DNA from: Salipiger bermudensis | GTDB lineage: Bacteria; Pseudomonadota; Alphaproteobacteria; Rhodobacterales; Rhodobacteraceae | NCBI RefSeq assembly: GCF_020171625.1 | Contig: NZ_JAIUZY010000011.1 | Location: forward strand, 124,001 to 188,000 | Length of the DNA: 64,000 bases | Reading direction: 5' to 3' | Part shown: positions 1 to 64,000 of the stretch, piece by piece | Position numbering within the stretch: position 1 is the stretch's first letter | Layout of the letters: every line of letters starts with the position of its first letter | Made by a program: the position numbers and the translations under genes | The notes under the pieces: model-generated | What the model saw: only the letters and a program-made list of their open reading frames with translations | Databases searched by the model: none | What the model was told of the DNA's origin: nothing

Positions 1-1
1 C

Positions 2-337
2 GACATGGCCCTGATGGGGGCTGTCTTCGAGCGGGTATTCGACCGGCTCTCCAGCCGCCGCACCCACATCATCGACGGCATCGGAGAGTTCTCTCTCGGC
101 CAGATCGCGCTCTCGGAAAAGATCGACGGCGCCCGCGCCGAGATGGACAGCCAGATGGCCCAGCCCGAGCCGGATTTCGACCGGGTCGACGCACTCGAGG
201 AACAGGTCGACTGGGACCAGCGCATCTTCACCGACCGGCAGAAGACCATCACCTATCTCTGCGAGACGCCGACTCTGTTGGAAAAGCGCCTCTACGCGAT
301 CTCGCAGATGCTGCAGGAGGCGGGGCAGAGCGGCTGA
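2..337 (+). CDS. Unknown protein, C-terminal part (5' end outside window)
   Basis: The frame is already open at base 2 and the first ATG is at base 5, so this is probably the C-terminal part of a longer gene. The visible 110 residues are charged and predicted helical (an SEKIDGARAEMDSQM stretch, then an acidic stretch, then a Leu-rich tail), with no membrane segment, signal peptide or catalytic motif. I do not recognise the family. It lies on the same strand as the kinase/aminotransferase pair but is separated from it by about 310 bases, so it is probably not in the same operon. Confidence 0.55.
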   Translation, partial: DMALMGAVFERVFDRLSSRRTHIIDGIGEFSLGQIALSEKIDGARAEMDSQMAQPEPDFDRVDALEEQVDWDQRIFTDRQKTITYLCETPTLLEKRLYAISQMLQEAGQSG

Positions 338-649
338 GGCCCCTGCCCCGGTCCAGCTCCCTCAGGCACGTCACTCCCTCGCGGCGCGTGACTAGGCCAT
401 AAGTTGTCGCGGTTTCGCCGCGCGCCCCGGCTCGCGGATCTTCGTCCTATTCTCCGGGCCGCTCGGGAGAGGCCGAAGCTCGGCCCCCGGGCGCGGCCCC
501 TCTGTCGTAATCGTCCCGGCCACGGGACCGCTTTTTGTGCATATGCGCTGCGTGAACCCGCGCTTTCCGCGGTCGCATAAGCTGAAGAGTTGCAAGGCAA
601 AGATTTGAAACCTAGCGAAGACCCGACTGCAAAGGAAAAGGGCACGGCA
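338..649. other. Intergenic region, no gene seen
   Basis: 312 bases without a convincing gene. It must hold the promoter of the kinase/aminotransferase pair, but I see no clear -35/-10 pair. An AAGGAAAAGG purine tract at about 632-641 serves as ribosome binding site for the ATG at 650. An upstream in-frame TTG at 590 has no comparable ribosome binding site. Confidence 0.5.
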
Positions 650-1651
650 ATGGCGGGACTATACGACGATGGATTTGTCGAGCGCCTGCGACAGGGGGTG
701 CTGTCGCTGCGGGATCAGTGGGGCCTCGGCGCGGATTGCGACATCCGGCTTCTGACCCTGTCGGAGAACGCCACCTTCCTCGCCACCGATCCCGCCCGTG
801 CCGCACCGATCGTCCTGCGGGTCCACCGCCCGGCCTATCACAGCCGCGCCGAGATCGAATCCGAGCTGGCCTGGATCAACGCGCTGCGCGACAGCGGCGC
901 GGTCGACACGCCCGAGCCACTTCTGGCGGCGAATGGCAGCCACATCGCCTCGTTTCAGGATGGTGACGAGACCCGCCACGTCGTCGCGTTCTCGTTCATG
1001 CCCGGCAAGGAGCCCGAGGCCGGCGAGAGCCTCGCCGCGGGGTTCGAGATCCTCGGCGCGATCTCGGCCCGGCTACACGGGCAGAGCCGCACATGGCAAC
1101 GCCCCGAGGGCTTCACCCGCAAGACGTGGAACTTCCAGAGCGCGTTCGGCCCCGATCCGCTCTGGGGCGACTGGCGTGCGGCGCTGGGTCTCACGCCGGA
1201 GCAGGAGGCGGTGCTCGAGCGGCTCTGCGGCGTGCTCGAGCGCAAGCTTGCCGCCTATGGCGAGACCCCCGACCGCTTTGGCCTCGTCCATGCCGACCTG
1301 CGCCTCGCCAACCTGCTCGAGGATGGCGACCGGCTGGGCGTGATCGATTTCGACGATTGCGGGCTGTCGTGGTATGTCTACGACTTCGCCGCCGCCATCT
1401 CGTTCCTCGAGACCGAACCCTATATCCCGGCGCTGCAGGAAGCGTGGGTCAGGGGCTACCGCTCGGTTGCCCCGCTGGATGACGCGCATGTGGCGATGAT
1501 CCCCACCTTCATCCTGTTCCGCCGCCTGCTGCTCACCGCGTGGATCGCAAGCCACGCCGAAACCGCGACCGCCGCGGAGGCCGGCCACGCGGCCTATACG
1601 CTTGGCACCGTGGCACTGGCCGAGGCCTATCTCGCGGAGCACGACGCATGA
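650..1651 (+). CDS. Aminoglycoside-phosphotransferase-fold small-molecule kinase
   Basis: A 333-residue kinase of the APH/choline kinase fold. The catalytic loop VHADLRLANLL places the general base at Asp216 and the metal ligand at Asn221; the DFD-like metal motif is IDFDDCG (Asp233). These residues are diagnostic of ATP-dependent phosphorylation of a small hydroxyl compound, but the substrate cannot be read from sequence. The stop overlaps the next start (ATGA at 1648), so it is translationally coupled to a class III PLP enzyme. In known pairs (hydroxylysine kinase with phosphohydroxylysine phospho-lyase) such a kinase primes an amino alcohol that the PLP enzyme then eliminates. By inference it acts on an amino alcohol rather than on an antibiotic. 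The ATG at 650 is chosen for its ribosome binding site. Confidence 0.85.
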   Translation: MAGLYDDGFVERLRQGVLSLRDQWGLGADCDIRLLTLSENATFLATDPARAAPIVLRVHRPAYHSRAEIESELAWINALRDSGAVDTPEPLLAANGSHIASFQDGDETRHVVAFSFMPGKEPEAGESLAAGFEILGAISARLHGQSRTWQRPEGFTRKTWNFQSAFGPDPLWGDWRAALGLTPEQEAVLERLCGVLERKLAAYGETPDRFGLVHADLRLANLLEDGDRLGVIDFDDCGLSWYVYDFAAAISFLETEPYIPALQEAWVRGYRSVAPLDDAHVAMIPTFILFRRLLLTAWIASHAETATAAEAGHAAYTLGTVALAEAYLAEHDA

Positions 1652-2958
1652 GCCGGGTTCGCCAGATCCTCGACATGAACGCCTTCGACGCCTCGACCGG
1701 CGGGGACGGCGCGGTGAAGCGCCGGCTGGACAATCTCGGCGCCGCCTCAGTGCTGTTCTACCGCGAGCCGATCGAGATGGTCGCCGCCCGCGGCGCGTGG
1801 ATGGAGGCGCGCGACGGGACGCGCTACCTGGATTTCTACAACAACGTGCCCTCGGTGGGGCATTCCCATCCCGAGGTGGTCGCGGCGATCAGCGCGCAGG
1901 TGGCGCGGCTCAACACCAACACCCGCTACCTCGTGGAGATCGTCGACGACTATCTCGAGGCGCTGAAGGCCAAGCTGCCGCCTGACCTGTCGAACGTGGT
2001 GATGACCTGCTCGGGCAGCGAGGCCAACGACCTCGCCATTCGAGTCGCCCGCGCGGTCAGCGGCAGACATGGCCTCATCGTCACGGACACCGCCTATCAC
2101 GGCAACACCGCGCTGGTGACCGAAGCCTCGCCCTCGGCGCTCAGGCGCAGCCCCCTGCCCGATCACGTGGTCACGGTGCCCGCTCCGGGGGAAGCGGCCT
2201 ACGGTGAGGACATCGCCGGGGGCTTGCGCGCCGCGGTGGTGGCGGCGATGCAGACGCTGGAGGCGCGCGGGCACGGCATCGCGGCTTTCCTCGCGGATTC
2301 GATCTTTTCCTCCGATGGCATCTTCGCCGACCCGGCGGGCTTCCTGCAGCCGGCGGTGAAAACGGTGCAGGCGGCAGGCGGGCTTTACATCGCCGACGAG
2401 GTGCAGCCGGGGTTCGGGCGGACGGGCGATGCGTTCTGGGGCTATGAGCGTCATGGCCTCGCGCCCGACATCGTCACCATGGGCAAGCCGATGGGCAACG
2501 GCTTCCCGATGGCCGGCATGGCGGCGCGCCCGGAGCATCTTGCGATGTTCTGCGAGGATGTGGGCTATTTCAACACCTTCGGCGGCAACCCGGTGGCCGC
2601 CGCCGCCGGACGCGCGGTGCTGAGGGTGATTGCCGCGGAGGGCCTGCAGGAGAACGCGCGGCGCGTCGGCGCGCATCTGAAGGCCGGGCTGGCGCAGATC
2701 GCGGCGGGCTCGGACAGGGTGACGGCGGTGCGCGGCGCGGGGCTGTTCCTCGGCGTCGATCTCGGGGCGCAGGACGGCTCGGGCGCGCCGGATGCCGACT
2801 ACACGGTGCAGGTGATCGATCGGATGCGCGAAGCCCGCGTGCTGATCGGCGCGGCGGGGCAGTTCGGCGCGACCCTCAAGGTCCGCCCGCCGCTGTGCCT
2901 GAGCATGGCCGAGGCGGATCGGTTCCTCGAGGCCTTCGCGGGGGCGGTCAGGGACTGA
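1648..2958 (+). CDS. Class III PLP-dependent aminotransferase or phospho-lyase
   Basis: 436 residues with the complete class III fold: a [12 protein letters not shown] cofactor phosphate motif, [12 protein letters not shown] before the active site, and Lys280 in [11 protein letters not shown] as the Schiff-base lysine. The family includes 4-aminobutyrate and alanine-glyoxylate aminotransferases and the phospho-lyases that act on ethanolamine phosphate or phosphohydroxylysine. Coupling by ATGA to an APH-fold kinase makes a phospho-lyase acting on the kinase product the most economical reading (inference); an ordinary aminotransferase remains possible. The start at 1648 is chosen over an in-frame ATG at 1540 because the latter lies deep inside the kinase gene. 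An ATG at 1675 is a second option. Confidence 0.9.
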
Positions 2959-3311
2959 ACACGAAGCTCCCCGCGCGGACTCTAGGCCGCAGGCCGCCGC
3001 GCGATCGGTCATGCTAAAAGCATAAGACCCGCCCCGCGCTGGCGATCTGCGGAAATCAGCGATCAGTGTCGAGGGCCTTCGGACGTGGCCGGGATAAACC
3101 GAGGGAGTCCAAGCTCCGAACGCCACCCCGCGGACCGGCGCCCGCGCGGCGTCTCATCCGAGAAAACCGACCCTTTCGCCGCGAATTCCACCCCTGTTAC
3201 CGACCAAAGTATCGGCTCGTCTTAGAAGATAAGAATAGCCAACCCGCCCCCGCCTTTGCCAAGCTGTCCCCGTTCAGCCGAGTCATCGGCACCCTAGAGG
3301 AGGAGAGAACC
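2959..3311. other. Intergenic region upstream of pqqA with dispersed repeat
   Basis: 353 bases without a gene. It should carry the pqq operon promoter, though no strong -35/-10 is evident. Bases 3071-3122 resemble 21134-21186 (see the repeat entries). Close to pqqA there is an unusually strong purine-rich ribosome binding site, GAGGAGGAGAGA at about 3297-3308, which fits the need for abundant PqqA precursor peptide. Open frames running through this region into pqqA lack similarity to anything I know and are not credited. Confidence 0.5.
3071..3122 (+). repeat. Dispersed palindromic intergenic repeat, copy 1
   Basis: The sequence GAGGGCCTTCGGAC, then GTGGCCGGGATAAA, then a GAGGGAGTCC block, closely matches bases 21134-21186 in the same order. 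GGAC and GTCC form a short internal inverted repeat in both copies. Weaker similarity extends upstream (ACCCGCCC and GGCGAT blocks at 3028-3046 and 21087-21110). This looks like a degenerate intergenic hairpin repeat family rather than a gene. Confidence 0.45.
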
Positions 3312-3404
3312 ATGGCCTGGAACAAGCCTGTCATCCGCGAAATCGAGTGCGGCATGGAAATCAACATGTACGGCCCGGAACACGACGACGGCGTCCTGTT
3401 CTGA
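3312..3404 (+). CDS. pqqA: PQQ precursor peptide PqqA
   Basis: A 30-residue peptide beginning MAWNKPVIREIECGMEINMY. Glu16 and Tyr20 form the E-x-x-x-Y motif whose side chains are cross-linked by PqqE and become the PQQ skeleton. PqqA peptides are normally 22-30 residues, so the length fits. The ATG at 3312 has a very strong GAGGAGGAGAGA ribosome binding site. It is the first gene of pqqABCDE, 23 bases before pqqB. The Cys at position 13 and the acidic HDDG tail are individual features of this copy. Confidence 0.95.
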   Translation: MAWNKPVIREIECGMEINMYGPEHDDGVLF

Positions 3405-3427
3405 TCAGCCGCGCGCGGGAGGACGTG

Positions 3428-4324
3428 ATGCAATTCCGCGCGCGCATTCTCGGGGCCGCGGCCGGGGGCGGCCTGCCGCAGTGGAACTGCGGTTGCGGGA
3501 ACTGCCGGCGCGCCCGTGCCGGAGAGATCCCGGCGCAGACCCAGAGTTCGCTCGCCGTCTCGGCCGATGGTGAGAACTGGGCGATCCTCAACGCCTCGCC
3601 CGACATCCGGGCGCAACTGGCCGCCACTCACGAACTGCACCCCACCGGCCTGCGCGACATGCCGCTGCGCTCCGTGCTGCTGACCAATGGCGATATCGAC
3701 CACGTGGCGGGCCTGCTGACCTTGCGCGAGATGCAGCCTTTCACGCTCTTCGCCACCGCCGGCATCCACGAAGTGCTGGCCGCGAACCCGATCTTTTCCG
3801 CCCTGAACGCGTCCGTCGTGACCCGCGCCAACGTGGCGCTCGAGGCCCCGGCCGAGATCGTTCCGGGCCTGACCGCCACGCTCTTTGCCGTGCCGGGAAA
3901 GGTGCCGCTCTACATGGAGGGCGAAACGGTCGAGACCGACCTCGTGGGCGAGCAGACCGTGGGGGTCGAGCTGAAGACCGAGGCCGAGACCGTCTATTAC
4001 ATCCCCGGCTGCGCCCTGCTGAACGACGCCCTGCGCGCGCGCCTTCAGGGGGCCTCGCTGATCTTCTTCGACGGCACGCTCTGGCGCGATGACGAGATGG
4101 TGCGCGAAGGCCTCGGACAGAAGACCGGCAGACGCATGGGCCACATGTCGATGAGCGGTGACGACGGCTCCATCGCCGCCTTCGCGGGGCTCGACATCGG
4201 CCGCAAGGTCTTTGTCCACATGAACAACACCAACCCCGTGCTGCGGCCCGGCTCGGAAGAGCGACAGGCGGCGGAGGCGGCGGGATGGATCATCGGTCAG
4301 GACGGTATGGAGGTGACGGCATGA
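3428..4324 (+). CDS. pqqB: PQQ biosynthesis protein PqqB (metallo-beta-lactamase-fold hydroxylase)
   Basis: 298 residues, the usual PqqB length. The N terminus has the zinc-binding cysteines QWNCGCGNC (Cys21, Cys23, Cys26), and the metal site motif is TNGDIDHVAGLL in place of the classical HxHxDH of beta-lactamases, as is typical of PqqB. Known role: iron-dependent oxidation during PQQ maturation in the cytoplasm. The start at 3428 follows GGGAGGACG; its stop overlaps pqqC by ATGA at 4321, so the two are coupled. Confidence 0.95.
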   Translation: MQFRARILGAAAGGGLPQWNCGCGNCRRARAGEIPAQTQSSLAVSADGENWAILNASPDIRAQLAATHELHPTGLRDMPLRSVLLTNGDIDHVAGLLTLREMQPFTLFATAGIHEVLAANPIFSALNASVVTRANVALEAPAEIVPGLTATLFAVPGKVPLYMEGETVETDLVGEQTVGVELKTEAETVYYIPGCALLNDALRARLQGASLIFFDGTLWRDDEMVREGLGQKTGRRMGHMSMSGDDGSIAAFAGLDIGRKVFVHMNNTNPVLRPGSEERQAAEAAGWIIGQDGMEVTA

Positions 4325-5070
4325 CCCAGACACACGCAGAGTTCGAGGCCCGGCTGCGCCAGATCGGCGCCGAGCGCTATCACGATCTGCACCCGTTCCA
4401 TCACCGGCTGCATGGCGGCGACTGCAGCCCCGACGAGGTGCGGGCCTGGGTCATCAACCGCTACTACTACCAGCATTCGATCCCGATGAAGGACGCCGCC
4501 TTCATGTCCCGCGTCGAGGACCCGGACCTGCGCCGCGCGTGGCGCAGCCGCATCGAGGATCACGACGGCACCGAGACCAACGAGGGCGGCATCCGCCGCT
4601 GGCTGCGGCTGGCCGAAGCGGTGGGGCTCGATCCCGACTATGTCGCCTCCCGCGAGGGCGTTCTGCCGGCGACCAAGTTTGCTGTCGACGCCTATGTCCG
4701 CTTCGTGCGCGACAAGACCCTGCTCGAGGCGGTGGCGGCGTCCCTGACCGAACTCTTCGCGCCGAAGATCCACGCCAACCGCATCGAAGGACTGCTGAAG
4801 AACTACGCCTTCGCCGACGAGTCGTCCCTCTCCTACTTCCGCAACCGTCTGACCGAGGCGCCCAAGGACGTGGCGTTCGGCCTGCAATGGGTGCTCGACC
4901 ATGCCGACACGCAGGAAAAGCAGGACGCCGCCGCCAAGGCGCTGATCTTCAAGACCGATGTGCTCTGGTCGCAGCTCGATGCGCTTTGGGGCGCCTATGT
5001 GGAACCCGCCCGCATCCCGCCCGGCGCGTGGCAGCCGGGCGAGGGCCTTGCCAGCGCGCAGGCGGCCTGA
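4321..5070 (+). CDS. pqqC: Pyrroloquinoline-quinone synthase PqqC
   Basis: 249 residues, the all-helical TenA-like oxidase that carries out the last ring closure and oxidation of PQQ without cofactor. Recognisable family blocks are YHDLHPFHHRLHGG near the N terminus, INRYYYQHSIPMKDAAFMS, and RIEDHDG, which contain the active-site His, Tyr and Arg residues. Start by ATGA overlap with pqqB; the TGATG at 5068-5072 couples it to pqqD. No truncation or unusual residue is visible. Confidence 0.95.
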   Translation: MTQTHAEFEARLRQIGAERYHDLHPFHHRLHGGDCSPDEVRAWVINRYYYQHSIPMKDAAFMSRVEDPDLRRAWRSRIEDHDGTETNEGGIRRWLRLAEAVGLDPDYVASREGVLPATKFAVDAYVRFVRDKTLLEAVAASLTELFAPKIHANRIEGLLKNYAFADESSLSYFRNRLTEAPKDVAFGLQWVLDHADTQEKQDAAAKALIFKTDVLWSQLDALWGAYVEPARIPPGAWQPGEGLASAQAA

Positions 5071-5342
5071 TGCAAGAAGGCGAGATCCCCACCCTGCCCC
5101 GCGGCGTGCGCCTGCACTGGGACCGGGTGCGCGAGACTTGGGTGCTGCTGGCGCCCGAGCGCGCCATCACCCTCGACCAAGTCGGCCACGCCATCCTGTC
5201 GGAGGTCGACGGGCACCGCAGCTTCGGCGAGATCACCGCCGGGCTCGCCGCGAAGTACAACGCGCCTCAGGAGCAGATCGCCAAGGACAGCGCCGGATTC
5301 CTCGGTGCCCTGAGGGAGCGGCGGTTCCTGGAGGTGTCGTGA
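5070..5342 (+). CDS. pqqD: PqqA-binding chaperone PqqD
   Basis: 90 residues, the standard PqqD length. The characteristic core WVLLAPERAITLDQVGHAILSEVDG is present. PqqD is a RiPP recognition element that binds PqqA and presents it to the radical-SAM enzyme PqqE. It starts inside the pqqC stop (TGATG at 5068-5072). In many bacteria pqqD abuts or is fused to pqqE; here 166 bases separate them, bridged exactly by a small coupled open frame (next entry). Confidence 0.94.
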   Translation: MQEGEIPTLPRGVRLHWDRVRETWVLLAPERAITLDQVGHAILSEVDGHRSFGEITAGLAAKYNAPQEQIAKDSAGFLGALRERRFLEVS

Positions 5343-5512
5343 TGCCTCCAAAGCTCCGCTCGAACCGCAGCGCCCTGCCCACCGGCGGGCGCCTCAACGC
5401 CATCCCGCGCCGATCCTTCGGCAGCCCGCACGACACCCCCTCACCCATGCCAACGGTCGCAAACGCCCCCGCAGGGGCGGACGTGGCCCTCCGCCAACGG
5501 GACCAGCCATGA
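5342..5512 (+). CDS. Possible small coupled ORF between pqqD and pqqE
   Basis: A 56-codon frame starts in the TGATG that ends pqqD (5340-5344) and stops in the ATGA that starts pqqE (5509-5512), so a ribosome could pass through without re-initiation elsewhere. The predicted product is Pro, Arg, Ser and Ala rich (MPPKLRSNRSALPTGG at the start), without a domain, signal or membrane segment. It may be a genuine small peptide, a translational bridge, or a palindromic intergenic element that happens to keep frame. I do not recognise it and do not assign a function. Confidence 0.3.
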   Translation: MPPKLRSNRSALPTGGRLNAIPRRSFGSPHDTPSPMPTVANAPAGADVALRQRDQP

Positions 5513-6618
5513 CCACAGCCCGCCCCCCCATCGCCATGCTGGCGGAACTCACCCACCGCTGCCCGCTGTCCTGCCCCTATTGCTCGAACCCGATCGAGAT
5601 GGCGCGGCAGGAGACCGAGCTTGCCACCCAGGACTGGGCCCGCGTCTTCGCCGAGGCCGCCGATCTCGGCGTGCTTCAGCTTCACCTCTCGGGCGGCGAG
5701 CCCGCCACCCGGCGCGATCTCGAAACGCTTGTGCGCGCGGCGCGAGAGGCCGGCCTTTACACCAACCTCATCACCTCGGGGATCGGGCTGACGGAGCGGC
5801 GGCTCGACGCGCTCGATCAGGCCGGCCTCGACCACGTACAGCTGTCGCTGCAAGGCACGACGCCCGAGATGGCGGACGAGATCGGCGGCTACAGGGGCGG
5901 CTTCAAGCGCAAGATGCAGGTCGCCGAATGGATCGGTGCGATCGGCTTTCCGCTGACGCTCAACGCCGTGCTCCACCGCCGCAACCTGCACCAGCTGCCC
6001 CGCGCCATCGAGATGGCGGTCGAGATGGGCGCGCGGCGCATCGAGGTGGCCACCGTGCAGTTCCACGGCTGGGCGCTGAAGAATCGCGACGCGCTGATGC
6101 CGACCCGCGAACAGGCCGCAGAGGCCACGCGGATCGTGCAGGAGGCTAGGCTGCGCCTCAAGGGCACACTGGTGATCGACTACGTGCCGGCGGATTACCA
6201 TTCCGACTATCCCAAGCGTTGTATGGGCGGCTGGGGCTCGACCGGGCTCAACGTTACCCCCGACGGCCAGGTGCTCCCCTGCCACGCGGCCCAGACCATC
6301 CCGCATCTCAGCTTCGACAATGTCCGCGACAAACCGCTCTCCGAGATTTGGTACGAGGGCGCCGCCTTCAACGCCTATCGCGGCACCGACTGGATGCCCG
6401 AGCCCTGCGCTTCCTGCGAGCGCAAGACCGTCGATTTCGGCGGCTGCCGCTGCCAGGCGATGGCTCTGGCGGGCGATCCGGCAGCCACCGACCCGGTCTG
6501 CATCAAGTCGCCCCACCATGTCGACCTGCAGGCCCGGGCCGAGGCGCACGCCGCGGCCGACGGCGCCGCACTGGTCTACCGCGCCGCGCCCGGCAAGGCC
6601 CCCGAACCCGCCGAATAA
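5509..6618 (+). CDS. pqqE: PqqA peptide cyclase PqqE (radical SAM)
   Basis: 369 residues. The radical-SAM cluster motif CPLSCPYC gives Cys18, Cys22 and Cys25. The SPASM/twitch region holds the auxiliary cluster cysteines (CMGGWGSTGLNVTPDG, LPCHAAQ, EPCASCERK, GGCRCQA and a terminal DPVC). The enzyme makes the Glu-Tyr carbon-carbon bond in PqqA with PqqD as partner. Last gene of the operon; a large imperfect inverted repeat follows at 6630-6702. No pqqF protease is present in the window, so PqqA trimming must rely on a gene elsewhere. Confidence 0.96.
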   Translation: MTTARPPIAMLAELTHRCPLSCPYCSNPIEMARQETELATQDWARVFAEAADLGVLQLHLSGGEPATRRDLETLVRAAREAGLYTNLITSGIGLTERRLDALDQAGLDHVQLSLQGTTPEMADEIGGYRGGFKRKMQVAEWIGAIGFPLTLNAVLHRRNLHQLPRAIEMAVEMGARRIEVATVQFHGWALKNRDALMPTREQAAEATRIVQEARLRLKGTLVIDYVPADYHSDYPKRCMGGWGSTGLNVTPDGQVLPCHAAQTIPHLSFDNVRDKPLSEIWYEGAAFNAYRGTDWMPEPCASCERKTVDFGGCRCQAMALAGDPAATDPVCIKSPHHVDLQARAEAHAAADGAALVYRAAPGKAPEPAE

Positions 6619-6994
6619 CGCTCTCGCCCGGCAGGGGGTCGCGATTCCGGCGCAGAAGAGCCGGATAAGGCTCTGACTCGGCCAGAATCGGAGCCCCCTG
6701 CCCTCTTCGCGAGTCGGCGCCTGGATCCGCGCCGGAGGCCCAAGCCCCCAGAATTGCGATGTGAAATGGCAACTTGGAAAAACACCGCCTTTTCCGGGGC
6801 TTGCAACCCGAAGTTCGTTATTTTTTATAGATTTCAGAGATTTACGCGAACTCTTGCACTTGGCATCTGAACTGACCCAAGATGCCCCAGTTCCCTCCCC
6901 CGCCACTGAGGCGAAGGAAACTGTGGACAACCTGCCCTTCTCTTGCGTAAAGAAACGGTAATAAAAGCGCTGACGAAAAACAGCGTTACCGAAA
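6619..6994. promoter_or_regulatory. repA upstream control region
   Basis: 376 bases between pqqE and repA. After the nested hairpin it becomes AT-rich at about 6808-6860, which suits a repABC promoter. Two short inverted repeats could be RepA/RepB operators: AGTTCG at 6812-6817 with CGAACT at 6847-6852, and GGCATCT at 6862-6868 with AGATGCC at 6880-6886. No gene is seen. The assignment as control region rests on position. Confidence 0.4.
6630..6702. terminator. Nested inverted repeat downstream of pqqE
   Basis: The arms 6630-6651 (GGCAGGGGG...CGATTCCGGC) and 6681-6702 (GCCAGAATCG...CCCCCTGCC) are complementary over about 22 bases with few mismatches. The intervening loop contains a second perfect hairpin, AGAGCC at 6656-6661 and GGCTCT at 6668-6673. 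This would fold into a long stem after the pqq operon. There is no T-run, so it may be a transcript-stabilising or repetitive element rather than a classical terminator. Confidence 0.5.
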
Positions 6995-8182
6995 ATGAGG
7001 GCAGACGTGGCGGATACCATACATATCAACGCGCGTGTACGGGAGAACGCCGAAGCACTGACTTCGGCGCTGGAAGACCACATGCTCAAGGTCTTCGCCC
7101 CCGACGCGCGCAAGGAACTTCGGCGCTTCTCCGCAGGGGAAGCGGCCGAACTGCTTGGTATCTCGGCCAGCTTCCTGCGCAAGCTCCATTTCGACAACCG
7201 CATCCCCGAGGTTCATACCACGCCCGGCGGAAGACGACACTATTCCGCCGCCGATGTGCTCCAGATCCGCAAGGTGCTCGACAGCACCGCGAAGACCAAG
7301 GGCACCTACCTGCGCGGCCGCCGCGAGGGCGACAAGGTGCAGGTGCTGTCCTTCCTCAACTTCAAGGGCGGCTCGGGCAAGACCACCTCGTCGATCCACA
7401 CCGCGCAGCGGCTCGCGCTCAAGGGTTATCGCGTGCTTTGCGTCGATATCGACCCGCAGGCCTCGCTGACCACGCTGTTCGGCTACCGCCCCGAGTATGA
7501 TTTCCTCGAGTCCGGGACGATTTACGACGCGATCCGGTACGACGATCCGCTACCACTGAGCCAGATCATCCAGCCGACCTTCTTCACCGGCATCGATCTG
7601 GCCCCCGGCGGGCTGATCCTGCAGGAATTCGAGCATGAGACGCCGCAGGCGCTGATGACCAACGTGCAGCCCGCCTTCTTCGCCCGCATGGCCGCGGCGC
7701 TGCAGGAGGTCGAGGCGAATTACGACGTAATCATCTTCGATTGTCCGCCGCAGCTTGGCTATCTCACCATGTCGGCGCTTTGTGCCTCGACCGGGGTGCT
7801 GATCACCATCGTGCCGAACATGCTCGACATCGCCTCGATGTCGCAATTCCTGCAGATGAGCGCCGACCTGCTCGACGTTGTGTCGAATGCCGGCGCCAGC
7901 ATGGAATTCGACTTCCTGCGCTTCATGATCAACCGCTACGAGCCCAATGACGGCCCGCAGCAGCAGGTCGTGGCCTTTCTCCGCCAGCTTTTCGGCGAGG
8001 AGGTCATGGTCAACGCCATGCTCAAGTCCACGGCGATCTCGGATGCCGGTCTCACGCAGCAGACCGTCTACGAGGTCGACCGGAGCCAGTTCCACCGCAA
8101 CACCTACGACCGCGCGGTGGATTCACTGAATCAAGTCAATGACGAGATTGAGTCGCTCATTCAGAAAGCATGGGGGCGCTGA
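6995..8182 (+). CDS. repA: Plasmid partition ATPase RepA (ParA family)
   Basis: 395 residues from ATG 6995. The N terminus holds a winged-helix/HTH region (RRFSAGEAAELLGISASFLRKL), then the deviant Walker A motif FKGGSGKTTSS at about residues 123-133, and DIDPQASLT (Walker A'). This is the RepA of repABC replicons: it moves plasmid copies with RepB and represses the operon. A GTG at 7007 has the better-spaced ribosome binding site (GAGGG at 6997-7001) and could be the real start. The stop overlaps repB by TGATG at 8180-8184. Confidence 0.93.
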   Translation: MRADVADTIHINARVRENAEALTSALEDHMLKVFAPDARKELRRFSAGEAAELLGISASFLRKLHFDNRIPEVHTTPGGRRHYSAADVLQIRKVLDSTAKTKGTYLRGRREGDKVQVLSFLNFKGGSGKTTSSIHTAQRLALKGYRVLCVDIDPQASLTTLFGYRPEYDFLESGTIYDAIRYDDPLPLSQIIQPTFFTGIDLAPGGLILQEFEHETPQALMTNVQPAFFARMAAALQEVEANYDVIIFDCPPQLGYLTMSALCASTGVLITIVPNMLDIASMSQFLQMSADLLDVVSNAGASMEFDFLRFMINRYEPNDGPQQQVVAFLRQLFGEEVMVNAMLKSTAISDAGLTQQTVYEVDRSQFHRNTYDRAVDSLNQVNDEIESLIQKAWGR

Positions 8183-9162
8183 TGGCACGCAAGGGAATTC
8201 TCGAACCACGCATCACACCGCTGGGCGGCGGATCGGCTCCAACCGACCGGAAGAGCGCCGCCGAGGCGCGGATGATGCCACGCGGCGCGGTCGGCGCGCT
8301 GCAATCCTCGCTCACCAAACTGCAAGAAAACGCGGTGCAGGAGGTGGACCCCGCGCTGATCGACGATGCCGGCTACGAAGACCGGCTCGGGATCAACGAC
8401 GAGGCGCAGAACCAGCTGAAAGAGAGCCTGCAGACCTATGGTCAGCAGGTTCCCGTGCTTTTGCGCCCCCACCCCAAGAGCGCCGGACGCTACGAGATCG
8501 TCTATGGCCGGCGCCGCCTCAGGGCGCTGCGCGACCTTGGCCTCAAGGTCAAGGCGATGGTGCGCCAGCTCGACGACCACGCGTTGGTCATGGCGCAGGG
8601 CCAGGAAAACACCTCGCGGCAGGATCTGAGCTTCGTCGAAAAAGCCAGCTTCGCGGCGCAGCTGCAGGAGGGCGGCTATGACCGGCAGACAATCGCCGCG
8701 GCGCTGTCGATTGACCTGCCGATGGTCAGCCGGATGCTCAAGGTGGGCACGGCCTTCTCGCTGCCCTTCCTGCGCCGCATCGGCTCGGCCCCCGGAATCG
8801 GGCGCGATCGCTGGATGAGCCTGGCCAAGCTGCTGGAGGACGGCGCCGCGCAGACCCGTGTCGAGAGCGCCATGGCCGCCCCGGGCTTCGAGGAGCTCGA
8901 TTCCGACGCCCGCTTCGAGGAGGTGTTCGGCGCCGCGCAGCGCAAGACCGCCACCCCGGCCAAGGCCCCTGCCCCGCGTCCGCGCACCCTGCGCACGGTG
9001 GATGGCGCACCGCTGGCCGAGATCCGCAGCACCGGACGGGGCCTGACCCTGACCGTCCCGTCGAAAACCGCAAACGGCTTCGACCGCTGGCTCGACAAGC
9101 AGGCGGAAGAGATCATCAAAGAGCTTCACGACCGCTGGCAAAGCACCCGGTCGGAGGACTGA
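8182..9162 (+). CDS. repB: Plasmid partition DNA-binding protein RepB (ParB family)
   Basis: 326 residues. The ParB N-terminal CTPase/clamp region includes GRRRLRAL and QENTSRQDLSFVEKA, followed by the HTH IAAALSIDLPMVSRMLKVG that reads parS. The C terminus is a basic, likely dimerising tail. It starts inside the repA stop codon. Its probable target is the 22-bp palindrome at 10814-10835 and flanking half sites. An in-frame ATG at 8170 lies inside repA and is less likely. Confidence 0.93.
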   Translation: MARKGILEPRITPLGGGSAPTDRKSAAEARMMPRGAVGALQSSLTKLQENAVQEVDPALIDDAGYEDRLGINDEAQNQLKESLQTYGQQVPVLLRPHPKSAGRYEIVYGRRRLRALRDLGLKVKAMVRQLDDHALVMAQGQENTSRQDLSFVEKASFAAQLQEGGYDRQTIAAALSIDLPMVSRMLKVGTAFSLPFLRRIGSAPGIGRDRWMSLAKLLEDGAAQTRVESAMAAPGFEELDSDARFEEVFGAAQRKTATPAKAPAPRPRTLRTVDGAPLAEIRSTGRGLTLTVPSKTANGFDRWLDKQAEEIIKELHDRWQSTRSED

Positions 9163-9205
9163 GAGCAGTAGAAAGATAACAAGGAGGCACGAGAGGACAG
9201 GCGAC

Positions 9206-9257
9206 AAAAGAAAAGCCCCCCAGGATTGATCCCGGAAGGCCCTTCTCGAACGTAGCA
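9206..9257 (-). ncRNA. Predicted repABC antisense RNA (ctRNA) between repB and repC
   Basis: On the minus strand a TTGACA (9291-9286) lies about 18 bases before TAACTC (9267-9262), giving a start near 9257. The transcript would run into a 15-base-pair hairpin (arms 9244-9230 and 9225-9211, tetraloop TCAA, only Watson-Crick and G-U pairs) followed by a T-rich tail (to about 9206), a good intrinsic terminator. repABC replicons are known to encode a counter-transcribed RNA of about this size here, which blocks repC expression and sets copy number. Ends are approximate. Confidence 0.65.
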
Positions 9258-9343
9258 ATTTGAGTTAGCCGCCAGACCCGGACTCTGTCAACCATGCATC
9301 GCGGTGCAGGGGCGGAGAATTGTTGTCTTTCGTGAAATGTCAC

Positions 9344-10495
9344 ATGGAAAACACGTCCCGACCCCCGTTCGGGCGACCGGTTGCGGCTTGTCTGCCGTCA
9401 TCGGACGCCTCGCAACGGCACACTCCCCCTATGCCCGACAAATGGGCGCTGTTGCGCGACCTGACCACCGGCGCCGAGGCGTTCGGTCTTGGTCATCGCA
9501 CGCTGTCGGTGCTGAAGGCGCTGCTGACCTTCTGGCCGGAGCGCGAATTGCCCGGCGACCCCGACGGTGCGATCGTCTTTCCGTCGAACCGGGTGCTGTC
9601 CGAGCGGCTTTCGGGGATGCCCGAGAGCACGTTGCGCCGGCATCTGGCCAAGCTCGTCGAGATCGGCATTGTCAGCCGTCACGACAGCCCCAACCGCAAG
9701 CGCTATGCCCGCGGACAGTCTGGTGTGATCGGCATCGCCTTCGGGTTCGATCTCTCCCCCCTCGCCCGCCATGCCGAGGAATTCGCCTCGGCCGCGGCCC
9801 TCGTGACCGCACAGCGCGAGCGCATTTCGGTGCTGCGCGCCAAGCTCGGGATGCTGCGGCACCGTCTGACCGAAGATGGCGCCCCGGACGAGCTGATCGA
9901 CGCGGCGCGGCTGATGCTGCGCCGCCGGGCCTCCGAGCAGGATCTGGCCGGCCTCGTGACCCGCCTCGAGGCCGCGATCCCTGCCCCGGATGCCGTAACG
10001 CCCACGCCCCAGCCCGTCACGGAAACAACCAGAATGAGCGCCAGCGCCGCCCGAAATGAGCGGCACATACAAGAAACAGATAAAACTATTTCTGACTCTG
10101 AGTCCGCGCCCTCGTCTGACGCAGCGCTCACCGAGAGCGCGGGATCTGCAGAGAAGGTGACAGCGATCACCGTTCCGATGATCACCGAAGCCTGCCGAGA
10201 GTATCGGGCCTTCTTCCCCGATCAGCCACGAGGCTGGCACGATGTCGTGTCGATTTCCCAGAGGCTGGCGCCGATGCTCGGGATCGATCCGCCGGTGCTG
10301 CAGGAGGCGCAGCGGATCATGGGCCATGAGCGCGCCGCGGCGACGGTGCTCTGTCTGCTCGAACGCGCCAACGAGATCCGAAAACCCGGCGCCTACCTGC
10401 GACGGCTGACACAGGTGGCACGCAAGGGCAGCTTCTCGGTCGGTGCGATGCTGTCGGCGGCCAGTCGGCGCGCGCCCGTGCCGGCCTTTGCCTGA
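9344..10495 (+). CDS. repC: Replication initiator RepC
   Basis: 383 residues from ATG 9344, with the RepC signature FGRP near the N terminus and a winged-helix initiator region (FPSNRVLSERLSGMPESTLRRHLAKLVEIGIV). RepC is the replication initiator of repABC plasmids, and the origin normally lies within its own coding sequence. The ATG has no good ribosome binding site; TTG 9323, with GGAG six bases upstream, would add seven residues. Position after repB and the predicted antisense RNA confirms the family. Residues 230-260 form a low-complexity linker. Confidence 0.92.
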   Translation: MENTSRPPFGRPVAACLPSSDASQRHTPPMPDKWALLRDLTTGAEAFGLGHRTLSVLKALLTFWPERELPGDPDGAIVFPSNRVLSERLSGMPESTLRRHLAKLVEIGIVSRHDSPNRKRYARGQSGVIGIAFGFDLSPLARHAEEFASAAALVTAQRERISVLRAKLGMLRHRLTEDGAPDELIDAARLMLRRRASEQDLAGLVTRLEAAIPAPDAVTPTPQPVTETTRMSASAARNERHIQETDKTISDSESAPSSDAALTESAGSAEKVTAITVPMITEACREYRAFFPDQPRGWHDVVSISQRLAPMLGIDPPVLQEAQRIMGHERAAATVLCLLERANEIRKPGAYLRRLTQVARKGSFSVGAMLSAASRRAPVPAFA

Positions 10496-10753
10496 TGGCG
10501 GGGGAACGGTGGTGTTGGGTCACGACGCTGATGCGCGGGTGTGGCGTGTGAAGGCCGGACATCGAGGTGCTCCGCTTTGCATGGCCTTCTGCGCTGCCGG
10601 GGCTGGATCGTCGCCGGAATGGTGATGCTTGCTGTCCATTGGACGGAAAGACTTGCGTACGGGCCGCGAGACCGGCATAGGTTTGGCAGGGCCTCAGAGC
10701 GGAGGCCGGGCGATTGGTCCCTGTCTCTGCGCGATCGAAGCGGGTGACGGCCG

Positions 10754-10763
10754 AATTGTCAGC
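10754..10763 (+). promoter_or_regulatory. parS: Putative parS half site 1
   Basis: AATTGTCAGC matches the left half of the full palindrome at 10814-10835. The right half is degenerate (CGGTCCGG). It lies 62 bases upstream of the full site, centre to centre. Confidence 0.4.
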
Positions 10764-10813
10764 CGGTCCGGGCCAAAACCCTCCAAAACCACCTGAAAAC
10801 AGGCGAAAATGGG

Positions 10814-10835
10814 CAAATTGTCAGCTGACAATTTG
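10814..10835. promoter_or_regulatory. parS: Putative parS partition site, perfect 22-bp palindrome
   Basis: CAAATTGTCAG / CTGACAATTTG is a perfect palindrome. Its core recurs as half sites at 10754-10763 and 10894-10903. A long perfect palindrome next to repABC is the expected centromere-like target of RepB. No copy was noticed elsewhere in the window, which fits a dedicated anchor. Confidence 0.65.
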
Positions 10836-10893
10836 GAAATTCGCGTCTTTTCAAACGCTTAGCCAAAAGGCGCTCCGGCAAACTGAGAAAACG

Positions 10894-10903
10894 GCTGACA
10901 ATT
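10894..10903 (+). promoter_or_regulatory. parS: Putative parS half site 2
   Basis: GCTGACAATT matches the right half of the palindrome at 10814-10835; the left half is not conserved. It lies 70 bases downstream of the full site, centre to centre. Confidence 0.4.
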
Positions 10904-11040
10904 CGTTGCGACCCTTGGCTGTGTTCCGGCAAAACGGCGTCTTGGCTACACTGAAGCTCCACGGGCGCGGCCCGACATGACCCGAGAGCGATGATGAGCC
11001 CGACATCCACGCCGCCTGCCACGATAGACGGAACCGCCGG

Positions 11041-11706
11041 ATGACGGCGGCGCTCGACGTTCCGGGCGCGATGCTTCGCAGTCGTGATCTGCTGGCGCTT
11101 CGCGACATCGCGCTGGCGTCGCACGACCCCTGGTCACCGTGCCAGGTCATGTTGGTTGCCGATTTCCGTCCATCGATGCTGCGCGGGCTGATCCGCGCGT
11201 TTCGCTCCGTGGCCGCCGCCGAGGCGCTGGTGCTGGTGGGCTGGCGGGTGGCCGAGGCTGGCGGGCAGGTGGGGCTTCTGGCGGTCGGCTGGGGCGCGCC
11301 GGTGCTGGTGGCGCCGTCGAGCGGGGCAGGGGCGATGCCAGAGGTCATCACGGGGCTGGTGCGGGCGCATGATCTCGCGGCAGCGAATGCCATGGCCGGC
11401 TGCCTCGACGATCCGCCGCTGGACCGGAGCCTCGTATCGCTCGACCGGCTGACAACCGATGGCGAGCTTATCATCGCCTCCGGCTTCGAGACCCCCGGAG
11501 CGGCACTGTCGCGGCGGCTTGGCATGCTGAGCGACACCCACGTGCTGAGGCTGATCCGGATCACCGACCTGTCGTTCACCGGCGAGGTGCAGGACGATCC
11601 CGAGGCGCCCGAGCTGCCCGGTGTCAGCGCGATCTCGCTCGATGCCTGCCTGCCGCCCGACGCAATCGCGCGTGTGTTGCGCCCGGACTGGTGGCAGCCG
11701 CGCTGA
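11041..11706 (+). CDS. Unknown protein next to repABC
   Basis: 221 residues, not recognised. The composition is mixed alpha/beta with Gly/Ala/Val-rich strands (EALVLVGWRVAEAGGQVGLLAVGWG), no signal peptide, no clear membrane segment and a single Cys in each of three places. The C terminus ends PDWWQPR. The codon pattern is that of a real gene in this genome. The start is uncertain because no strong ribosome binding site precedes ATG 11041. It stands between the partition sites and gfa, so it could belong to the replicon backbone or the metabolic island. Confidence 0.65.
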   Translation: MTAALDVPGAMLRSRDLLALRDIALASHDPWSPCQVMLVADFRPSMLRGLIRAFRSVAAAEALVLVGWRVAEAGGQVGLLAVGWGAPVLVAPSSGAGAMPEVITGLVRAHDLAAANAMAGCLDDPPLDRSLVSLDRLTTDGELIIASGFETPGAALSRRLGMLSDTHVLRLIRITDLSFTGEVQDDPEAPELPGVSAISLDACLPPDAIARVLRPDWWQPR

Positions 11707-11954
11707 CGGGACAAACGTTGCGGGGCTATCCCTGAGAACTTGTCGGTTCGCCTGCGAGTTTCCGGTTTGAATTTACTTTCCGTCCGCGAAATCGGCAATT
11801 CCCTTGTCCAAAAGGACAGCACTCTGCGGAGACCTCGGCATTTTCGACTTCAGGCCGATACGAAAGGGTGTCTTGTCCGAGCGCCGGGCCGGGCGCACGC
11901 TGAAATGCGGGCGACGCATGGAGACGCCGCTCAATAGGGAGGAGAACTCGACAG

Positions 11955-12581
11955 ATGGGAATTCTCGACAAGATCTTTGGCGGCCAGACCGAAAGCGCCG
12001 CTCCGAAATACAGCCACGTGAAGATTCACCCGGCGGTCGATGGCGGGGTCAAACCCGCGAGCCCCGGCTTTTCCGGCGGCACGCTGAAATGCAAATGCCC
12101 AAGCGATCAGGTGGTGGTGAAGCTCGACGCGCAGACCGCGCACAATCACGTCTGCGGCTGCACCAAGTGCTGGAAGCCCAAGGGCGCGATCTTCAGCCAG
12201 GTGGCGGTGGTCGGGCGCGACAAGCTCAAGGTCGCCGCGCATGAGGAAAAGCTCGAGATCGTCGACGCCTCGGCCGCGATCCAGCGCCATGCCTGCAAGG
12301 GATGCGGCGTCCACATGTATGGCCGCATCGAGAACACCGGTCATCCGTTCCACGGGCTCGATTTCGTCCATACCGAGCTGTCGCCGCAATCCGGGTGGGC
12401 GCCGGCGGAGTTCGCGGCCTTCGTGTCGTCGGTGATCGAATCCGGGGTCGACCCCGACCGCATGGACGAGATCCGCGGGCGGCTGCGCGAGCTTGGGCTG
12501 GCGCCCTATGACTGCCTGTCGCCGCCGCTGATGGATGCCATTGCCACCCATGTCGCCAAGCAAAGCGGCGCGCTGCACTAG
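11955..12581 (+). CDS. gfa: S-(hydroxymethyl)glutathione synthase Gfa
   Basis: 208 residues with the Gfa zinc cysteines in order: CKC at about residues 41-43, CGCTKC in the [17 protein letters not shown] block, and [12 protein letters not shown]. The near-complete match to the Paracoccus-type Gfa pattern (KIHPAVD at the start, [19 protein letters not shown] at the end) makes the name secure. It accelerates condensation of formaldehyde with glutathione. Formaldehyde and other aldehydes are products of PQQ alcohol oxidation, which suits its place beside pqq genes. Strong GGAGGAGA site at 11938-11945. The partner dehydrogenase is not in the window. Confidence 0.93.
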
Positions 12582-12601
12582 CGACGGCTGACACCCAGTG
12601 C

Positions 12602-12639
12602 GTGGCCCCGCGAGACGCTGCCGCCCGTGTCGGGGCCAC
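12602..12639 (+). terminator. Hairpin after gfa
   Basis: GTGGCCCCG (12602-12610) and CGGGGCCAC (12631-12639) are perfect complements with a 20-base loop, between gfa and the LuxR-type regulator. There is no T-run, so rho-independent activity is uncertain. Confidence 0.4.
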
Positions 12640-12696
12640 AACACCATTGCGCGAATGAAATCGGCTGCCTAACCTTCCTTCCGGGAGGACATTTCA

Positions 12697-13422
12697 ATGA
12701 AGGACGTTTCCGAGGCCCGCATGCCGGGCGCCGTTCGGTCGGTCATGATCGTGGACGACCATCCGCTCTACAGCGATGCGCTGGCAGCGGCGATCCAGCT
12801 GGTGTTTTCCGAGTGCCGGATGGAAAAGGCCCAGACCCTCGGCGCGGCGCTGGACCTGATCGAGGCCGGGCTGGCACCGGATCTGGTGATGTTCGACCTC
12901 AAGCTGCCGGATGTCTGCGGCATCTCGGGGTTCCAGCGCTTGCGAGAGGCACTGCCGGATGCGCCGATCCTGGTGATCTCGTCGCTGACCTCGGCGCAGG
13001 TCGTGCAAGCAGTGATGGAGGAGGGCGCGGCGGGCTTCTTGCCCAAGGATGCGCCTTCGCCGATGCTGCGGCAGGCCCTGCGCGAGATCGCGGGCGGGGC
13101 GACCTATGTGCACCCGGGCTACCAGAGCAGCGCCGCATCCGGCGCGGAGGACATGCCGTTCGAGGCGCTGCACCCCAAGCTCGCCGAACTGACCCCGCAG
13201 CAGCAGCGCATCATGAAGTTGATCTGCGCCGGCAAGCCCAACAAGCAGATCGCCTACGAGCTGTCGTTGGCCGAGGCCACGGTCAAGGCCCACATTACCG
13301 CGCTGCTGCGTCGGCTCGGGGTGCAGAACCGCACCCAGGCGGCGGTGCTGGTCGAGAACTCGGCCCCGGCCACCACGATCGGCGCCGGCGAGGCCGACGC
13401 GCAGGCCTTCCTGAGCCGCTGA
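12697..13422 (+). CDS. LuxR/NarL-family response regulator
   Basis: 241 residues. The receiver domain (about 14-130) has the acidic pair VDDHP and phospho-acceptor Asp67 in MFDLKLPD, with the conserved Lys in FLPKDAP. A LuxR-type HTH (about 165-225) shows LTPQQQRIMKLICAGKPNKQIAYELSLAEATVKAH. It is the first gene of a three-gene set with a FIST protein and a hybrid kinase, next to gfa and in a PQQ region. This resembles the FlhSR/RfdSR formaldehyde or methanol regulators of Paracoccus and Rhodobacter and AgmR/ErbR of Pseudomonas; orthology is inferred, not shown. Confidence 0.88.
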   Translation: MKDVSEARMPGAVRSVMIVDDHPLYSDALAAAIQLVFSECRMEKAQTLGAALDLIEAGLAPDLVMFDLKLPDVCGISGFQRLREALPDAPILVISSLTSAQVVQAVMEEGAAGFLPKDAPSPMLRQALREIAGGATYVHPGYQSSAASGAEDMPFEALHPKLAELTPQQQRIMKLICAGKPNKQIAYELSLAEATVKAHITALLRRLGVQNRTQAAVLVENSAPATTIGAGEADAQAFLSR

Positions 13423-13425
13423 GCC

Positions 13426-14583
13426 ATGCGCGACGATCAGACGCCGCCGCGCTTCGTGCAGGTTGCCGCCTCGCGCCAGCGCGTCGCGCAGGCGGCGGTG
13501 CAAGAGGCGCTGGCCGGGATCGACCTGCACGAGACCTGCTTCCTGCTCGCCCTCGTGCCCGACGGGCTGTCGCTCGAGGCGGTGGCGAGCGCGCTCGACG
13601 ACGGGGCAGGGGGGGTGCCGGTTTTCGGCTGCACGACGGCTGGCACGATCACCACCGAGGGCTACGAGACCGAAGCGCTCTTGCTGCTGGCCTTCCCGCG
13701 GGCGCATTTCCGCTGCGCCTCGATGCTCATCGCGCCGCTCAAACCGATGTCGATGAAATCCATCGCCAGCGAGCTGCGCAACCACGCCGCCCGCTTCCGC
13801 CGCACCGCGGGCTGGAACCGGCTGGCGCTGATCTTTGCCGACGGTCTGTCGAAGCAGGAGGACCTGCTGGTCGCCACGCTCGAGGCGGCGCTTGGAGAGG
13901 TGCCGGTGTTCGGCGGCTCGGCGGGCGACAACCTGTCCTTCCGGGAAACCTTCGTCCTGCACGAGGGGCAGTTTCACACCAACGCCGCGCTGCTGCTGCT
14001 GCTCGAGACCGACCTCGCGTTCCAGGGGCTGGGGTTCGATCACTTCCTGCCCACCGACGTGCAGATGGTGGTCACCAAGGCGCTGCCCGACGAGCGGCTG
14101 GTGCTCGAGATCAACGGTGCGCCGGCGGCGCTGGAATATGCCCGCCTCATTGGCCGCCCGGTGGAGCAGCTCTCACCGGAGGTGTTTGCCGAGAACCCGA
14201 TGCTGGTGCGGCAGAACATGAACTACCACGTGCGCGCCGTGCATGACGCGCCGGGGGCGCACGCGCTGTCGTTTCTCGGGGCCATCGATGACGGGCTGAT
14301 CCTGACGCTGGGCCGCGGCAAGGAGATCCTCGAGACGCTGGAGGCCGGGCTCGACGTGAAGGGCCCGCGCGCGGTGGCGCCTGATTTCGTGCTGGGCTTC
14401 GATTGCGTGCTGCGCAAGCTCGAGATCGAGCAGAAGCATCTCGGCGCGCAGGTCAGCGAGATCTTTCGCCGGCGCCGGGTGCTGGGGTTCAACACCTATG
14501 GCGAGCAGCATTGCGGGGTGCATGTGAACCAGACCTTCGTGGGCGTCGCCTTCTTCGAGCCGGGGAGGCACAGCTTCGCATGA
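13426..14583 (+). CDS. FIST domain sensory protein
   Basis: 385 residues with FIST_N and FIST_C architecture. FIST_N blocks are VPVFGCTTAGTITTEGY and VPVFGGSAGDNLSF. FIST_C follows from about residue 200 (LIGRPVEQLSPEVFAENPMLVR, then FNTYGEQHCGVHVNQTFVG). FIST proteins are cytoplasmic sensors thought to bind small ligands such as amino acids. It lies three bases after the regulator and overlaps the kinase start by ATGA (14580), so regulator, FIST protein and kinase are probably co-expressed and may form one signalling unit. Confidence 0.88.
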   Translation: MRDDQTPPRFVQVAASRQRVAQAAVQEALAGIDLHETCFLLALVPDGLSLEAVASALDDGAGGVPVFGCTTAGTITTEGYETEALLLLAFPRAHFRCASMLIAPLKPMSMKSIASELRNHAARFRRTAGWNRLALIFADGLSKQEDLLVATLEAALGEVPVFGGSAGDNLSFRETFVLHEGQFHTNAALLLLLETDLAFQGLGFDHFLPTDVQMVVTKALPDERLVLEINGAPAALEYARLIGRPVEQLSPEVFAENPMLVRQNMNYHVRAVHDAPGAHALSFLGAIDDGLILTLGRGKEILETLEAGLDVKGPRAVAPDFVLGFDCVLRKLEIEQKHLGAQVSEIFRRRRVLGFNTYGEQHCGVHVNQTFVGVAFFEPGRHSFA

Positions 14584-16826
14584 TCGACCCGGACGAACCG
14601 CTCGACATCCAGCTCGCCCGGCAGGCCAAGATCATCGACGCGCTGATGCGCCGTGCCAACCGGCAGCACGAGGTCGGCAGCTCGGCCTATGGCGCCTTCC
14701 AGTCGGCCATCGCGCTGCAGGGTCAGATCTGGGCCAAGACCCGCGATCTCGAGCGCACCACCGACGAGCTGCGCCATGCCCGCGACGACACCCTGCGGAT
14801 GCGCAAGAACCTCGCCGACGCGCTGGCGGCGATGGATGGGGGCGTTGCGCTGTTCACCGCCGGGCGGCTCGAGGTCTGCAACGACATCTTCCAGGCGCTG
14901 CTGCCCGACATCTCGGAACGGCTGCAGCCGGGGCTGGAGATCGACGCCTGTTTCGCCGCCATGGCCGACAGCCTCTATCTGGTGACCGTGGAGGGCAGTT
15001 TCGACACCGCGCTGGCGCAGGCGAGGCGGGGCAGGGTGGGGGCCTCGGTGGTGTCGCTGGTGATCGAGCTGGTGGGCGATCGCTGGTACCAGATCAACCT
15101 GCAGCGCACGAGCGCCGAGAACATGGTGCTGCTGCTCACCGAGATCACCACCATCGTGCGCCGCAACCGCTCGGAGAAGGAGAGCCTGATCGACCGTCAG
15201 GCCGACTATCTTCAGGCGGTGTTCGAGAACATGACGTCCGGGGTCTGCACCTTCTCGCCCGAGGGCGAGGTGATGATGTACAACCAGCAGTTCCGCCAGC
15301 TTCTGGGGCTGCCCTACACCATGCTGCAGCAGGGCTCGGACCTGCACCGGATGCTTGACTTCGTCGCCCAGCACGCGCTCATCACCGAGGCCGAGAATTT
15401 CGATATCGGCTACTGGCTCGAGCGGCTCGAGCGGCAGGGACGGCTGCGCCGCCGGGTGCGCCATGCCACGGGACGGATGCTGGACCTGCACGCGCACCGG
15501 CTGCCCGATGGCGGGGTGCTGCTCGAACTCAAGGACGTCACGCTCGAGACCCGGGCCACGGTGATGCTGGAGAACCGGGTGGCCGAGCGCACCACCGAGC
15601 TGACCCATGCCAATGCCCAGCTGCGCCAGCAATTCGCCGAGATGGCGCGGGTCGAGGAGGAACTGCGCGTCGCCAAGGAGCGCGCCGAGGCGGCGGTGTC
15701 GTCCAAGACCCGGTTCCTCGCCGCCGCCAGCCACGACCTGTTGCAGCCGATCAATGCCGCCAAGCTGCTGATCGCCACGCTGAAGGACAGCGCCGCCGAG
15801 AGCCGGTTCGCGCCGATGATCGAGCGGCTCGACGGATCGTTCGCCTCGATCGAACAGCTGCTGCACTCGCTGCTCGACATCTCGCGGCTCGATTCGACGG
15901 ACCGCGCGCTGACGCCCTCGGATGTGTGTCTGGGCACGCTGATGCGCAGCGTCTGGGAGGACCAGACCCCGGTGGCGCAGCGAAAGGGGGTGCAGCTCGA
16001 CGTGGTGCCGAGCATGGTCTTCGTGCGCTCGGACCCGGTCTACCTGCTGCGCTCGATCCAGAACCTCGTGGTCAACGCGCTGCAATACACCCCGGAGGGC
16101 GGTCGGGTGCTGGTGGGCTGCCGCCGCAAGGGCGGCGCGGTGGAGCTGCAGGTCTGGGACACCGGCATCGGCATCAGCCGCAAGGACCAGAAGCGGATCT
16201 TCGAGGAGTTCGCCCGCGCCGACAACGTGCCGCTGGGCTCGGGCGTGGGGCTGGGCCTGTCGATCGTCGACCGCACCTGCCGCCATCTCGGGCACAAGGT
16301 GCGGGTGCGCTCGAAGCCGGGGATCGGCTCGGTCTTCTCGGTCGAGATGGAAGCGGCCGCCGGCCGGCGAATGGAGCCGCAGGAGCGCTGCGACACGGCC
16401 CCGGCGAAGGTCGAGACCGAGGCCGAGATGGACCACCTCATCGTGGTGATCGAGAACGACCCGGACGTGCTCTTCGCGCTGACCGGAAAGCTCGAGCAAT
16501 GGGGGGCGAGCGTGTTCGCGGCGCGCTCGGCGGCGGAGGCGCTGACCCATGTGCGCGACATGGGCATGGCGCCCGACATCGTGCTGGCCGATTACCAGCT
16601 CGACGATGGCGAGACCGGGGACCGGGCGATTGCGGCGGTGCGGGCCGAGTGCGGCGTGCGCGTGCCGGCGATCATGATCACCGCCGACCGCAGCAACGCG
16701 CTTCTCAGGCGCGGCGCGCGGGAGGGGTTCTCGGTGCTGACCAAGCCGGTGCAGCTGTCGCGGCTGCGTCCGCTCATCGAGTGGAAGGTGCGCTGGCAGG
16801 CGCCAGAGGAGGGCACGGCGCGGTGA
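14580..16826 (+). CDS. Hybrid sensor histidine kinase with C-terminal receiver
   Basis: 748 residues, no membrane segments, so a cytoplasmic sensor. Order: N-terminal coiled coil and PAS-like regions (about 60-330), a coiled coil, HisKA with phospho-acceptor His385 in AASHDLLQPINAAK, HATPase_c (NLVVNALQYTPEGG, DTGIGISRKDQ, GSGVGLGLSIV), and a receiver domain with Asp671 in VLADYQLDDGE. Start by ATGA overlap with the FIST gene. The absence of membrane spans plus a linked FIST protein suggests an intracellular signal. The partner regulator is most likely the LuxR-type protein two genes upstream. Confidence 0.9.
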   Translation: MIDPDEPLDIQLARQAKIIDALMRRANRQHEVGSSAYGAFQSAIALQGQIWAKTRDLERTTDELRHARDDTLRMRKNLADALAAMDGGVALFTAGRLEVCNDIFQALLPDISERLQPGLEIDACFAAMADSLYLVTVEGSFDTALAQARRGRVGASVVSLVIELVGDRWYQINLQRTSAENMVLLLTEITTIVRRNRSEKESLIDRQADYLQAVFENMTSGVCTFSPEGEVMMYNQQFRQLLGLPYTMLQQGSDLHRMLDFVAQHALITEAENFDIGYWLERLERQGRLRRRVRHATGRMLDLHAHRLPDGGVLLELKDVTLETRATVMLENRVAERTTELTHANAQLRQQFAEMARVEEELRVAKERAEAAVSSKTRFLAAASHDLLQPINAAKLLIATLKDSAAESRFAPMIERLDGSFASIEQLLHSLLDISRLDSTDRALTPSDVCLGTLMRSVWEDQTPVAQRKGVQLDVVPSMVFVRSDPVYLLRSIQNLVVNALQYTPEGGRVLVGCRRKGGAVELQVWDTGIGISRKDQKRIFEEFARADNVPLGSGVGLGLSIVDRTCRHLGHKVRVRSKPGIGSVFSVEMEAAAGRRMEPQERCDTAPAKVETEAEMDHLIVVIENDPDVLFALTGKLEQWGASVFAARSAAEALTHVRDMGMAPDIVLADYQLDDGETGDRAIAAVRAECGVRVPAIMITADRSNALLRRGAREGFSVLTKPVQLSRLRPLIEWKVRWQAPEEGTAR

Positions 16827-16861
16827 CGGTGCGGTGACGGCGGCTGTCGCCGCCGTTCCGC

Positions 16862-16910
16862 CGGGGGGCCAGCCCCCCGGACCCCCCGGGATATTTCCGG
16901 CCAGAAGAAG
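16862..16910 (+). repeat. Rhodobacterales-type GC hairpin plus ATATTTCCGGCCAGAAGAAG motif
   Basis: CCGGGGGG and CCCCCCGG form a perfect hairpin with a four-base loop, followed by a C-rich tract and GATATTTCCGGCCAGAAGAAG. This arrangement is a familiar intergenic repeat of Rhodobacterales genomes, located at gene ends, and probably works as a terminator after the kinase. Recognition is from memory of the motif. Confidence 0.55.
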
Positions 16911-17013
16911 GGCAGGCGGTGGCGCGGGGAGGATAGCCGGGCGCGGCACCGACAAAAGTCGGCAATGACAGGCGGGGCAGGGGGAATAGCATGGCGGCGG
17001 GAGGATTCACATC

Positions 17014-17694
17014 ATGCGCAAGACACTGGCCCTCGTGGCGGCACTTGGCTGTTTCGCGGTCTCCGGCGGGGCGGCAACGACGGAGGCGGAGCAGACCTAT
17101 GATCTGTTGTTCAAGGGCGGCACGCTCGACGCGGTGAGCCGCGACGCGGAGCTGACCTACTCGCGCGAGGTGCGCAACGCGGCCAGCCCCGAGGCGGCGG
17201 CGCGCGACACCGGCGCCATCGCGCTGTCCTTCGAGGAGGGCGAGGCGGTGCTGGCGACGCTGGAGTTCCGGCAGGACGGCAAGCACCGCACGCTCGGCAG
17301 CTTTCCGGCCAGCGTCGGCAACCCGATGATCATGGTCTTCTATGAAAGCGTGATCCGCGACATGGCGGAGACCGCCGGCGGCTCGCCCTTCTACATCCGC
17401 AACCGGGTCAAGGAGGCGCTGGTGCAGCCGGCGGAGATCGAAACCGGCGAGGCGGTGCTGGACGGCGAGACGGTCGCGACCCAGACGGTCACGCTGCGGC
17501 CCTTTGTCGACGATCCGAACCGCGACCGGATGATGGGCTTCGGCGATCTCGAGCTGCGCGTGACCATGTCGGAGGAGGTGCCGGGGTGGTATCTCAGCCT
17601 CGTGGCAGAAGCGCCGGGGGCAGAGGGCGCGGAGGGGGCGGGGGAGGAGGGTTACCTCTCGGCGATGCGCTTCGAGCAGGTGTCGGAGCAATGA
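17014..17694 (+). CDS. Secreted protein of unknown function
   Basis: 226 residues. Residues 1-20 form a typical Sec signal (MRKTLALVAALGCFAVSGGA), cleaved before the AATTEAEQ region, so the product is periplasmic. The remainder is beta-rich with no Cys after cleavage and no motif I recognise; a Gly/Glu/Ala linker (about 200-213) precedes the C terminus. It overlaps the next secreted protein by ATGA (17691). Placement between PQQ-type regulators and the SoxYZ-like carrier suggests a periplasmic accessory of quinoprotein oxidation, by context only. Confidence 0.75.
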   Translation: MRKTLALVAALGCFAVSGGAATTEAEQTYDLLFKGGTLDAVSRDAELTYSREVRNAASPEAAARDTGAIALSFEEGEAVLATLEFRQDGKHRTLGSFPASVGNPMIMVFYESVIRDMAETAGGSPFYIRNRVKEALVQPAEIETGEAVLDGETVATQTVTLRPFVDDPNRDRMMGFGDLELRVTMSEEVPGWYLSLVAEAPGAEGAEGAGEEGYLSAMRFEQVSEQ

Positions 17695-18053
17695 TCCGGG
17701 CGGTCGTGCTCGGCCTTGTGTTGGGGTTCGGCCTGGGGCCGGGCGGCGCCGCGGCGCAGAGCGTGGCGGAGCGGCTCAACGACTACCCCACCGAGGCGCG
17801 GGCGGATTATGTCTTCGGCTGCATGGCCGCCAACGGGCAGAGCCGGCAGGCGCTGCGGCAATGCGCCTGCTCGATCGACGAGATCGCCGCGATCCTGCCC
17901 TACGAGGCCTATGTCGAGGCGGAGACCGTGCTGTCGATGCGGCTCACCGGGGGCGAGCGCATGGCGGTGTTCAACAGCGCCGTGGCCGCCAACAATCTGG
18001 TGGTCGAGCTGCGCCGGGCGCAGGCCGAGGCCGAGGTGGTGTGTTTCTTCTGA
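17691..18053 (+). CDS. Small secreted four-cysteine protein of unknown function
   Basis: 120 residues: signal peptide (residues 1-22, ending GGAAAQ), then a mature helical domain with Cys44, Cys58, Cys60 and Cys118, enough for two disulfides or a metal or haem-free redox site. No CXXCH is present, so it is not a c-type cytochrome. It is coupled by ATGA to the preceding secreted protein. The family is not recognised. Its location and secretion make it a candidate periplasmic partner in the quinoprotein system. Confidence 0.72.
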   Translation: MIRAVVLGLVLGFGLGPGGAAAQSVAERLNDYPTEARADYVFGCMAANGQSRQALRQCACSIDEIAAILPYEAYVEAETVLSMRLTGGERMAVFNSAVAANNLVVELRRAQAEAEVVCFF

Positions 18054-18085
18054 GCTCTTGCGATTTCCCGGTTTGCCACCCATAT

Positions 18086-18102
18086 TGACGGAAGTTGCGT
18101 CA
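18086..18102. promoter_or_regulatory. Possible autoregulatory operator of the toxin-antitoxin pair
   Basis: TGACG (18086-18090) and CGTCA (18098-18102) form an inverted repeat 17-33 bases before the antitoxin ATG at 18119. Xre/RES operons are commonly repressed by their own antitoxin at such palindromes. The assignment is positional. Confidence 0.35.
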
Positions 18103-18118
18103 GAAGGGGTGGCATGGC

Positions 18119-18469
18119 ATGGATCTTCAGCGGGTTTCCGACCAAGGGGTGTTCGCGCCGCGGCTGATGGCGCAGAGCCTGCGCACCACGGTCGACGAGA
18201 TCGCCCAGACCGCCGGTCTGGGCCGGGACGCGCTGACCCGCGCCAATCGGGTCGGCACGCCGCGCACCCAGAAGCGGCTGCGCGAGATGGTCGAGATCCT
18301 CAACCGCGTGGCGCCGCGCTTCGGCTCCGACCTTCTGGCCTATGCCTGGTACCGCTCGACGCCACTGGCCGGGTTTGGCGAGGCCACCGCGATGCAGCTC
18401 GTGCGCGACGGCCATGCCGACCGGGTGCATCTCTATCTCGACAGGATGGACGCGGGCCTTTTCGCCTGA
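18119..18469 (+). CDS. Xre/MbcA/ParS-type antitoxin
   Basis: 116 residues from ATG 18119. The N-terminal HTH covers the LMAQSLRTTVDEIAQTAGLGRDALTRAN region; the C-terminal antitoxin domain (RLREMVEILNRVAPRFGS, then AYAWYRSTPLAGFGEATAMQLVRDG) is the DUF2384 type that neutralises RES toxins. The ATG of the toxin overlaps its stop (TGATG at 18467-18471). An in-frame ATG at 18095 would place the operator inside the gene and is less likely. It has no functional link to PQQ genes apart from location. Confidence 0.85.
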   Translation: MDLQRVSDQGVFAPRLMAQSLRTTVDEIAQTAGLGRDALTRANRVGTPRTQKRLREMVEILNRVAPRFGSDLLAYAWYRSTPLAGFGEATAMQLVRDGHADRVHLYLDRMDAGLFA

Positions 18470-18984
18470 TGCAGTTCCGCGGCACGCTCTATCGTGCGCT
18501 GTCCCCCTACTGGGCCTATCGGCCACTGTCTGGCGACGGGGCGAAGCAGTTCGGCGGCCGGTTCAACCGCCCGGGCCGGGCGGCGCTCTACCTCGCGGGC
18601 AGCGTCGAGACGGCACTCAACGAGGTGCAGCAGGCGGGCATGTTCGCGCCAGTGACGCTGGTCGCGGTGGCGGCGGATCTCGAGCCGCTGTTCGACGGGC
18701 GCGACACGGCGGCGCTCTCGGAGTTCGGTGTGGTGCCAGTGGATCTGGCGATCCCGGACTGGGCGACGCGACAGGCCGTGGAGGGGCAGGCGCCGACGCA
18801 GGCGCTGGCCGAGCGTCTGGTGGAAGCGGGGTTCTGCGGCATGGTGGTGCCGAGCTTTGCGCCCGGCGCGAGACCGGAGGCGTGGAACACGGTCCTGTGG
18901 CGCTGGGGCGCGGAGCCGCCACACCGGCTGCGGGTGATCGACGAGCAGGACCGGCTGCGCCACCCGCCGGCGCAGCCGCTCTAG
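18469..18984 (+). CDS. RES-domain toxin (NAD-degrading family)
   Basis: 171 residues. The RES core is GGRFNRPGRAALYLAGSVETALNEV, with the conserved Arg31, Tyr41 and Glu52 that form the active site of known RES toxins, which deplete NAD+. It is coupled to the Xre antitoxin by TGATG. The stop TAG (18982-18984) shares the CTAG palindrome with the stop of the convergent SoxYZ-like gene. Length and residues look intact. Confidence 0.87.
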   Translation: MQFRGTLYRALSPYWAYRPLSGDGAKQFGGRFNRPGRAALYLAGSVETALNEVQQAGMFAPVTLVAVAADLEPLFDGRDTAALSEFGVVPVDLAIPDWATRQAVEGQAPTQALAERLVEAGFCGMVVPSFAPGARPEAWNTVLWRWGAEPPHRLRVIDEQDRLRHPPAQPL

Positions 18985-19793
18985 CTTTCGAGCTTGGGCA
19001 GCTCGGTCTCGAAGGCGTTGCCCTCGGTGTCGCTGGCCCGGACGGTCAGCGCCGGCGCGCCGTTGTCGAGATAGCTGAAGCGGAACACCGGGTTCTCGCT
19101 GATCGAGATGCCGCCCTCCATCGTGAAGAGCTGCTCGTCGCCCTGCCAGACCTCGAGATGATCGATGAAATGCGCCGGCATGAAGAGCTGGGTGATCTGG
19201 TCGCGCTGCAGGCCGGAATAGTTGGGGTGTCGGATCTGGATCTGGGCCTCGCGCCGGGGCTCGGACATGGCGGGCGTCTCGGTCGCGCCGAACAGCCGCA
19301 GCTTCATCTGGCCCATGTTGGCGCGCGCCACCTCGGGGTCGCGGGTGGCCGGTGCCGAGCAGCCGCCCGAGGCCTTCACGAAGCGCCCGCCCATGCGCAG
19401 CCCCTCGAGGGTGTCGGCGATGACGCGGACGTTGGAGTACTGGTTGACCCGCACCCGCATCTCGAAATCGAGCGGCGCCATGGCGGGCGAGAAGGTGAAT
19501 TCGCCGGCGACCGGGGCGGGGTTCTCGTCGATCACCACGGTGGCGCGCTCGATCTGGGCGGCGGGGTCGGTCTGCACGATGTGGATCGGCACCGTTGCGG
19601 CGTCTTCGGCGCGGTAGGGGGCGTCGACGGAAAACAGCCCGTCGGCGGGGGCGATCAAGGCCTCGCCGACGATGTCGCCCCGCAGGCTGTCCCATGTCGG
19701 GCTGTCGGTCAGCGGGTTCTGCACGTCTGCGGCGAGCGCCGGAAACGCTAGGGCGGCCGCCAGAAGCGCGCCCGGGATGGTCAGGCGGTCCAT
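18981..19793 (-). CDS. Quinoprotein dehydrogenase-associated SoxYZ-like carrier
   Basis: 270 residues with a Sec signal (residues 1-22, ending FPALAAD). A SoxY-like half (about 25-150) ends in KASGGCSAPA, where Cys145 corresponds to the substrate-carrying Cys of SoxY. A SoxZ-like half follows (about 155-270). This SoxY-SoxZ fusion is known as a periplasmic companion of PQQ dehydrogenases; its exact chemistry is not established. It is divergent from the zinc metallohydrolase at 19918, and a strong GAGGAGGAG site precedes the start. It converges on and overlaps the RES toxin stop. Confidence 0.85.
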   Translation of the reverse strand: MDRLTIPGALLAAALAFPALAADVQNPLTDSPTWDSLRGDIVGEALIAPADGLFSVDAPYRAEDAATVPIHIVQTDPAAQIERATVVIDENPAPVAGEFTFSPAMAPLDFEMRVRVNQYSNVRVIADTLEGLRMGGRFVKASGGCSAPATRDPEVARANMGQMKLRLFGATETPAMSEPRREAQIQIRHPNYSGLQRDQITQLFMPAHFIDHLEVWQGDEQLFTMEGGISISENPVFRFSYLDNGAPALTVRASDTEGNAFETELPKLES

Positions 19794-19917
19794 GCTTCTC
19801 CTCCTCGCACGGGATACCGTAGGATCATGCCACGGATCGGTGACTCGCGGTACCGAGCACTTGGTCGGTGTGGATCACGCCTGTGTGTGGCGCGAGGCTG
19901 TGGCGGGGAGGCGCGCG

Positions 19918-20922
19918 ATGTTCGAGGCGGTTGTGATGATCTGTGCGGCGCTGGCGGGCGAACCCTGCCGCGCGGCGCTGGTGCCGGGCTCCGAGGCCGA
20001 GACCCTCGCGGGCTGCGAGGCGGCGCTGGAGGCGCGACCGGTCGAGGGCGCGGCCTGCCGGGCCGCGGGCGGCGCGCTCGCGGTCGAGGAGGTGGCGCCG
20101 GGCGTCTTTGCGCATGTCGGCCGGATCGAGGAGCCGGATGCCGAGAACGGCGGCGATGTGTCGAACCTCGGCTTCGTGATCGGCGAGGCCTCGGTGGCGG
20201 TGATCGACAGCGGCGGGGCGGCGTGGATCGGCGAGGCGCTGTGGCGGGCGATCCGGGCCGAGACCGCGCTGCCGGTGCGGCATGTGATCCTCACCCATGT
20301 GCACCCCGATCATGTGTTCGGGGCGAGCGTCTTCGCGGGGGCCGAGGTGGTGGGGCATGCGGGTCTGGCGCGGGCGCTGGCGGAGCGGCAGGACAACTAC
20401 CTCGAGAGCTACGCCCGCGAGATCGGCCTGCCGCTGTTCCTTGGCACCCGCGCGCCGGAGGTGACGCGCGCGGTCGAGGGGGGCACTCTGATCGATCTCG
20501 GGGGCCGGGTGCTGGAATTGCGTGCCTGGGAGACGGCGCATAGCAGCACCGATCTGACGGTGCTGGACCGGGCGACGGGAACGCTCTTTGCCGGGGATCT
20601 GGTGTTCGACCGGCACGTGCCGGCGCTCGACGGCAGCCTGCGGGGCTGGCAGGCAGTGCTGACGGAGATGCAGGCGCTCGAGGTGGCGCAGCTGGTGCCG
20701 GGGCATGGCGGGCCGGTGCTCGACTGGCCCGAAGGCAGCGCGCCGGTGCTGGACTATCTCGATACGCTGGCCGCGGATGCGCGCGCGGCGATCGATGCAG
20801 GGACACGGCTGGGAGAGGCGGTGCAGCAGATTGGGACGGGCGAGGTGGGGGAGTGGGCCCTGTTCGAGGCGTACAACGCCCGCAACGCGACGGTCGCCTA
20901 TACGGAGCTCGAGTGGGAGTAG
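19918..20922 (+). CDS. Quinoprotein relay system zinc metallohydrolase (SoxH-related)
   Basis: 334 residues from ATG 19918 (GGGGAGG site at 19905-19911). The metallo-beta-lactamase fold has the metal motif THVHPDHVFG (His127, His129, Asp131, His132), a second His in AWETAHSSTD, Asp in LFAGDLVFD, and His in VPGHGG. The N-terminal segment (residues 1-60) has a hydrophobic start and four Cys, consistent with export. This family occurs with SoxYZ-like carriers and PQQ enzymes, exactly as here (divergent pair with 125 bases between starts). An upstream in-frame ATG at 19672 lies within the divergent gene and is rejected. Confidence 0.85.
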   Translation: MFEAVVMICAALAGEPCRAALVPGSEAETLAGCEAALEARPVEGAACRAAGGALAVEEVAPGVFAHVGRIEEPDAENGGDVSNLGFVIGEASVAVIDSGGAAWIGEALWRAIRAETALPVRHVILTHVHPDHVFGASVFAGAEVVGHAGLARALAERQDNYLESYAREIGLPLFLGTRAPEVTRAVEGGTLIDLGGRVLELRAWETAHSSTDLTVLDRATGTLFAGDLVFDRHVPALDGSLRGWQAVLTEMQALEVAQLVPGHGGPVLDWPEGSAPVLDYLDTLAADARAAIDAGTRLGEAVQQIGTGEVGEWALFEAYNARNATVAYTELEWE

Positions 20923-21133
20923 GGGCGCGCGGGCGTTTCTCTGATCTGGGTTCCTTAGACCACGCGTGGCGGTGACCAGCGGGCAGATATGCGCCTGTCA
21001 TCCAGAGGTTCGAGCGTTGTCGAAATGCGGCTTCAAGCCCGAAGGGCGCCGCGCCGCCGTCATCTTGAAAGCGTGACGACGGCATGACCCGCCCGGAAGG
21101 GCGGGCGATGTGGTCGGGCTGGCGCGTCGTCGT

Positions 21134-21186
21134 GAGGGGCTTCGGACCCGGCCGGGACAAATCTTGAGGGTCCGAGCGTCGGATCG
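21134..21186 (+). repeat. Dispersed palindromic intergenic repeat, copy 2
   Basis: GAGGGGCTTCGGACC, CGGCCGGGACAAAT and TTGAGGGTCCGAGCG align with bases 3071-3122. CGGACC and GGTCCG form an internal inverted repeat. It sits in the 293-base gap between the metallohydrolase and thioesterase genes, where no gene is seen. Confidence 0.45.
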
Positions 21187-21215
21187 TCCCGCCGCTGGCC
21201 CGCGAGGCCGCTCGC

Positions 21216-21689
21216 TTAGCCTTCGGACGCCTTCTGCAGCTCTTCCGAGAACTGCCGACGCAGGCGGCGGCGGACACCGGCGGCGCGGTTGCGCTTTTCC
21301 TCGGTCTCGGTGAGGATCTTCAGCTCGGGCACCTGCGCCGGTTTGCCGTCATCGCCCATCGCCACCATGGTGAAGTAGCACGAGTTGGTGTGGCGCCGCG
21401 TGCCCTTGCGGATATCCTCGGCCTCGACCCGGATGCCGATCTCCATCGAGGTGTGCCCGACATGGTTCACCGCGGCGCGGAAGGTCACCAGCTCGCCCAC
21501 GTTGATCGGCTGCTTGAAGGTCACCTGATCCACCGACAGCGTCACCGCGTAGCGCCCGGAAAACCGCGAGGCACAGGAAAACGCCACCCGATCGAGCAGG
21601 TTGAGAAGCGCGCCACCATGCACCTTGCCGCTGAAATTCGCCATGTCCGGCGTCATCAGAACGGTCATCTCAAGCTGCCTTTGGTCCAT
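21216..21689 (-). CDS. Acyl-CoA thioesterase, hotdog fold (YciA-like)
   Basis: 157 residues from the second ATG at 21689, which has an AGGAG site seven bases upstream (ATG 21710 would add seven residues). The 4HBT core is NFSGKVHGGALLNLLDRVAF, with the catalytic Asp in LLDR, followed by YAVTLSVDQVTFKQPINVGE. The basic C-terminal tail (RRRLRRQFSEELQK) is typical of the long-chain acyl-CoA thioesterase type. The likely role is housekeeping acyl-CoA hydrolysis in the cytoplasm, with no visible link to its neighbours. Confidence 0.88.
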   Translation of the reverse strand: MDQRQLEMTVLMTPDMANFSGKVHGGALLNLLDRVAFSCASRFSGRYAVTLSVDQVTFKQPINVGELVTFRAAVNHVGHTSMEIGIRVEAEDIRKGTRRHTNSCYFTMVAMGDDGKPAQVPELKILTETEEKRNRAAGVRRRLRRQFSEELQKASEG

Positions 21690-21763
21690 TGGTCGCTCCT
21701 GTTCCTGCATCCCCGGTGTTTCGCCAAACCGGCGCGAGCGCGCAAGGCCAAACTGCCGCCGGG

Positions 21764-22444
21764 TCAGCGGGTGGGGGCGGTGCCTTCGAGACAGAAGCCG
21801 CGATTGCGCAGCGTGGTGATCTCGAAGCCGAAATCCGAGGCCGGCTGCAGTTTCTTGCGCAGGTAGCCGATATAGACGTCGACCACGTTTTCCGAGCGCG
21901 ACTCGCCGGCCCAGAGCGCATCGAAGATGGTGCCGCGGGGCAGGGGAGTGCCGGCATGGTCGGCCAGCAGGGCCAGCAGCGCGAACTCGCGCTCCGTCAG
22001 GTGCTCGGCGCGGGTGTCGGTCACGAGGCTCTGGTCCTGCGCCCTCAGTCTGGCGGGGGAGGGGCGCAGCGCGGCGACGCGGCGCTCCTGCACCTTGAGC
22101 CGCGCCACCAGCTCGTCGAAGGAGAACGGCTTGACGACGTAGTCATCGGCCCCCGCCTCGAGGCCCGCGGCGCGGTGCTCGACCTCCGAGAGCGCCGAGA
22201 GCATGACGATGGGCAGCTGCGCGCCGCCGGCGCGCGCGGCGCGCACCAGCTCGATGCCGCTGTCGGCGCCGAGCATGACGTCGACCACGGCGGCCGCGTA
22301 GCGGCGGCCTGTCAGCTCGGACAGGGCGGTGTCGGCGCGGTTGCGGGTCTCGACCACGTAGCCGTGCAGCCCCAGCCCGCGCGCCAGGGCGGAGCAGATC
22401 TCGGGGTCGTCATCGACCACCAGGAGGGGGGCGGCTTTGGTCAT
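21764..22444 (-). CDS. OmpR-family response regulator
   Basis: 226 residues. Receiver domain with VVDDD at the N terminus, phospho-acceptor Asp55 in VVDVMLG and Lys in YVVKPFS. The C-terminal winged helix (about 130-222) includes LTEREFALLALLADHAGTPLPR and VDVYIGYLRKKL. It is downstream of its histidine kinase with a 10-base gap. The final residues (CLEGTAPTR) match the usual OmpR wing end. The signal is unknown. Confidence 0.92.
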   Translation of the reverse strand: MTKAAPLLVVDDDPEICSALARGLGLHGYVVETRNRADTALSELTGRRYAAAVVDVMLGADSGIELVRAARAGGAQLPIVMLSALSEVEHRAAGLEAGADDYVVKPFSFDELVARLKVQERRVAALRPSPARLRAQDQSLVTDTRAEHLTEREFALLALLADHAGTPLPRGTIFDALWAGESRSENVVDVYIGYLRKKLQPASDFGFEITTLRNRGFCLEGTAPTR

Positions 22445-22454
22445 GGCGCGGAGC

Positions 22455-24038
22455 TTACGCGCTGGCCGGCGGAAGGCGAACCGAGATTTTCGTCCCGGGT
22501 GCGTCGCCGAGAGCGGCCTCGCGGGGCAGGGGGCTTGTCACCGAAATGCTGCCGCCCTGCTGCTCGACCACCCAGCGGGCCAGCGCGAGGCCCAGCCCGA
22601 AGCCCTGCGCCGTGCCGCCGGAGCCTTGCGCGAAGCGGTCGAAGATCCGCGCCTGATCGGCGGGCGCGATGCCGGGGCCGTTGTCGCTGACCTCGACCGC
22701 GCCGTCGGGGGTGACCTCGAGGCGCAGCGCGCCGCCGCTGCGGGCGTGGCGGATGGCGTTGCGGATCACGCCCACGATCACCTGCCGCAGCCAGTTGCGG
22801 TCACCCAGCACGGTGACTTCGGGGCTGTCGGGGGCGGTGACGCTGAGGCCCGCGTTCGACAGCTCGGCGGCGGTTTCGGTGAGGGCGTCCCGCGCCAGCG
22901 CCCCGAGATCGACCGGCGCGGTGTCGAGCCCGAGCTGGCCGGTTTCGGAGCGGGCGATGCGCAGCAGGTCGTCAATGCGCCGGTTGAGGCGGGTGGCGCG
23001 GGTCTCGATGGTGGCGAAGGCGGCCTGCGGATCCGGCGCGCCCTGCCGGCCAAGCTGGGCCTCCATCAGGATGACGGTCAGCGGCGTACGCAGCTCGTGC
23101 GAGATGTCGGCGAAGAAGCGGCGGCGGTCCTCGTCGGTGCGCTCGAGCCGCGCGTTTGCGGCGCGTAGGGCCTCGGTGCGCTCTGCGATGATCTGGTTCA
23201 GGCGGGCGCGGTCCTCGGCCACGGCCTCGGCGCGGGTGGCGAGGGCCTCGGCCATGCGGTTGGTCTCGGCATAGAGCTGGCCGATCTCGTCGCGGCGGTC
23301 GTCGGGCAGGCGAAAGGCGAAATCCTCGCCCCGGATGCGCTGTGCGGCGGCCCGCAGCGCGTCGAGCCGGCGGAACTGCGGTCGCACCAGCCCGAAATAG
23401 ACCGCGGCGCAGAGCAGCACCGCCGCCAGCGCCATGATGAGCGCCACCGTGGTCAGGCGCTGGCGCAGCGTGTCGATGCCGGTGAGGATCTCGCGCCGGA
23501 GGCGTTTTTCCACGGTCACCGCCTCGGACAGCAGCGGTTCGAAGCCGGAGGCGAAGGTGTCGAGATGGGCGCGCAGGCGGTCGCGGTCGTCCGTCGCGGA
23601 GACCAGCCCGTCATGGGCCTGCGCAAACCGCGCCTCCATCCGCGCGATCGACAGCGAAAGGGTGGCGCGGCGGGTCTGGGCGTCGAGCCCGAGGCTCTCG
23701 GCGCTGGCGACCTCCTGATCAAGCCCGGCGCGCAGGCGGGCGAAGGTCTGACGCAGGTTTTCGGCGACGGTTCCGGTGCGCTCGGCGCGCATCTCGGGCG
23801 GCTGACCGCGCTGGATCACCTCGGCGGCGATGACGATGAAGCTGGAGACCTGCGTCGAGAGCACGGCATAGTCCTCAAGGCGCCGCTCGGCGGCAAGGGC
23901 GCTGTCGAGCCTGTCGGAAACCTGCGCCATGCCGAGCACCACCATGCCCGCGGTGAGCAGAGTCGCGAGGGTCAGAAGCCCTGCGGCAAGCCCGAGCTGG
24001 GCTTTGAGCGAGAGGGTTGGCAGAGCACGCATTAACAT
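22455..24038 (-). CDS. Membrane sensor histidine kinase (HAMP, HisKA, HATPase)
   Basis: 527 residues. Transmembrane helix 1 at about residues 12-35, a periplasmic sensor region rich in helices, helix 2 at about 195-220, HAMP, HisKA with His314 in DISHELRTPLTVIL, and HATPase_c (NAIRHARSGG, DNGPGIAPADQ, FGLGLALARWVVEQQGG). The periplasmic region is all-helical, of the four-helix-bundle type. It is first in a two-gene minus-strand operon with the OmpR-type regulator. Either ATG 24038 or ATG 24032 could be the start; neither has a clear ribosome binding site. The signal is unknown. Confidence 0.92.
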   Translation of the reverse strand: MLMRALPTLSLKAQLGLAAGLLTLATLLTAGMVVLGMAQVSDRLDSALAAERRLEDYAVLSTQVSSFIVIAAEVIQRGQPPEMRAERTGTVAENLRQTFARLRAGLDQEVASAESLGLDAQTRRATLSLSIARMEARFAQAHDGLVSATDDRDRLRAHLDTFASGFEPLLSEAVTVEKRLRREILTGIDTLRQRLTTVALIMALAAVLLCAAVYFGLVRPQFRRLDALRAAAQRIRGEDFAFRLPDDRRDEIGQLYAETNRMAEALATRAEAVAEDRARLNQIIAERTEALRAANARLERTDEDRRRFFADISHELRTPLTVILMEAQLGRQGAPDPQAAFATIETRATRLNRRIDDLLRIARSETGQLGLDTAPVDLGALARDALTETAAELSNAGLSVTAPDSPEVTVLGDRNWLRQVIVGVIRNAIRHARSGGALRLEVTPDGAVEVSDNGPGIAPADQARIFDRFAQGSGGTAQGFGLGLALARWVVEQQGGSISVTSPLPREAALGDAPGTKISVRLPPASA

Positions 24039-24215
24039 TTGGTCAGCTTTGTTTACCTTTAGTTAACGCCCAAGATGTGGCATTTTGCGGCACTCGCTGA
24101 CGAAAATTTAGCCTCATGCTGCGTTGCAGCATGGCTGACACAAATGGCTTGAACCACTTTTCATACTGCCTGCGTGACTCTGACACCGCATCACGTCCCA
24201 ACCCGCGAGGCAAAC

Positions 24216-24419
24216 ATGATTGAGCTTCTTTTTGTGGCCTGTCTGTCGACGGCGCCAGATCAGTGCCAAGAACGTCGTCTGCTGTTCACCGAAATTTCTC
24301 CCATGACCTGCATGATGGGCGCCCAACCCGAGCTTGCGAGATGGACCCAGACGCATCCTGCCTTCCGGGTGACCGGCTGGAAATGCAAGATCGTCAACCC
24401 GAACGAAAAAGAGATCTGA
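24216..24419 (+). CDS. Small conserved cysteine-containing protein of Rhodobacterales type
   Basis: 67 residues starting MIELLFVACLSTAPDQC. It has four Cys (9, 17, 31 and a late WKCK), a hydrophobic N terminus lacking a classic signal, and the pattern MTCMMGAQPELARWTQTHP, which I recall from short unnamed proteins in Roseobacter genomes. The Cys pairs suggest disulfides or metal binding. Function unknown. An upstream ATG at 24174 would add 14 residues lacking that pattern. Confidence 0.65.
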   Translation: MIELLFVACLSTAPDQCQERRLLFTEISPMTCMMGAQPELARWTQTHPAFRVTGWKCKIVNPNEKEI

Positions 24420-24610
24420 TCCCGTCGCGTGGCCCTGTCGGGGGGCCGGCCGCGTGACACCTTTTTTATTCCTTTCCGGTTTCCGGAGTTTGTGACTTTG
24501 CGAGCGTAACCAGTGTTTCTCCCGCCGGTGTGGGGGCGCATCGCAGGCTGGGCAATTACGCCCATCCTGCGGTGAACGCGCCGAAAATGCGCCTCCTCCC
24601 TTAGGAGCAA

Positions 24611-25471
24611 TTGACGCCGCCCGATCGAGCGGCCACCCTTCCCGACGGAGGCAGGGTGAGGAGACCCGTGCAGGGACACGACACGGCAGAGCGCTGGCAG
24701 CGCAGGGGGCCTGCCACGCGCCGGGCCCCCGGGAGCATCGCGGTGACCGTGATGTCGCTCTGCGGGCTGGGTCTGCTGTGGATCCTTGCCGCCTTTCTCA
24801 CCGATGACGCGCAGGTGCTGCCGCAGCCGTGGGACCTGATCGCGCCGTTTGCGCAGGCGCTCGGGTCGGGCGAGCTGCTCTACCATCTGGGCCGCACGCT
24901 TGGCCGCGTGGCCTGGGCCTTCGTGCTGGCGATGAGCCTTGGCGTCGCGCTGGGGCTCGCGATGGGGCGGCTGCCGGCGCTCGACCGCTGGCTCGATCCG
25001 TGGCTGGTGATCTTCCTGAACCTGCCGGCGCTGGTGCTGATCGTGCTGTGCTATCTCTGGATCGGCCTGACCGAGACCGCCGCCATCGTCGCCGTCACGC
25101 TCAACAAGATCCCGAACGTCGCCACGGTGATCCGCGAGGGCGCCCGGGCGCTCGATCCGGGGCTCGACGACATGGCGGGGGTCTACCGGATGCCCTGGGC
25201 CACGCAGATGCGCCACGTGGTGCTGCCGCAGCTCGCGCCCTTCGTCACTGCCGCCGCGCGCTCGGGCGTCGCGGTGATCTGGAAGATCGTTCTGGTGGTC
25301 GAGTTCCTTGGCCGCTCGAACGGCGTGGGCTTCCAGATCCACCTGTATTTCCAGCTCTTCGACGTGGCCATGGTGCTGGTCTACGCCTTCTCCTTCATCG
25401 CGGTGATGCTGGCGGTGGAGTGGCTGGTGCTGCAACCCTGGGAGCGCCGGGCGCGCCGGTGGCGGGGCTGA
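24611..25471 (+). CDS. ABC transporter permease, SsuC/TauC type
   Basis: 286 residues from TTG 24611; GTG 24668, with GAGGAG four bases before it, is an equally likely start. About six transmembrane helices and the BPD_transp_1 EAA loop (EGARALDPGLDDMAGVYRMP, then VVLPQLAPFVTAA) place it with the sulfonate/taurine/nitrate permeases. No matching solute-binding protein or SsuB-type ATPase is adjacent. The next gene encodes an ATPase of a different ABC class, so either it is an orphan sharing that ATPase or its partners lie elsewhere. Confidence 0.85.
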   Translation: MTPPDRAATLPDGGRVRRPVQGHDTAERWQRRGPATRRAPGSIAVTVMSLCGLGLLWILAAFLTDDAQVLPQPWDLIAPFAQALGSGELLYHLGRTLGRVAWAFVLAMSLGVALGLAMGRLPALDRWLDPWLVIFLNLPALVLIVLCYLWIGLTETAAIVAVTLNKIPNVATVIREGARALDPGLDDMAGVYRMPWATQMRHVVLPQLAPFVTAAARSGVAVIWKIVLVVEFLGRSNGVGFQIHLYFQLFDVAMVLVYAFSFIAVMLAVEWLVLQPWERRARRWRG

Positions 25472-25519
25472 CCCGGCGCCATGCCCGCAAGAAATCTCAC
25501 TGACACGCAAAAGGCCCGC

Positions 25520-26242
25520 ATGACCGCTCTGGACATCAAAGACCTCGGCTACAGCTACGGCACGAAACGCGCCCTCGACGGGGTGAGCTTTGCCCTGCGG
25601 CCGGGCAAGTTCACCGCGCTGCTGGGCCCCAATGGCGCCGGCAAGTCGACGCTGTTCTCGCTGCTCACGCGGCTGTTCGTCAGCCGCGAAGGGCGGATCG
25701 CGGTCGCCGGGCACGATCTGGCGCGCACGCCGCGCGCGGCGCTGTCGAAGATCGGCGTGGTGTTCCAGCAGCCGACGCTGGACCTCGACATGTCGGTGGC
25801 GATGAACATGCACTATTTCGCGGCGCTGCACGGCATCTCGGGGCGCGACGCGCAGGCCCGGTCGGAGCGCGCGCTGGCGCAGCTCGGCATGGCCGAGCGG
25901 GCGGGCGAGAAGGTGCGCGACCTCAATGGCGGGCACCGCCGCCGCATGGAGATCGCCCGCGCGCTGATTCACGACCCCGAGGTGCTGCTGCTCGACGAGC
26001 CGACGGTGGGGCTCGATTTCAAGAGCCGGCAGGCCATCGTCGACCATGTGCATGGGCTGGCCGAGCGCGGGCTGACGGTGTTCTGGGCCACCCATCTGGT
26101 CGACGAGATCCGCGATTACGACGACGTGGTGGTGCTGCACCGGGGCCGTGTTCTGGCGCATCGCGCCGCCGCCAAGCTGCGCGCGGGCCGCCCGCTGGCC
26201 GAGGTCTTCATCGAGATGACCGGCGGGGAGGAGACCGCATGA
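25520..26242 (+). CDS. ABC transporter ATP-binding protein, PQQ-catabolism-associated type
   Basis: 240 residues from ATG 25520 (an upstream ATG at 25481 would add 13). Walker A GPNGAGKST, Q-loop VVFQQPT, Walker B VLLLDEPTVGLD and a switch His in WATHLVDE are intact. The signature LNGGHRRRMEIARAL differs from LSGGQ in the way characteristic of ATPases found with PQQ alcohol dehydrogenase clusters (pedB-like). It overlaps the following ABC-2 permease by ATGA. Substrate unknown; alcohol-associated export is the family label. Confidence 0.85.
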   Translation: MTALDIKDLGYSYGTKRALDGVSFALRPGKFTALLGPNGAGKSTLFSLLTRLFVSREGRIAVAGHDLARTPRAALSKIGVVFQQPTLDLDMSVAMNMHYFAALHGISGRDAQARSERALAQLGMAERAGEKVRDLNGGHRRRMEIARALIHDPEVLLLDEPTVGLDFKSRQAIVDHVHGLAERGLTVFWATHLVDEIRDYDDVVVLHRGRVLAHRAAAKLRAGRPLAEVFIEMTGGEETA

Positions 26243-27033
26243 ACCTCTACCTCACCGCCATGCTCGCGATCATCCGCCGCGAGGCGCTGCGCTTCATCCA
26301 CCAGCGCTCGCGCTTTCTGGCGGCGCTGGTCCGGCCCTTGGTCTGGCTGGTGGTGTTCGCCGCGGGCTTCCGCGCGGCGCTGGGGCTGTCGATCATCCCG
26401 CCCTACCAGACCTACATCACCTACGAGGTCTATATCGTGCCGGGGCTGTGCGGCATGATCCAGCTGTTCAACGGGATGCAATCCTCGCTAAGCCTCGTCT
26501 ACGATCAGGAGATGGGCTCGATGCGGCTGCTGCTGACCTCGCCGCTGCCGCGCTGGTGGCTGCTGTTCTCGAAGCTGCTGGCGGGCGTGGCGGTGTCGAT
26601 CCTGCAGGTCTATGTCTTTCTCGCCATCGCCGCAGGGTTCGGCATCGTGCTGCCGCTGGCGGGCTACGCGCTGGTGCTGCCGGCGCTTCTGGTCTCGGGG
26701 CTGATGCTGGGGGCGCTGGGGCTGCTGATCTCCTCGACCATCCGCCAGCTCGAGAACTTCGCGGGGGTGATGAACTTCGTGATCTTCCCGATGTTCTTCC
26801 TGTCGAGCGCGCTCTACCCGCTGTGGAAAATGGCCGAGAGCTCAACCCTGCTGCGCGACATCTGCGCCTGGAACCCGTTCACCCACGCCGTCGAGCTGAT
26901 CCGCTTTGCGCTCTATCTCGAATTGAACGGCCTCGCGCTGCTCTGGGTCTGCCTGAGTTTCGCGGTGTTCTTCGGTCTGGCGCTGGTGGGCTACGATCCG
27001 TCCTACGGCATGACCCGGCGGCGCAAGGGCTGA
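26239..27033 (+). CDS. ABC-2 type permease (PedC-like)
   Basis: 264 residues, six transmembrane helices in ABC-2 arrangement, with the family block QSSLSLVYDQEMGSMRLLLT and FPMFFLSSALYPLWKM. It is coupled to the ATPase by ATGA at 26239. This ATPase/ABC-2 permease pair recurs in clusters for PQQ-dependent alcohol catabolism, where the permease is called PedC; a role in moving an alcohol-related compound or cofactor is presumed, not proven. Together with the upstream BPD permease it makes an unusual three-gene set. Confidence 0.83.
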   Translation: MNLYLTAMLAIIRREALRFIHQRSRFLAALVRPLVWLVVFAAGFRAALGLSIIPPYQTYITYEVYIVPGLCGMIQLFNGMQSSLSLVYDQEMGSMRLLLTSPLPRWWLLFSKLLAGVAVSILQVYVFLAIAAGFGIVLPLAGYALVLPALLVSGLMLGALGLLISSTIRQLENFAGVMNFVIFPMFFLSSALYPLWKMAESSTLLRDICAWNPFTHAVELIRFALYLELNGLALLWVCLSFAVFFGLALVGYDPSYGMTRRRKG

Positions 27034-27337
27034 GCCTCTGGTCGCATGACGCCATGCCGACCGCCCCGCGCTTGGGCCTGCCGAGCGCATGTAAGTGAGG
27101 CAGGCGGCTGTCTTGCGGCGCGGTGGCCCTGTCACACGGACGCCAGGGCGGGGTCTTTGGGCGAGGTCCGGGCGGGATCTGGATGATCGGCAGGTCAAGC
27201 GCGTCGGTCCTTCGTCCCTCGGCGCTAACACCGCCAATAGGGGCTTTCTGCCCCGCTAAGGTGATGTTAAGCCCTTGCGCAACCACCCCTGCCGCTTATC
27301 GGCATCCCCCCAGATCCATCGGAGGAGCGAAAGTACC
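27034..27337. other. Intergenic region upstream of isocitrate dehydrogenase
   Basis: 304 bases without a gene. There is a small hairpin GGGGC-TTTCT-GCCCC at about 27240-27255 and a good GGAGGAG ribosome binding site at 27320-27326 for the next gene. No convincing -35/-10 pair was found. Confidence 0.45.
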
Positions 27338-29542
<2,205 letters not shown>

Positions 29543-29563
29543 TCCGCATGTTGCGCTGATCTT

Positions 29564-29591
29564 CCCCTGTCCTCGCCTGCGAGGGCAGGGG
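29564..29591 (+). terminator. Hairpin after isocitrate dehydrogenase
   Basis: CCCCTGTCCTCGC (29564-29576) pairs with GCGAGGGCAGGGG (29579-29591) with one G-U pair. No clear T-run follows. Position right after the stop suggests a transcript end. Confidence 0.45.
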
Positions 29592-29721
29592 GCTTCGCCC
29601 CGGTCGCGGGCAAAAACGCGACACAAGGCTGGCCACGACCGCGCCGGTCTCGGGCTGCGGTTGCGCCGCGCCTGGCGCTTCGACAGGGTTTTCCCGCAAA
29701 GATCGACCTTGGGGAGCCGTC

Positions 29722-30927
29722 GTGCCGTCTCCACCTGTATCGCCGCCGCATCCCCGCTCCCCCGCCTATCTCGCGACGCTGCTGATGACGCTTGTGGCGA
29801 GCGGCGGGCTCTACCTGCTGTATTTCTCCGGCCTGCAGGCGGGCGGATTCGATGCCGCGGGGCTTCTGCTCGGGCGCGATTTCCTCAACCTGCATTTCGC
29901 CGGCACGCTGCTGGGGCGGGGCGAGATGACGACGCTCTTCGACCAGCAGGCCTATGCCGGGGCGATGCGGGCGCATCTCGGGCGCGACTACACCATCCAC
30001 AACTGGTCCTACCCGCCGCACATGTTCCCGCTGGCGCAGCTTGCGGCGAGCCTGCCCTATTTCGTGGCGCTGGGGCTCTGGAGCCTGCTCGGGCTGGCGC
30101 TCACCTGCGTGGGGGCGCGGCTTGCCGGGGTGCCGCTGGCGTGGTGTCTGCCGATCGTGCTGTCCCCGGCGGTGACGGTGAACCTGCTCGCCGGGCAGAA
30201 CGGAACCTATACCGCCGGGCTGCTGCTGCTGGCCCTGACGCTGGCCGAGCGGCGGAGCTGGCTGGGGGCGGGCCTGTGCTGGGCGCTGCTCACAGTGAAG
30301 CCGCACCTGGGCCTGCTGGCGCTGCCGATGGTGCTCCTGCGCGGGCAGTGGCGCGTGGTGCTGGCGGGCGCGGTCTGCCTGTCTGTGATCACTGCCCTGA
30401 CGCTGGCGCTCTATGGCGCCGAGCCGTGGCATCTGTTCCTGACCGAGACCACCGCACAACAGCGGGTGGTTGTGGAGGAGTGGCGCGGGCTGCTGCTCAG
30501 GCTGATGCCGACCGCCTTCATCGCCGGGCGCCTTGCGGGGTTCGAGACCGGCGCGGCCTATGCGCTGCATGCTGGCGTCGCGGTGCTGACGCTTCTTCTG
30601 CTCTGGCGCAGCTGGCCGGGGCAGGGGGGCGCGTTGCGCGACTGGATCACGTGGTTCAGCCTCGGGACGTTCCTGCTGCTGCCCTACAGCTTCTACTACG
30701 ACCTCGTGATCGTGCAGGTCATGCTGGTGCTCTGGGTCGGCGAGCCGAAGCGCCTGTTCCCGACGCGCTCGGAGGCGGTGGCGCGGATCGCGTGGTACGT
30801 GGCGTGGTTCCTGCCGTATCTCTGCTACCTCGCGGCGTTCTTCTGGGGCCTGCAGCTTGCGCCGGTGCTTCTGCTGCTGATGCTGACCGGACGGGTGGTC
30901 GACCGCAGGCGCGCCGGGGCCGTCTGA
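29722..30927 (+). CDS. GT87-like (DUF2029) polytopic membrane glycosyltransferase
   Basis: 401 residues from GTG 29722 (GGGGAG site at 29711-29716). About ten transmembrane helices; the first periplasmic loop contains [12 protein letters not shown] and a [11 protein letters not shown] block, resembling the DUF2029 proteins that use polyprenyl-linked mannose. The acceptor is unknown. It is not in an obvious operon: the following FAD oxidoreductase begins about 110 bases later. Confidence 0.75.
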
Positions 30928-31036
30928 GGACGGGGCTGCTGCGCGCAGCGTGCACGGCTGGCGCATCGCCTCCACCGAAGGGGCCGGGGGAGGCGCCGCC
31001 CTTGCCCGGCCCGCGGCGGGATGGCATGAGCGTTGC

Positions 31037-32149
31037 ATGGACAGGGTCGATTGTATCATTGCCGGCGCGGGTGTCGTCGGGCTCGCCATCGCGCGGGCGC
31101 TAACGCAGCGCGGCGTCGAGGTTCTCATCCTCGAGCCGGAGGACGCCTTCGGCACCGGCACCTCGTCGCGGAACTCCGAGGTGATCCACGCCGGGATCTA
31201 CTATCCCACCGGCAGCCTCAAGGCGCAGCTCTGCGTCGAGGGCAAGGAACGGCTCTACGACTATGCGCGCACCTTCGACGTGCCGCACGCGCGCTGCGGC
31301 AAGCTGATCGTGGCCACCAGCGACGCGCAGCTGGCGGCGCTCGAGGGCATCCGCGCCAAGGCCGAGGCGGCGGGCGTGGAGGATCTGCGGCTGATCCCGG
31401 CGGACGAAGCGCAGGCGCTGGAGCCGGAGCTTGCCTGCAAGGCGGCGCTGCTCTCGCCCTCCACGGGGATCGTCGACAGCCACGCGCTGATGCTGTCGCT
31501 GCTGGGGCAGGCGGAACAGGCCGGCGCGCTTCTCAGCCTCGGGACGCGGGTGGAAGGGGTGCGCGCTACCGCGCAGGGCTTCGAGGTGACCAGCGAGGAT
31601 GCCGCCAGCGGCGAGCGCTTCACCATGGGCTGCGCGCGCTTCGTGAATGCCGCAGGTCTTCATGCCTCCGAACTGGCCTCGCGCATCGAGGGGCTGGACG
31701 CGGCGCACGTGCCCACGACCCGTTACGCGCGGGGCAATTATTTCGCGCTGCCCGGGCGGGCGGCGTTCTCGCGGCTGATCTACCCGGTGCCCGAGCCCGG
31801 CGGGCTGGGCGTGCACCTGACGCTGGATCTCGGCGGTGGGATGCGGTTCGGGCCGGACGTGGAGTGGATCGACAGCGTCGACTACCGGGTCAACGGCGCC
31901 CGCGCCGGTCATTTCGAGACCGAGATCCGCCGCTACTGGCCGGGTCTTCCGTCCGGGGCGCTGGCGCCGACCTATTGCGGCATCCGGCCCAAGCTCTCGG
32001 CGCCCGGCGAACCGGCGGCGGATTTTCACATCGACGGGCCGGAGGTGCACGATATCGCGGGGCTAGTGAACCTGTTCGGCATCGAAAGCCCGGGGCTCAC
32101 GGCATCGCTGGCGATTGCCGAACGGGTGTCGGAGCGGCTGGCGCTCTGA
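31037..32149 (+). CDS. FAD-dependent oxidoreductase (L-2-hydroxyglutarate dehydrogenase-like, DAO fold)
   Basis: 370 residues. The N-terminal dinucleotide motif is [32 protein letters not shown] is the block shared with L-2-hydroxyglutarate dehydrogenases and related oxidases; the C terminus has a second FAD contact, [17 protein letters not shown]. It oxidises an L-2-hydroxy acid or similar compound to the keto form, probably passing electrons to quinone. The exact substrate is not certain. Its stop is three bases from that of the convergent YihY gene. Confidence 0.88.
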
Positions 32150-32152
32150 GCC

Positions 32153-33118
32153 TCAGTGTTCGGGCTTGGTATCGGGCGTGGTGTCGGCGACGAAGGCACC
32201 ACGCTCGCCCATCGGCAGGCCCGGCCCGTTGGTGGTGTCGGCGCGGGTCTCGTGTTCGAGCTCGGCGTTGATCTTGCCGCCGAGCAGCACCACGAAGGCC
32301 GAGATCCAGAGCCAGAACAGCAGGATCACCACACCTGCGAGTGAGCCGAAGGTCTCCTGATAGCTGCCGAAGTTCTCGGCGTAGATCGAGAAGCCCACCG
32401 AGGCGATGATCCACAGGACACAGGCGATGGCGGCGCCGGGGGTGATCCAGCGCCAGTTCGCCGGGCGCCGGTCGGGGCCGAAGTGATAGAGCAGCGCCAC
32501 GCCCAGCACGGTGAAGCCCAGCAGCAGAACCCAGCGCAGCCCCGAGAGGAGCAGCTCGGCGGTGCCGCCCAGCGGGATCACCGCAAGCACGCCCGGCAGC
32601 ACGAGCACGCCTGCGAGCGCCATCACCAGCCCGATGATGAGAAGAAAGGTCAGCGCGATAGTGGTGAGCTTCAGCCTGATGAAGCCGCGCGTCTCGCGTT
32701 CGCTGTAGACCACGTTGAGCCCCGCCACGAGGTTGCCGACCCCGGCGGAGGCCGAGTATAGCGCGAGGCCCAGACCCAGAAGCGCGGCCAGTCCCAGCCC
32801 ACCCTGATCCGAGCCGGCGACGCTCTTGGCCTGATCGATGACGATCTGCGCGGCACGTTCGGGCAGCATGGCCGAGATCTGCTGGATCTGGTCGGTGACA
32901 TCGGCGGGGGTAAGGAACAGCCCGGCGATGGCCATCAGGGCCGTGATCGCCGGGAAGATCGCCAGAAGACCGAAAAATGCCACACCGGCGGCGATCAGGC
33001 TGAGCCGATCCTCACCGATCCCGTCCTTCACCCGCAGCGCGGCGCGCTTCCAGTTTGCCTGACCAAGCTCGGCGGGGCGGGATGCATAGGAAGTTTCCGC
33101 GGAGGTTTGTGCAGGCAT
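32153..33118 (-). CDS. YihY/BrkB-family membrane protein
   Basis: 321 residues with about six transmembrane helices; typical blocks are LIAAGVAFFGLLAIFPAITA, GVGNLVAGLNVVYSERETRGF and LPLGGTAELL-like spacing. The C-terminal tail is hydrophilic and acidic (DTTPDTKPEH). The family is widespread, with unclear function (once called RNase BN in error). Convergent with the FAD oxidoreductase. Confidence 0.88.
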   Translation of the reverse strand: MPAQTSAETSYASRPAELGQANWKRAALRVKDGIGEDRLSLIAAGVAFFGLLAIFPAITALMAIAGLFLTPADVTDQIQQISAMLPERAAQIVIDQAKSVAGSDQGGLGLAALLGLGLALYSASAGVGNLVAGLNVVYSERETRGFIRLKLTTIALTFLLIIGLVMALAGVLVLPGVLAVIPLGGTAELLLSGLRWVLLLGFTVLGVALLYHFGPDRRPANWRWITPGAAIACVLWIIASVGFSIYAENFGSYQETFGSLAGVVILLFWLWISAFVVLLGGKINAELEHETRADTTNGPGLPMGERGAFVADTTPDTKPEH

Positions 33119-33318
33119 GGGGGAGGTTCCGGTCGCCGGGGAGTTTGGAAACCAACCCCGCGGCGCGCCAGCGAGTTCCCGCCGATCTGCCGGATCCGCT
33201 AATTCTCACGAAATGCTCGCAATTATTTGTCATGGCCGTGATGCGCACTACTCCTCTGACGTGTGGCGAGGCGCTGTATTCCTGCGCATCGCCCCTGACA
33301 CATGAACAGGAGCCACTC

Positions 33319-33660
33319 ATGTCCTATCGCCTTGGCCTTACGGTCATAATGGTCTTTGCGATCGTGGCCATCGGCTGCGGTCTGTGGGGCTATTTCGTCC
33401 CGCTCACCGGCGTCACCGGAGTCTGGGGGCCGCTCGCCGCCGCCTTCGGCGCGCTTTGCATTCTCATCGGCGGTGCGCTGATGGTGCGTGCCCGCAGCCG
33501 CGGTGCCCGCTTCGTGCTGATGCTGCTTCTGGCGCTCGGCATCGTTCTGACCGCCTTTGCCGCTTGGTTGCTGCACCAGTGGATCATGCTGGCCGCGCTA
33601 GCGCTCTGCGCCGTTGGCTGGCTGGCCGCCGTTTCCGGACCGGAAGGAGATGTCGCATGA
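33319..33660 (+). CDS. Small four-helix membrane protein, predicted membrane anchor of the quinoprotein
   Basis: 113 residues, four hydrophobic helices (about 5-27, 36-56, 66-88, 90-108) with a basic loop RARSRGAR. Membrane glucose dehydrogenases normally carry such a helical bundle fused to the N terminus of their PQQ domain; here it is a separate gene that overlaps the quinoprotein start by ATGA (33657). I infer a split anchor and quinone-contact subunit. The ATG at 33319 follows ACAGGAG. In-frame upstream starts would remove the helical start and are disfavoured. Confidence 0.72.
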   Translation: MSYRLGLTVIMVFAIVAIGCGLWGYFVPLTGVTGVWGPLAAAFGALCILIGGALMVRARSRGARFVLMLLLALGIVLTAFAAWLLHQWIMLAALALCAVGWLAAVSGPEGDVA

Positions 33661-36170
33661 ACCGACTTTTGCGATCCACCGCCATCCTGACCCTGCTCGC
33701 CGGACCGGCGTTCGCGCAGCAGGACGACACCCCCGGCCCGACCGGCGAACCCGAGGCCGTGGCGCCGGAGACCTCCGTGTCCGCGCCGGAGCAGACCGCG
33801 CCGGAGACAGACGAGAGCGAGACGTCGTCCGAGCCTGCCGCGACAGATGCTGACTCGGACGCCGAACGTGAGGCGGCACCGGCCCGCGATGCTGCCGATC
33901 CGGAGACCGCCGAGACCGAGGGCGCCACGCCCGCAGCCGACGCGCCGGCCGCTGAGCCGGGCACGGCAGACGAGGATGCGGAAGGCTCCGAAGAGGCAGC
34001 GCCAGAGCCGGAAGCCGACGAGGAGGGGGAGGCGCCGTCCGAGTCCGCAGGGGCGGGCGCCGGTGAGGAGGCCGATGAAGAGGCGGCACCGGCCCGCGAT
34101 GCTGCCGATCCCGACACCGCCGAGACCGAGGGCGCGACGCCCGCAGCCGATGCGCCCGCCGCAGAGACCGGCACGGCTGAGGGCGCCGAGGAGGCGCCTG
34201 CCGACGGCGAGGAGACCGAAGAAGACGGGTCTGGAGAAGATGGGTCCGCTGAAGAGGACGCATCCGCCGAAACCGACCAACAGGCCGCGCAGGCGCGTCC
34301 GTCTTCGGATGCGAAGGTGCCCGCCTCCGGGCCGGACTGGAAGAGCTTCCACGGCCAGGTTTCCGGGGCGAAGTATTCGCCGCTCGACCAGATCACGCCC
34401 GAGAATGTCGGCGAGCTGGAGCTTGCCTGGCGGCTTGAGACCGGCGACGTCTCGGACGGCTCCGGCGACCTGCCGGCGACGGTCTGGTCGGCCACGCCGA
34501 TCTACGCCAACGACCTGCTCTATATCGGCACGCCGTTCTACCGGGTGCTCGCGGTCGATCCGGCGACCGGCGAGGAGGTCTGGAGCTTCGACAGCCAGTC
34601 GACCCTCGAGGCGCTGACCCAGCCCGCCCTGAAGAACCGCGGCGTGGCCTACTGGGAGGCCGCCGAGCCGGTCGAGGGCGAGGCCTGTCAGCGCATCGTC
34701 TATCTCGGCACCATGGACGCGCAGCTCTTCGCGCTCGACGCCGATGACGGTGCGCTCTGCGAGGGTTTTGCCGATGGCGGCGTGCTCGACGTCAACCAGT
34801 GGAACACCGTCAACGACCGCTGGCCGCTGTCGCTGCTGCAGCCGCCCACCATCGTCGACGATCACGTCATCATCGGCTGGGCCGGCAATGACTGGGACTG
34901 GGCCGAAGCGCCTCCGGGCTCGGTGTTCTCGGTCAACGCGCAGACCGGCGAGCTGGAATGGACCTTCGACACCATCCCCGAGGACATCCGCGAACGCACC
35001 GGCACCGCCAACGTCTGGACCGCGATGAGCGCCGACGAGGAGCGTGGCATCGTCTACCTGCCGGTGGCCTCGCCTTCGCCCAACTACTGGGGCGGCAACC
35101 GCACCGAGGACATTCCGTATGCCACCTCCACAACCGCGCTCGACATCGAGACCGGCGAGGTGATCTGGTCGCGGCAGTGGGTGCATCACGATATCTGGGA
35201 CTATGACATCAACTCGGCCCCGACGCTGATGGACATCACCGTCGATGGCGAGGAGATCCCGGCCCTGATGCAGGCCACCAAGATGGGCTTCCTCTTCGTG
35301 GTCAACCGCGAGACCGGCGAGGATGTCTGGCCGATCGAGGAGCGCGAAGTGCCTGCGGGCGACATCGAGGGTGAGCGCTACGCCCCGACCCAGCCCTTCC
35401 CGACCGTGCCGGCGCCGCTCATCGACCAGTCGACGCTGCCCGATGTCTGGCCGCTCGCCGATATCGCCTCGTTCGGGGCCTGCTCGAAGCTGTGGGACGA
35501 GATGCAGTATGCCGGCATGTACCAGCCGCCGACCACCGAGGGCGCCGGGGCAGGGGCCTATCCCAACTCGGCCGGCGTGGTGCAGTGGGGTGGCGTGGGC
35601 TTCGACCCCGAGCGCCAGCTCGCGGTGGTCAACCTCAGCCACGTGGTGCAGTACATCCAGCTTTACGAGCGCGAGGATTACGACCGCATCAACGGCGAGG
35701 CCGGCCCCGGCGAGAGCGGCTTCCACCCGCAGACCGGTGCGCCCTACGGCATGTCGCTCAAGACCGCGCTGAACCGCTGGGGAATGCCGTGCTGGAAGCC
35801 GCCCTTCGGTGAGCTGGCGGCGATCGACATGACCACCGGCGAGATTGTCTGGCGCAAACCGTTCGGCACCTCGCAGCGCTACGGCTTCTACATGCCCGAG
35901 AAGTGGGGCTCTCCCACCATCGGCGGACCTGCCGTGACCGCCTCGGGGCTGATCTTCATCGGCGCCACGATGGACGCCAAGGTGCGCGCCTATGATCTTG
36001 AGACCGGCGAGAGGCTCTGGGAAGACCTCACCGAGGCGCCTTCGGTCTCGAACCCGGCGATCTACGAACATGACGGCGCGCAATACGTGGCCTTCGTCTC
36101 GGGCGGGAACTCGATCCTGAAGCCCTCGGTGGGCGACATGGTCTCGGTCTACCGCCTGCCGGTGGAGTGA
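33657..36170 (+). CDS. PQQ-dependent dehydrogenase, membrane glucose dehydrogenase family, with acidic linker
   Basis: 837 residues. Sec signal (residues 1-20, ending GPAFA), then a roughly 205-residue Glu/Ala/Pro/Thr-rich acidic segment containing a duplicated block (about residues 72-105 and 142-175). The eight-bladed PQQ propeller starts at about Asp227 (DWKSFHGQVSGAKYSPLDQIT). Family landmarks: HHDIWDYDINSAPTLMD with catalytic-type Asp517, ATKMGFLFVVNRETG with PQQ-contacting Lys542, PTQPFPTVP, and GLIFIGATMDAKVRAYDLETG. It should oxidise a sugar or polyol in the periplasm. It lacks the usual fused membrane helices; the coupled upstream gene may supply them. A strong terminator follows. 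Confidence 0.88.
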   Translation: MNRLLRSTAILTLLAGPAFAQQDDTPGPTGEPEAVAPETSVSAPEQTAPETDESETSSEPAATDADSDAEREAAPARDAADPETAETEGATPAADAPAAEPGTADEDAEGSEEAAPEPEADEEGEAPSESAGAGAGEEADEEAAPARDAADPDTAETEGATPAADAPAAETGTAEGAEEAPADGEETEEDGSGEDGSAEEDASAETDQQAAQARPSSDAKVPASGPDWKSFHGQVSGAKYSPLDQITPENVGELELAWRLETGDVSDGSGDLPATVWSATPIYANDLLYIGTPFYRVLAVDPATGEEVWSFDSQSTLEALTQPALKNRGVAYWEAAEPVEGEACQRIVYLGTMDAQLFALDADDGALCEGFADGGVLDVNQWNTVNDRWPLSLLQPPTIVDDHVIIGWAGNDWDWAEAPPGSVFSVNAQTGELEWTFDTIPEDIRERTGTANVWTAMSADEERGIVYLPVASPSPNYWGGNRTEDIPYATSTTALDIETGEVIWSRQWVHHDIWDYDINSAPTLMDITVDGEEIPALMQATKMGFLFVVNRETGEDVWPIEEREVPAGDIEGERYAPTQPFPTVPAPLIDQSTLPDVWPLADIASFGACSKLWDEMQYAGMYQPPTTEGAGAGAYPNSAGVVQWGGVGFDPERQLAVVNLSHVVQYIQLYEREDYDRINGEAGPGESGFHPQTGAPYGMSLKTALNRWGMPCWKPPFGELAAIDMTTGEIVWRKPFGTSQRYGFYMPEKWGSPTIGGPAVTASGLIFIGATMDAKVRAYDLETGERLWEDLTEAPSVSNPAIYEHDGAQYVAFVSGGNSILKPSVGDMVSVYRLPVE
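33871..34180 (+). repeat. Direct duplication inside the acidic linker of the quinoprotein
   Basis: Bases 33871-33970 and 34081-34180 are about 90 percent identical by eye and exactly 210 bases apart, in frame. Each encodes APARDAADP, then TAETEGATPAADAPAAE. The duplication has lengthened the linker in 70-residue steps. Confidence 0.8.
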
Positions 36171-36188
36171 CGACGCCGACAAGACATC

Positions 36189-36216
36189 AAGAGGCGCGCC
36201 GTAGGGTGCGCCTCTT
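36189..36216 (+). terminator. Terminator after the quinoprotein
   Basis: AAGAGGCGC (36189-36197) and GCGCCTCTT (36208-36216) form a nine-base-pair stem with a ten-base loop, followed by TCGTTT, 19 bases after the stop codon. Good candidate intrinsic terminator. Confidence 0.7.
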
Positions 36217-36447
36217 TCGTTTGCGCGGTGGGTGTTTTGTCGCGCGCGTTGTCGGGGCGAGACAGGCCGTCCCGCCCGCCGGGGCGGTGATTTGAGGATA
36301 TCGCCGAAAGGATTGAGCGGTCTTCGGGTTTGAGCCTGTTAAGACACGAAGCTCAAGAAGACGGATCGCGCATCCCGCGGGCCGGCTGTCGTCCTCCCGC
36401 TCTCGCGCGCGCTCATTTCCCGACACCTTCCGGAGACCGACGCAGCG

Positions 36448-37140
36448 TCAGCTCCGCTCCGACATCTTCCCCGGGTTATCGATCACCCGCAGGCCCAGAC
36501 GCGCCTCACGGGCGCGGCGGACCTGACGCGGCAGCAGGTTGCCCGCCAGCGCCGAGAGATAGGCGGTGATCTCGTCCACCGCGCGCTCGCGGCTCTTCTT
36601 GGCGCGCAGGAGCCGGCCCAGAGACGAGCCGCGCTCGGCTGCCCGGGCGGCCAGCAGCATCAGGGCGATCTCGCGCAGACGGTAGAGCGTCATCTCGGCC
36701 ACGTCCGGGGACAGCCCGGCCAGAAGCGGCTCGGGCGGGGTAATCTCCGACAGCAGCTCGCGCAGCGTCTCGCCGTGTTTCGATTCCTCGGCGCGGGTCA
36801 GGCAGACCTCGACTACGCCGGCCATCTCGGCCTGGAACACCGCGCGGCCGACCTTGGCGGACTGCTCGGAATAGCCCTGCTGGCGGACCACCGTCAGTTC
36901 GGCGCGCTTCGGATCGTTGGCGACCGTCAGGCCCTCGAGCTCAAGCTCGGAGGGTTCGGATTCGCCGAGCGCCTCGCGCAATCCGCAGGCCTCGGCAAAG
37001 ACCGCAAGCTGCAGAAGGTCGTCCCGCGACAGGTCGCAGGAGAGGCGGCTGATGCCGGTGCCGCGGTCTCCCCGGAAGCTCAGGGAGAGACGGCAGGTGC
37101 CGTCGTCGCGCATGTCCATGACGAAGATTTTCGAAGCCAT
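36448..37140 (-). CDS. Unknown cytoplasmic protein
   Basis: 230 residues, not recognised. The N-terminal third is beta-rich (SKIFVMDMRDDGTCRLSLSF), the rest helical and highly charged with a basic C terminus (LLPRQVRRAREARLG). No signal or membrane segment. It stands alone on the minus strand, between the quinoprotein and the debranching enzyme. The codon and amino-acid pattern is that of a real gene; the opposite strand in the same place is low-complexity. Confidence 0.7.
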   Translation of the reverse strand: MASKIFVMDMRDDGTCRLSLSFRGDRGTGISRLSCDLSRDDLLQLAVFAEACGLREALGESEPSELELEGLTVANDPKRAELTVVRQQGYSEQSAKVGRAVFQAEMAGVVEVCLTRAEESKHGETLRELLSEITPPEPLLAGLSPDVAEMTLYRLREIALMLLAARAAERGSSLGRLLRAKKSRERAVDEITAYLSALAGNLLPRQVRRAREARLGLRVIDNPGKMSERS

Positions 37141-37508
37141 GGGCGGGAATTAGGCGCAGCCCGCGACAGGCGCAAGCGGGCCGTTGAGTGACGCCGCGGG
37201 GGCTGGCGGATTTCAACCGATGAGTCGCTTGGGCGGGTTGCGGAAGTGTTGTGAGACACATCGCCCGCCCGGAATTCGACGCGCCCGCGGGGGGCGTTCG
37301 GGAACCGGAATGACCGGGCCGGGTTGTGCTCATGGTCAGCGGTTCTCGGGCCGGTGCGCCCACTTTCGGGCGATGCCGGACAGACCGACCGCTCAGACCC
37401 CAAGGACACCCAAAGCGACCCCGAGAGGATGCCCACGCGAATGTCACATCGCCTTTCGCACGCCGTGCCGACCTCCCGCACGCACGCCTCTTCGCTTTCC
37501 CCCTCCCC
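37141..37508. other. Intergenic region upstream of glgX
   Basis: 368 bases with no convincing gene. An inverted pair GGGCGGG (about 37230) and CCCGCCC (about 37263) is present. A frame continuing upstream of glgX to 37326 is Arg/Pro-rich and lacks the family's residues, so it is treated as non-coding. Confidence 0.4.
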
Positions 37509-39611
<2,103 letters not shown>

Positions 39612-39832
39612 GGAACCCTTGATCGTTGCGTCCGACCGGTCTTGACGGGATCGGGCGCAGCGGATCGTACCTGCGTCGAGTTGAGGGCCGTGGGCTATGC
39701 GCTGCGGGACTGACCTGCTTTGCGCGAGGCTGACCAGAGCAAATCGTGGCGGTGATCGCTGCTAGGTTGCGCGGACCGCGCCGCGAGGGATGCAAGATTG
39801 CGGTTGCATCCGACGGCATCTTCTTGGACGGT

Positions 39833-39860
39833 TTGACAGGAAAAGTCCGATTGATATTCG
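39833..39860 (+). promoter_or_regulatory. Candidate promoter for manC
   Basis: TTGACA (39833-39838), a 16-base spacer and TATTCG (39855-39860) lie about 60 bases before the manC start, in a locally AT-richer stretch of the 311-base gap 39612-39922. The -35 is perfect; the -10 is weak. No gene is seen in that gap. Confidence 0.35.
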
Positions 39861-39922
39861 CCTTTTGGACGACTTTGCGGCGGAGGCGCGCAAGGGCTGA
39901 GGTGCCGCATGACGGGAGAGGG

Positions 39923-41362
39923 ATGGTCATGGAGAAAATAACGCCGGTCATCCTTTGCGGCGGCTCGGGCACGCGCCTCTGGCCAGTGTCTCGCAAGAGC
40001 TTTCCCAAGCAGTTCACCCGCCTTCTCGAGGACAAGAGCCTGTTCCAGAAGACGGCGGAGCGCCTGAGCGACACCGCGCGCTACGCACGGCCGATCGCGG
40101 TGACCAATGCCGACTTCCGCTTCATCGTCACCGAGCAGCTCACCAATATCGGCATCGATCCCGGCGCGATCCTGATCGAACCCGACGGGCGCAACACCGC
40201 CCCGGCGGTGCTGGCCGCCGCGCTGCACATCCACGCCACCGATCCCGACGCCACGATGCTGGTGGCGCCGGCGGATCACGAGATCCCCGACACCGACGCC
40301 TTCCGCGCGGCCATCGAGACCGGCCTGAACGCGCTGGAGGCGGGCAAGCTGGTGCTGTTCGGCATCCGCCCCGACCGGCCCGAGACCGGCTATGGCTATC
40401 TCGAGCTCGATGGCGCCGGCGAGGGCACCGTGCCGCTCAGGCGCTTTGTCGAGAAGCCCGACGCCGCCACGGCGGCGGAGATGCTGGAGAGCGGCGGGTT
40501 CCTCTGGAATGCCGGCATCTTCCTGTTTCGGGTCAAGGACATCCTCGCCGCCTTCGACACCCATGCCAGCCAGCTCGTCGCGCCGGTCACGGCGGCGGTC
40601 AACGAGGCCCAGGTCGACCTGGGCTTCCTGCGGCTCGCGGCGGAGCCGTGGTCGCGGGCCGAGGACATCTCGATCGACTACGCGGTGATGGAGAAGGCAG
40701 AGGGGCTCGAAGTGGTGCCCTTCGATGCCGGCTGGTCGGATCTTGGCGGCTGGGACGCGATCTGGCGCGAGGCCGGGCCGGACGAGAGCGGCAACGTGAC
40801 CCACGGCACCGCCACAGCGATCGACTGCGCGGGCTCTCTGCTGCGGTCCGACAGCGAGACCGTGGAACTCGTCGGCATCGGGCTGAAGGACATCGTCGCG
40901 GTGGCGATGAACGACGCCGTGCTCGTGGCGCCCAAGGATCGCGCGCAGGACGTCAAGCTCGCGGTCAACGCGCTGAAGAAGAAGGGCGCCAAGCAGGCGG
41001 TGGAGTTCCCCAAGGACCGCCGTCCCTGGGGCTGGTTCGAGAGCCTCGTGGTCGGCTCGCGCTTCCAGGTGAAGCGCATCGTGGTGCATCCCGGCGCCTC
41101 GTTGTCGCTGCAGAGCCATTTCCACCGCTCCGAGCACTGGATCGTGGTCGAGGGCACCGCCAAGGTGACCTGCGACGACACCGTCAGGCTGGTGACCGAG
41201 AACGAGTCGATCTACATCCCGCTCGGCGCGAAGCACCGGATGGAGAACCCCGGCAAGGTGCCGATGGTGCTGATCGAGGTGCAGACCGGCTCCTATGTGG
41301 GTGAGGACGACATCGTGCGCTACGAGGATGTCTATTCGCGGGGGCAGGGGGCGAAGGGCTGA
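39923..41362 (+). CDS. manC: Mannose-1-phosphate guanylyltransferase / mannose-6-phosphate isomerase
   Basis: 479 residues. The nucleotidyltransferase half begins VILCGGSGTRLWPVSRKSFP, with FVEKP and WSDLGGWDAIW later; the isomerase half is a C-terminal cupin (RPWGWFESL, HPGASLSLQSHFHRSEHWIVV). It supplies GDP-mannose and interconverts fructose- and mannose-6-phosphate, as in XanB/AlgA. GGAG precedes ATG 39923; ATG 39929 is also possible. First of a manC-manB pair opening the exopolysaccharide locus. Confidence 0.95.
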   Translation: MVMEKITPVILCGGSGTRLWPVSRKSFPKQFTRLLEDKSLFQKTAERLSDTARYARPIAVTNADFRFIVTEQLTNIGIDPGAILIEPDGRNTAPAVLAAALHIHATDPDATMLVAPADHEIPDTDAFRAAIETGLNALEAGKLVLFGIRPDRPETGYGYLELDGAGEGTVPLRRFVEKPDAATAAEMLESGGFLWNAGIFLFRVKDILAAFDTHASQLVAPVTAAVNEAQVDLGFLRLAAEPWSRAEDISIDYAVMEKAEGLEVVPFDAGWSDLGGWDAIWREAGPDESGNVTHGTATAIDCAGSLLRSDSETVELVGIGLKDIVAVAMNDAVLVAPKDRAQDVKLAVNALKKKGAKQAVEFPKDRRPWGWFESLVVGSRFQVKRIVVHPGASLSLQSHFHRSEHWIVVEGTAKVTCDDTVRLVTENESIYIPLGAKHRMENPGKVPMVLIEVQTGSYVGEDDIVRYEDVYSRGQGAKG

Positions 41363-41404
41363 GCGCCCTTCTTCCCCGCGCAACGGACTGAGGGACCAGA
41401 GATC

Positions 41405-42778
41405 ATGGCACCGAAATTCGGCACCAGCGGCCTGCGCGGCCTGGTGACAGAGCTGACGCCCGCGCTGGTCGCAGACCACGTGCGGGCCTTCATCGCGGCC
41501 TGCGACATCGGCAACGGGCTGTGCCTCGGGCGCGACCTGCGCCCATCCTCCCCGCGCATCGCGGCGGACATTGCCGCGGCGGCGCGGGCCGAGGGCATCC
41601 GGGTCATCGATTGCGGCGCGCTTCCGACGCCGGCCCTGGCGCTGGCGGCGCAGGAGGTCGGCGCCGCGGCGATCATGGTGACCGGCAGCCACATCCCGGC
41701 GGATCGCAACGGTCTCAAGTTCTATTCTCGGACCGGCGAGATCACCAAGACCGACGAGGCGGCGATCAACGCCGCGCTCGGGCGCCCGGCAGGCACGGCC
41801 GAGAGCGATCTGGCGCAGGACGAAGACGCCGCCGCGCGCTTCGTCGAGCGCTATGTTGAGGCCTGTGGCGCGCGCGCGCTCAAAGGGCGCAGGATCGGGC
41901 TTTATGCCCATTCCGCGGTGGGCCGCGACGATCTTGCCGCCATCCTGCAGGGGCTTGGCGCCGAGGTGGTCGAATATGGCCGCTCGGAGACCTTCATTCC
42001 CGTCGACACCGAGGCCGTCGATCCTGAGACCCGCGCGCAGATCGCGGCGTGGGTGACGGCGGACGGGCTCGACGCGCTGGTCTCGACCGATGGCGACAGC
42101 GACCGGCCGCTCTTGGCGGACGAGACCGGCACCATCGTGCCGGGCGATGTGATGGGGCAGATCACCGCCGAGATGCTGGGGGCCGAGACGGTGGTGACGC
42201 CGATCTCGTCGAACTCGGGCGTGCAGAAGAAGGGCTTCGGCGCGGTGCGGCTGACCCGGATCGGCTCGCCCTTCGTGATCGCCGGCATGGAAGAAGCCGG
42301 CGGCAAGGTGGTGGGTTACGAGGCTAATGGCGGGTTCCTGCTCGGCTTCGAGGCGCAGGGCCCGGCGGGTCCGCTGGCGCCGCTCGCCACGCGCGATTGC
42401 ATGTTGCCGCTGATCCTGACGCTGATCGCCGCCGGAGACGGCACGGTCTCGGCCCGGGTGGCGCAGGAGCCGCCGGTGGTGACGATGGCGGATCGTTTGC
42501 AGGAGGTGCCTCAGGAACGCTCTCAGCCCTTCGTGGCGCGGCTCGCCGACAGCACCGAGGCGCGCGCGGCGTTCCTGGCTCAACTCGGCGGGACGGAGGC
42601 CGGCACGGACCTAACCGACGGCGTGCGGATGACGCTGACCGACGGTCGCATCGTGCATGTGCGTCCCTCGGGGAACGCCCCGGAGTTGCGGCTCTATGTC
42701 GAGGCGGCGGACAAGACCGGTGCCGAGGCGCTCATAGCTGCGGGGCTGGCCGCGCTGCGCGAGGCCGTTTCCGGCTGA
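41405..42778 (+). CDS. manB: Phosphomannomutase
   Basis: 457 residues of the alpha-D-phosphohexomutase family. Ser95 in MVTGSHIPADRNGLKF is the phospho-serine; the metal loop is STDGDSDRPLL; the sugar-binding loop EANGGFLLG and the phosphate-binding RPSGNAPELRLY are present. It makes mannose-1-phosphate for manC, 42 bases upstream. The TGSHIP variant with DGDSDR is typical of bacterial mannomutases near exopolysaccharide genes. Confidence 0.93.
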   Translation: MAPKFGTSGLRGLVTELTPALVADHVRAFIAACDIGNGLCLGRDLRPSSPRIAADIAAAARAEGIRVIDCGALPTPALALAAQEVGAAAIMVTGSHIPADRNGLKFYSRTGEITKTDEAAINAALGRPAGTAESDLAQDEDAAARFVERYVEACGARALKGRRIGLYAHSAVGRDDLAAILQGLGAEVVEYGRSETFIPVDTEAVDPETRAQIAAWVTADGLDALVSTDGDSDRPLLADETGTIVPGDVMGQITAEMLGAETVVTPISSNSGVQKKGFGAVRLTRIGSPFVIAGMEEAGGKVVGYEANGGFLLGFEAQGPAGPLAPLATRDCMLPLILTLIAAGDGTVSARVAQEPPVVTMADRLQEVPQERSQPFVARLADSTEARAAFLAQLGGTEAGTDLTDGVRMTLTDGRIVHVRPSGNAPELRLYVEAADKTGAEALIAAGLAALREAVSG

Positions 42779-42943
42779 TCCGCGGCGCGCAACGCGCATC
42801 GCCATCAGTGTCCATCGCCGCCCAGCGACCGGGCCGGCGCGTTACAAACGCGCGACTTCCGTAGCGGCGGCGCGATAAATCAGTTGTTTCTGAAATCCCG
42901 TCCGGCAACACTTCGCCCAATTGTAACGGAAGGATTTGAAGCC

Positions 42944-44158
42944 ATGTTTATCGGTTTCCGCTTGTTTGGTTTTCTTGGAATAATTGCATTTGCCTCTGTT
43001 GCGGGGGCAGAGGAATACAGGCTCGCCCCGGGCGATGTGGTCGAGGTGCGCAGGTCCGGCGCGGACGAGGAAGTCAGCGCCATCGTCGATGCGAACGGTC
43101 AGATCCGCCTCATCGATGTCGGCGGCATCACCGTCGCCGATCTGACCCTCGACGAGGCCGAGTCGATGGTCGAGGCGGAGCTTGTCGCCCAAGGCTTTTT
43201 CGTCGATCCCGAGGTGAGCCTGATGCTGGTCTCCTACGCGCCGGTAATTGTCGCCGGCGACGTGCTCAACCCCGGCATCGTCGAGTTCTTTCCGGGTATG
43301 ACGGTGTCGTCCGCGCTGGCCATGGCGGGGGGCAGTCAGGTTCAGGGGCTGACCCGGACCGAGATCCTGCGTCTGCGCTCGATGGTCGAGAACGACATGA
43401 AGGTGGCCAACCTCAACCTTGCCCGGGCCGTTGCGGATCTGGCCTATCATCAGGCCCGGTTGGCCGACGACCCTGTCCCGGTGACGGTGGATCCGGCGCT
43501 GAGGCCGGGGATTCCGGCGCCGGGTCTCGTGAATCTCGACGGGATGATCTCGGAACGCCAGTCGCAGCTCGACGCCCTGCGCGAGCGCACGCGCACGCTG
43601 CTCGAGTTCTGGGAGAGCGAGATCGCGACCATCGAGAACCAGCGCGAGAATTTCGACGCCCGCATCTCGGTTCAGGACGAGATCGTCGCCAGCACCGCGG
43701 AGGCGCTCGCGGCGGCGCAGAAACTGTCCCAGCGTGGCCTGCAGACTGCGTCCAATCTTTCGGCGGCGGAGCAGCGCGAGGCCGATGCGCGCAGCAAGGT
43801 GCTCGAGCTCGAGGCCGCGAAGATCAACGCGACCCGCGCCATCGCCTCGGCGCAGCGCGAGCGGGTGCAGTACCTTGCCGCGCAGCGTCAGGAGGCGCTC
43901 GACGGGGTGAACGATGCGCGCGAGCAGATCGCCTTGCAGACGATCTCCTATGAAGAAGCGGTGGAACAGGTGAGCATCCTCAGCAGCGGCAGCGCCGCCG
44001 CCGTTGTGGCGTCGCAGATCGTCGGTCTGGAGTTCGAGATCCAGAGCCGCCGCAGCGACAGCGACCCCGTGGAAGAGATCACCATGTCGACCCCGGTCCG
44101 GCCCGGCGACACGCTGCTGGTCGCGATCCGTCCGCTCGAGGACGGCGTCGCGAACTGA
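42944..44158 (+). CDS. Outer-membrane polysaccharide export protein (ExoF/Wza type)
   Basis: 404 residues. Signal peptide (residues 1-22, ending SVAGAEE), then the Poly_export domain (YRLAPGDVVEVRRSG, LIDVGGITVADLTLDEAESMVEAEL), an SLBB-like stretch (VIVAGDVLNPGIVEFFPGMTVSSALAMAGG), and a long C-terminal coiled coil (about 195-330), a layout like Rhizobium ExoF. No lipobox is obvious, also as in ExoF. The start ATG 42944 follows GGAAGGATTTG. It should form the export channel with the Wzc-like protein at 55012. Confidence 0.88.
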   Translation: MFIGFRLFGFLGIIAFASVAGAEEYRLAPGDVVEVRRSGADEEVSAIVDANGQIRLIDVGGITVADLTLDEAESMVEAELVAQGFFVDPEVSLMLVSYAPVIVAGDVLNPGIVEFFPGMTVSSALAMAGGSQVQGLTRTEILRLRSMVENDMKVANLNLARAVADLAYHQARLADDPVPVTVDPALRPGIPAPGLVNLDGMISERQSQLDALRERTRTLLEFWESEIATIENQRENFDARISVQDEIVASTAEALAAAQKLSQRGLQTASNLSAAEQREADARSKVLELEAAKINATRAIASAQRERVQYLAAQRQEALDGVNDAREQIALQTISYEEAVEQVSILSSGSAAAVVASQIVGLEFEIQSRRSDSDPVEEITMSTPVRPGDTLLVAIRPLEDGVAN

Positions 44159-44171
44159 GCGCGGCGTCCCG

Positions 44172-44189
44172 CGCCCCGCGCGCGGGGCG
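44172..44189. repeat. 18-bp GC palindrome after the export gene
   Basis: CGCCCCGCG / CGCGGGGCG is a perfect palindrome 14 bases after the stop. It could fold as a hairpin at the transcript end, but no T-run follows. Confidence 0.35.
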
Positions 44190-44267
44190 GAGCAGCGTTC
44201 GGAGCTGTCAGACCGGGTTAATCCGGTACGCCCTAGCCTCATGCGGAATCCACCGTGGAGGTTAGGC

Positions 44268-46127
44268 GTGATACAGATGATCGATGCACAGGCGGCGCAG
44301 CGCGGGCTGAACAGGCGGCTGTCCTATTTTTGTGGCGAAACGCTCCGGGTGCGGGTCAGCGGGCTTGCGCCGGGGCAGTCCGTCACGGTGACGGTGGCAG
44401 AGGACTACGTGCAGCCCCCGCTGATCCAGCGCAGCGCCGAGGGCGATGTCGACCTTGATCCCGAAACGCTCGAGGTGCTCGAGGAGGGGCGTAGGTACGT
44501 CTACAATGTGTGGGCGGGCGCGGGCGGCTGTCTTTCGGTGCTGATGCAGGGCGAGATGGTCGCCCGGCGCAGCGTGCAGCCGTTGACCCCGCCGGAGCCA
44601 GTGGAGCCCGCAGAGCCGCTTGTCGTGACCGGCGTGCCTCAGGACGCGGCGACGGTCGGTGTCGTCTACAGTTTCTCGCCCGCTGTGAGCGGCGGCACCG
44701 CGCCCTACAGCTTCGCGCTGACGACGGGGCAATTGCCGGCGGGCCTGCTGCTCGATCCGCTGAGAGGCACGATTGCCGGCACGCCCACGCAAGCGGAGAC
44801 CCGCTCGGGTCTGGTGCTCTCGGTCACGGACGCGGAGGGCGCGACGACCAGCCTCGCGGCGTTTTCGATCTCGGTCACGGCGGCGGCGGTGGGGCTGGCG
44901 GCCCCGCCGAACCTCTTCACCGCGGCCCAGGCGCGCCTCGACGATGTGGCGCATATCGATCTTCAGGGCAACTGGGAGGTCGCGAACGGGCGCCTGCGCA
45001 GCCCGGTGACGGGTGGCACGGCGGGGCAGGCGGCGCGCCTGTCGCTGGCGGCGCCGCTGACCCCGGGGCACAGTCATCTCGTGCGCTTCGATCACGAGGT
45101 CGCGGCGGGCAGCCTCCGGGCGCGGTTCGCGGCGCCGGGCCTGACGGCGAGCCGCCAGCTCACCGAGCCGTACATGGATCACGAGGTCATTTCGGCCGCC
45201 GACATGACGGAGGCGGCAACCCGGCTCGATCTGCAGCCCAGCACGGACTACGACGGCTCGGTGGCGGCCATCTCGGCCTATGACCTCTCTACCGTCGATC
45301 CGGCTCTGGTGCCCTGCGACGTCATCATCGTCGGCGGTGACAGCAACAGCGCCAACGCCACCTCCGAGCGCTTCGGGGACGAGATCCCCATGTCGGCGCG
45401 GGAGACCGCGTTCGACCCGCGGATCTGGTACATGCCCTGCCTGCGCGCCACCGGCGTCTATCCCACCACCGACAGCGTGCGCCACGTGCCGCAGCCCTGC
45501 ATCGAGCCGGTGGCGGCGGTCGAGGCGCGGCGCATGTCGCCGGTGCACGCCGTGGCGGGGGAGCTGGTCGATTGGTCGGCCGCACGCCGGCGGCCTCTTC
45601 TGGTGATGGCGCTTGGCGATCCGGGGTCTGGGTTGATGAACACCGAGGACTGGCGCAAGTCGTCCTCCGTCGCGACCACCGGCGGGCGCATGTGGTCGGA
45701 ACTGCTCGCCATGAAGGCCGCGCTCGATGCACTTGGCCCGGCGCATGAGATCGTCGGCATGGTCTGGAGCCAGGGGGCGAACGACCTGTTTGGGGGCGAT
45801 TACAGCCTCTCGGGGCAATGGATGGACCAGATGCGCCAGTTCGTCAGCGACCTGCGGGCCGATATCGCCGACGTGCCGATGGTGATGTGGAGCGTCGGTC
45901 AGCATTATGAACCTGCCCCCTATGACGGGCGCGGGGCGGCGATGCGGGCGGCGCAGCTGCGTCTCGATCAGGACAGCGGTGATGGCGCGTGGGCGATCGA
46001 CCGCTTCCGGGTGGTGGTGCCCGAGGCCGGCAACGCGCTGGCCGGCCCGGAGGACCCGCACTACACCGCGCACGGGATGCAGCAGAACGGGCGCGATGCC
46101 GGCGCGGCGCTTCTCGCGATGCTCTGA
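44268..46127 (+). CDS. Ig-like plus SGNH/SASA-type esterase, probable polysaccharide deacylase
   Basis: 619 residues from GTG 44268 (GGAGG eight bases before; ATG 44277 possible). A putative-Ig domain (about 120-205: VPQDAATVGVVYSFSPAVSGG, AGLLLDPLRGTIAGTPTQ) is followed by a beta region and an SGNH-type hydrolase. The nucleophile block is VIIVGGDSNSANA (Ser359), the WSQGANDLFGGD block matches the WxQGExD of sialate/acetylxylan esterases, and DPHYTAHG near the end (Asp596, His598) supplies the catalytic pair. No signal peptide is visible. It probably removes acyl groups from the locus polysaccharide. Confidence 0.72.
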   Translation: MIQMIDAQAAQRGLNRRLSYFCGETLRVRVSGLAPGQSVTVTVAEDYVQPPLIQRSAEGDVDLDPETLEVLEEGRRYVYNVWAGAGGCLSVLMQGEMVARRSVQPLTPPEPVEPAEPLVVTGVPQDAATVGVVYSFSPAVSGGTAPYSFALTTGQLPAGLLLDPLRGTIAGTPTQAETRSGLVLSVTDAEGATTSLAAFSISVTAAAVGLAAPPNLFTAAQARLDDVAHIDLQGNWEVANGRLRSPVTGGTAGQAARLSLAAPLTPGHSHLVRFDHEVAAGSLRARFAAPGLTASRQLTEPYMDHEVISAADMTEAATRLDLQPSTDYDGSVAAISAYDLSTVDPALVPCDVIIVGGDSNSANATSERFGDEIPMSARETAFDPRIWYMPCLRATGVYPTTDSVRHVPQPCIEPVAAVEARRMSPVHAVAGELVDWSAARRRPLLVMALGDPGSGLMNTEDWRKSSSVATTGGRMWSELLAMKAALDALGPAHEIVGMVWSQGANDLFGGDYSLSGQWMDQMRQFVSDLRADIADVPMVMWSVGQHYEPAPYDGRGAAMRAAQLRLDQDSGDGAWAIDRFRVVVPEAGNALAGPEDPHYTAHGMQQNGRDAGAALLAML

Positions 46128-46702
46128 GCGACGGTTTCGGGACGGACCGGGCGCCGCCGTGAGGCGGCGCTCGGCGTTTGCCGGGGGCGGCGCGGCGATG
46201 TACGCAAAGCTGCGCCGCCTCGGGGCGACTCGTCGTGCGGGTGAGTCGGGGCGTCCTTCCGGTTTTTCTACCCAAGCGGGAGCGGGCCGCGACCCATTTC
46301 TCTGGAAGTCTGAATTGCGGAATAACAGTTCTGAAACGGAGTCGCGATATAGGGCACCTGTCGCCATAATTTAGACGTATTGGCGTTACTTGGCTTGACT
46401 AAGCATTGTGCAAATGAGACGTTTTTTAAGTTCGTTTTATCGCAGAGCAGAAAGAATTTTCCTTTCTTAGCTGCGCAAAATTTTAACCAGTTGCCTGTTA
46501 CGGGTTAAAAGTGAAGGATTTTATTCGACTGGCGCGTGTTCTCGCTGCTGATGACTGCAAGGAAGCGAATTTGTTTGCAGCTGCAGAATGTCGTACTTCT
46601 AAAGCATGTTTAAGGTCGGCGCCTGCCGCCGTAAGGCCATAATTTTTCAATCGGCACCCGCCTGCTTTTCAGGGGCCGAGGTCTTTTTTCAGGGATATCT
46701 TC
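46128..46702. promoter_or_regulatory. Long AT-rich region upstream of the initiating sugar transferase
   Basis: 575 bases without a gene; from about 46370 to 46640 the base composition is far more AT-rich than the genome around it, with poly-T and TTAAAA tracts. This fits a regulated promoter bound by a nucleoid or MucR-like regulator. No single -35/-10 pair stands out. The start region of the transferase has CAGGGATATCTTC before ATG 46703. Confidence 0.45.
46151..46170 (+). terminator. Hairpin after the esterase gene
   Basis: GCGCCGCC (46151-46158), loop GTGA, GGCGGCGC (46163-46170), followed by TCGGCGTTT. It lies 24 bases after the stop. Confidence 0.5.
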
Positions 46703-47386
46703 ATGTCCAACACTTCTACCAATGTGAACGACATCGTCACCGCAGCACCCGACCGGCCGCAGGACCGTCGCTCGGGTCGCACCGGGGGCGTCAGCAAACG
46801 CGCTTTCGACATCGTCCTCTCCATTTTGATGCTGCCCATCCTTCTGCCGATTATCGCAGGCCTCTACATCGCCGTCCGGGCCGAGGGCGGTCCCGGTTTC
46901 TTTGGTCACAAACGCGTCGGTCGCAACGGCGAGCAGTTTCGCTGCTGGAAGATCCGCACCATGGTGCCCGACGCGCAGGAGCGGCTCGAGGAGCTGCTGC
47001 GCCGCGATCCCGCCGCGCGTGCGGAGTGGGAGCGTGACCGCAAGCTGCGCAACGATCCGCGGGTCACGCGGTTCGGCGCGTTCCTGCGCCGCAGCTCGCT
47101 GGACGAGCTGCCGCAGATCTGGAACGTGCTGCGCGGCGAAATGAGCCTGATCGGCCCGCGTCCGGTGACCGAGCCGGAACTGCAGCGCTACGGCGGCGCG
47201 GCCTGGGCCTATCTCGCCATGCGCCCCGGCATCACCGGGCTGTGGCAGGTCTCGGGCCGCAATGACGTCTCCTACGAGGAACGCGTGCAGCTCGACGTCG
47301 CCTACCACAACGGCGTCTCGCTCCGGGGCGATGTGCGGATCCTGTTCCTCACCGTTGGGGCGGTGCTGGGCAAGACCGGCATGTAA
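46703..47386 (+). CDS. Initiating sugar transferase (ExoY-like, bacterial sugar transferase)
   Basis: 227 residues. One membrane helix (about 33-58), then the conserved KRVGRNGEQFRCWKIRTMV, the LRRSSLDELPQIWNVLRGEMSLIGPRPV block and RPGITGLWQVSGRND of the polyprenyl-phosphate hexose-1-phosphate transferases. It loads the first sugar on undecaprenyl phosphate and so starts repeat-unit synthesis at the inner membrane. It stands alone, with an AT-rich leader upstream and a perfect terminator downstream, which suggests separate regulation. Confidence 0.93.
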   Translation: MSNTSTNVNDIVTAAPDRPQDRRSGRTGGVSKRAFDIVLSILMLPILLPIIAGLYIAVRAEGGPGFFGHKRVGRNGEQFRCWKIRTMVPDAQERLEELLRRDPAARAEWERDRKLRNDPRVTRFGAFLRRSSLDELPQIWNVLRGEMSLIGPRPVTEPELQRYGGAAWAYLAMRPGITGLWQVSGRNDVSYEERVQLDVAYHNGVSLRGDVRILFLTVGAVLGKTGM

Positions 47387-47430
47387 GGCCGGGCCGGGAC
47401 CGCAGAGGTTCGGAGCGATTTATCTTACGA

Positions 47431-47458
47431 AAAACGCCGGGCGAGGGCCCGGCGTTTT
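47431..47458 (+). terminator. Strong intrinsic terminator after the sugar transferase
   Basis: AAAACGCCGGGC (47431-47442) and GCCCGGCGTTTT (47447-47458) are perfect 12-base complements around the loop GAGG, followed by further T residues. Both strands carry a T-run, so it can also serve the minus-strand gene that follows. Confidence 0.88.
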
Positions 47459-47503
47459 TTCATTGTCTGGCTTGGTTGTCCGGCTTCGTCGTCCGGCGCC
47501 TGC

Positions 47504-47770
47504 TCAGCTGAGCGCGCCGGCGCGCCACAGCCTGAAGGTCAGAAGGGCGAGCATCACGACACTGCCCACGACGGCATAGAGGGCAAGTGCAGAGGCCAGC
47601 TTGAGCCCGAACCGCAGGCTGGTGAGAACCGCCACGACAAGCGCCACCGGGATCGCGCAGATCGCCGCGCGGATCGCCTCGCCGCTGCACTCGGGCGCCT
47701 CCGACGCGTACAGGCCGCGGCAGGTCTCGTAGTCGCCCTCCGGCGCCTTGAAGGATTTGTCCGCGTCCAT
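47504..47770 (-). CDS. Small membrane protein of unknown function
   Basis: 88 residues from ATG 47770 (GGGAGAGC before it; a farther ATG at 47836 is less likely). The N-terminal 30 residues are hydrophilic with two Cys (YETCRGLYASEAPECSG), followed by two hydrophobic helices (about 35-55 and 60-80). Convergent with the sugar transferase across the bidirectional terminator. No family recognised. Confidence 0.6.
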   Translation of the reverse strand: MDADKSFKAPEGDYETCRGLYASEAPECSGEAIRAAICAIPVALVVAVLTSLRFGLKLASALALYAVVGSVVMLALLTFRLWRAGALS

Positions 47771-48412
47771 TCTGCTCTCCCAATTCCGATGGGCGGTCTG
47801 CGCACGATAGCGCAGAGGTTTCTCATTTGAGAACATTATTTGCGCAATTTTCGGAGAATGAGCGGTTCTTCACTGGAATGGAATAGCCGATGAAAACTCG
47901 ATTACCTTTTATTAAGATTTCCGGCGCGCAATGGACCTCAGAACGCACGACTCAACCTAAGCGGTACTAGATGCGCCGCCGCCATCCGACGGCCCGCGCC
48001 GCGGGCGCGCCACGGCCTGACCATTCGGGCCGAGGCCGGCCCGCGCGCTCCGGCCGGCGGGCGGCGGCAACGGGCTCGCGCGCGATCCTGGCGCGCGCGG
48101 CCTCTGGTCTGCACGCTGCAAGGGCGGGCGCCGCGATCTTGCCGTGAGGTCGCCGGTGACGATCGGGCGCAGGTCTTGTCTACGCCGGTCTCCTTTAGGA
48201 TGTATGAATATCAATCTAAAGGGGATTCCACCGATCTGCCAGCCGGCCCCACAGCGGACGGAGAAACGGAACATTGTCTCGATGCCACCCAGAAATGACG
48301 CGCCATTCGCCCGACCGTGCCCGAAATTCGTCTGCATTCGCCGTGACCTTGGCCCCGGGAGCGACACCTCGCGGCACCCGCTGCACATGCGACGAGCAAA
48401 GGAACATTGAAC
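47771..48412. other. Intergenic region upstream of the subtilase
   Basis: 642 bases, with an AT-rich part (about 47820-47960) and a very GC-rich palindromic part (about 47965-48110). No gene is credited: open frames in it are Arg/Pro-rich shadows. AAAGGA at 48398-48403 is the ribosome binding site of the next gene. Confidence 0.45.
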
Positions 48413-51181
48413 ATGCAGACACGGCAAGCCACGGTTCTGGGGGCGGGACTTGCGGATGACTTCTTCTCGGACGAACGGGTCGGGGAGGCCTGGTATCTCG
48501 AAGGCTCGGACAAGTCCGACCTGAATGTCGGCGTCGCCTCCGTCTGGGAGGACTACACCGGCACGGGCGTCACGGTCGGCGTGATCGACTCGCAGATCGA
48601 TTACACCCACGAGGATCTGGGCGCTTACGACACCAGCCTCGACTACAACTTCGCGCTGGAGACCGGCGCGCTGTCCCTGCGGGCGCGGGATATCAGCGAC
48701 CGCCACGGCACGACGGTGGCGGGCGTCATCGCGGCGGAGGGCGGCAACGGCACCGGCTCGGTCGGGATCGCGCCCGGCGTGACGCTGGTGGGCTTCGGCG
48801 TCGATTATAGCAGTAGCGAGGTCGTCGACGACGTGCTGCAGGCGCTCCGCGCCTCGGCGGCGCTCGACGTCGTCAACAACAGCTGGAGCTTCGCAAGCAA
48901 TTTCTCGGACCGCTTCTGGCTGGGCGAGGCCGGCGCCGAGATGGAGGCGGCGCTGCGTCACGTGGTCGAGACCGGGCGCGACGGACTGGGAACGAACATC
49001 GTGTTCTCGGCCGGCAACGGCGGCAGCTACGGGGCGTCGAACTACCACAACTTCCAGAACGCGCCCTACACGATCGCGGTCGGCGGCGTCACCGCCGAGG
49101 GCGATGCGTGGGACCAGACGAGCCTTGGCGCGAACGTGCTGATCTCGGGCCCTGCCGAGAAGGTCCTCACCACGGCGCCGAACGGCTATTCCTACGTCTC
49201 GGGCACATCCTTTGCCGCGCCGGCGGTGTCCGCCGCGATCGCGCTGATGCTCGAGGCGAACCCGGATCTGGGCTATCGCGATGTTCAGAAGATCCTGTCG
49301 CTCTCGGCCCGGCGCGACGGCCTGACCGACGACCTGGCGGTCGGCAATGGCTGGATCACCAACGGTGCCGACGATTTCAACGGCGGTGGCCAGCATTTCA
49401 GCGACGCCACCGGCTTCGGCTACCTCAACGTCCATGATGCCGTGCGGCTGGCCGAAACCTGGACCACGCAGAAAACCCTCGCAGGCCTCGATACCGTCGA
49501 GGTGACGGGCACAAGCGATGCCGTTCTGACCGCCGGGAGCGCCGATCACATCTCCTACGAGATCGAGGTGACCGACGCGATCGAGGTCGAGCATGTCGAG
49601 CTTGCGCTGGACCTGAAGTGGCGCTTCACCGGCGATCTCGACGTCTACCTGACCAGCCCCGAGGGCACGACCGTGCAACTGGTCTATTCGGTCGAGGATC
49701 GGGATTTCATCGGCACGCTGCGCAACTTCGCGTTCTCCTCGGTCGCCAGCATGGGCGAGACGGGCAAGGGCACCTGGACCGTCGACATCCACAACCGCGA
49801 TCCCGGCACACTGGATACAGACGGCAGCCCGATGACCGGGAGCCTGCGGGACGTCACGCTCACCTTGCACGGCGAGACCGAGGGTCTGGCGAACGATGTG
49901 TACGTGTATAACGACGCGTTCGGCGTGCTCTACGACGGCGCCGATCTCATGGGCCGGCAGGTGCTGCGCGACGGGGATGGCGGCATCGACGCGATCAACG
50001 CCGCGGCGGTCACCAGCGACAGCCTGATCGATCTGAGCGGCGCGCGCACGAGCGAGATTGCCGGTGTCGCGCTCAGCATCGACGCGCCCGGCTCGATCGA
50101 GAACGCCTATGGCGGCGACGGCGACGATACGCTGGTCGGCACCGGCGGCGACAATCTCCTGTCCGGCGGGCGCGGCGACGACACGCTGCATCACTCCTCG
50201 GGCAATGACACAATCGACGGCGGCGCCGGCACCGACACGCTGCATGTCGCGGCCCTGTCGACCGAGATCGAGGGCGCCTTTGTCGACCCCTATACGTTCC
50301 TGATGCGGCAGGGCGACGAGACCGGGTTGAGCCATGTCGAGAACGTGGAATTCTTTGCGTTCGAAGACGAAACCTACTCGGTGTCGCAGCTGATCGTCCT
50401 CTATGGTGAGGCCGAGGCCCCGGTGCCGGAGGCCCCCGGGGACGACGTGGCCGAGACCCCGGCGGAGCCGGAACCCGCGCCGGAACCGGAAGTGCCGATC
50501 GAGGACACGCCTGATCCCGGCACGGACTATGCCCACAGCCACGTCGGCACCGCCGGGGATGACACGATGCGCGGCTATTCCGTTGCGGACGAAATGGCGG
50601 GACTGGCCGGCGCCGATACGATCTTCGGGCGCGGCGGCGACGACCGGATCGACGGCGGGAGCGGCGATGACAAGCTGGTGGCCGGCGGTGGCGACGATCT
50701 GGTCTTCGGTGGGGGCGGTGTCGACGTCGTCAACGGCGGCTACGGCAACGACCGGACCTTCGGCGGGGCCGATGACGACCGGCTCATCGGAAGCGTCGGC
50801 GACGACTCGCTTTACGGGGAGGCGGGCAACGACGTTCTGCGCGGCGACGATGGCAACGATGTGCTGGTCGGCGGTGCCGGGCGCGACGTGATGCTTGGCG
50901 GGGCCGGGGCGGACATATTCGTGTTCGATCTGGCCGACGCGTCCGCGATGGACGTGATCCGCGACTTCAACGCCGAGGAGGGCGACCGGATCGTGGTCGA
51001 GGGGGTGCAGGGCGCGGGCAGCGTCGCGCTGTCCATCATCGAGAAGAACGGCACCGTGTTCCTTCAGGCCGGCACCGACGATCAGGTCTACAGGATCGCC
51101 AAGATCCTCGGCGACGATGTGGCCGGGCTCACGATCGAGGAGCAGGATTTCGGCAGCGGTTCGGGTTTCCTTCTCTCCTGA
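48413..51181 (+). CDS. Secreted subtilisin-like protease with P domain and RTX repeats
   Basis: 922 residues. The S8 peptidase domain (about 35-350) has catalytic Asp59 in VGVIDSQIDYTHEDL, His98 in DRHGTTVAG and Ser266 in SGTSFAAP. A P/Homo B domain (about 375-490: VELALDLKWRFTGDLDVYLTSPEGT) follows, as in kexin-type proteases. Two RTX blocks of GGxGxDxUx nonapeptides (about 560-610 and 705-825) are separated by a Pro/Glu linker, and a C-terminal RTX tail ends the protein. There is no Sec signal, so type I secretion is expected. No ABC exporter is in the window. The terminator is at 51204-51231. Confidence 0.92.
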   Translation: MQTRQATVLGAGLADDFFSDERVGEAWYLEGSDKSDLNVGVASVWEDYTGTGVTVGVIDSQIDYTHEDLGAYDTSLDYNFALETGALSLRARDISDRHGTTVAGVIAAEGGNGTGSVGIAPGVTLVGFGVDYSSSEVVDDVLQALRASAALDVVNNSWSFASNFSDRFWLGEAGAEMEAALRHVVETGRDGLGTNIVFSAGNGGSYGASNYHNFQNAPYTIAVGGVTAEGDAWDQTSLGANVLISGPAEKVLTTAPNGYSYVSGTSFAAPAVSAAIALMLEANPDLGYRDVQKILSLSARRDGLTDDLAVGNGWITNGADDFNGGGQHFSDATGFGYLNVHDAVRLAETWTTQKTLAGLDTVEVTGTSDAVLTAGSADHISYEIEVTDAIEVEHVELALDLKWRFTGDLDVYLTSPEGTTVQLVYSVEDRDFIGTLRNFAFSSVASMGETGKGTWTVDIHNRDPGTLDTDGSPMTGSLRDVTLTLHGETEGLANDVYVYNDAFGVLYDGADLMGRQVLRDGDGGIDAINAAAVTSDSLIDLSGARTSEIAGVALSIDAPGSIENAYGGDGDDTLVGTGGDNLLSGGRGDDTLHHSSGNDTIDGGAGTDTLHVAALSTEIEGAFVDPYTFLMRQGDETGLSHVENVEFFAFEDETYSVSQLIVLYGEAEAPVPEAPGDDVAETPAEPEPAPEPEVPIEDTPDPGTDYAHSHVGTAGDDTMRGYSVADEMAGLAGADTIFGRGGDDRIDGGSGDDKLVAGGGDDLVFGGGGVDVVNGGYGNDRTFGGADDDRLIGSVGDDSLYGEAGNDVLRGDDGNDVLVGGAGRDVMLGGAGADIFVFDLADASAMDVIRDFNAEEGDRIVVEGVQGAGSVALSIIEKNGTVFLQAGTDDQVYRIAKILGDDVAGLTIEEQDFGSGSGFLLS

Positions 51182-51203
51182 CCCGAGGCGCCGTGCCGAA
51201 GGG

Positions 51204-51231
51204 AAAGGCCCCGGCGGATGCCGGGGCCTTT
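51204..51231. terminator. Bidirectional terminator between protease and glycanase
   Basis: AAAGGCCCCGGC (51204-51215) and GCCGGGGCCTTT (51220-51231) are perfect 12-base complements around GGAT. It lies between two convergent genes and has T-runs on both strands. Confidence 0.87.
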
Positions 51232-51271
51232 CTGCCGTTCGGTGGTGGCATAGTGGCACCGAACGGAGACC

Positions 51272-53278
51272 TCACTCCGCCGCGGGGAGCATGGCCTGCA
51301 CCGCCGCCTCGTCGAGCCCCTCGATCAGGACGCTCTGATCCTCGCCCAGTGTCAGGAGCGTGCCTTCCGGCACCGCGGACAGGCGCCAGTCGCCGCGCCG
51401 CGCCAGCAGCGCCGGGCCCATCGCCAGAAGCGCCTGCGCCGCGGCCCCCCGGATCCGGTCGTGCCCGTCGCCGGCGCGCAGCCGGATGGTGACGTCGGTG
51501 GCGTTGGGCGCGATGTCATAGAGATCGTCCCCATCCTCGCCCTGAAGAAGCGCGCGCGGAGAGGCGGCCTCGAGCCGGTCGTTCCCGGCGGTGCCTCTGA
51601 GCAGCGCGTCGGGGCGGCGCGCGACGCCATGCTCGACATTGGCCGGCAGATCGAGCGGGATCATGGTGTCGATCCGGTCGATGCTGCCCGGTGACGGCTC
51701 GACCACGCTGCTGTCGCGGCTGGCGATCACGAAGCGGTCCGGCCCCGGCCCGCCGGTCATCGCGATGGCGCGGCCCTGATCGTTGAGCCAGCTGCCGTCG
51801 GCGCCTCCGGACAGGCGTCCGTCGCCGTCGATGTCGAACTCCGGGCGGCGCTTGCGGCTGGCCTCGGCCCGCCAGACGTCGAGCGCCACCGGCCAGCGGC
51901 TTTCGAACTGATGGGCGCCGAAATCGGCCACGTCGCAATCCCGGAAGATCACCGTGGAGGGCCAGCCCGGATCGGCACCGCTGGGTAGCCAGACATCCGC
52001 CCCGACCTGCGTCAGGCGGCTCAGGATGTCCTCGGCATCGAGGAACGGGTAGCTGTCGAAGACGACGCGGTCGCCGGCCTCGAAGCCCCGGATGATCTTG
52101 TTGAATTTGCCGCGCCGCAGGTGAATGGTGTCGACGCCGCCGCTCAGGGCGATCACGTCGAACCCGTCCCCCGGCGCGATGGTGTCGTCCCCGGGCGTGT
52201 CGAGAATGACGCTGTCCCGGTCGTCATAGGCCGACGCGCCCGCCGCCATGTCGAGGCGCAGCTCGGGCTCGAAGGCCCGGACTCGGATGCGCCGGATCAT
52301 GTAGGCGTTCTCGGGCGCCACCACCTGCTCCAGCGTGTCCTCCGGCGCCGGCCACCAGCCGCCCCTCGCGGTGAACTGGTCGTTGGCGATCAGGAACATC
52401 GGGGAATGCACGTCTTCGGCGGTGGGTGCGGTGTAGATCTCGCGCAGGGAGTCGCGGTCCTTGCCGAAGTAGAACGTCACGGTCTCGGGCGTCCAGGTGC
52501 CGGCGAAGATGTGGAACTCGCTGTAGATGTCGGCCCCGTAGGTGGCTGAGTCCTGGTACTTGTTGAAGGTAAAGACCGACCGGTCCCCGCGCGGGCGTTC
52601 CTTCGGTTTCGGGTCGGTCCCGGGCTCGGCGTAGGGGTTCTCGATATCGGTGCTGTAGATCTCCTCGCGGCCCTCGCCGCGGGCGTCGAAATGCACCGAG
52701 GTGTTGAAGCGCCCGTCCTTCTTGGTGGGTTGGTCGATGCCCGCGCCATAGGCTTCGAAGATGTCGATCTCGGGCGGCCAGCCCAGCCCCGCATAGGTCA
52801 GCCAGAAGGCCGGCCAGCGCCCGCGCCCGCGCGGGATGCGGGCCTCGATCTCGAAATAGCCATAGGTCTGCGCCCACGTGTGCGCGGTGGTGATCTCGCC
52901 CGTACCGAAGCGGATCTTGTCGGCCTGATCGCCCTGCCGGGTGGCCTTCATGTAGGCGCGCAGCGCCGGCAGCACGGCGTCGGGGATCGCTACCGTGCGA
53001 AGGGCGAGGCCGTCGGGCGTGATCTCGTGCACCTTCGGGAGCAGCGCGTCCGCCTCGGCGCCGAGCACGCCATGATCGATGAACACGGTTTCCGCCGCGT
53101 TGGTCATCAGGTTGCCCCGCCGGGGCAGGGTCGACCAGAGTCCGGACCGCCCGTCGTAGCGGTTCAGAGGGCCGTCGAAGGATTCGTCGAGAATGGAGAT
53201 CGTGCCGGTCAGGTCCGGTCCGGCGGGCAATGTGCCGGGGAGAAGGCAGAGTGCGAGAGCTGCACAGGGAATACGCAT
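51272..53278 (-). CDS. GH16 family glycanase with C-terminal calcium-repeat-like region
   Basis: 668 residues from ATG 53278. Sec signal (residues 1-20, ending GTLPAG). The GH16 jelly roll (about 28-345) has the catalytic EIDIFE motif at 170-175 (Glu170 nucleophile, Glu175 acid/base), preceded by RGRWPAFWLTYAG. The C-terminal half (about 350-668) has degenerate RTX-like and EF-hand-like pieces (DTPGDDTIAPGDGFD, FDIDGDGRLSGG, GTAGNDRLEAA). It resembles ExoK/ExsH glycanases that trim succinoglycan. Divergent from the flippase gene; it likely cuts the locus polysaccharide outside the cell. Confidence 0.88.
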   Translation of the reverse strand: MRIPCAALALCLLPGTLPAGPDLTGTISILDESFDGPLNRYDGRSGLWSTLPRRGNLMTNAAETVFIDHGVLGAEADALLPKVHEITPDGLALRTVAIPDAVLPALRAYMKATRQGDQADKIRFGTGEITTAHTWAQTYGYFEIEARIPRGRGRWPAFWLTYAGLGWPPEIDIFEAYGAGIDQPTKKDGRFNTSVHFDARGEGREEIYSTDIENPYAEPGTDPKPKERPRGDRSVFTFNKYQDSATYGADIYSEFHIFAGTWTPETVTFYFGKDRDSLREIYTAPTAEDVHSPMFLIANDQFTARGGWWPAPEDTLEQVVAPENAYMIRRIRVRAFEPELRLDMAAGASAYDDRDSVILDTPGDDTIAPGDGFDVIALSGGVDTIHLRRGKFNKIIRGFEAGDRVVFDSYPFLDAEDILSRLTQVGADVWLPSGADPGWPSTVIFRDCDVADFGAHQFESRWPVALDVWRAEASRKRRPEFDIDGDGRLSGGADGSWLNDQGRAIAMTGGPGPDRFVIASRDSSVVEPSPGSIDRIDTMIPLDLPANVEHGVARRPDALLRGTAGNDRLEAASPRALLQGEDGDDLYDIAPNATDVTIRLRAGDGHDRIRGAAAQALLAMGPALLARRGDWRLSAVPEGTLLTLGEDQSVLIEGLDEAAVQAMLPAAE

Positions 53279-53430
53279 GTCGTGGGCTCCTGAAGACAGG
53301 GCGGGAAAAAGCATGGGGTCGAATGGATTCTACATTTGCAGAAAGGTCGTTTTGGTATAGCGCAAAAAGCGGGTTTATCCCGGGCGCGATCAATGAATTT
53401 CCGATCACGCCGTTTTTTGGAGGACTGAAT

Positions 53431-54813
53431 TTGTTGTTCAGGATTTGGCGCAACGGGTCAAGACATGCCCCCGTTGAGGCCGCAGGCGTGGCCGCGGCTG
53501 GCGGGGGCTCGGCGCTCGGCGGGACGTTGCAGAAGGCGCTTTCGCTGGTCGGTGCCCGTGTCTTGGGCAATGTGCTGACGCTTGGCTACACCCTGATCCT
53601 GGCCCGCATCACCACGCCGACCGAGTTCGGCCTGATCATGACCGCCTTCGCGTGGATCATGCTGCTGTCGGTCTTTCTGGCGCTGAACCTCGAATCCGGG
53701 TCGATCAAGTATCTGGTGCAATACCGCGAGACCGGCCAGCCCGGCCGCGCCGCGGGCTTCATCCGCCTCAACCGCATGACCATCTTCGGGCTGACGCTGC
53801 TCTCGGGCCTCGTCGCGGCGCTGGCGTGGTGGGGCGGGGCCTTCGGCGACGGGGCGGCCATGCTCGGCGTGGTCGCCGTGACTGTGGTGGCGGCACCGGT
53901 GGTGGCGCTCACGCGGGTTTACGGGCGCCACGCCTCGGCGCTCGGACAGGTGCTGCGCGGCGGGGTGCCGATCATGCTGGTGCGGCCGGCGGTGATCTTC
54001 CTGCTGGTGGTGCTGATCTGGCTGAGCGGCGCGCGCCCGGGCCTGACCGTGTACCTGCTGCTGTTCCTTGCGGCCTTCGCGGTCACCGCGCTGGTGCAGG
54101 CGCTGCTTCTGCGCCAGACCTTCGGCTTCGCCGCGGGCGTGCCGAGGGAGTATGACGAAGCGCGCCTCTGGTTCGCCACCGGCGCGATGATGGCGCCGCT
54201 TCTGGTCCTGCGCGACAATCTCAAGCACGTGGTCGTGGCGGCCGCCGGGCTGGTCTTGATGCCGGCCGAGGTCGGCTATCTCGCGCTGGCGCTGTCGATC
54301 ATGGCCTTTGTCTACTTCGCGATGAAAGCGGTCGATATCTCGATCAGCCCGCAGCTGTCGCGTGCGCTGCACGCCCAGCAGGCCAGGCGGGTGGCCTCGC
54401 TTCTCGACAGCGCGGCGCGCCTCAAGATCGCCGGGATGGTTGCCGGTACGGCGGTGATCGCCGGGTTCGGCGGCATGGCGCTTGAGTTGTTCGGGCCGGA
54501 ATACCGCGCGTCGCTTGCGCCGTTGTTGATCCTGCTGATCATCCCGGCCTCGGACGCGGTGTTCGGACCGGCGCAGATCGTGCTCAACGTCACCGGGCGG
54601 CAGGACGTGATCTTCTGGGTGGCCGGGATCAGCACTGTCATCATGGTCGGCGCGACCGTTCTGGGCGGCGCTCTCGACGGCGCCACCGGCGCGGCGCTCG
54701 GGGCCGCGCTCAGCTACGCGGTGCAGCAGCTGATCCTGCGCTCGGTGGCGAAGACCTCCGCCGGGACGGAAACATCGATCATCGCCGTTTTTCAGCGCGA
54801 GACCGGCAAATAG
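53431..54813 (+). CDS. Polysaccharide repeat-unit flippase (Wzx/MATE-like)
   Basis: 460 residues from TTG 53431, which has a perfect GGAGGA six bases upstream (53419-53424); an ATG at 53323 would add 36 residues encoded by AT-rich, promoter-like DNA. About 12-14 transmembrane helices; the N-terminal block LVGARVLGNVLTLGYTLILARITTPTEFG is typical of O-antigen/exopolysaccharide translocases. It flips the lipid-linked repeat unit to the periplasmic face. First plus-strand gene after the divergent glycanase, and followed by the Wzc-like gene. Confidence 0.87.
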   Translation: MLFRIWRNGSRHAPVEAAGVAAAGGGSALGGTLQKALSLVGARVLGNVLTLGYTLILARITTPTEFGLIMTAFAWIMLLSVFLALNLESGSIKYLVQYRETGQPGRAAGFIRLNRMTIFGLTLLSGLVAALAWWGGAFGDGAAMLGVVAVTVVAAPVVALTRVYGRHASALGQVLRGGVPIMLVRPAVIFLLVVLIWLSGARPGLTVYLLLFLAAFAVTALVQALLLRQTFGFAAGVPREYDEARLWFATGAMMAPLLVLRDNLKHVVVAAAGLVLMPAEVGYLALALSIMAFVYFAMKAVDISISPQLSRALHAQQARRVASLLDSAARLKIAGMVAGTAVIAGFGGMALELFGPEYRASLAPLLILLIIPASDAVFGPAQIVLNVTGRQDVIFWVAGISTVIMVGATVLGGALDGATGAALGAALSYAVQQLILRSVAKTSAGTETSIIAVFQRETGK

Positions 54814-54883
54814 AGCCCAATTCATGAACCATTGTCAAAACCGCGACACGGAACCTCATATTTAGTGATTGACGGCCCGTGCC

Positions 54884-54912
54884 TTGGGCTTGTTACTTAG
54901 GTTAGTTATAAA
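54884..54912 (+). promoter_or_regulatory. Candidate promoter for the wzc-like gene
   Basis: TTGGGC (54884-54889), a 17-base spacer and TATAAA (54907-54912) lie about 100 bases before the gene start in an AT-rich stretch (54830-54960). The -10 is good, the -35 partial. Confidence 0.4.
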
Positions 54913-55011
54913 TTTTTATGCGGTGCCTAATTCAGGCGTCCCTTTTTCTGGGGTTCGCTTCGGCGCCGCGCGTTTTGGAAGAGTTATTGTGATTGCTGCA
55001 GGGCAAGCCAA

Positions 55012-57309
55012 ATGAACATGGACCGTGATACGGACCTGATGTCGCCGAGGTCCGACCGCGATCAGTTGTTTCCCTCCGTCGATATCGGAGAGACGCTGCG
55101 CGACCTGATGATGCGTTTTCGTCGCCACTGGATCGTGCTTGCGGGCGGGGTCGCTCTGGCGGTCGTGCTTGCCCTCGTCATGGTCTCGAATGCCAGCCCG
55201 ACCTACACCGCGAACGGTGCGATCCTGATCGACCCGCGCGTCGGCCAGTCGCCGGATGGCGACAGCGAGATCGCGCCGGGCCTGCTGCTGTCGGACGCGC
55301 TGACCGTGGACAGCGAGCTGCGGGTTCTGGGCTCGCGCGAGGTCACCGCCGCGACGGTGCGCGAGCTGGGCCTCGGGGAGCCCGCCGCCTCCGAGCCCTC
55401 GGCGCTTCTGGGATGGATCAAGGGCGTGTTCCGCCTTGGCGATGGCGGCTCCGACGAGGCGACCGCCGCGATGCTGCCCGTAACCATGCAGCAGGAGCGC
55501 CGGCTCGAGATCGCCCGGCGGAACTTCGTGCAGGGGCTGGCGGTCGAGCGCTCGGGCGAGAGCTTTGTCATCGACGTGCGCTACACCTCCCAGAGCATCG
55601 AGATGGCGCCCAAGGCGGTGAACACCCTGATGCGCGAGTATCTCCGCCTCTCGAGCCGCCAGCAGACCGCCAATGTCGAGCGCACGCAGGTCTGGCTGTC
55701 GTCGCGGATCGAGGAGCTTGCGGCTGGGGTGCAGGCCTCCGAGCGCGCCGTCGCCTCGTATCGCCGCGAGAACCAGCTCATGGTGCCCGAGGGCGAATTC
55801 CTTCCGATCGAGATCGCGCTCAACGCCGCGAACGAACAGCTCGTCGAGCTGCAGGGGCAGGCGGTGACGGCCAAGGTGCAGGCCGACCAGCTCGAGGACC
55901 AGATCGAGAGCGGCGAGATCGAGGCGATCCAGCTCGCGGCTGAAGAACGCACCGAGGCGGTGATCGAGTTCGAGGCCCGCTATGCCGAGCTTCTGCAGGC
56001 CGAGCAGGAGGCGCTTCTCACCTATGACGCTTCCGCGCCGGTGGTGGTGAACACCCGCCGCGCGATGGAGCAGACCCGCACGCTGATCGTGCAGGAATAC
56101 CGCTCGATCCTCGAACAGCTTCGCGCGCGCGAGCGGGCGCTGGCCGGGCAGCTTTCGGCCACGCGCGGGCTGATCGGCGAGATGAACGCCGATTACAGCA
56201 GCGTGATGGAAAAGACCGTGGCGTTGCGCAGCCTCGAGCGCGAGGCCGAGGCCAAGCGCGAGCTCTACGAGCGGATGCTCGAGCAGTACAACAGCACCTC
56301 CCAGCTTCTGACCTTCGACGCGACCCCGGCGCGGGTCATCGCGTGGGCGGTGCCGCCGGACACGAAGTCGGGACCGCGCTCGAAGCGGATCGTCGTGCTG
56401 GCCGCCTTTGCCGGCCTGCTGCTGTCGATCGGCGTGGTGCTCGCGATCGAGGCGCTGGACAACAGCTTCCGGTCGCAGGACAGCCTGTCGAAGCGGTTCA
56501 AGCTGCCGTTCATCGGCCTGGTCCCGAATTTCTCGACCGAGCGGAGGGAGGCGCGCGGTGGCGGCTGGCTGGCCGCGCCCGAGCAGAGCCCGCGCTGGTG
56601 GATGCTGCCCTCGACCGCCAAGCGGCTTCGTTTTGCGATGGACAACCCCCGCTCGGTCACCGCGACGACGATGCGCGCCATCATGGTGCGCGAGGCGATG
56701 GACCGCAAAAGCGAGCGCACGGACGGCGTGATCATCGGCTTCACCTCCACGGTGCGCGACGAGGGCAAGACCACGAGCGCGTTCAACTTCGCCTCTTACC
56801 TCGCCGCGAACACCAACAAGGTGGCGATCGTCGATCTCGACCTGATCGCAGGAGAGATCACCGCCTATCTCGGCAAGGTCCTGCCAGAGACCAACAGCCT
56901 GACCAAGCTCATGGAGAACCCGGCCAAGGGCCTGTCGCATGTCGAGGGGATCGAGGAGTTTCCCGGGCTGGCGGTGTTCGGCAACAGCCGCGAAGGCTCG
57001 ACCATCCAGTACGGCCCGAAGGAGCTCGAGGAGGTCGCCAACGTGCTGCAGTTCCTGCGCCGGTATTTCGACTACGTGGTGGTCGACCTTCCGCCGGTGA
57101 GCGGCGCGAGCCTGACGCCGCTGCTGGCCGCGAACTGCGACAAGATCGTTTACGCCGTGCGCTGGGGATGGACGGCGCGCAAGCAGGTGGCGGCGGCCAT
57201 CGAGCATTCCGGCCTGCGCCGCAGGAACATTCTGGGTCTGATTTTCACCCGGGCCAGCCTGCGCCGCTACAAGTCCTACAACCGCGACGGATCGTACGAA
57301 TATTATTGA
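55012..57309 (+). CDS. Polysaccharide co-polymerase / BY-kinase (ExoP/Wzc/GumC family)
   Basis: 765 residues. Wzz domain with helix 1 at about 40-60, a periplasmic coiled coil (about 200-440) and helix 2 at about 462-482. The cytoplasmic kinase has Walker A TSTVRDEGKTTS (about 578-589), Walker A' VAIVDLDLIAG and Walker B YVVVDLPPVSG. It ends in a tyrosine cluster (YKSYNRDGSYEYY, five Tyr), the usual autophosphorylation tail. It controls chain length and couples polymerisation to export through the ExoF-like channel. Alternative start ATG 55018. Confidence 0.92.
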   Translation: MNMDRDTDLMSPRSDRDQLFPSVDIGETLRDLMMRFRRHWIVLAGGVALAVVLALVMVSNASPTYTANGAILIDPRVGQSPDGDSEIAPGLLLSDALTVDSELRVLGSREVTAATVRELGLGEPAASEPSALLGWIKGVFRLGDGGSDEATAAMLPVTMQQERRLEIARRNFVQGLAVERSGESFVIDVRYTSQSIEMAPKAVNTLMREYLRLSSRQQTANVERTQVWLSSRIEELAAGVQASERAVASYRRENQLMVPEGEFLPIEIALNAANEQLVELQGQAVTAKVQADQLEDQIESGEIEAIQLAAEERTEAVIEFEARYAELLQAEQEALLTYDASAPVVVNTRRAMEQTRTLIVQEYRSILEQLRARERALAGQLSATRGLIGEMNADYSSVMEKTVALRSLEREAEAKRELYERMLEQYNSTSQLLTFDATPARVIAWAVPPDTKSGPRSKRIVVLAAFAGLLLSIGVVLAIEALDNSFRSQDSLSKRFKLPFIGLVPNFSTERREARGGGWLAAPEQSPRWWMLPSTAKRLRFAMDNPRSVTATTMRAIMVREAMDRKSERTDGVIIGFTSTVRDEGKTTSAFNFASYLAANTNKVAIVDLDLIAGEITAYLGKVLPETNSLTKLMENPAKGLSHVEGIEEFPGLAVFGNSREGSTIQYGPKELEEVANVLQFLRRYFDYVVVDLPPVSGASLTPLLAANCDKIVYAVRWGWTARKQVAAAIEHSGLRRRNILGLIFTRASLRRYKSYNRDGSYEYY

Positions 57310-57371
57310 TCGGGGCAGGGGTCCGCGCCCCGGACCGCCCCCACCGCATAGCTTCATAGCGTAGAGAATTT

Positions 57372-58427
57372 ATGAACAAGATCTACGGCATCCAGTACCT
57401 GCGCGCCTTCGCGGCGCTGTCGGTGGTCGCCCTGCACGCGGGCAAGCGTGTCGAGGCCGATTTGCCGGCGCCGCTTTACGACGTGCTGTCGCTCGGGCAT
57501 GGCGGGGTCGACCTGTTCTTCGTCATCAGCGGCTTCATCATGTGGAGCATCAGCCAGACGAAAGAGACCGATCCGGCGGGCTTTCTCGTGCGCCGTCTGA
57601 TCCGGGTCGCGCCGCCGTACTGGATCGCCACGCTCTGCTTCGTGCTGATGAGTGTCGTGATCGGCGCGAGCTGGGTCGAACTGAGCGGGCCGCACATCGT
57701 CAAGTCGCTGGCCTTCGTGCCGCATTTCAACGCCACCGAGCCCACGCGCATCTGGCCGGTGCTGGTGCCGGGCTGGACCCTCAATTACGAGATGTTCTTC
57801 TACATGCTCTTCGCGGCCACGCTGCTCGTTGGCGGCAGCGCCCGGTTCGTCGTGCTCACGGGGCTGCTGCTCGCGCTCGTGGCTCTCGGATACGCGGCCA
57901 CGCCTGTCGACGCCATCGCGATCACCTATACCAGCCCCCTGCTGCTCGAGTTTCTCGGCGGCGTCGTGGGGGCCCGGATCTGGCAAAGCGCGCCGGGTGG
58001 CCTGCTGCGCAACGGCCTGCTGATCGCGATGGCCGCCGTGGCGTTCCTCGTGCTTGGCCCGCAGGTGGACCCGACCGATTATTGGAGCCGCACCATCGGC
58101 TTCGGCGGTCCCGGCATCCTGCTGGTCTCGGGGGTGGCGGGGCTGGCGGGGCGGGTGCCGCGGCTTGCGGTGCTCGAACGTCTGGGCGATGCGAGCTACG
58201 CGATCTACCTCTTCCACCTCTTCGTGGTGCTTCCGATGCAGGTTGTCTGGGTCGCCCTGCCGGGACTTCACGGGCCGGTGGCGGCCATCGGGTTCGTGCT
58301 CGTGGTGCTGGGCCTGTCGGCGCTTCTGGGCAACGCGCTCTATCTCTACATGGAGCGGCCTCTGCAGATCGGCTTGTTCAATCTCCTTCTGCACCGCAAC
58401 AGGAGGGCGCAGGTTGTCAGCCGCTGA
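57372..58427 (+). CDS. Membrane O-acyltransferase (acyltransferase 3, ExoZ-like)
   Basis: 351 residues, about ten transmembrane helices. The family blocks IQYLRAFAALSVVALHAG (catalytic-type His), GGVDLFFVISGFIMW and RRLIRVAPPYWIA are clear. It acetylates or otherwise acylates sugars of the repeat unit. The start of the following glycosyltransferase overlaps its end (58414 versus 58427), so they are co-translated. Confidence 0.92.
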   Translation: MNKIYGIQYLRAFAALSVVALHAGKRVEADLPAPLYDVLSLGHGGVDLFFVISGFIMWSISQTKETDPAGFLVRRLIRVAPPYWIATLCFVLMSVVIGASWVELSGPHIVKSLAFVPHFNATEPTRIWPVLVPGWTLNYEMFFYMLFAATLLVGGSARFVVLTGLLLALVALGYAATPVDAIAITYTSPLLLEFLGGVVGARIWQSAPGGLLRNGLLIAMAAVAFLVLGPQVDPTDYWSRTIGFGGPGILLVSGVAGLAGRVPRLAVLERLGDASYAIYLFHLFVVLPMQVVWVALPGLHGPVAAIGFVLVVLGLSALLGNALYLYMERPLQIGLFNLLLHRNRRAQVVSR

Positions 58428-59589
58428 GATCCAGCCCGCCCCGCGCCCCGCCCGGATCGTGGTCTTCGGCTTCGATGTCGGAGAGATCTCGCAGATCCGC
58501 CGCATCCGGGCGCTGGTGGCGCTCGGGCACGACGTGCACAGCTTCACCATGCGCCGCGACAACATGAACACGGCCTACGAGCCCGACTGGCCGAACACCC
58601 ACCTGTTCATGACCAGCAACGAGAACCTGCCCAAGCGCGCCGTGGTGGTGGCCGGCTCCATCCTCAAGATGACCGGCCATCGCGAAATGCTGCAGCGGGC
58701 CGATGTCATCATCGCGCGCAATCTCGACATGTTGGCGATTGCCTGGGCGGCGCGGGCGATGGCGGGGGCCTCCAACGTGCCGCTGGTCTACGAGTGCCTC
58801 GACATCAACGGCGCGCTCTGCCGCGAGGGCCGCAAGGGCGACGCGATGCGCGCCGCCGAGCAGTTCCTGCTCCGGCGCATCGAGATGCTGGTGGTGTCCT
58901 CGCCGGGCTTCGTGCGCAACTTCTTCGAGCCGGTCCAGCGCTATGACGGGCCGTGGGCGCTGTGGGAGAACAAGCTCGCCGCGGGCTCGGCCCTGCCGGC
59001 GCGTCCGGTGACGCGCGACGTGCCCGAGGCGGGCCGCCCGCTGCGCGTCGGCTGGGTCGGCACCATCCGCTGCGCGCCGAGCCTCGCGCTGCTCTCCGAG
59101 GTGGCCGCGCGCATGGGGGCGGGCGTCGAGATCCATATTCACGGCGTCGTGCATCGCCACGTTCTGCCGGAGTTCGACGCGGTGATCGCGGCGCATTCCA
59201 ACATGGTGTTCCACGGCGCTTACCAATATCCGCAGGATCTGCCCGCGCTCTACGGCGGCGTCGATCTGGTCTGGTCCCAGGATCTCTGGCAGCGCGGCAA
59301 CAATTCCGACTGGCTGCTGCCCAACCGCATCTACGAGGCAAGCTGGGCTGGCTGCCCGAGCATCGCCGTCGCCGGAACCGAGACCGGGAGGCGGGTCGCC
59401 GACGATGGGCTGGGCTGGGTGATCGATGCGCCAGAGGCCGCCGATCTGGTCGCGCTGCTGACAGGGCTGACGCGCGGGGAGATCGCGGCCCGTGGGCAGG
59501 CGCTGCTCGACCGGCCGGCCGCGGATTTCGTGCAATCGCCCTCGGACATCGCCGAGGTGATCGACACCGTTCGCGCGCGGGCGGGGTAG
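58414..59589 (+). CDS. Glycosyltransferase (GT-B type)
   Basis: 391 residues from TTG 58414 with GGAGGG at 58402-58407. An N-terminal Rossmann half (RIVVFGFDVGEISQIRRIRALVALGHDV) and a nucleotide-sugar half (VGWVGTIRCAPSLALL, LLPNRIYEASWAGCPSIAV) make a two-domain GT-B enzyme. The usual GT4 EX7E motif appears in modified form, so I do not name the exact family. It is one of three sugar-adding enzymes of the operon and is cytoplasmic or peripheral to the membrane. Confidence 0.82.
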   Translation: MSAAEIQPAPRPARIVVFGFDVGEISQIRRIRALVALGHDVHSFTMRRDNMNTAYEPDWPNTHLFMTSNENLPKRAVVVAGSILKMTGHREMLQRADVIIARNLDMLAIAWAARAMAGASNVPLVYECLDINGALCREGRKGDAMRAAEQFLLRRIEMLVVSSPGFVRNFFEPVQRYDGPWALWENKLAAGSALPARPVTRDVPEAGRPLRVGWVGTIRCAPSLALLSEVAARMGAGVEIHIHGVVHRHVLPEFDAVIAAHSNMVFHGAYQYPQDLPALYGGVDLVWSQDLWQRGNNSDWLLPNRIYEASWAGCPSIAVAGTETGRRVADDGLGWVIDAPEAADLVALLTGLTRGEIAARGQALLDRPAADFVQSPSDIAEVIDTVRARAG

Positions 59590-59598
59590 GGGAAAGGG

Positions 59599-60624
59599 AT
59601 GGAAGACATGCTCGATACCTCCGCGATCCGGACCGGCGCCGACCCGGCGACGATCCTCGTGGCGATCCCCACGCTGAACGAGGCGCGCCATATCGAGGCG
59701 ACGCTCGAGGCGCTGCATCGCGACCGGCCCGAGATGGCGCATGTGCGGATCGTGGTCGCCGATGGCGGCAGCAGCGACGACACCCGCGCGATCGTGTCCG
59801 ACTACGCGCGGCGCCACCCCAACGTGGTGCTGATCGACAATCCCGACATGCTGCAATCGGCGGCGGTGAACCGCGTGGTCGAGTGCTGCTCCGAGCCGCA
59901 GCACGAGATCCTCGTGCGGGTCGACGCCCATTCGCGCTACCCAGACGGCTATGTGCTTGCCGTGGCCGACAGCCTTCTGGCCCGCGACGTGGCGGCGCTG
60001 GCGACGGTCATGGACACGGTCGGGCAGAGCTGCGTGCAGAAGGGCGTGGCCTGGGCCAGCGACACGAGGCTCGGCTCCGGTGGCTCGGGGCATCGCGGCG
60101 GGGCCGTGTCGGGCTATGTCGAGCACGGACATCACGCCGGGTTCCGGCTCGACATCTGGCGCCGGACGGGCGGCTACGACACCGGCTTCATCGCCAACGA
60201 GGATGCCGAGCTCGATCACCGCATCGGGCTGGCCGGGGGCAGGATCTGGCTCGATGCCGACATCCGCCTCGACTATCTGGCCCGCGACACGCTGCGCAAG
60301 CTGGCGAAGCAATACTGGCGCTACGGGCTCGGGCGCGGGCAGACCGTGCTCAAGCATCGGCTTAGACCGCGGCTGCGGCAGATGATCCCGCCGGCGGTGA
60401 CCGCGGTCATCCTTCTGTCGGTGCTCCTCTCGCCGCTGTTTCCGCCGGTCCTGCTGCTGCCGCTGGCCTACCTGCTCATCCTCGCGGCCACCGCGGTGCG
60501 CCTCGCGGTGACACATCGCAGTGCCTGCGCGCTCTGGGCCGCGCCGGCGCTGTTTCTCATGCACACCTGCTTCGGCGCCGGGTTCCTGACCCGGCTGATC
60601 CTCGGAGGGAGGGGGGCGACATGA
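59599..60624 (+). CDS. Family 2 glycosyltransferase (ExoA-like)
   Basis: 341 residues. The GT2 domain starts ILVAIPTLNEARHIEATLEAL and has VVADGGSSDDT, VRVDAHSRYPDGYV (the DxD-type region) and FIANEDAELDHRI. Two C-terminal membrane helices (about 265-305 and 315-335). The DAHSRYP and NEDAELD blocks resemble ExoA of succinoglycan synthesis. It overlaps the next transferase by ATGA (60621). Confidence 0.9.
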   Translation: MEDMLDTSAIRTGADPATILVAIPTLNEARHIEATLEALHRDRPEMAHVRIVVADGGSSDDTRAIVSDYARRHPNVVLIDNPDMLQSAAVNRVVECCSEPQHEILVRVDAHSRYPDGYVLAVADSLLARDVAALATVMDTVGQSCVQKGVAWASDTRLGSGGSGHRGGAVSGYVEHGHHAGFRLDIWRRTGGYDTGFIANEDAELDHRIGLAGGRIWLDADIRLDYLARDTLRKLAKQYWRYGLGRGQTVLKHRLRPRLRQMIPPAVTAVILLSVLLSPLFPPVLLLPLAYLLILAATAVRLAVTHRSACALWAAPALFLMHTCFGAGFLTRLILGGRGAT

Positions 60625-61517
60625 AGATCACCATCACCATCTGTACCTTCCGGCGCAGTCACATCGCCACCACGCTGCAATCGCTCGAGGCGATGGAGCG
60701 CCCCGCGGACTGCGCGGTCTCGGTCGTCGTGATCGACAATGACGACACGCCGTCCGCGCAGGACCGGGTGGCCAACACCGCCGCCGCGATGCGCCTGCCG
60801 GTGCGCTACCTGCACCAGCCGGGCGCCAACATCTCGATCGCGCGCAATGCCGGCCTCGAGGCGGCCACGACCGAATGGGTGGCCTTTCTCGACGATGACG
60901 AGGTGGTCGAGCCCGACTGGCTGGTCGAGCTGGTCAGGCGCCAGCGCGCCACCGGGGCCGACGCGGTCTTCGGACCGAGCTACGCGCGCTATGACGACGA
61001 CGCGCCGGACTGGATCGTGCGGGGTGATTTCCACTCGCAGGTGGCGGCGCCCCGCGCCGGGGTGATCGAGACCGGCCACACCTGCAACGCCCTCCTGCGC
61101 TGGTGCGGGACGCCGTGGCAGGCCGAGCGCTTCGCGCTCGAGCGGGGCAAATCCGGTGGCGAGGACACCGAGTTCTTCTTCCGGCTGCGCCAGTTGGGGG
61201 CCGAGTACGCCATCGCCGACACCGCAATCGTGCGCGAGGATGTCCCCGCGGCGCGGCTCTCGGTGACGTGGCTGCTGCGCCGACGCTTCCGGATCGGGCA
61301 GAGCTACTCGGCCTCCGCCGAGAGCCTCCGGCAACGGCTGGGGCTGTTCGGGTCGAGCGCCGTCAAGGCCGGGTACTGTGCCCTGCGCGCCGGCGTGGCG
61401 CTGGCCAACCCCGAGCGGCGGACGTTCTGGCTGATGCGCGGGACGATGCATTCCGGGATCTGCGCCGGCTGTCTGAAGCTGCCCGAAAAGGCCCTTTACG
61501 GTGTTCAGGGGGGATGA
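60621..61517 (+). CDS. Family 2 glycosyltransferase (ExoM-like)
   Basis: 298 residues. Inverting GT2 with ITITICTFRRSHIATTLQSLE, VVVIDNDDTPSAQD, the DDDE motif (WVAFLDDDEVVEPDWL) and GGEDTEFFFRLRQLG. The pattern CTFRR...NISIARN is that of ExoM/ExoO-type enzymes. A C-terminal hydrophobic region may attach it to the membrane. Coupled to its neighbours on both sides. Confidence 0.9.
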   Translation: MKITITICTFRRSHIATTLQSLEAMERPADCAVSVVVIDNDDTPSAQDRVANTAAAMRLPVRYLHQPGANISIARNAGLEAATTEWVAFLDDDEVVEPDWLVELVRRQRATGADAVFGPSYARYDDDAPDWIVRGDFHSQVAAPRAGVIETGHTCNALLRWCGTPWQAERFALERGKSGGEDTEFFFRLRQLGAEYAIADTAIVREDVPAARLSVTWLLRRRFRIGQSYSASAESLRQRLGLFGSSAVKAGYCALRAGVALANPERRTFWLMRGTMHSGICAGCLKLPEKALYGVQGG

Positions 61518-61521
61518 GGGG

Positions 61522-62550
61522 ATGCTAGCGGGTTTGCAGTGCGGGCGGGCGGTGGCGGCGGTGATGGTCGCGATCTTCCACGCCAACGTGTTCCTTCTGC
61601 CGAACAGGTTCTACGACGGCCACGGCGCGGGGGCCGCGTTCAACTTCGGCTATGCCGGGGTCGAGTTCTTCTTCGTGCTCTCCGGTTTCATCATGGTTCT
61701 GGTCCATCGCCGCGATTTCGGCCAGCCAAGCAAGGCTCCGGTCTTCCTGCGCAAGCGCGTGGTGCGGATCTATCCGATCTACTGGCTCGTCATGGCGTTT
61801 CTGCTGGCGATCTACGTCGCCTCGCCGGGGCGGGGACCGGACCATGCCCGGGATCCGCTGGCGATCCTTCAGTCGCTTCTCCTGATCCCGTCCGAGGACG
61901 GGCCGATCATGCAGGTCGCCTGGACGCTGCAGCACGAGATGCTGTTCTACATCATCTTCTCCGGGATCATCCTGCACCTGCGCCTCGGGCGCCTCGTGTT
62001 CGCGGGCTGGATGCTGGCCTGCGTTCTGGCGCTGCCGTGGTGGCGCGAGCTGAGCTTCCCGCTGGCGTTCCTGCTCAAACCGCACAACCTGTTGTTCCTA
62101 TTCGGGATCGGGGCGGCCTATGCCTACCGGCATCTGTCGCGAAGCTCGGCGCTGCTGGCGTTCTGGGCCGGGTGCGCGCTGTTTCTCGGTCTCGGACTGT
62201 CGGAAACCGTGTTTGGGGTGATGGGCCCCGAGAGCCTGCAGCCGCTGGGCTACGGGCTGGGGGCCATGCTGATCGTGATCGGTCTGGCGCAGGGCGGGCT
62301 GCCGGCGCCGCGCTGGCTGACCTTCATCGGCGATGCCTCATATGCGATCTATCTCGTGCACCTGCCGGTGATGAACATTGCCGCCCTGGGGCTGCTGGCC
62401 GCCGGCCTGCACCGCGTGCTGCCGCCGCTGGCGATGCTGGCGCTGATCACCGGGATCGTCACGGTCGCCGGATGCCTCGTGCACGTCTACGCGGAAAAGC
62501 CGCTGATGAGATATTTCAAGAACCGTTCCCCCCGCCAGGCCACGGCCTGA
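61522..62550 (+). CDS. Second membrane O-acyltransferase (acyltransferase 3)
   Basis: 342 residues from ATG 61522 (GAGGGG before it; GTG 61501 overlapping the previous gene is possible). About ten helices; blocks LQCGRAVAAVMVAIFHAN with the catalytic-type His, GVEFFFVLSGFIMVL and RKRVVRIYPIYW. With the enzyme at 57372 this gives two acyl-modifying enzymes, similar to ExoZ and ExoH, which add acetyl and succinyl groups in succinoglycan. Confidence 0.9.
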   Translation: MLAGLQCGRAVAAVMVAIFHANVFLLPNRFYDGHGAGAAFNFGYAGVEFFFVLSGFIMVLVHRRDFGQPSKAPVFLRKRVVRIYPIYWLVMAFLLAIYVASPGRGPDHARDPLAILQSLLLIPSEDGPIMQVAWTLQHEMLFYIIFSGIILHLRLGRLVFAGWMLACVLALPWWRELSFPLAFLLKPHNLLFLFGIGAAYAYRHLSRSSALLAFWAGCALFLGLGLSETVFGVMGPESLQPLGYGLGAMLIVIGLAQGGLPAPRWLTFIGDASYAIYLVHLPVMNIAALGLLAAGLHRVLPPLAMLALITGIVTVAGCLVHVYAEKPLMRYFKNRSPRQATA

Positions 62551-62575
62551 GGGCACCGAAGGGAGAGACCGCCTC

Positions 62576-63415
62576 TTGTCGACCGACGCCAAACTGCTTC
62601 CCGACTTCATCATCATCGGTGCCATGAAATGCGGCACGACGACCCTTTATCGCTATCTCGCCCTGCATCCCGAGATCGACATGTCGCGCGACAAGGAGAC
62701 CGACTTCTTCGTGGCCGAGAAGAACTGGGGCAAGGGGCTGGGCTGGTATTCCAACCAGTTCAGCCATGCCGATCGCGTGCGCGGCGAGGCGAGCCCGAAC
62801 TACACGAAATGCCGCGATTTTCCCGGTGTCGCGCAGCGGATCTCCGAGACCTGCCCCGAGGTGAAGCTGATCTACATCGTGCGCGAACCGGTGGCGCGCG
62901 CGGAATCGCAGTTCCGGCACAGCTTCATCATGGAGGGTCAGGAGGGCGACCTTCGGGGCTTCGAGGGCAGCCGCCAATATGCCCATATCCTCGACTCGAG
63001 CCACTACGCCCGCCAGATCGAGGAATATCTGCGGTTCTTTCCGAAAGAGGCCTTCCTGTTTCTCGATTTCGACGAGCTTCGGCGCGATCCGCAGGCGGTG
63101 ATGGACAAGGTCACCTATCACGTCGGGGTGTCGCGGATGGCGATCGAGGATCTCGGCAAGCAGAACGACAGCGCCGAGCTGTCGCGGGTGCCCGGATTCG
63201 TGCTGCGCTTCGCGAGCAGCGCGGCGGGCCGGCGTCTGGCCGGGCTGATGAGCCGCGATCTGCGCAACCGGATCCGCAGCGGGCTGGCGTTTCGCAAGGC
63301 GCGCGTGCCACCGGGCTTTCCCGACGACCTCAGGGAGCGGATGCAGGGGGATCTGGGCGACGACAGCGCGCGCTTTCGCGAGATCTCGGGTCTGTCTCCG
63401 AGCGGCTGGCGCTGA
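62576..63415 (+). CDS. PAPS-dependent sulfotransferase
   Basis: 279 residues from TTG 62576 (AAGGGAGAGA site). The 5'-phosphosulfate loop is IIIGAMKCGTTTLYRYL, and the 3'-phosphate motif is YIVREPVARAESQFRHS. This is the carbohydrate-type sulfotransferase fold and implies a sulfated sugar in the polysaccharide. It is last in the operon, 26 bases after the second acyltransferase. No PAPS-synthesis genes are in the window. Confidence 0.9.
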   Translation: MSTDAKLLPDFIIIGAMKCGTTTLYRYLALHPEIDMSRDKETDFFVAEKNWGKGLGWYSNQFSHADRVRGEASPNYTKCRDFPGVAQRISETCPEVKLIYIVREPVARAESQFRHSFIMEGQEGDLRGFEGSRQYAHILDSSHYARQIEEYLRFFPKEAFLFLDFDELRRDPQAVMDKVTYHVGVSRMAIEDLGKQNDSAELSRVPGFVLRFASSAAGRRLAGLMSRDLRNRIRSGLAFRKARVPPGFPDDLRERMQGDLGDDSARFREISGLSPSGWR

Positions 63416-63724
63416 AGGGAGAGGGCTGTTCTCGAGGGGTGGAAAGGTGTGTGAGGGCTGGGAAATCGCAGGGGCCGGGGAGCGACTGAAGGTAGCGATT
63501 TATTAACGAACTCTACCTATGGGTTATATATGTCGAAAGTAAGTTCATATGCCTTCAATTGCTGTTAGTCGATAAAAGATCGGCGCGTGGCGCAAATATA
63601 TGGTAAATAAAGGATTAACGCCGCCCCGGCCAGTTAATGAAAATTGCGACGGGATTTTGATTGCGGCAATTTTTGGGCGGATGTATGCTCAAAACTGTTA
63701 ATTGGTTCAAAAAGGATGATTCCG
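63416..63724. promoter_or_regulatory. AT-rich leader of the terminal RTX gene
   Basis: 309 bases without a gene, unusually AT-rich from about 63485 on, with TTATATATG and ATTAAC elements. AAAAAGGATG precedes the RTX gene's ATG at 63725. No definite promoter hexamers are called. Confidence 0.4.
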
Positions 63725-64000
63725 ATGAGCATTTTGACTAACGGAAACGAGTCGATCATCGACTCGAATGGCGACAATTTCGTCAACGGCGCTGGCGGCA
63801 ACGATTTCATTCACGGTGCAGGCGGCGATGACTATATCAAGGGCGGTGTCGGCAACGATCGTCTGAAAGGCGGCTGGGGCGATGACGCCATTGCCGGCGG
63901 CGAAGGCAATGACACCATTGCCGGCGGCGCAGGCAACGACATCATCGGCGGTGGCCTGGGTGACGACGTGCTGAATGGCGGCACCGGCGACGACACGCTC
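63725..64000 (+). CDS. RTX calcium-binding protein, N-terminal part (cut by window end)
   Basis: ATG 63725 follows AAGGATG and opens a frame that runs to the end of the window (92 codons). After a short head (MSILTNGNESIIDSNG) the sequence is nearly all GGxGxDxUx repeats, such as GGNDFIHGAGGDDYIKGG, about eight units so far. Such repeats fold into a calcium-bound beta roll after type I secretion. The head lacks a Sec signal. It closes the exopolysaccharide locus and may be an adhesin, matrix protein or enzyme; the C terminus is needed to tell. Confidence 0.85.
   Translation, partial: MSILTNGNESIIDSNGDNFVNGAGGNDFIHGAGGDDYIKGGVGNDRLKGGWGDDAIAGGEGNDTIAGGAGNDIIGGGLGDDVLNGGTGDDTL

Follow-up and report, generated by a model that had tools for sequence, protein, structure and literature searches.

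In Gcd, such as b0124 of Escherichia coli, an N-terminus of about five membrane helices is fused to a periplasmic PQQ propeller. In SldBA, the PQQ sorbitol/polyol dehydrogenase of Gluconobacter, a small hydrophobic gene lies directly upstream of the gene for a separate PQQ propeller; three loci compared here (L100-L102) are presumably of this kind, the name being given from layout and not from annotation. Two subunits, sldB and sldA, are given in PMC8927921, and the titles of two papers cited in PMC9171043 (Shinjoh 2002; Miyazaki 2002) state that SldA requires SldB for activity. Gcd-related propellers that have a D-x-D motif and no membrane domain of their own are described in PMC11996626, in a section that names no anchor partner.

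A gene pair from Salipiger bermudensis, found in a stretch of 64,000 nucleotides (the window), resembles each of these systems in part. The gene order is that of SldBA, the lack of a membrane domain and the D-x-D motif are those of the propellers in PMC11996626, and the catalytic residues and the combination of helices with a periplasmic propeller are those of Gcd; the pair differs from Gcd in having a separate anchor gene, an apparently unrelated anchor sequence, and 36% identity to the Gcd-type enzyme of the same genome (P0003). The pair can be read with good confidence as a two-subunit, membrane-bound, periplasmic PQQ dehydrogenase that works in the manner of SldBA with an anchor from a different family, probably recruited independently. 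Among the literature matches listed, no title or abstract beginning describes this gene pair by name.

The gene pair and its two products

The features of the pair, in window coordinates, are as follows.

33319..33660, + strand: small four-helix membrane protein of 113 aa, the proposed membrane anchor subunit (translation, AlphaFold2, upstream conservation, fusion)
33400..33429, + strand: conserved first loop of the small protein, predicted periplasmic, P28-L-T-G ... G37 (PLTG conservation, charge topology)
33657..33660, + strand: ATGA stop/start overlap between the two genes (sequence)
33657..36170, + strand: catalytic subunit, a PQQ beta-propeller dehydrogenase precursor of 837 aa (translation, PF01011, TIGR03074)
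33657..33716, + strand: Sec signal peptide, residues 1-20, AFA-Q (sequence, script)
33717..34337, + strand: acidic low-complexity linker, residues 21-227, predicted disordered (composition, pLDDT)
34338..36167, + strand: propeller domain, residues 228-837 (PF01011 match to residues 228-811, tree)
35199..35207, + strand: D515-Y516-D517, catalytic Asp and D-x-D metal motif (conservation; meaning of D-x-D from PMC11996626)
35280..35282, + strand: K542, counterpart of E. coli Gcd K493 (invariant in 85/85)

The original prediction of a 113-residue four-helix protein overlapping, at ATGA, a secreted propeller is borne out by the open reading frames and by AlphaFold2, which predicts helices at residues 3-26, 36-57, 61-84, and 88-106 (42 homologues; mean pLDDT 88.6, pTM 0.79). 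Loops 1 and 3 of the small protein are nearly free of K/R and the N-terminus, loop 2, and C-terminus are positive, a pattern that indicates an N-in/C-in topology; by the positive-inside rule, the conserved loops are predicted to be periplasmic. The PLTG motif is present in 80/80 sequences (79 loci and the window), and P28, L29, T30, G31, and G37 are invariant in 42 sequences; the first-loop motif is degenerate in the most distant members.

The propeller precursor begins MNRLLRSTAILTLLAGPAFA-QQ, with 207 residues then running as far as W228; signal and cleavage sites are a simple motif guess by script, made without a dedicated signal-peptide program. The acidic linker, first put at 205 residues and measured as 207, is 32% D/E and 2% K/R and is unstructured in the AlphaFold2 model (pLDDT block means 24-42 across residues 21 to 240). 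Among related rows, linker length ranges from 4 to 207 residues with a median of 49, by a rough script that could measure 72 of the 80 rows (79 loci and the window) and not the other eight; a linker that is both long and acidic is not conserved among the related loci. Propellers of this family have eight blades, and the match to PF01011 is strong (645.8 bits, E 9.7e-194), with a mediocre single-chain AlphaFold2 model (mean pLDDT 62.6). The score against NCBIfam TIGR03074 is 539.2 bits, below the curated cut-off of 832.65, and covers only profile positions 135-783, the membrane N-terminus of the profile being missing from the match. There are four cysteines in the propeller protein P0002 (344, 368, 609, 712) and no CXXCH, so the heme c domain of quinohemoprotein alcohol dehydrogenases was not found in it.

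The catalytic Asp and Lys of the TIGR03074 class, D515 and K542, are present in 85/85 sequences; D515 corresponds to D466 of E. coli Gcd, the catalytic Asp, and K542 to K493. All of E. coli D466, K493, D354, W404, N607, R266, and D730 are kept in 85/85, and N355, T424, and H775 are replaced by W, S, and N, also in 85/85; N at the place of H775 is seen in P0003 as well. Y516 is found in 85/85 and D517 in at least 97% of the 85, with D515-Y-D517 invariant in 27/27. By its residues, the propeller has the D-x-D of lanthanide-type PQQ dehydrogenases, a motif that PMC11996626 links to lanthanide use.

The genome has an ordinary fused Gcd-type enzyme, P0003, on another contig (C27), which scores 978.6 bits against TIGR03074, above the cut-off; the split enzyme is thus a second enzyme and not a broken Gcd. 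The pqqE gene of the genome lies on the same contig as the pair.

Conservation and fusion of the pair

A search for the gene pair in other genomes, proposed with the original prediction, shows it to be conserved: the small gene is just upstream of the propeller gene in 79 of 80 related propeller loci, the exception (L078) being a locus that starts at a contig end. The -4 overlap seen in the window recurs in 47/80 rows (79 loci and the window), and the spacing is within 30 nt in 79/80 rows and 106 nt in the remaining one, the start being set at whichever in-frame ATG lies closest to the stop. Profile searches with the small protein matched 23 genomes, 22 of which have a propeller alongside or fused. 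At family level 8 of 248 genomes matched, all eight adjoining or fused to a propeller; at phylum level 7 of 398 matched at eight places, all beside a propeller and one of them the window itself. A class-wide match in G349 (E 3.9e-4), with no propeller in its 3.2-kb stretch, is probably due to chance.

In a uniform neighbour test (four hydrophobic stretches within a stop-free stretch, at most 1.1 kb upstream), 79/80 pair loci and 3/3 further members were positive, and a four-helix gene was found beside 0/18 soluble-type and 0/11 further propellers; the zero counts are not absolute, as L101, one of three SldB-type partners, and the fused L145 both escaped detection. A weak propeller match on L136 (27.8% identity) was left out of this test.

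The pair is kept across Rhodobacterales, Halomonadaceae, Salinisphaera, Bradyrhizobium, Roseospira, Pantoea, Klebsiella, and Acinetobacter, although the other neighbours change. That the two genes are chance neighbours or an artefact of a single lineage has nothing in its favour beyond the missing family name of the small protein, and with this range, from Rhodobacterales to Acinetobacter, its probability is negligible. Leaving aside the pair itself and shadow frames, no neighbour is common to most of the 80 loci, the best others reaching at most about 18/80; neighbours this varied give no clue to the substrate, which is probably a sugar or an alcohol/polyol.

In all eight genomes of one genus, the small protein, a signal-like helix, and the propeller form a single polypeptide, in frame. 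The same fusion is present on a complete plasmid of Limimaricola variabilis, a named relative, and the fused forms make up one clade (support 100/100). This genus-wide fusion is strong evidence that the small protein is the membrane anchor, and the fused form matches the layout of Gcd. A signal-peptidase-like motif persists in the fused forms (A-x-A in seven of eight genomes, V-x-A in one), and the fused polypeptide may still be cleaved into two chains. A second fusion, suspected in G891 from open frame 754, was ruled out: both G891 pairs are split.

Relation of the small protein to known anchors

The original prediction suggested a two-subunit enzyme whose quinone-contacting anchor, to be compared with that of Gcd, is detached, or else a soluble periplasmic form held by the small protein. 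The two-subunit design is supported by the pair in 79/80 loci and the fusion in 8/8 genomes; the Gcd origin of the anchor is not. Of the two findings named there as telling against it, one was made, as no similarity to the Gcd anchor was detected, and the other was not, the small gene being conserved beside the propeller gene. Comparison with the Gcd N-terminal domain was negative by BLASTP, hhalign, and HMMs alike. The small protein gave E 0.22 against P0003 in BLASTP, and HMMs run both ways between its family and the Gcd/SldB anchors did no better than reversed controls. The Gcd/SldB profile gave at most 4.7 bits on 80 small proteins and up to 9.5 on reversed sequences, while positive controls outside the profile reached 107.5 bits (E. 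coli Gcd) and 122.8 (an SldB-type protein).

These results bear on the view that the small protein does share ancestry with the Gcd/SldB anchor (helices 1-4) but has diverged very far from it, the system being simply an old split of Gcd of the SldBA type. Sequence signal is lost fast in small membrane proteins, and length, N-in four-helix topology, gene order, and kind of partner are similar to SldB. Such descent is nonetheless unlikely, given the Gcd/SldB profile scores below reversed controls and the hhalign probabilities of 2.5 and 0.26 (local and global runs also negative). TIGR03074 recognises partners of the SldB type (E 2.3e-28 and 4.0e-28) but is absent from the best 25 of 44 families for the 42 small proteins, matching at most one member at E of at least 0.29; SldB-type anchors are recognisable Gcd N-termini, whereas the small protein has no detectable similarity to them. 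SldA falls among the fused Gcd rows, but the propellers of the pair form their own clade (100/100), apart from Gcd and SldA. A second tree, from which L134 is absent, differs from the first in pairing L100, a row of the SldA type, with the fused L090/L096, a grouping supported at no more than 85/55 and flagged for long branches; in each tree L100 sits among fused Gcd rows and not in the clade of the pair.

The 42 small proteins have no convincing family name, only scattered weak matches among the best 25 of 44 NCBIfam families (best E 0.0012) and the best 25 of 39 Pfam families (best E 0.0038). TgpA_N, the commonest of these (19/42, best E 0.0071), was rejected; its match is far under the family cut-off for both the small protein P0001 and P0003. 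A PDB sequence search gave nothing at E 10, and Foldseek gave no match at E of 0.001 or below, its top matches being generic helix bundles. The small protein is a member of a different, so far unnamed anchor family, and since its propeller clade is also separate from Gcd and SldA, the anchor was probably recruited independently. As far as sequence comparison goes, the anchor seems unrelated to the membrane part of Gcd, and the design may have arisen more than once.

Proposed working and electron transfer

In the proposed two-subunit enzyme, the secreted propeller would bind PQQ and a metal and oxidise a sugar or polyol. The four-helix protein very likely holds it at the membrane, and would contact it through the two conserved periplasmic loops. 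The anchor would do the work of the fused five-helix N-terminus in Gcd and of SldB for SldA, probably letting PQQ hand electrons to ubiquinone. In one genus, the signal peptide would have become a fusion bridge, giving a four-helix-plus-one-plus-propeller layout again. The fuller proposal, that an unrelated four-helix family was recruited as a quinone-reducing module and later fused through the signal peptide, converging on the layout of Gcd, is tentative, falling a little short of probable.

The signal peptide with its A-x-A site and the variable, disordered linker would also suit a soluble periplasmic enzyme with cytochrome c as its electron acceptor, in which case the small protein would be a co-transcribed assembly factor or a non-redox tether; related propellers without a membrane partner do exist. 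The plasmid of Sulfitobacter sp. OXR-159 carries genes for cytochrome c oxidase after the pair, and in that case at least the arrangement is consistent with a flow of electrons to cytochrome c. The genus-wide in-frame fusion and the nearly universal pairing speak against a soluble enzyme, as does the lack of a conserved cytochrome partner (an ORF with CXXCH in only 7/80 loci, in stretches of up to 6 kb each side), and we consider it improbable.

Read alone, the propellers of this clade look soluble and could be mistaken for enzymes linked to cytochromes, whereas with the small protein as anchor they would probably deliver electrons straight to ubiquinone. With three anchor types (Gcd, SldB, and the present one), and with split and fused forms in one clade, the part that actually meets the quinone would become testable. 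The propeller clade was found on plasmids from marine, plant-associated, and clinical bacteria, and all six further plasmid records examined have a 'hypothetical protein' directly upstream; if the convergent reading is true, an anchor is hidden under that name, in the records opened, beside a soluble-looking dehydrogenase.

The gene pair and its products

The small four-helix membrane protein (P0001) and the secreted PQQ propeller (P0002) are encoded by two reading frames, both given here by translation:

33319-33660, + strand: small ORF, 113 aa
33657-36170, + strand: propeller ORF, 837 aa; its 5' end is shared with the small ORF through an ATGA overlap

P0001 is predicted to form four helices (AlphaFold2, alignment of 42 rows, pLDDT 88.6). 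The mean number of K+R per sequence in its family (42 rows) is 1.43 at the N-terminus, zero in loop 1, 2.29 in loop 2, 0.02 in loop 3, and 1.74 at the C-terminus; judged from this charge distribution the topology is N-in/C-in, which places a conserved PLTGVTG loop and an LHQW turn on the periplasmic face. The P0002 precursor has a Sec-type signal of 20 residues, an acidic linker of 207 residues (32% D/E and 2% K/R by script) that lacks predicted structure (AlphaFold2, pLDDT block means 24-42), and a PQQ propeller from W228 onward (PF01011, E 9.7e-194). Linker length among relatives ranges from 4 to 207 residues by a rough script that could measure 72 of the 80 rows. By eye, the linker region (window 33720-34330) holds two diverged copies of a stretch resembling EAAPARDAADPETAETEGATPAADAPAAE; Tandem Repeats Finder reports just three short arrays there.

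Conservation and fusion of the pair

The original prediction named a search for the pair in other genomes as a check, and the pair is indeed conserved there. Among the best 80 of 122 relatives of P0002 from a scan of the genome collection, a hydrophobic ORF of ~110-125 aa after start trimming ends at the propeller start in 79; the remaining locus, L078, begins at a contig end and is uninformative on this point. The small ORFs were picked by hydrophobicity and position only, without use of the motif, and PLTG is present in 80/80 small proteins, window included. If the start is placed at the in-frame ATG closest to the stop, a four-base overlap is seen in 47 of 80 rows (79 loci and the window), and the distance is no more than 30 bases in 79 of them. 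Any other neighbor, shadow frames aside, is common to at most ~18 of the 80 loci. Hosts include Rhodobacterales, Halomonadaceae, Roseospira, Bradyrhizobium, and Salinisphaera. By tblastn the propeller matched 584 plasmid records, of which seven were examined; a 'hypothetical protein' is directly upstream in six (Pantoea soli, Klebsiella pneumoniae, Acinetobacter venetianus, Salipiger profundus, Paracoccus aestuarii, and Sulfitobacter sp. OXR-159), and in the seventh, from Limimaricola variabilis, the two proteins are fused. Downstream of the pair on the Sulfitobacter plasmid (L170 2402-7806) come genes for cytochrome c oxidase assembly and a c-type cytochrome, and ctaD, possibly an alternative electron route. 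One genome (G891) holds two split pairs (L166 and L167), and one of its small proteins has LGNG instead of PLTG.

A uniform test, requiring at least four hydrophobic stretches in a stop-free stretch no more than 1.1 kb upstream or 0.9 kb downstream of a propeller, found an upstream partner at 79/80 pair loci, three of three further members (L144, L146, L147), and two of three SldA-type genes, while no upstream partner was found for 18 soluble-type propellers (L103-L119) or for 11 propellers on L135-L143, the latter having 31-43% identity to the better-matching of the window's propeller and that of the fused Gcd-type enzyme of S. bermudensis itself. The test missed the SldA-type locus L101 and the fused L145. 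In reverse searches, small-protein profiles matched 8 of 248 genomes at family level (8/8 adjoining or fused to a propeller gene), 3 of 240 at class level, and 7 of 398 at phylum level (eight places, all adjoining a propeller). The class-level matches are the S. bermudensis genome, G337, where the match adjoins a propeller, and G349, where a match at E 3.9e-4 has no propeller within its stretch. Together with the eight fused-genus genomes this gives 23 different genomes, with the propeller adjoining or fused in 22.

In that genus, to which G107 belongs, the small protein is in frame with the propeller in all eight genomes (open frames of 749-856 codons). The four helices are followed by a positively charged stretch (e.g., SRKGHDRR), a signal-peptide-like helix ending in A-x-A-Q (7/8) or V-x-A-Q (1/8), and the propeller; the fused chain may be cut at this signal-peptidase-like site. 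The complete L. variabilis plasmid has a like frame of 750 codons, crossing the origin of the record, and its row pairs with G540 at 100/99 in the second propeller tree, which makes Limimaricola the probable genus. In that tree the nine fused rows together make up a single clade (100/100) and neighboring rows are split, which suggests, most simply, a single fusion derived from the split form.

Relation to known anchors and propellers

The small protein had also been expected to resemble the anchor of membrane glucose dehydrogenase (Gcd), and here the expectation failed: no similarity was detectable by BLASTP, hhalign, or HMMs with reversed controls. P0001 against the organism's own Gcd-type enzyme gave E 0.22 by BLASTP, and hhalign against Gcd/SldB anchors gave probabilities of 2.5 (42 small proteins against 12 anchors) and 0.26 (a broader 24-row set). 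A Gcd/SldB HMM scored at most 4.7 bits on the 80 small proteins and up to 9.5 on their reversed versions, with E. coli Gcd (107.5) and an SldB-type protein outside the profile (122.8) as positive controls; small-family HMMs scored at most 2.7 bits on Gcd/SldB anchors and up to 11.8 on reversed ones. The layout of four helices, N-in/C-in by charge, is nevertheless alike, and the small family may be an extremely diverged relative of these anchors.

The propellers are also distinct. The pair clade (28 rows) of a 52-row tree, drawn with a midpoint root, has 100/100 support and a long stem of 1.48 changes per column, while SldA-type rows group among fused Gcd rows (99/96). The names SldA and SldB for those loci are our assumption from layout; TIGR03074 recognizes their small partners, with E 2.3e-28 and 4.0e-28 in two of the three. 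A smaller second tree again places one SldA row with fused Gcd rows, with weak support and a long-branch warning. Since the pair clade stands apart and SldA-type rows fall among fused Gcd, the splits in the two lineages would most simply be separate events.

Active site, proposed working, and genomic setting

E. coli Gcd served as the reference for mapping residues in 85 sequences, which come from 80 loci, four plasmid records, and the window. D354, W404, D466, K493, N607, R266, and D730 are identical in all 85; N355 is replaced by W, T424 by S, and H775 by N in all 85, and H262 by A (61) or V (24). Other rows listed have N at the N355 place, or V/H (twice), and on this comparison N355 to W is a mark of the pair clade. 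Not every other difference is, since N stands at the H775 place in the organism's own fused enzyme too, and N607 is missing from five fused Gcd rows. N355 and T424 lie close to the metal, and glucose binding is influenced by H262 and H775; changes at these positions hint, as a guess, at a substrate other than glucose. P0002 also has a D-x-D motif (D515-Y-D517), found in 27 of 27 rows. PMC11996626 takes D-x-D as indicating lanthanide binding, states that E. coli m-GDH has it as well, and reports that membrane domains are absent from GDH groups 1b and 2.

The pairing of the genes, their fusion, the charge topology, and the active site are observed here; docking and quinone reduction are proposed by analogy with SldBA, the Gluconobacter polyol dehydrogenase. 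In the probable working, the propeller, with PQQ and metal, would act in the periplasm and oxidize a sugar or polyol; the small protein would dock it to the membrane and provide a path to ubiquinone; and the linker, very variable in length, would be a spacer and probably not essential. The principle of a detached anchor is already known from SldBA, described in PMC8927921 as having two subunits, with SldA needing SldB according to the titles of papers cited by PMC9171043. As far as the literature matches listed show, the novelty relative to SldBA lies in an anchor family with no detectable link to Gcd, a separate propeller clade, and a later fusion.

S. bermudensis also has a fused Gcd-type enzyme on contig C27 (TIGR03074, 978.6 bits, over the cut-off), to which P0002 is 36% identical. 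A third quinoprotein, a PQQ propeller gene of a different kind, is at C11:119405-120949, 3-5 kb upstream of the window start and on the same contig as pqqE. PQQ biosynthesis genes in the order pqqB, C, D, E (window 3422-6615) share the contig of the pair, at a distance of ~27 kb; pqqE is above the TIGR02109 cut-off and pqqC matches the Pfam TENA/PQQC family, while pqqB was assigned by a beta-lactamase-fold match and context and pqqD by eye. Genes for a RepA-like ParA, RepB, and RepC are at window 6995-10495, so C11 (199.8 kb) is likely to be a repABC plasmid or chromid, in agreement with the plasmid-borne pair in Salipiger profundus.
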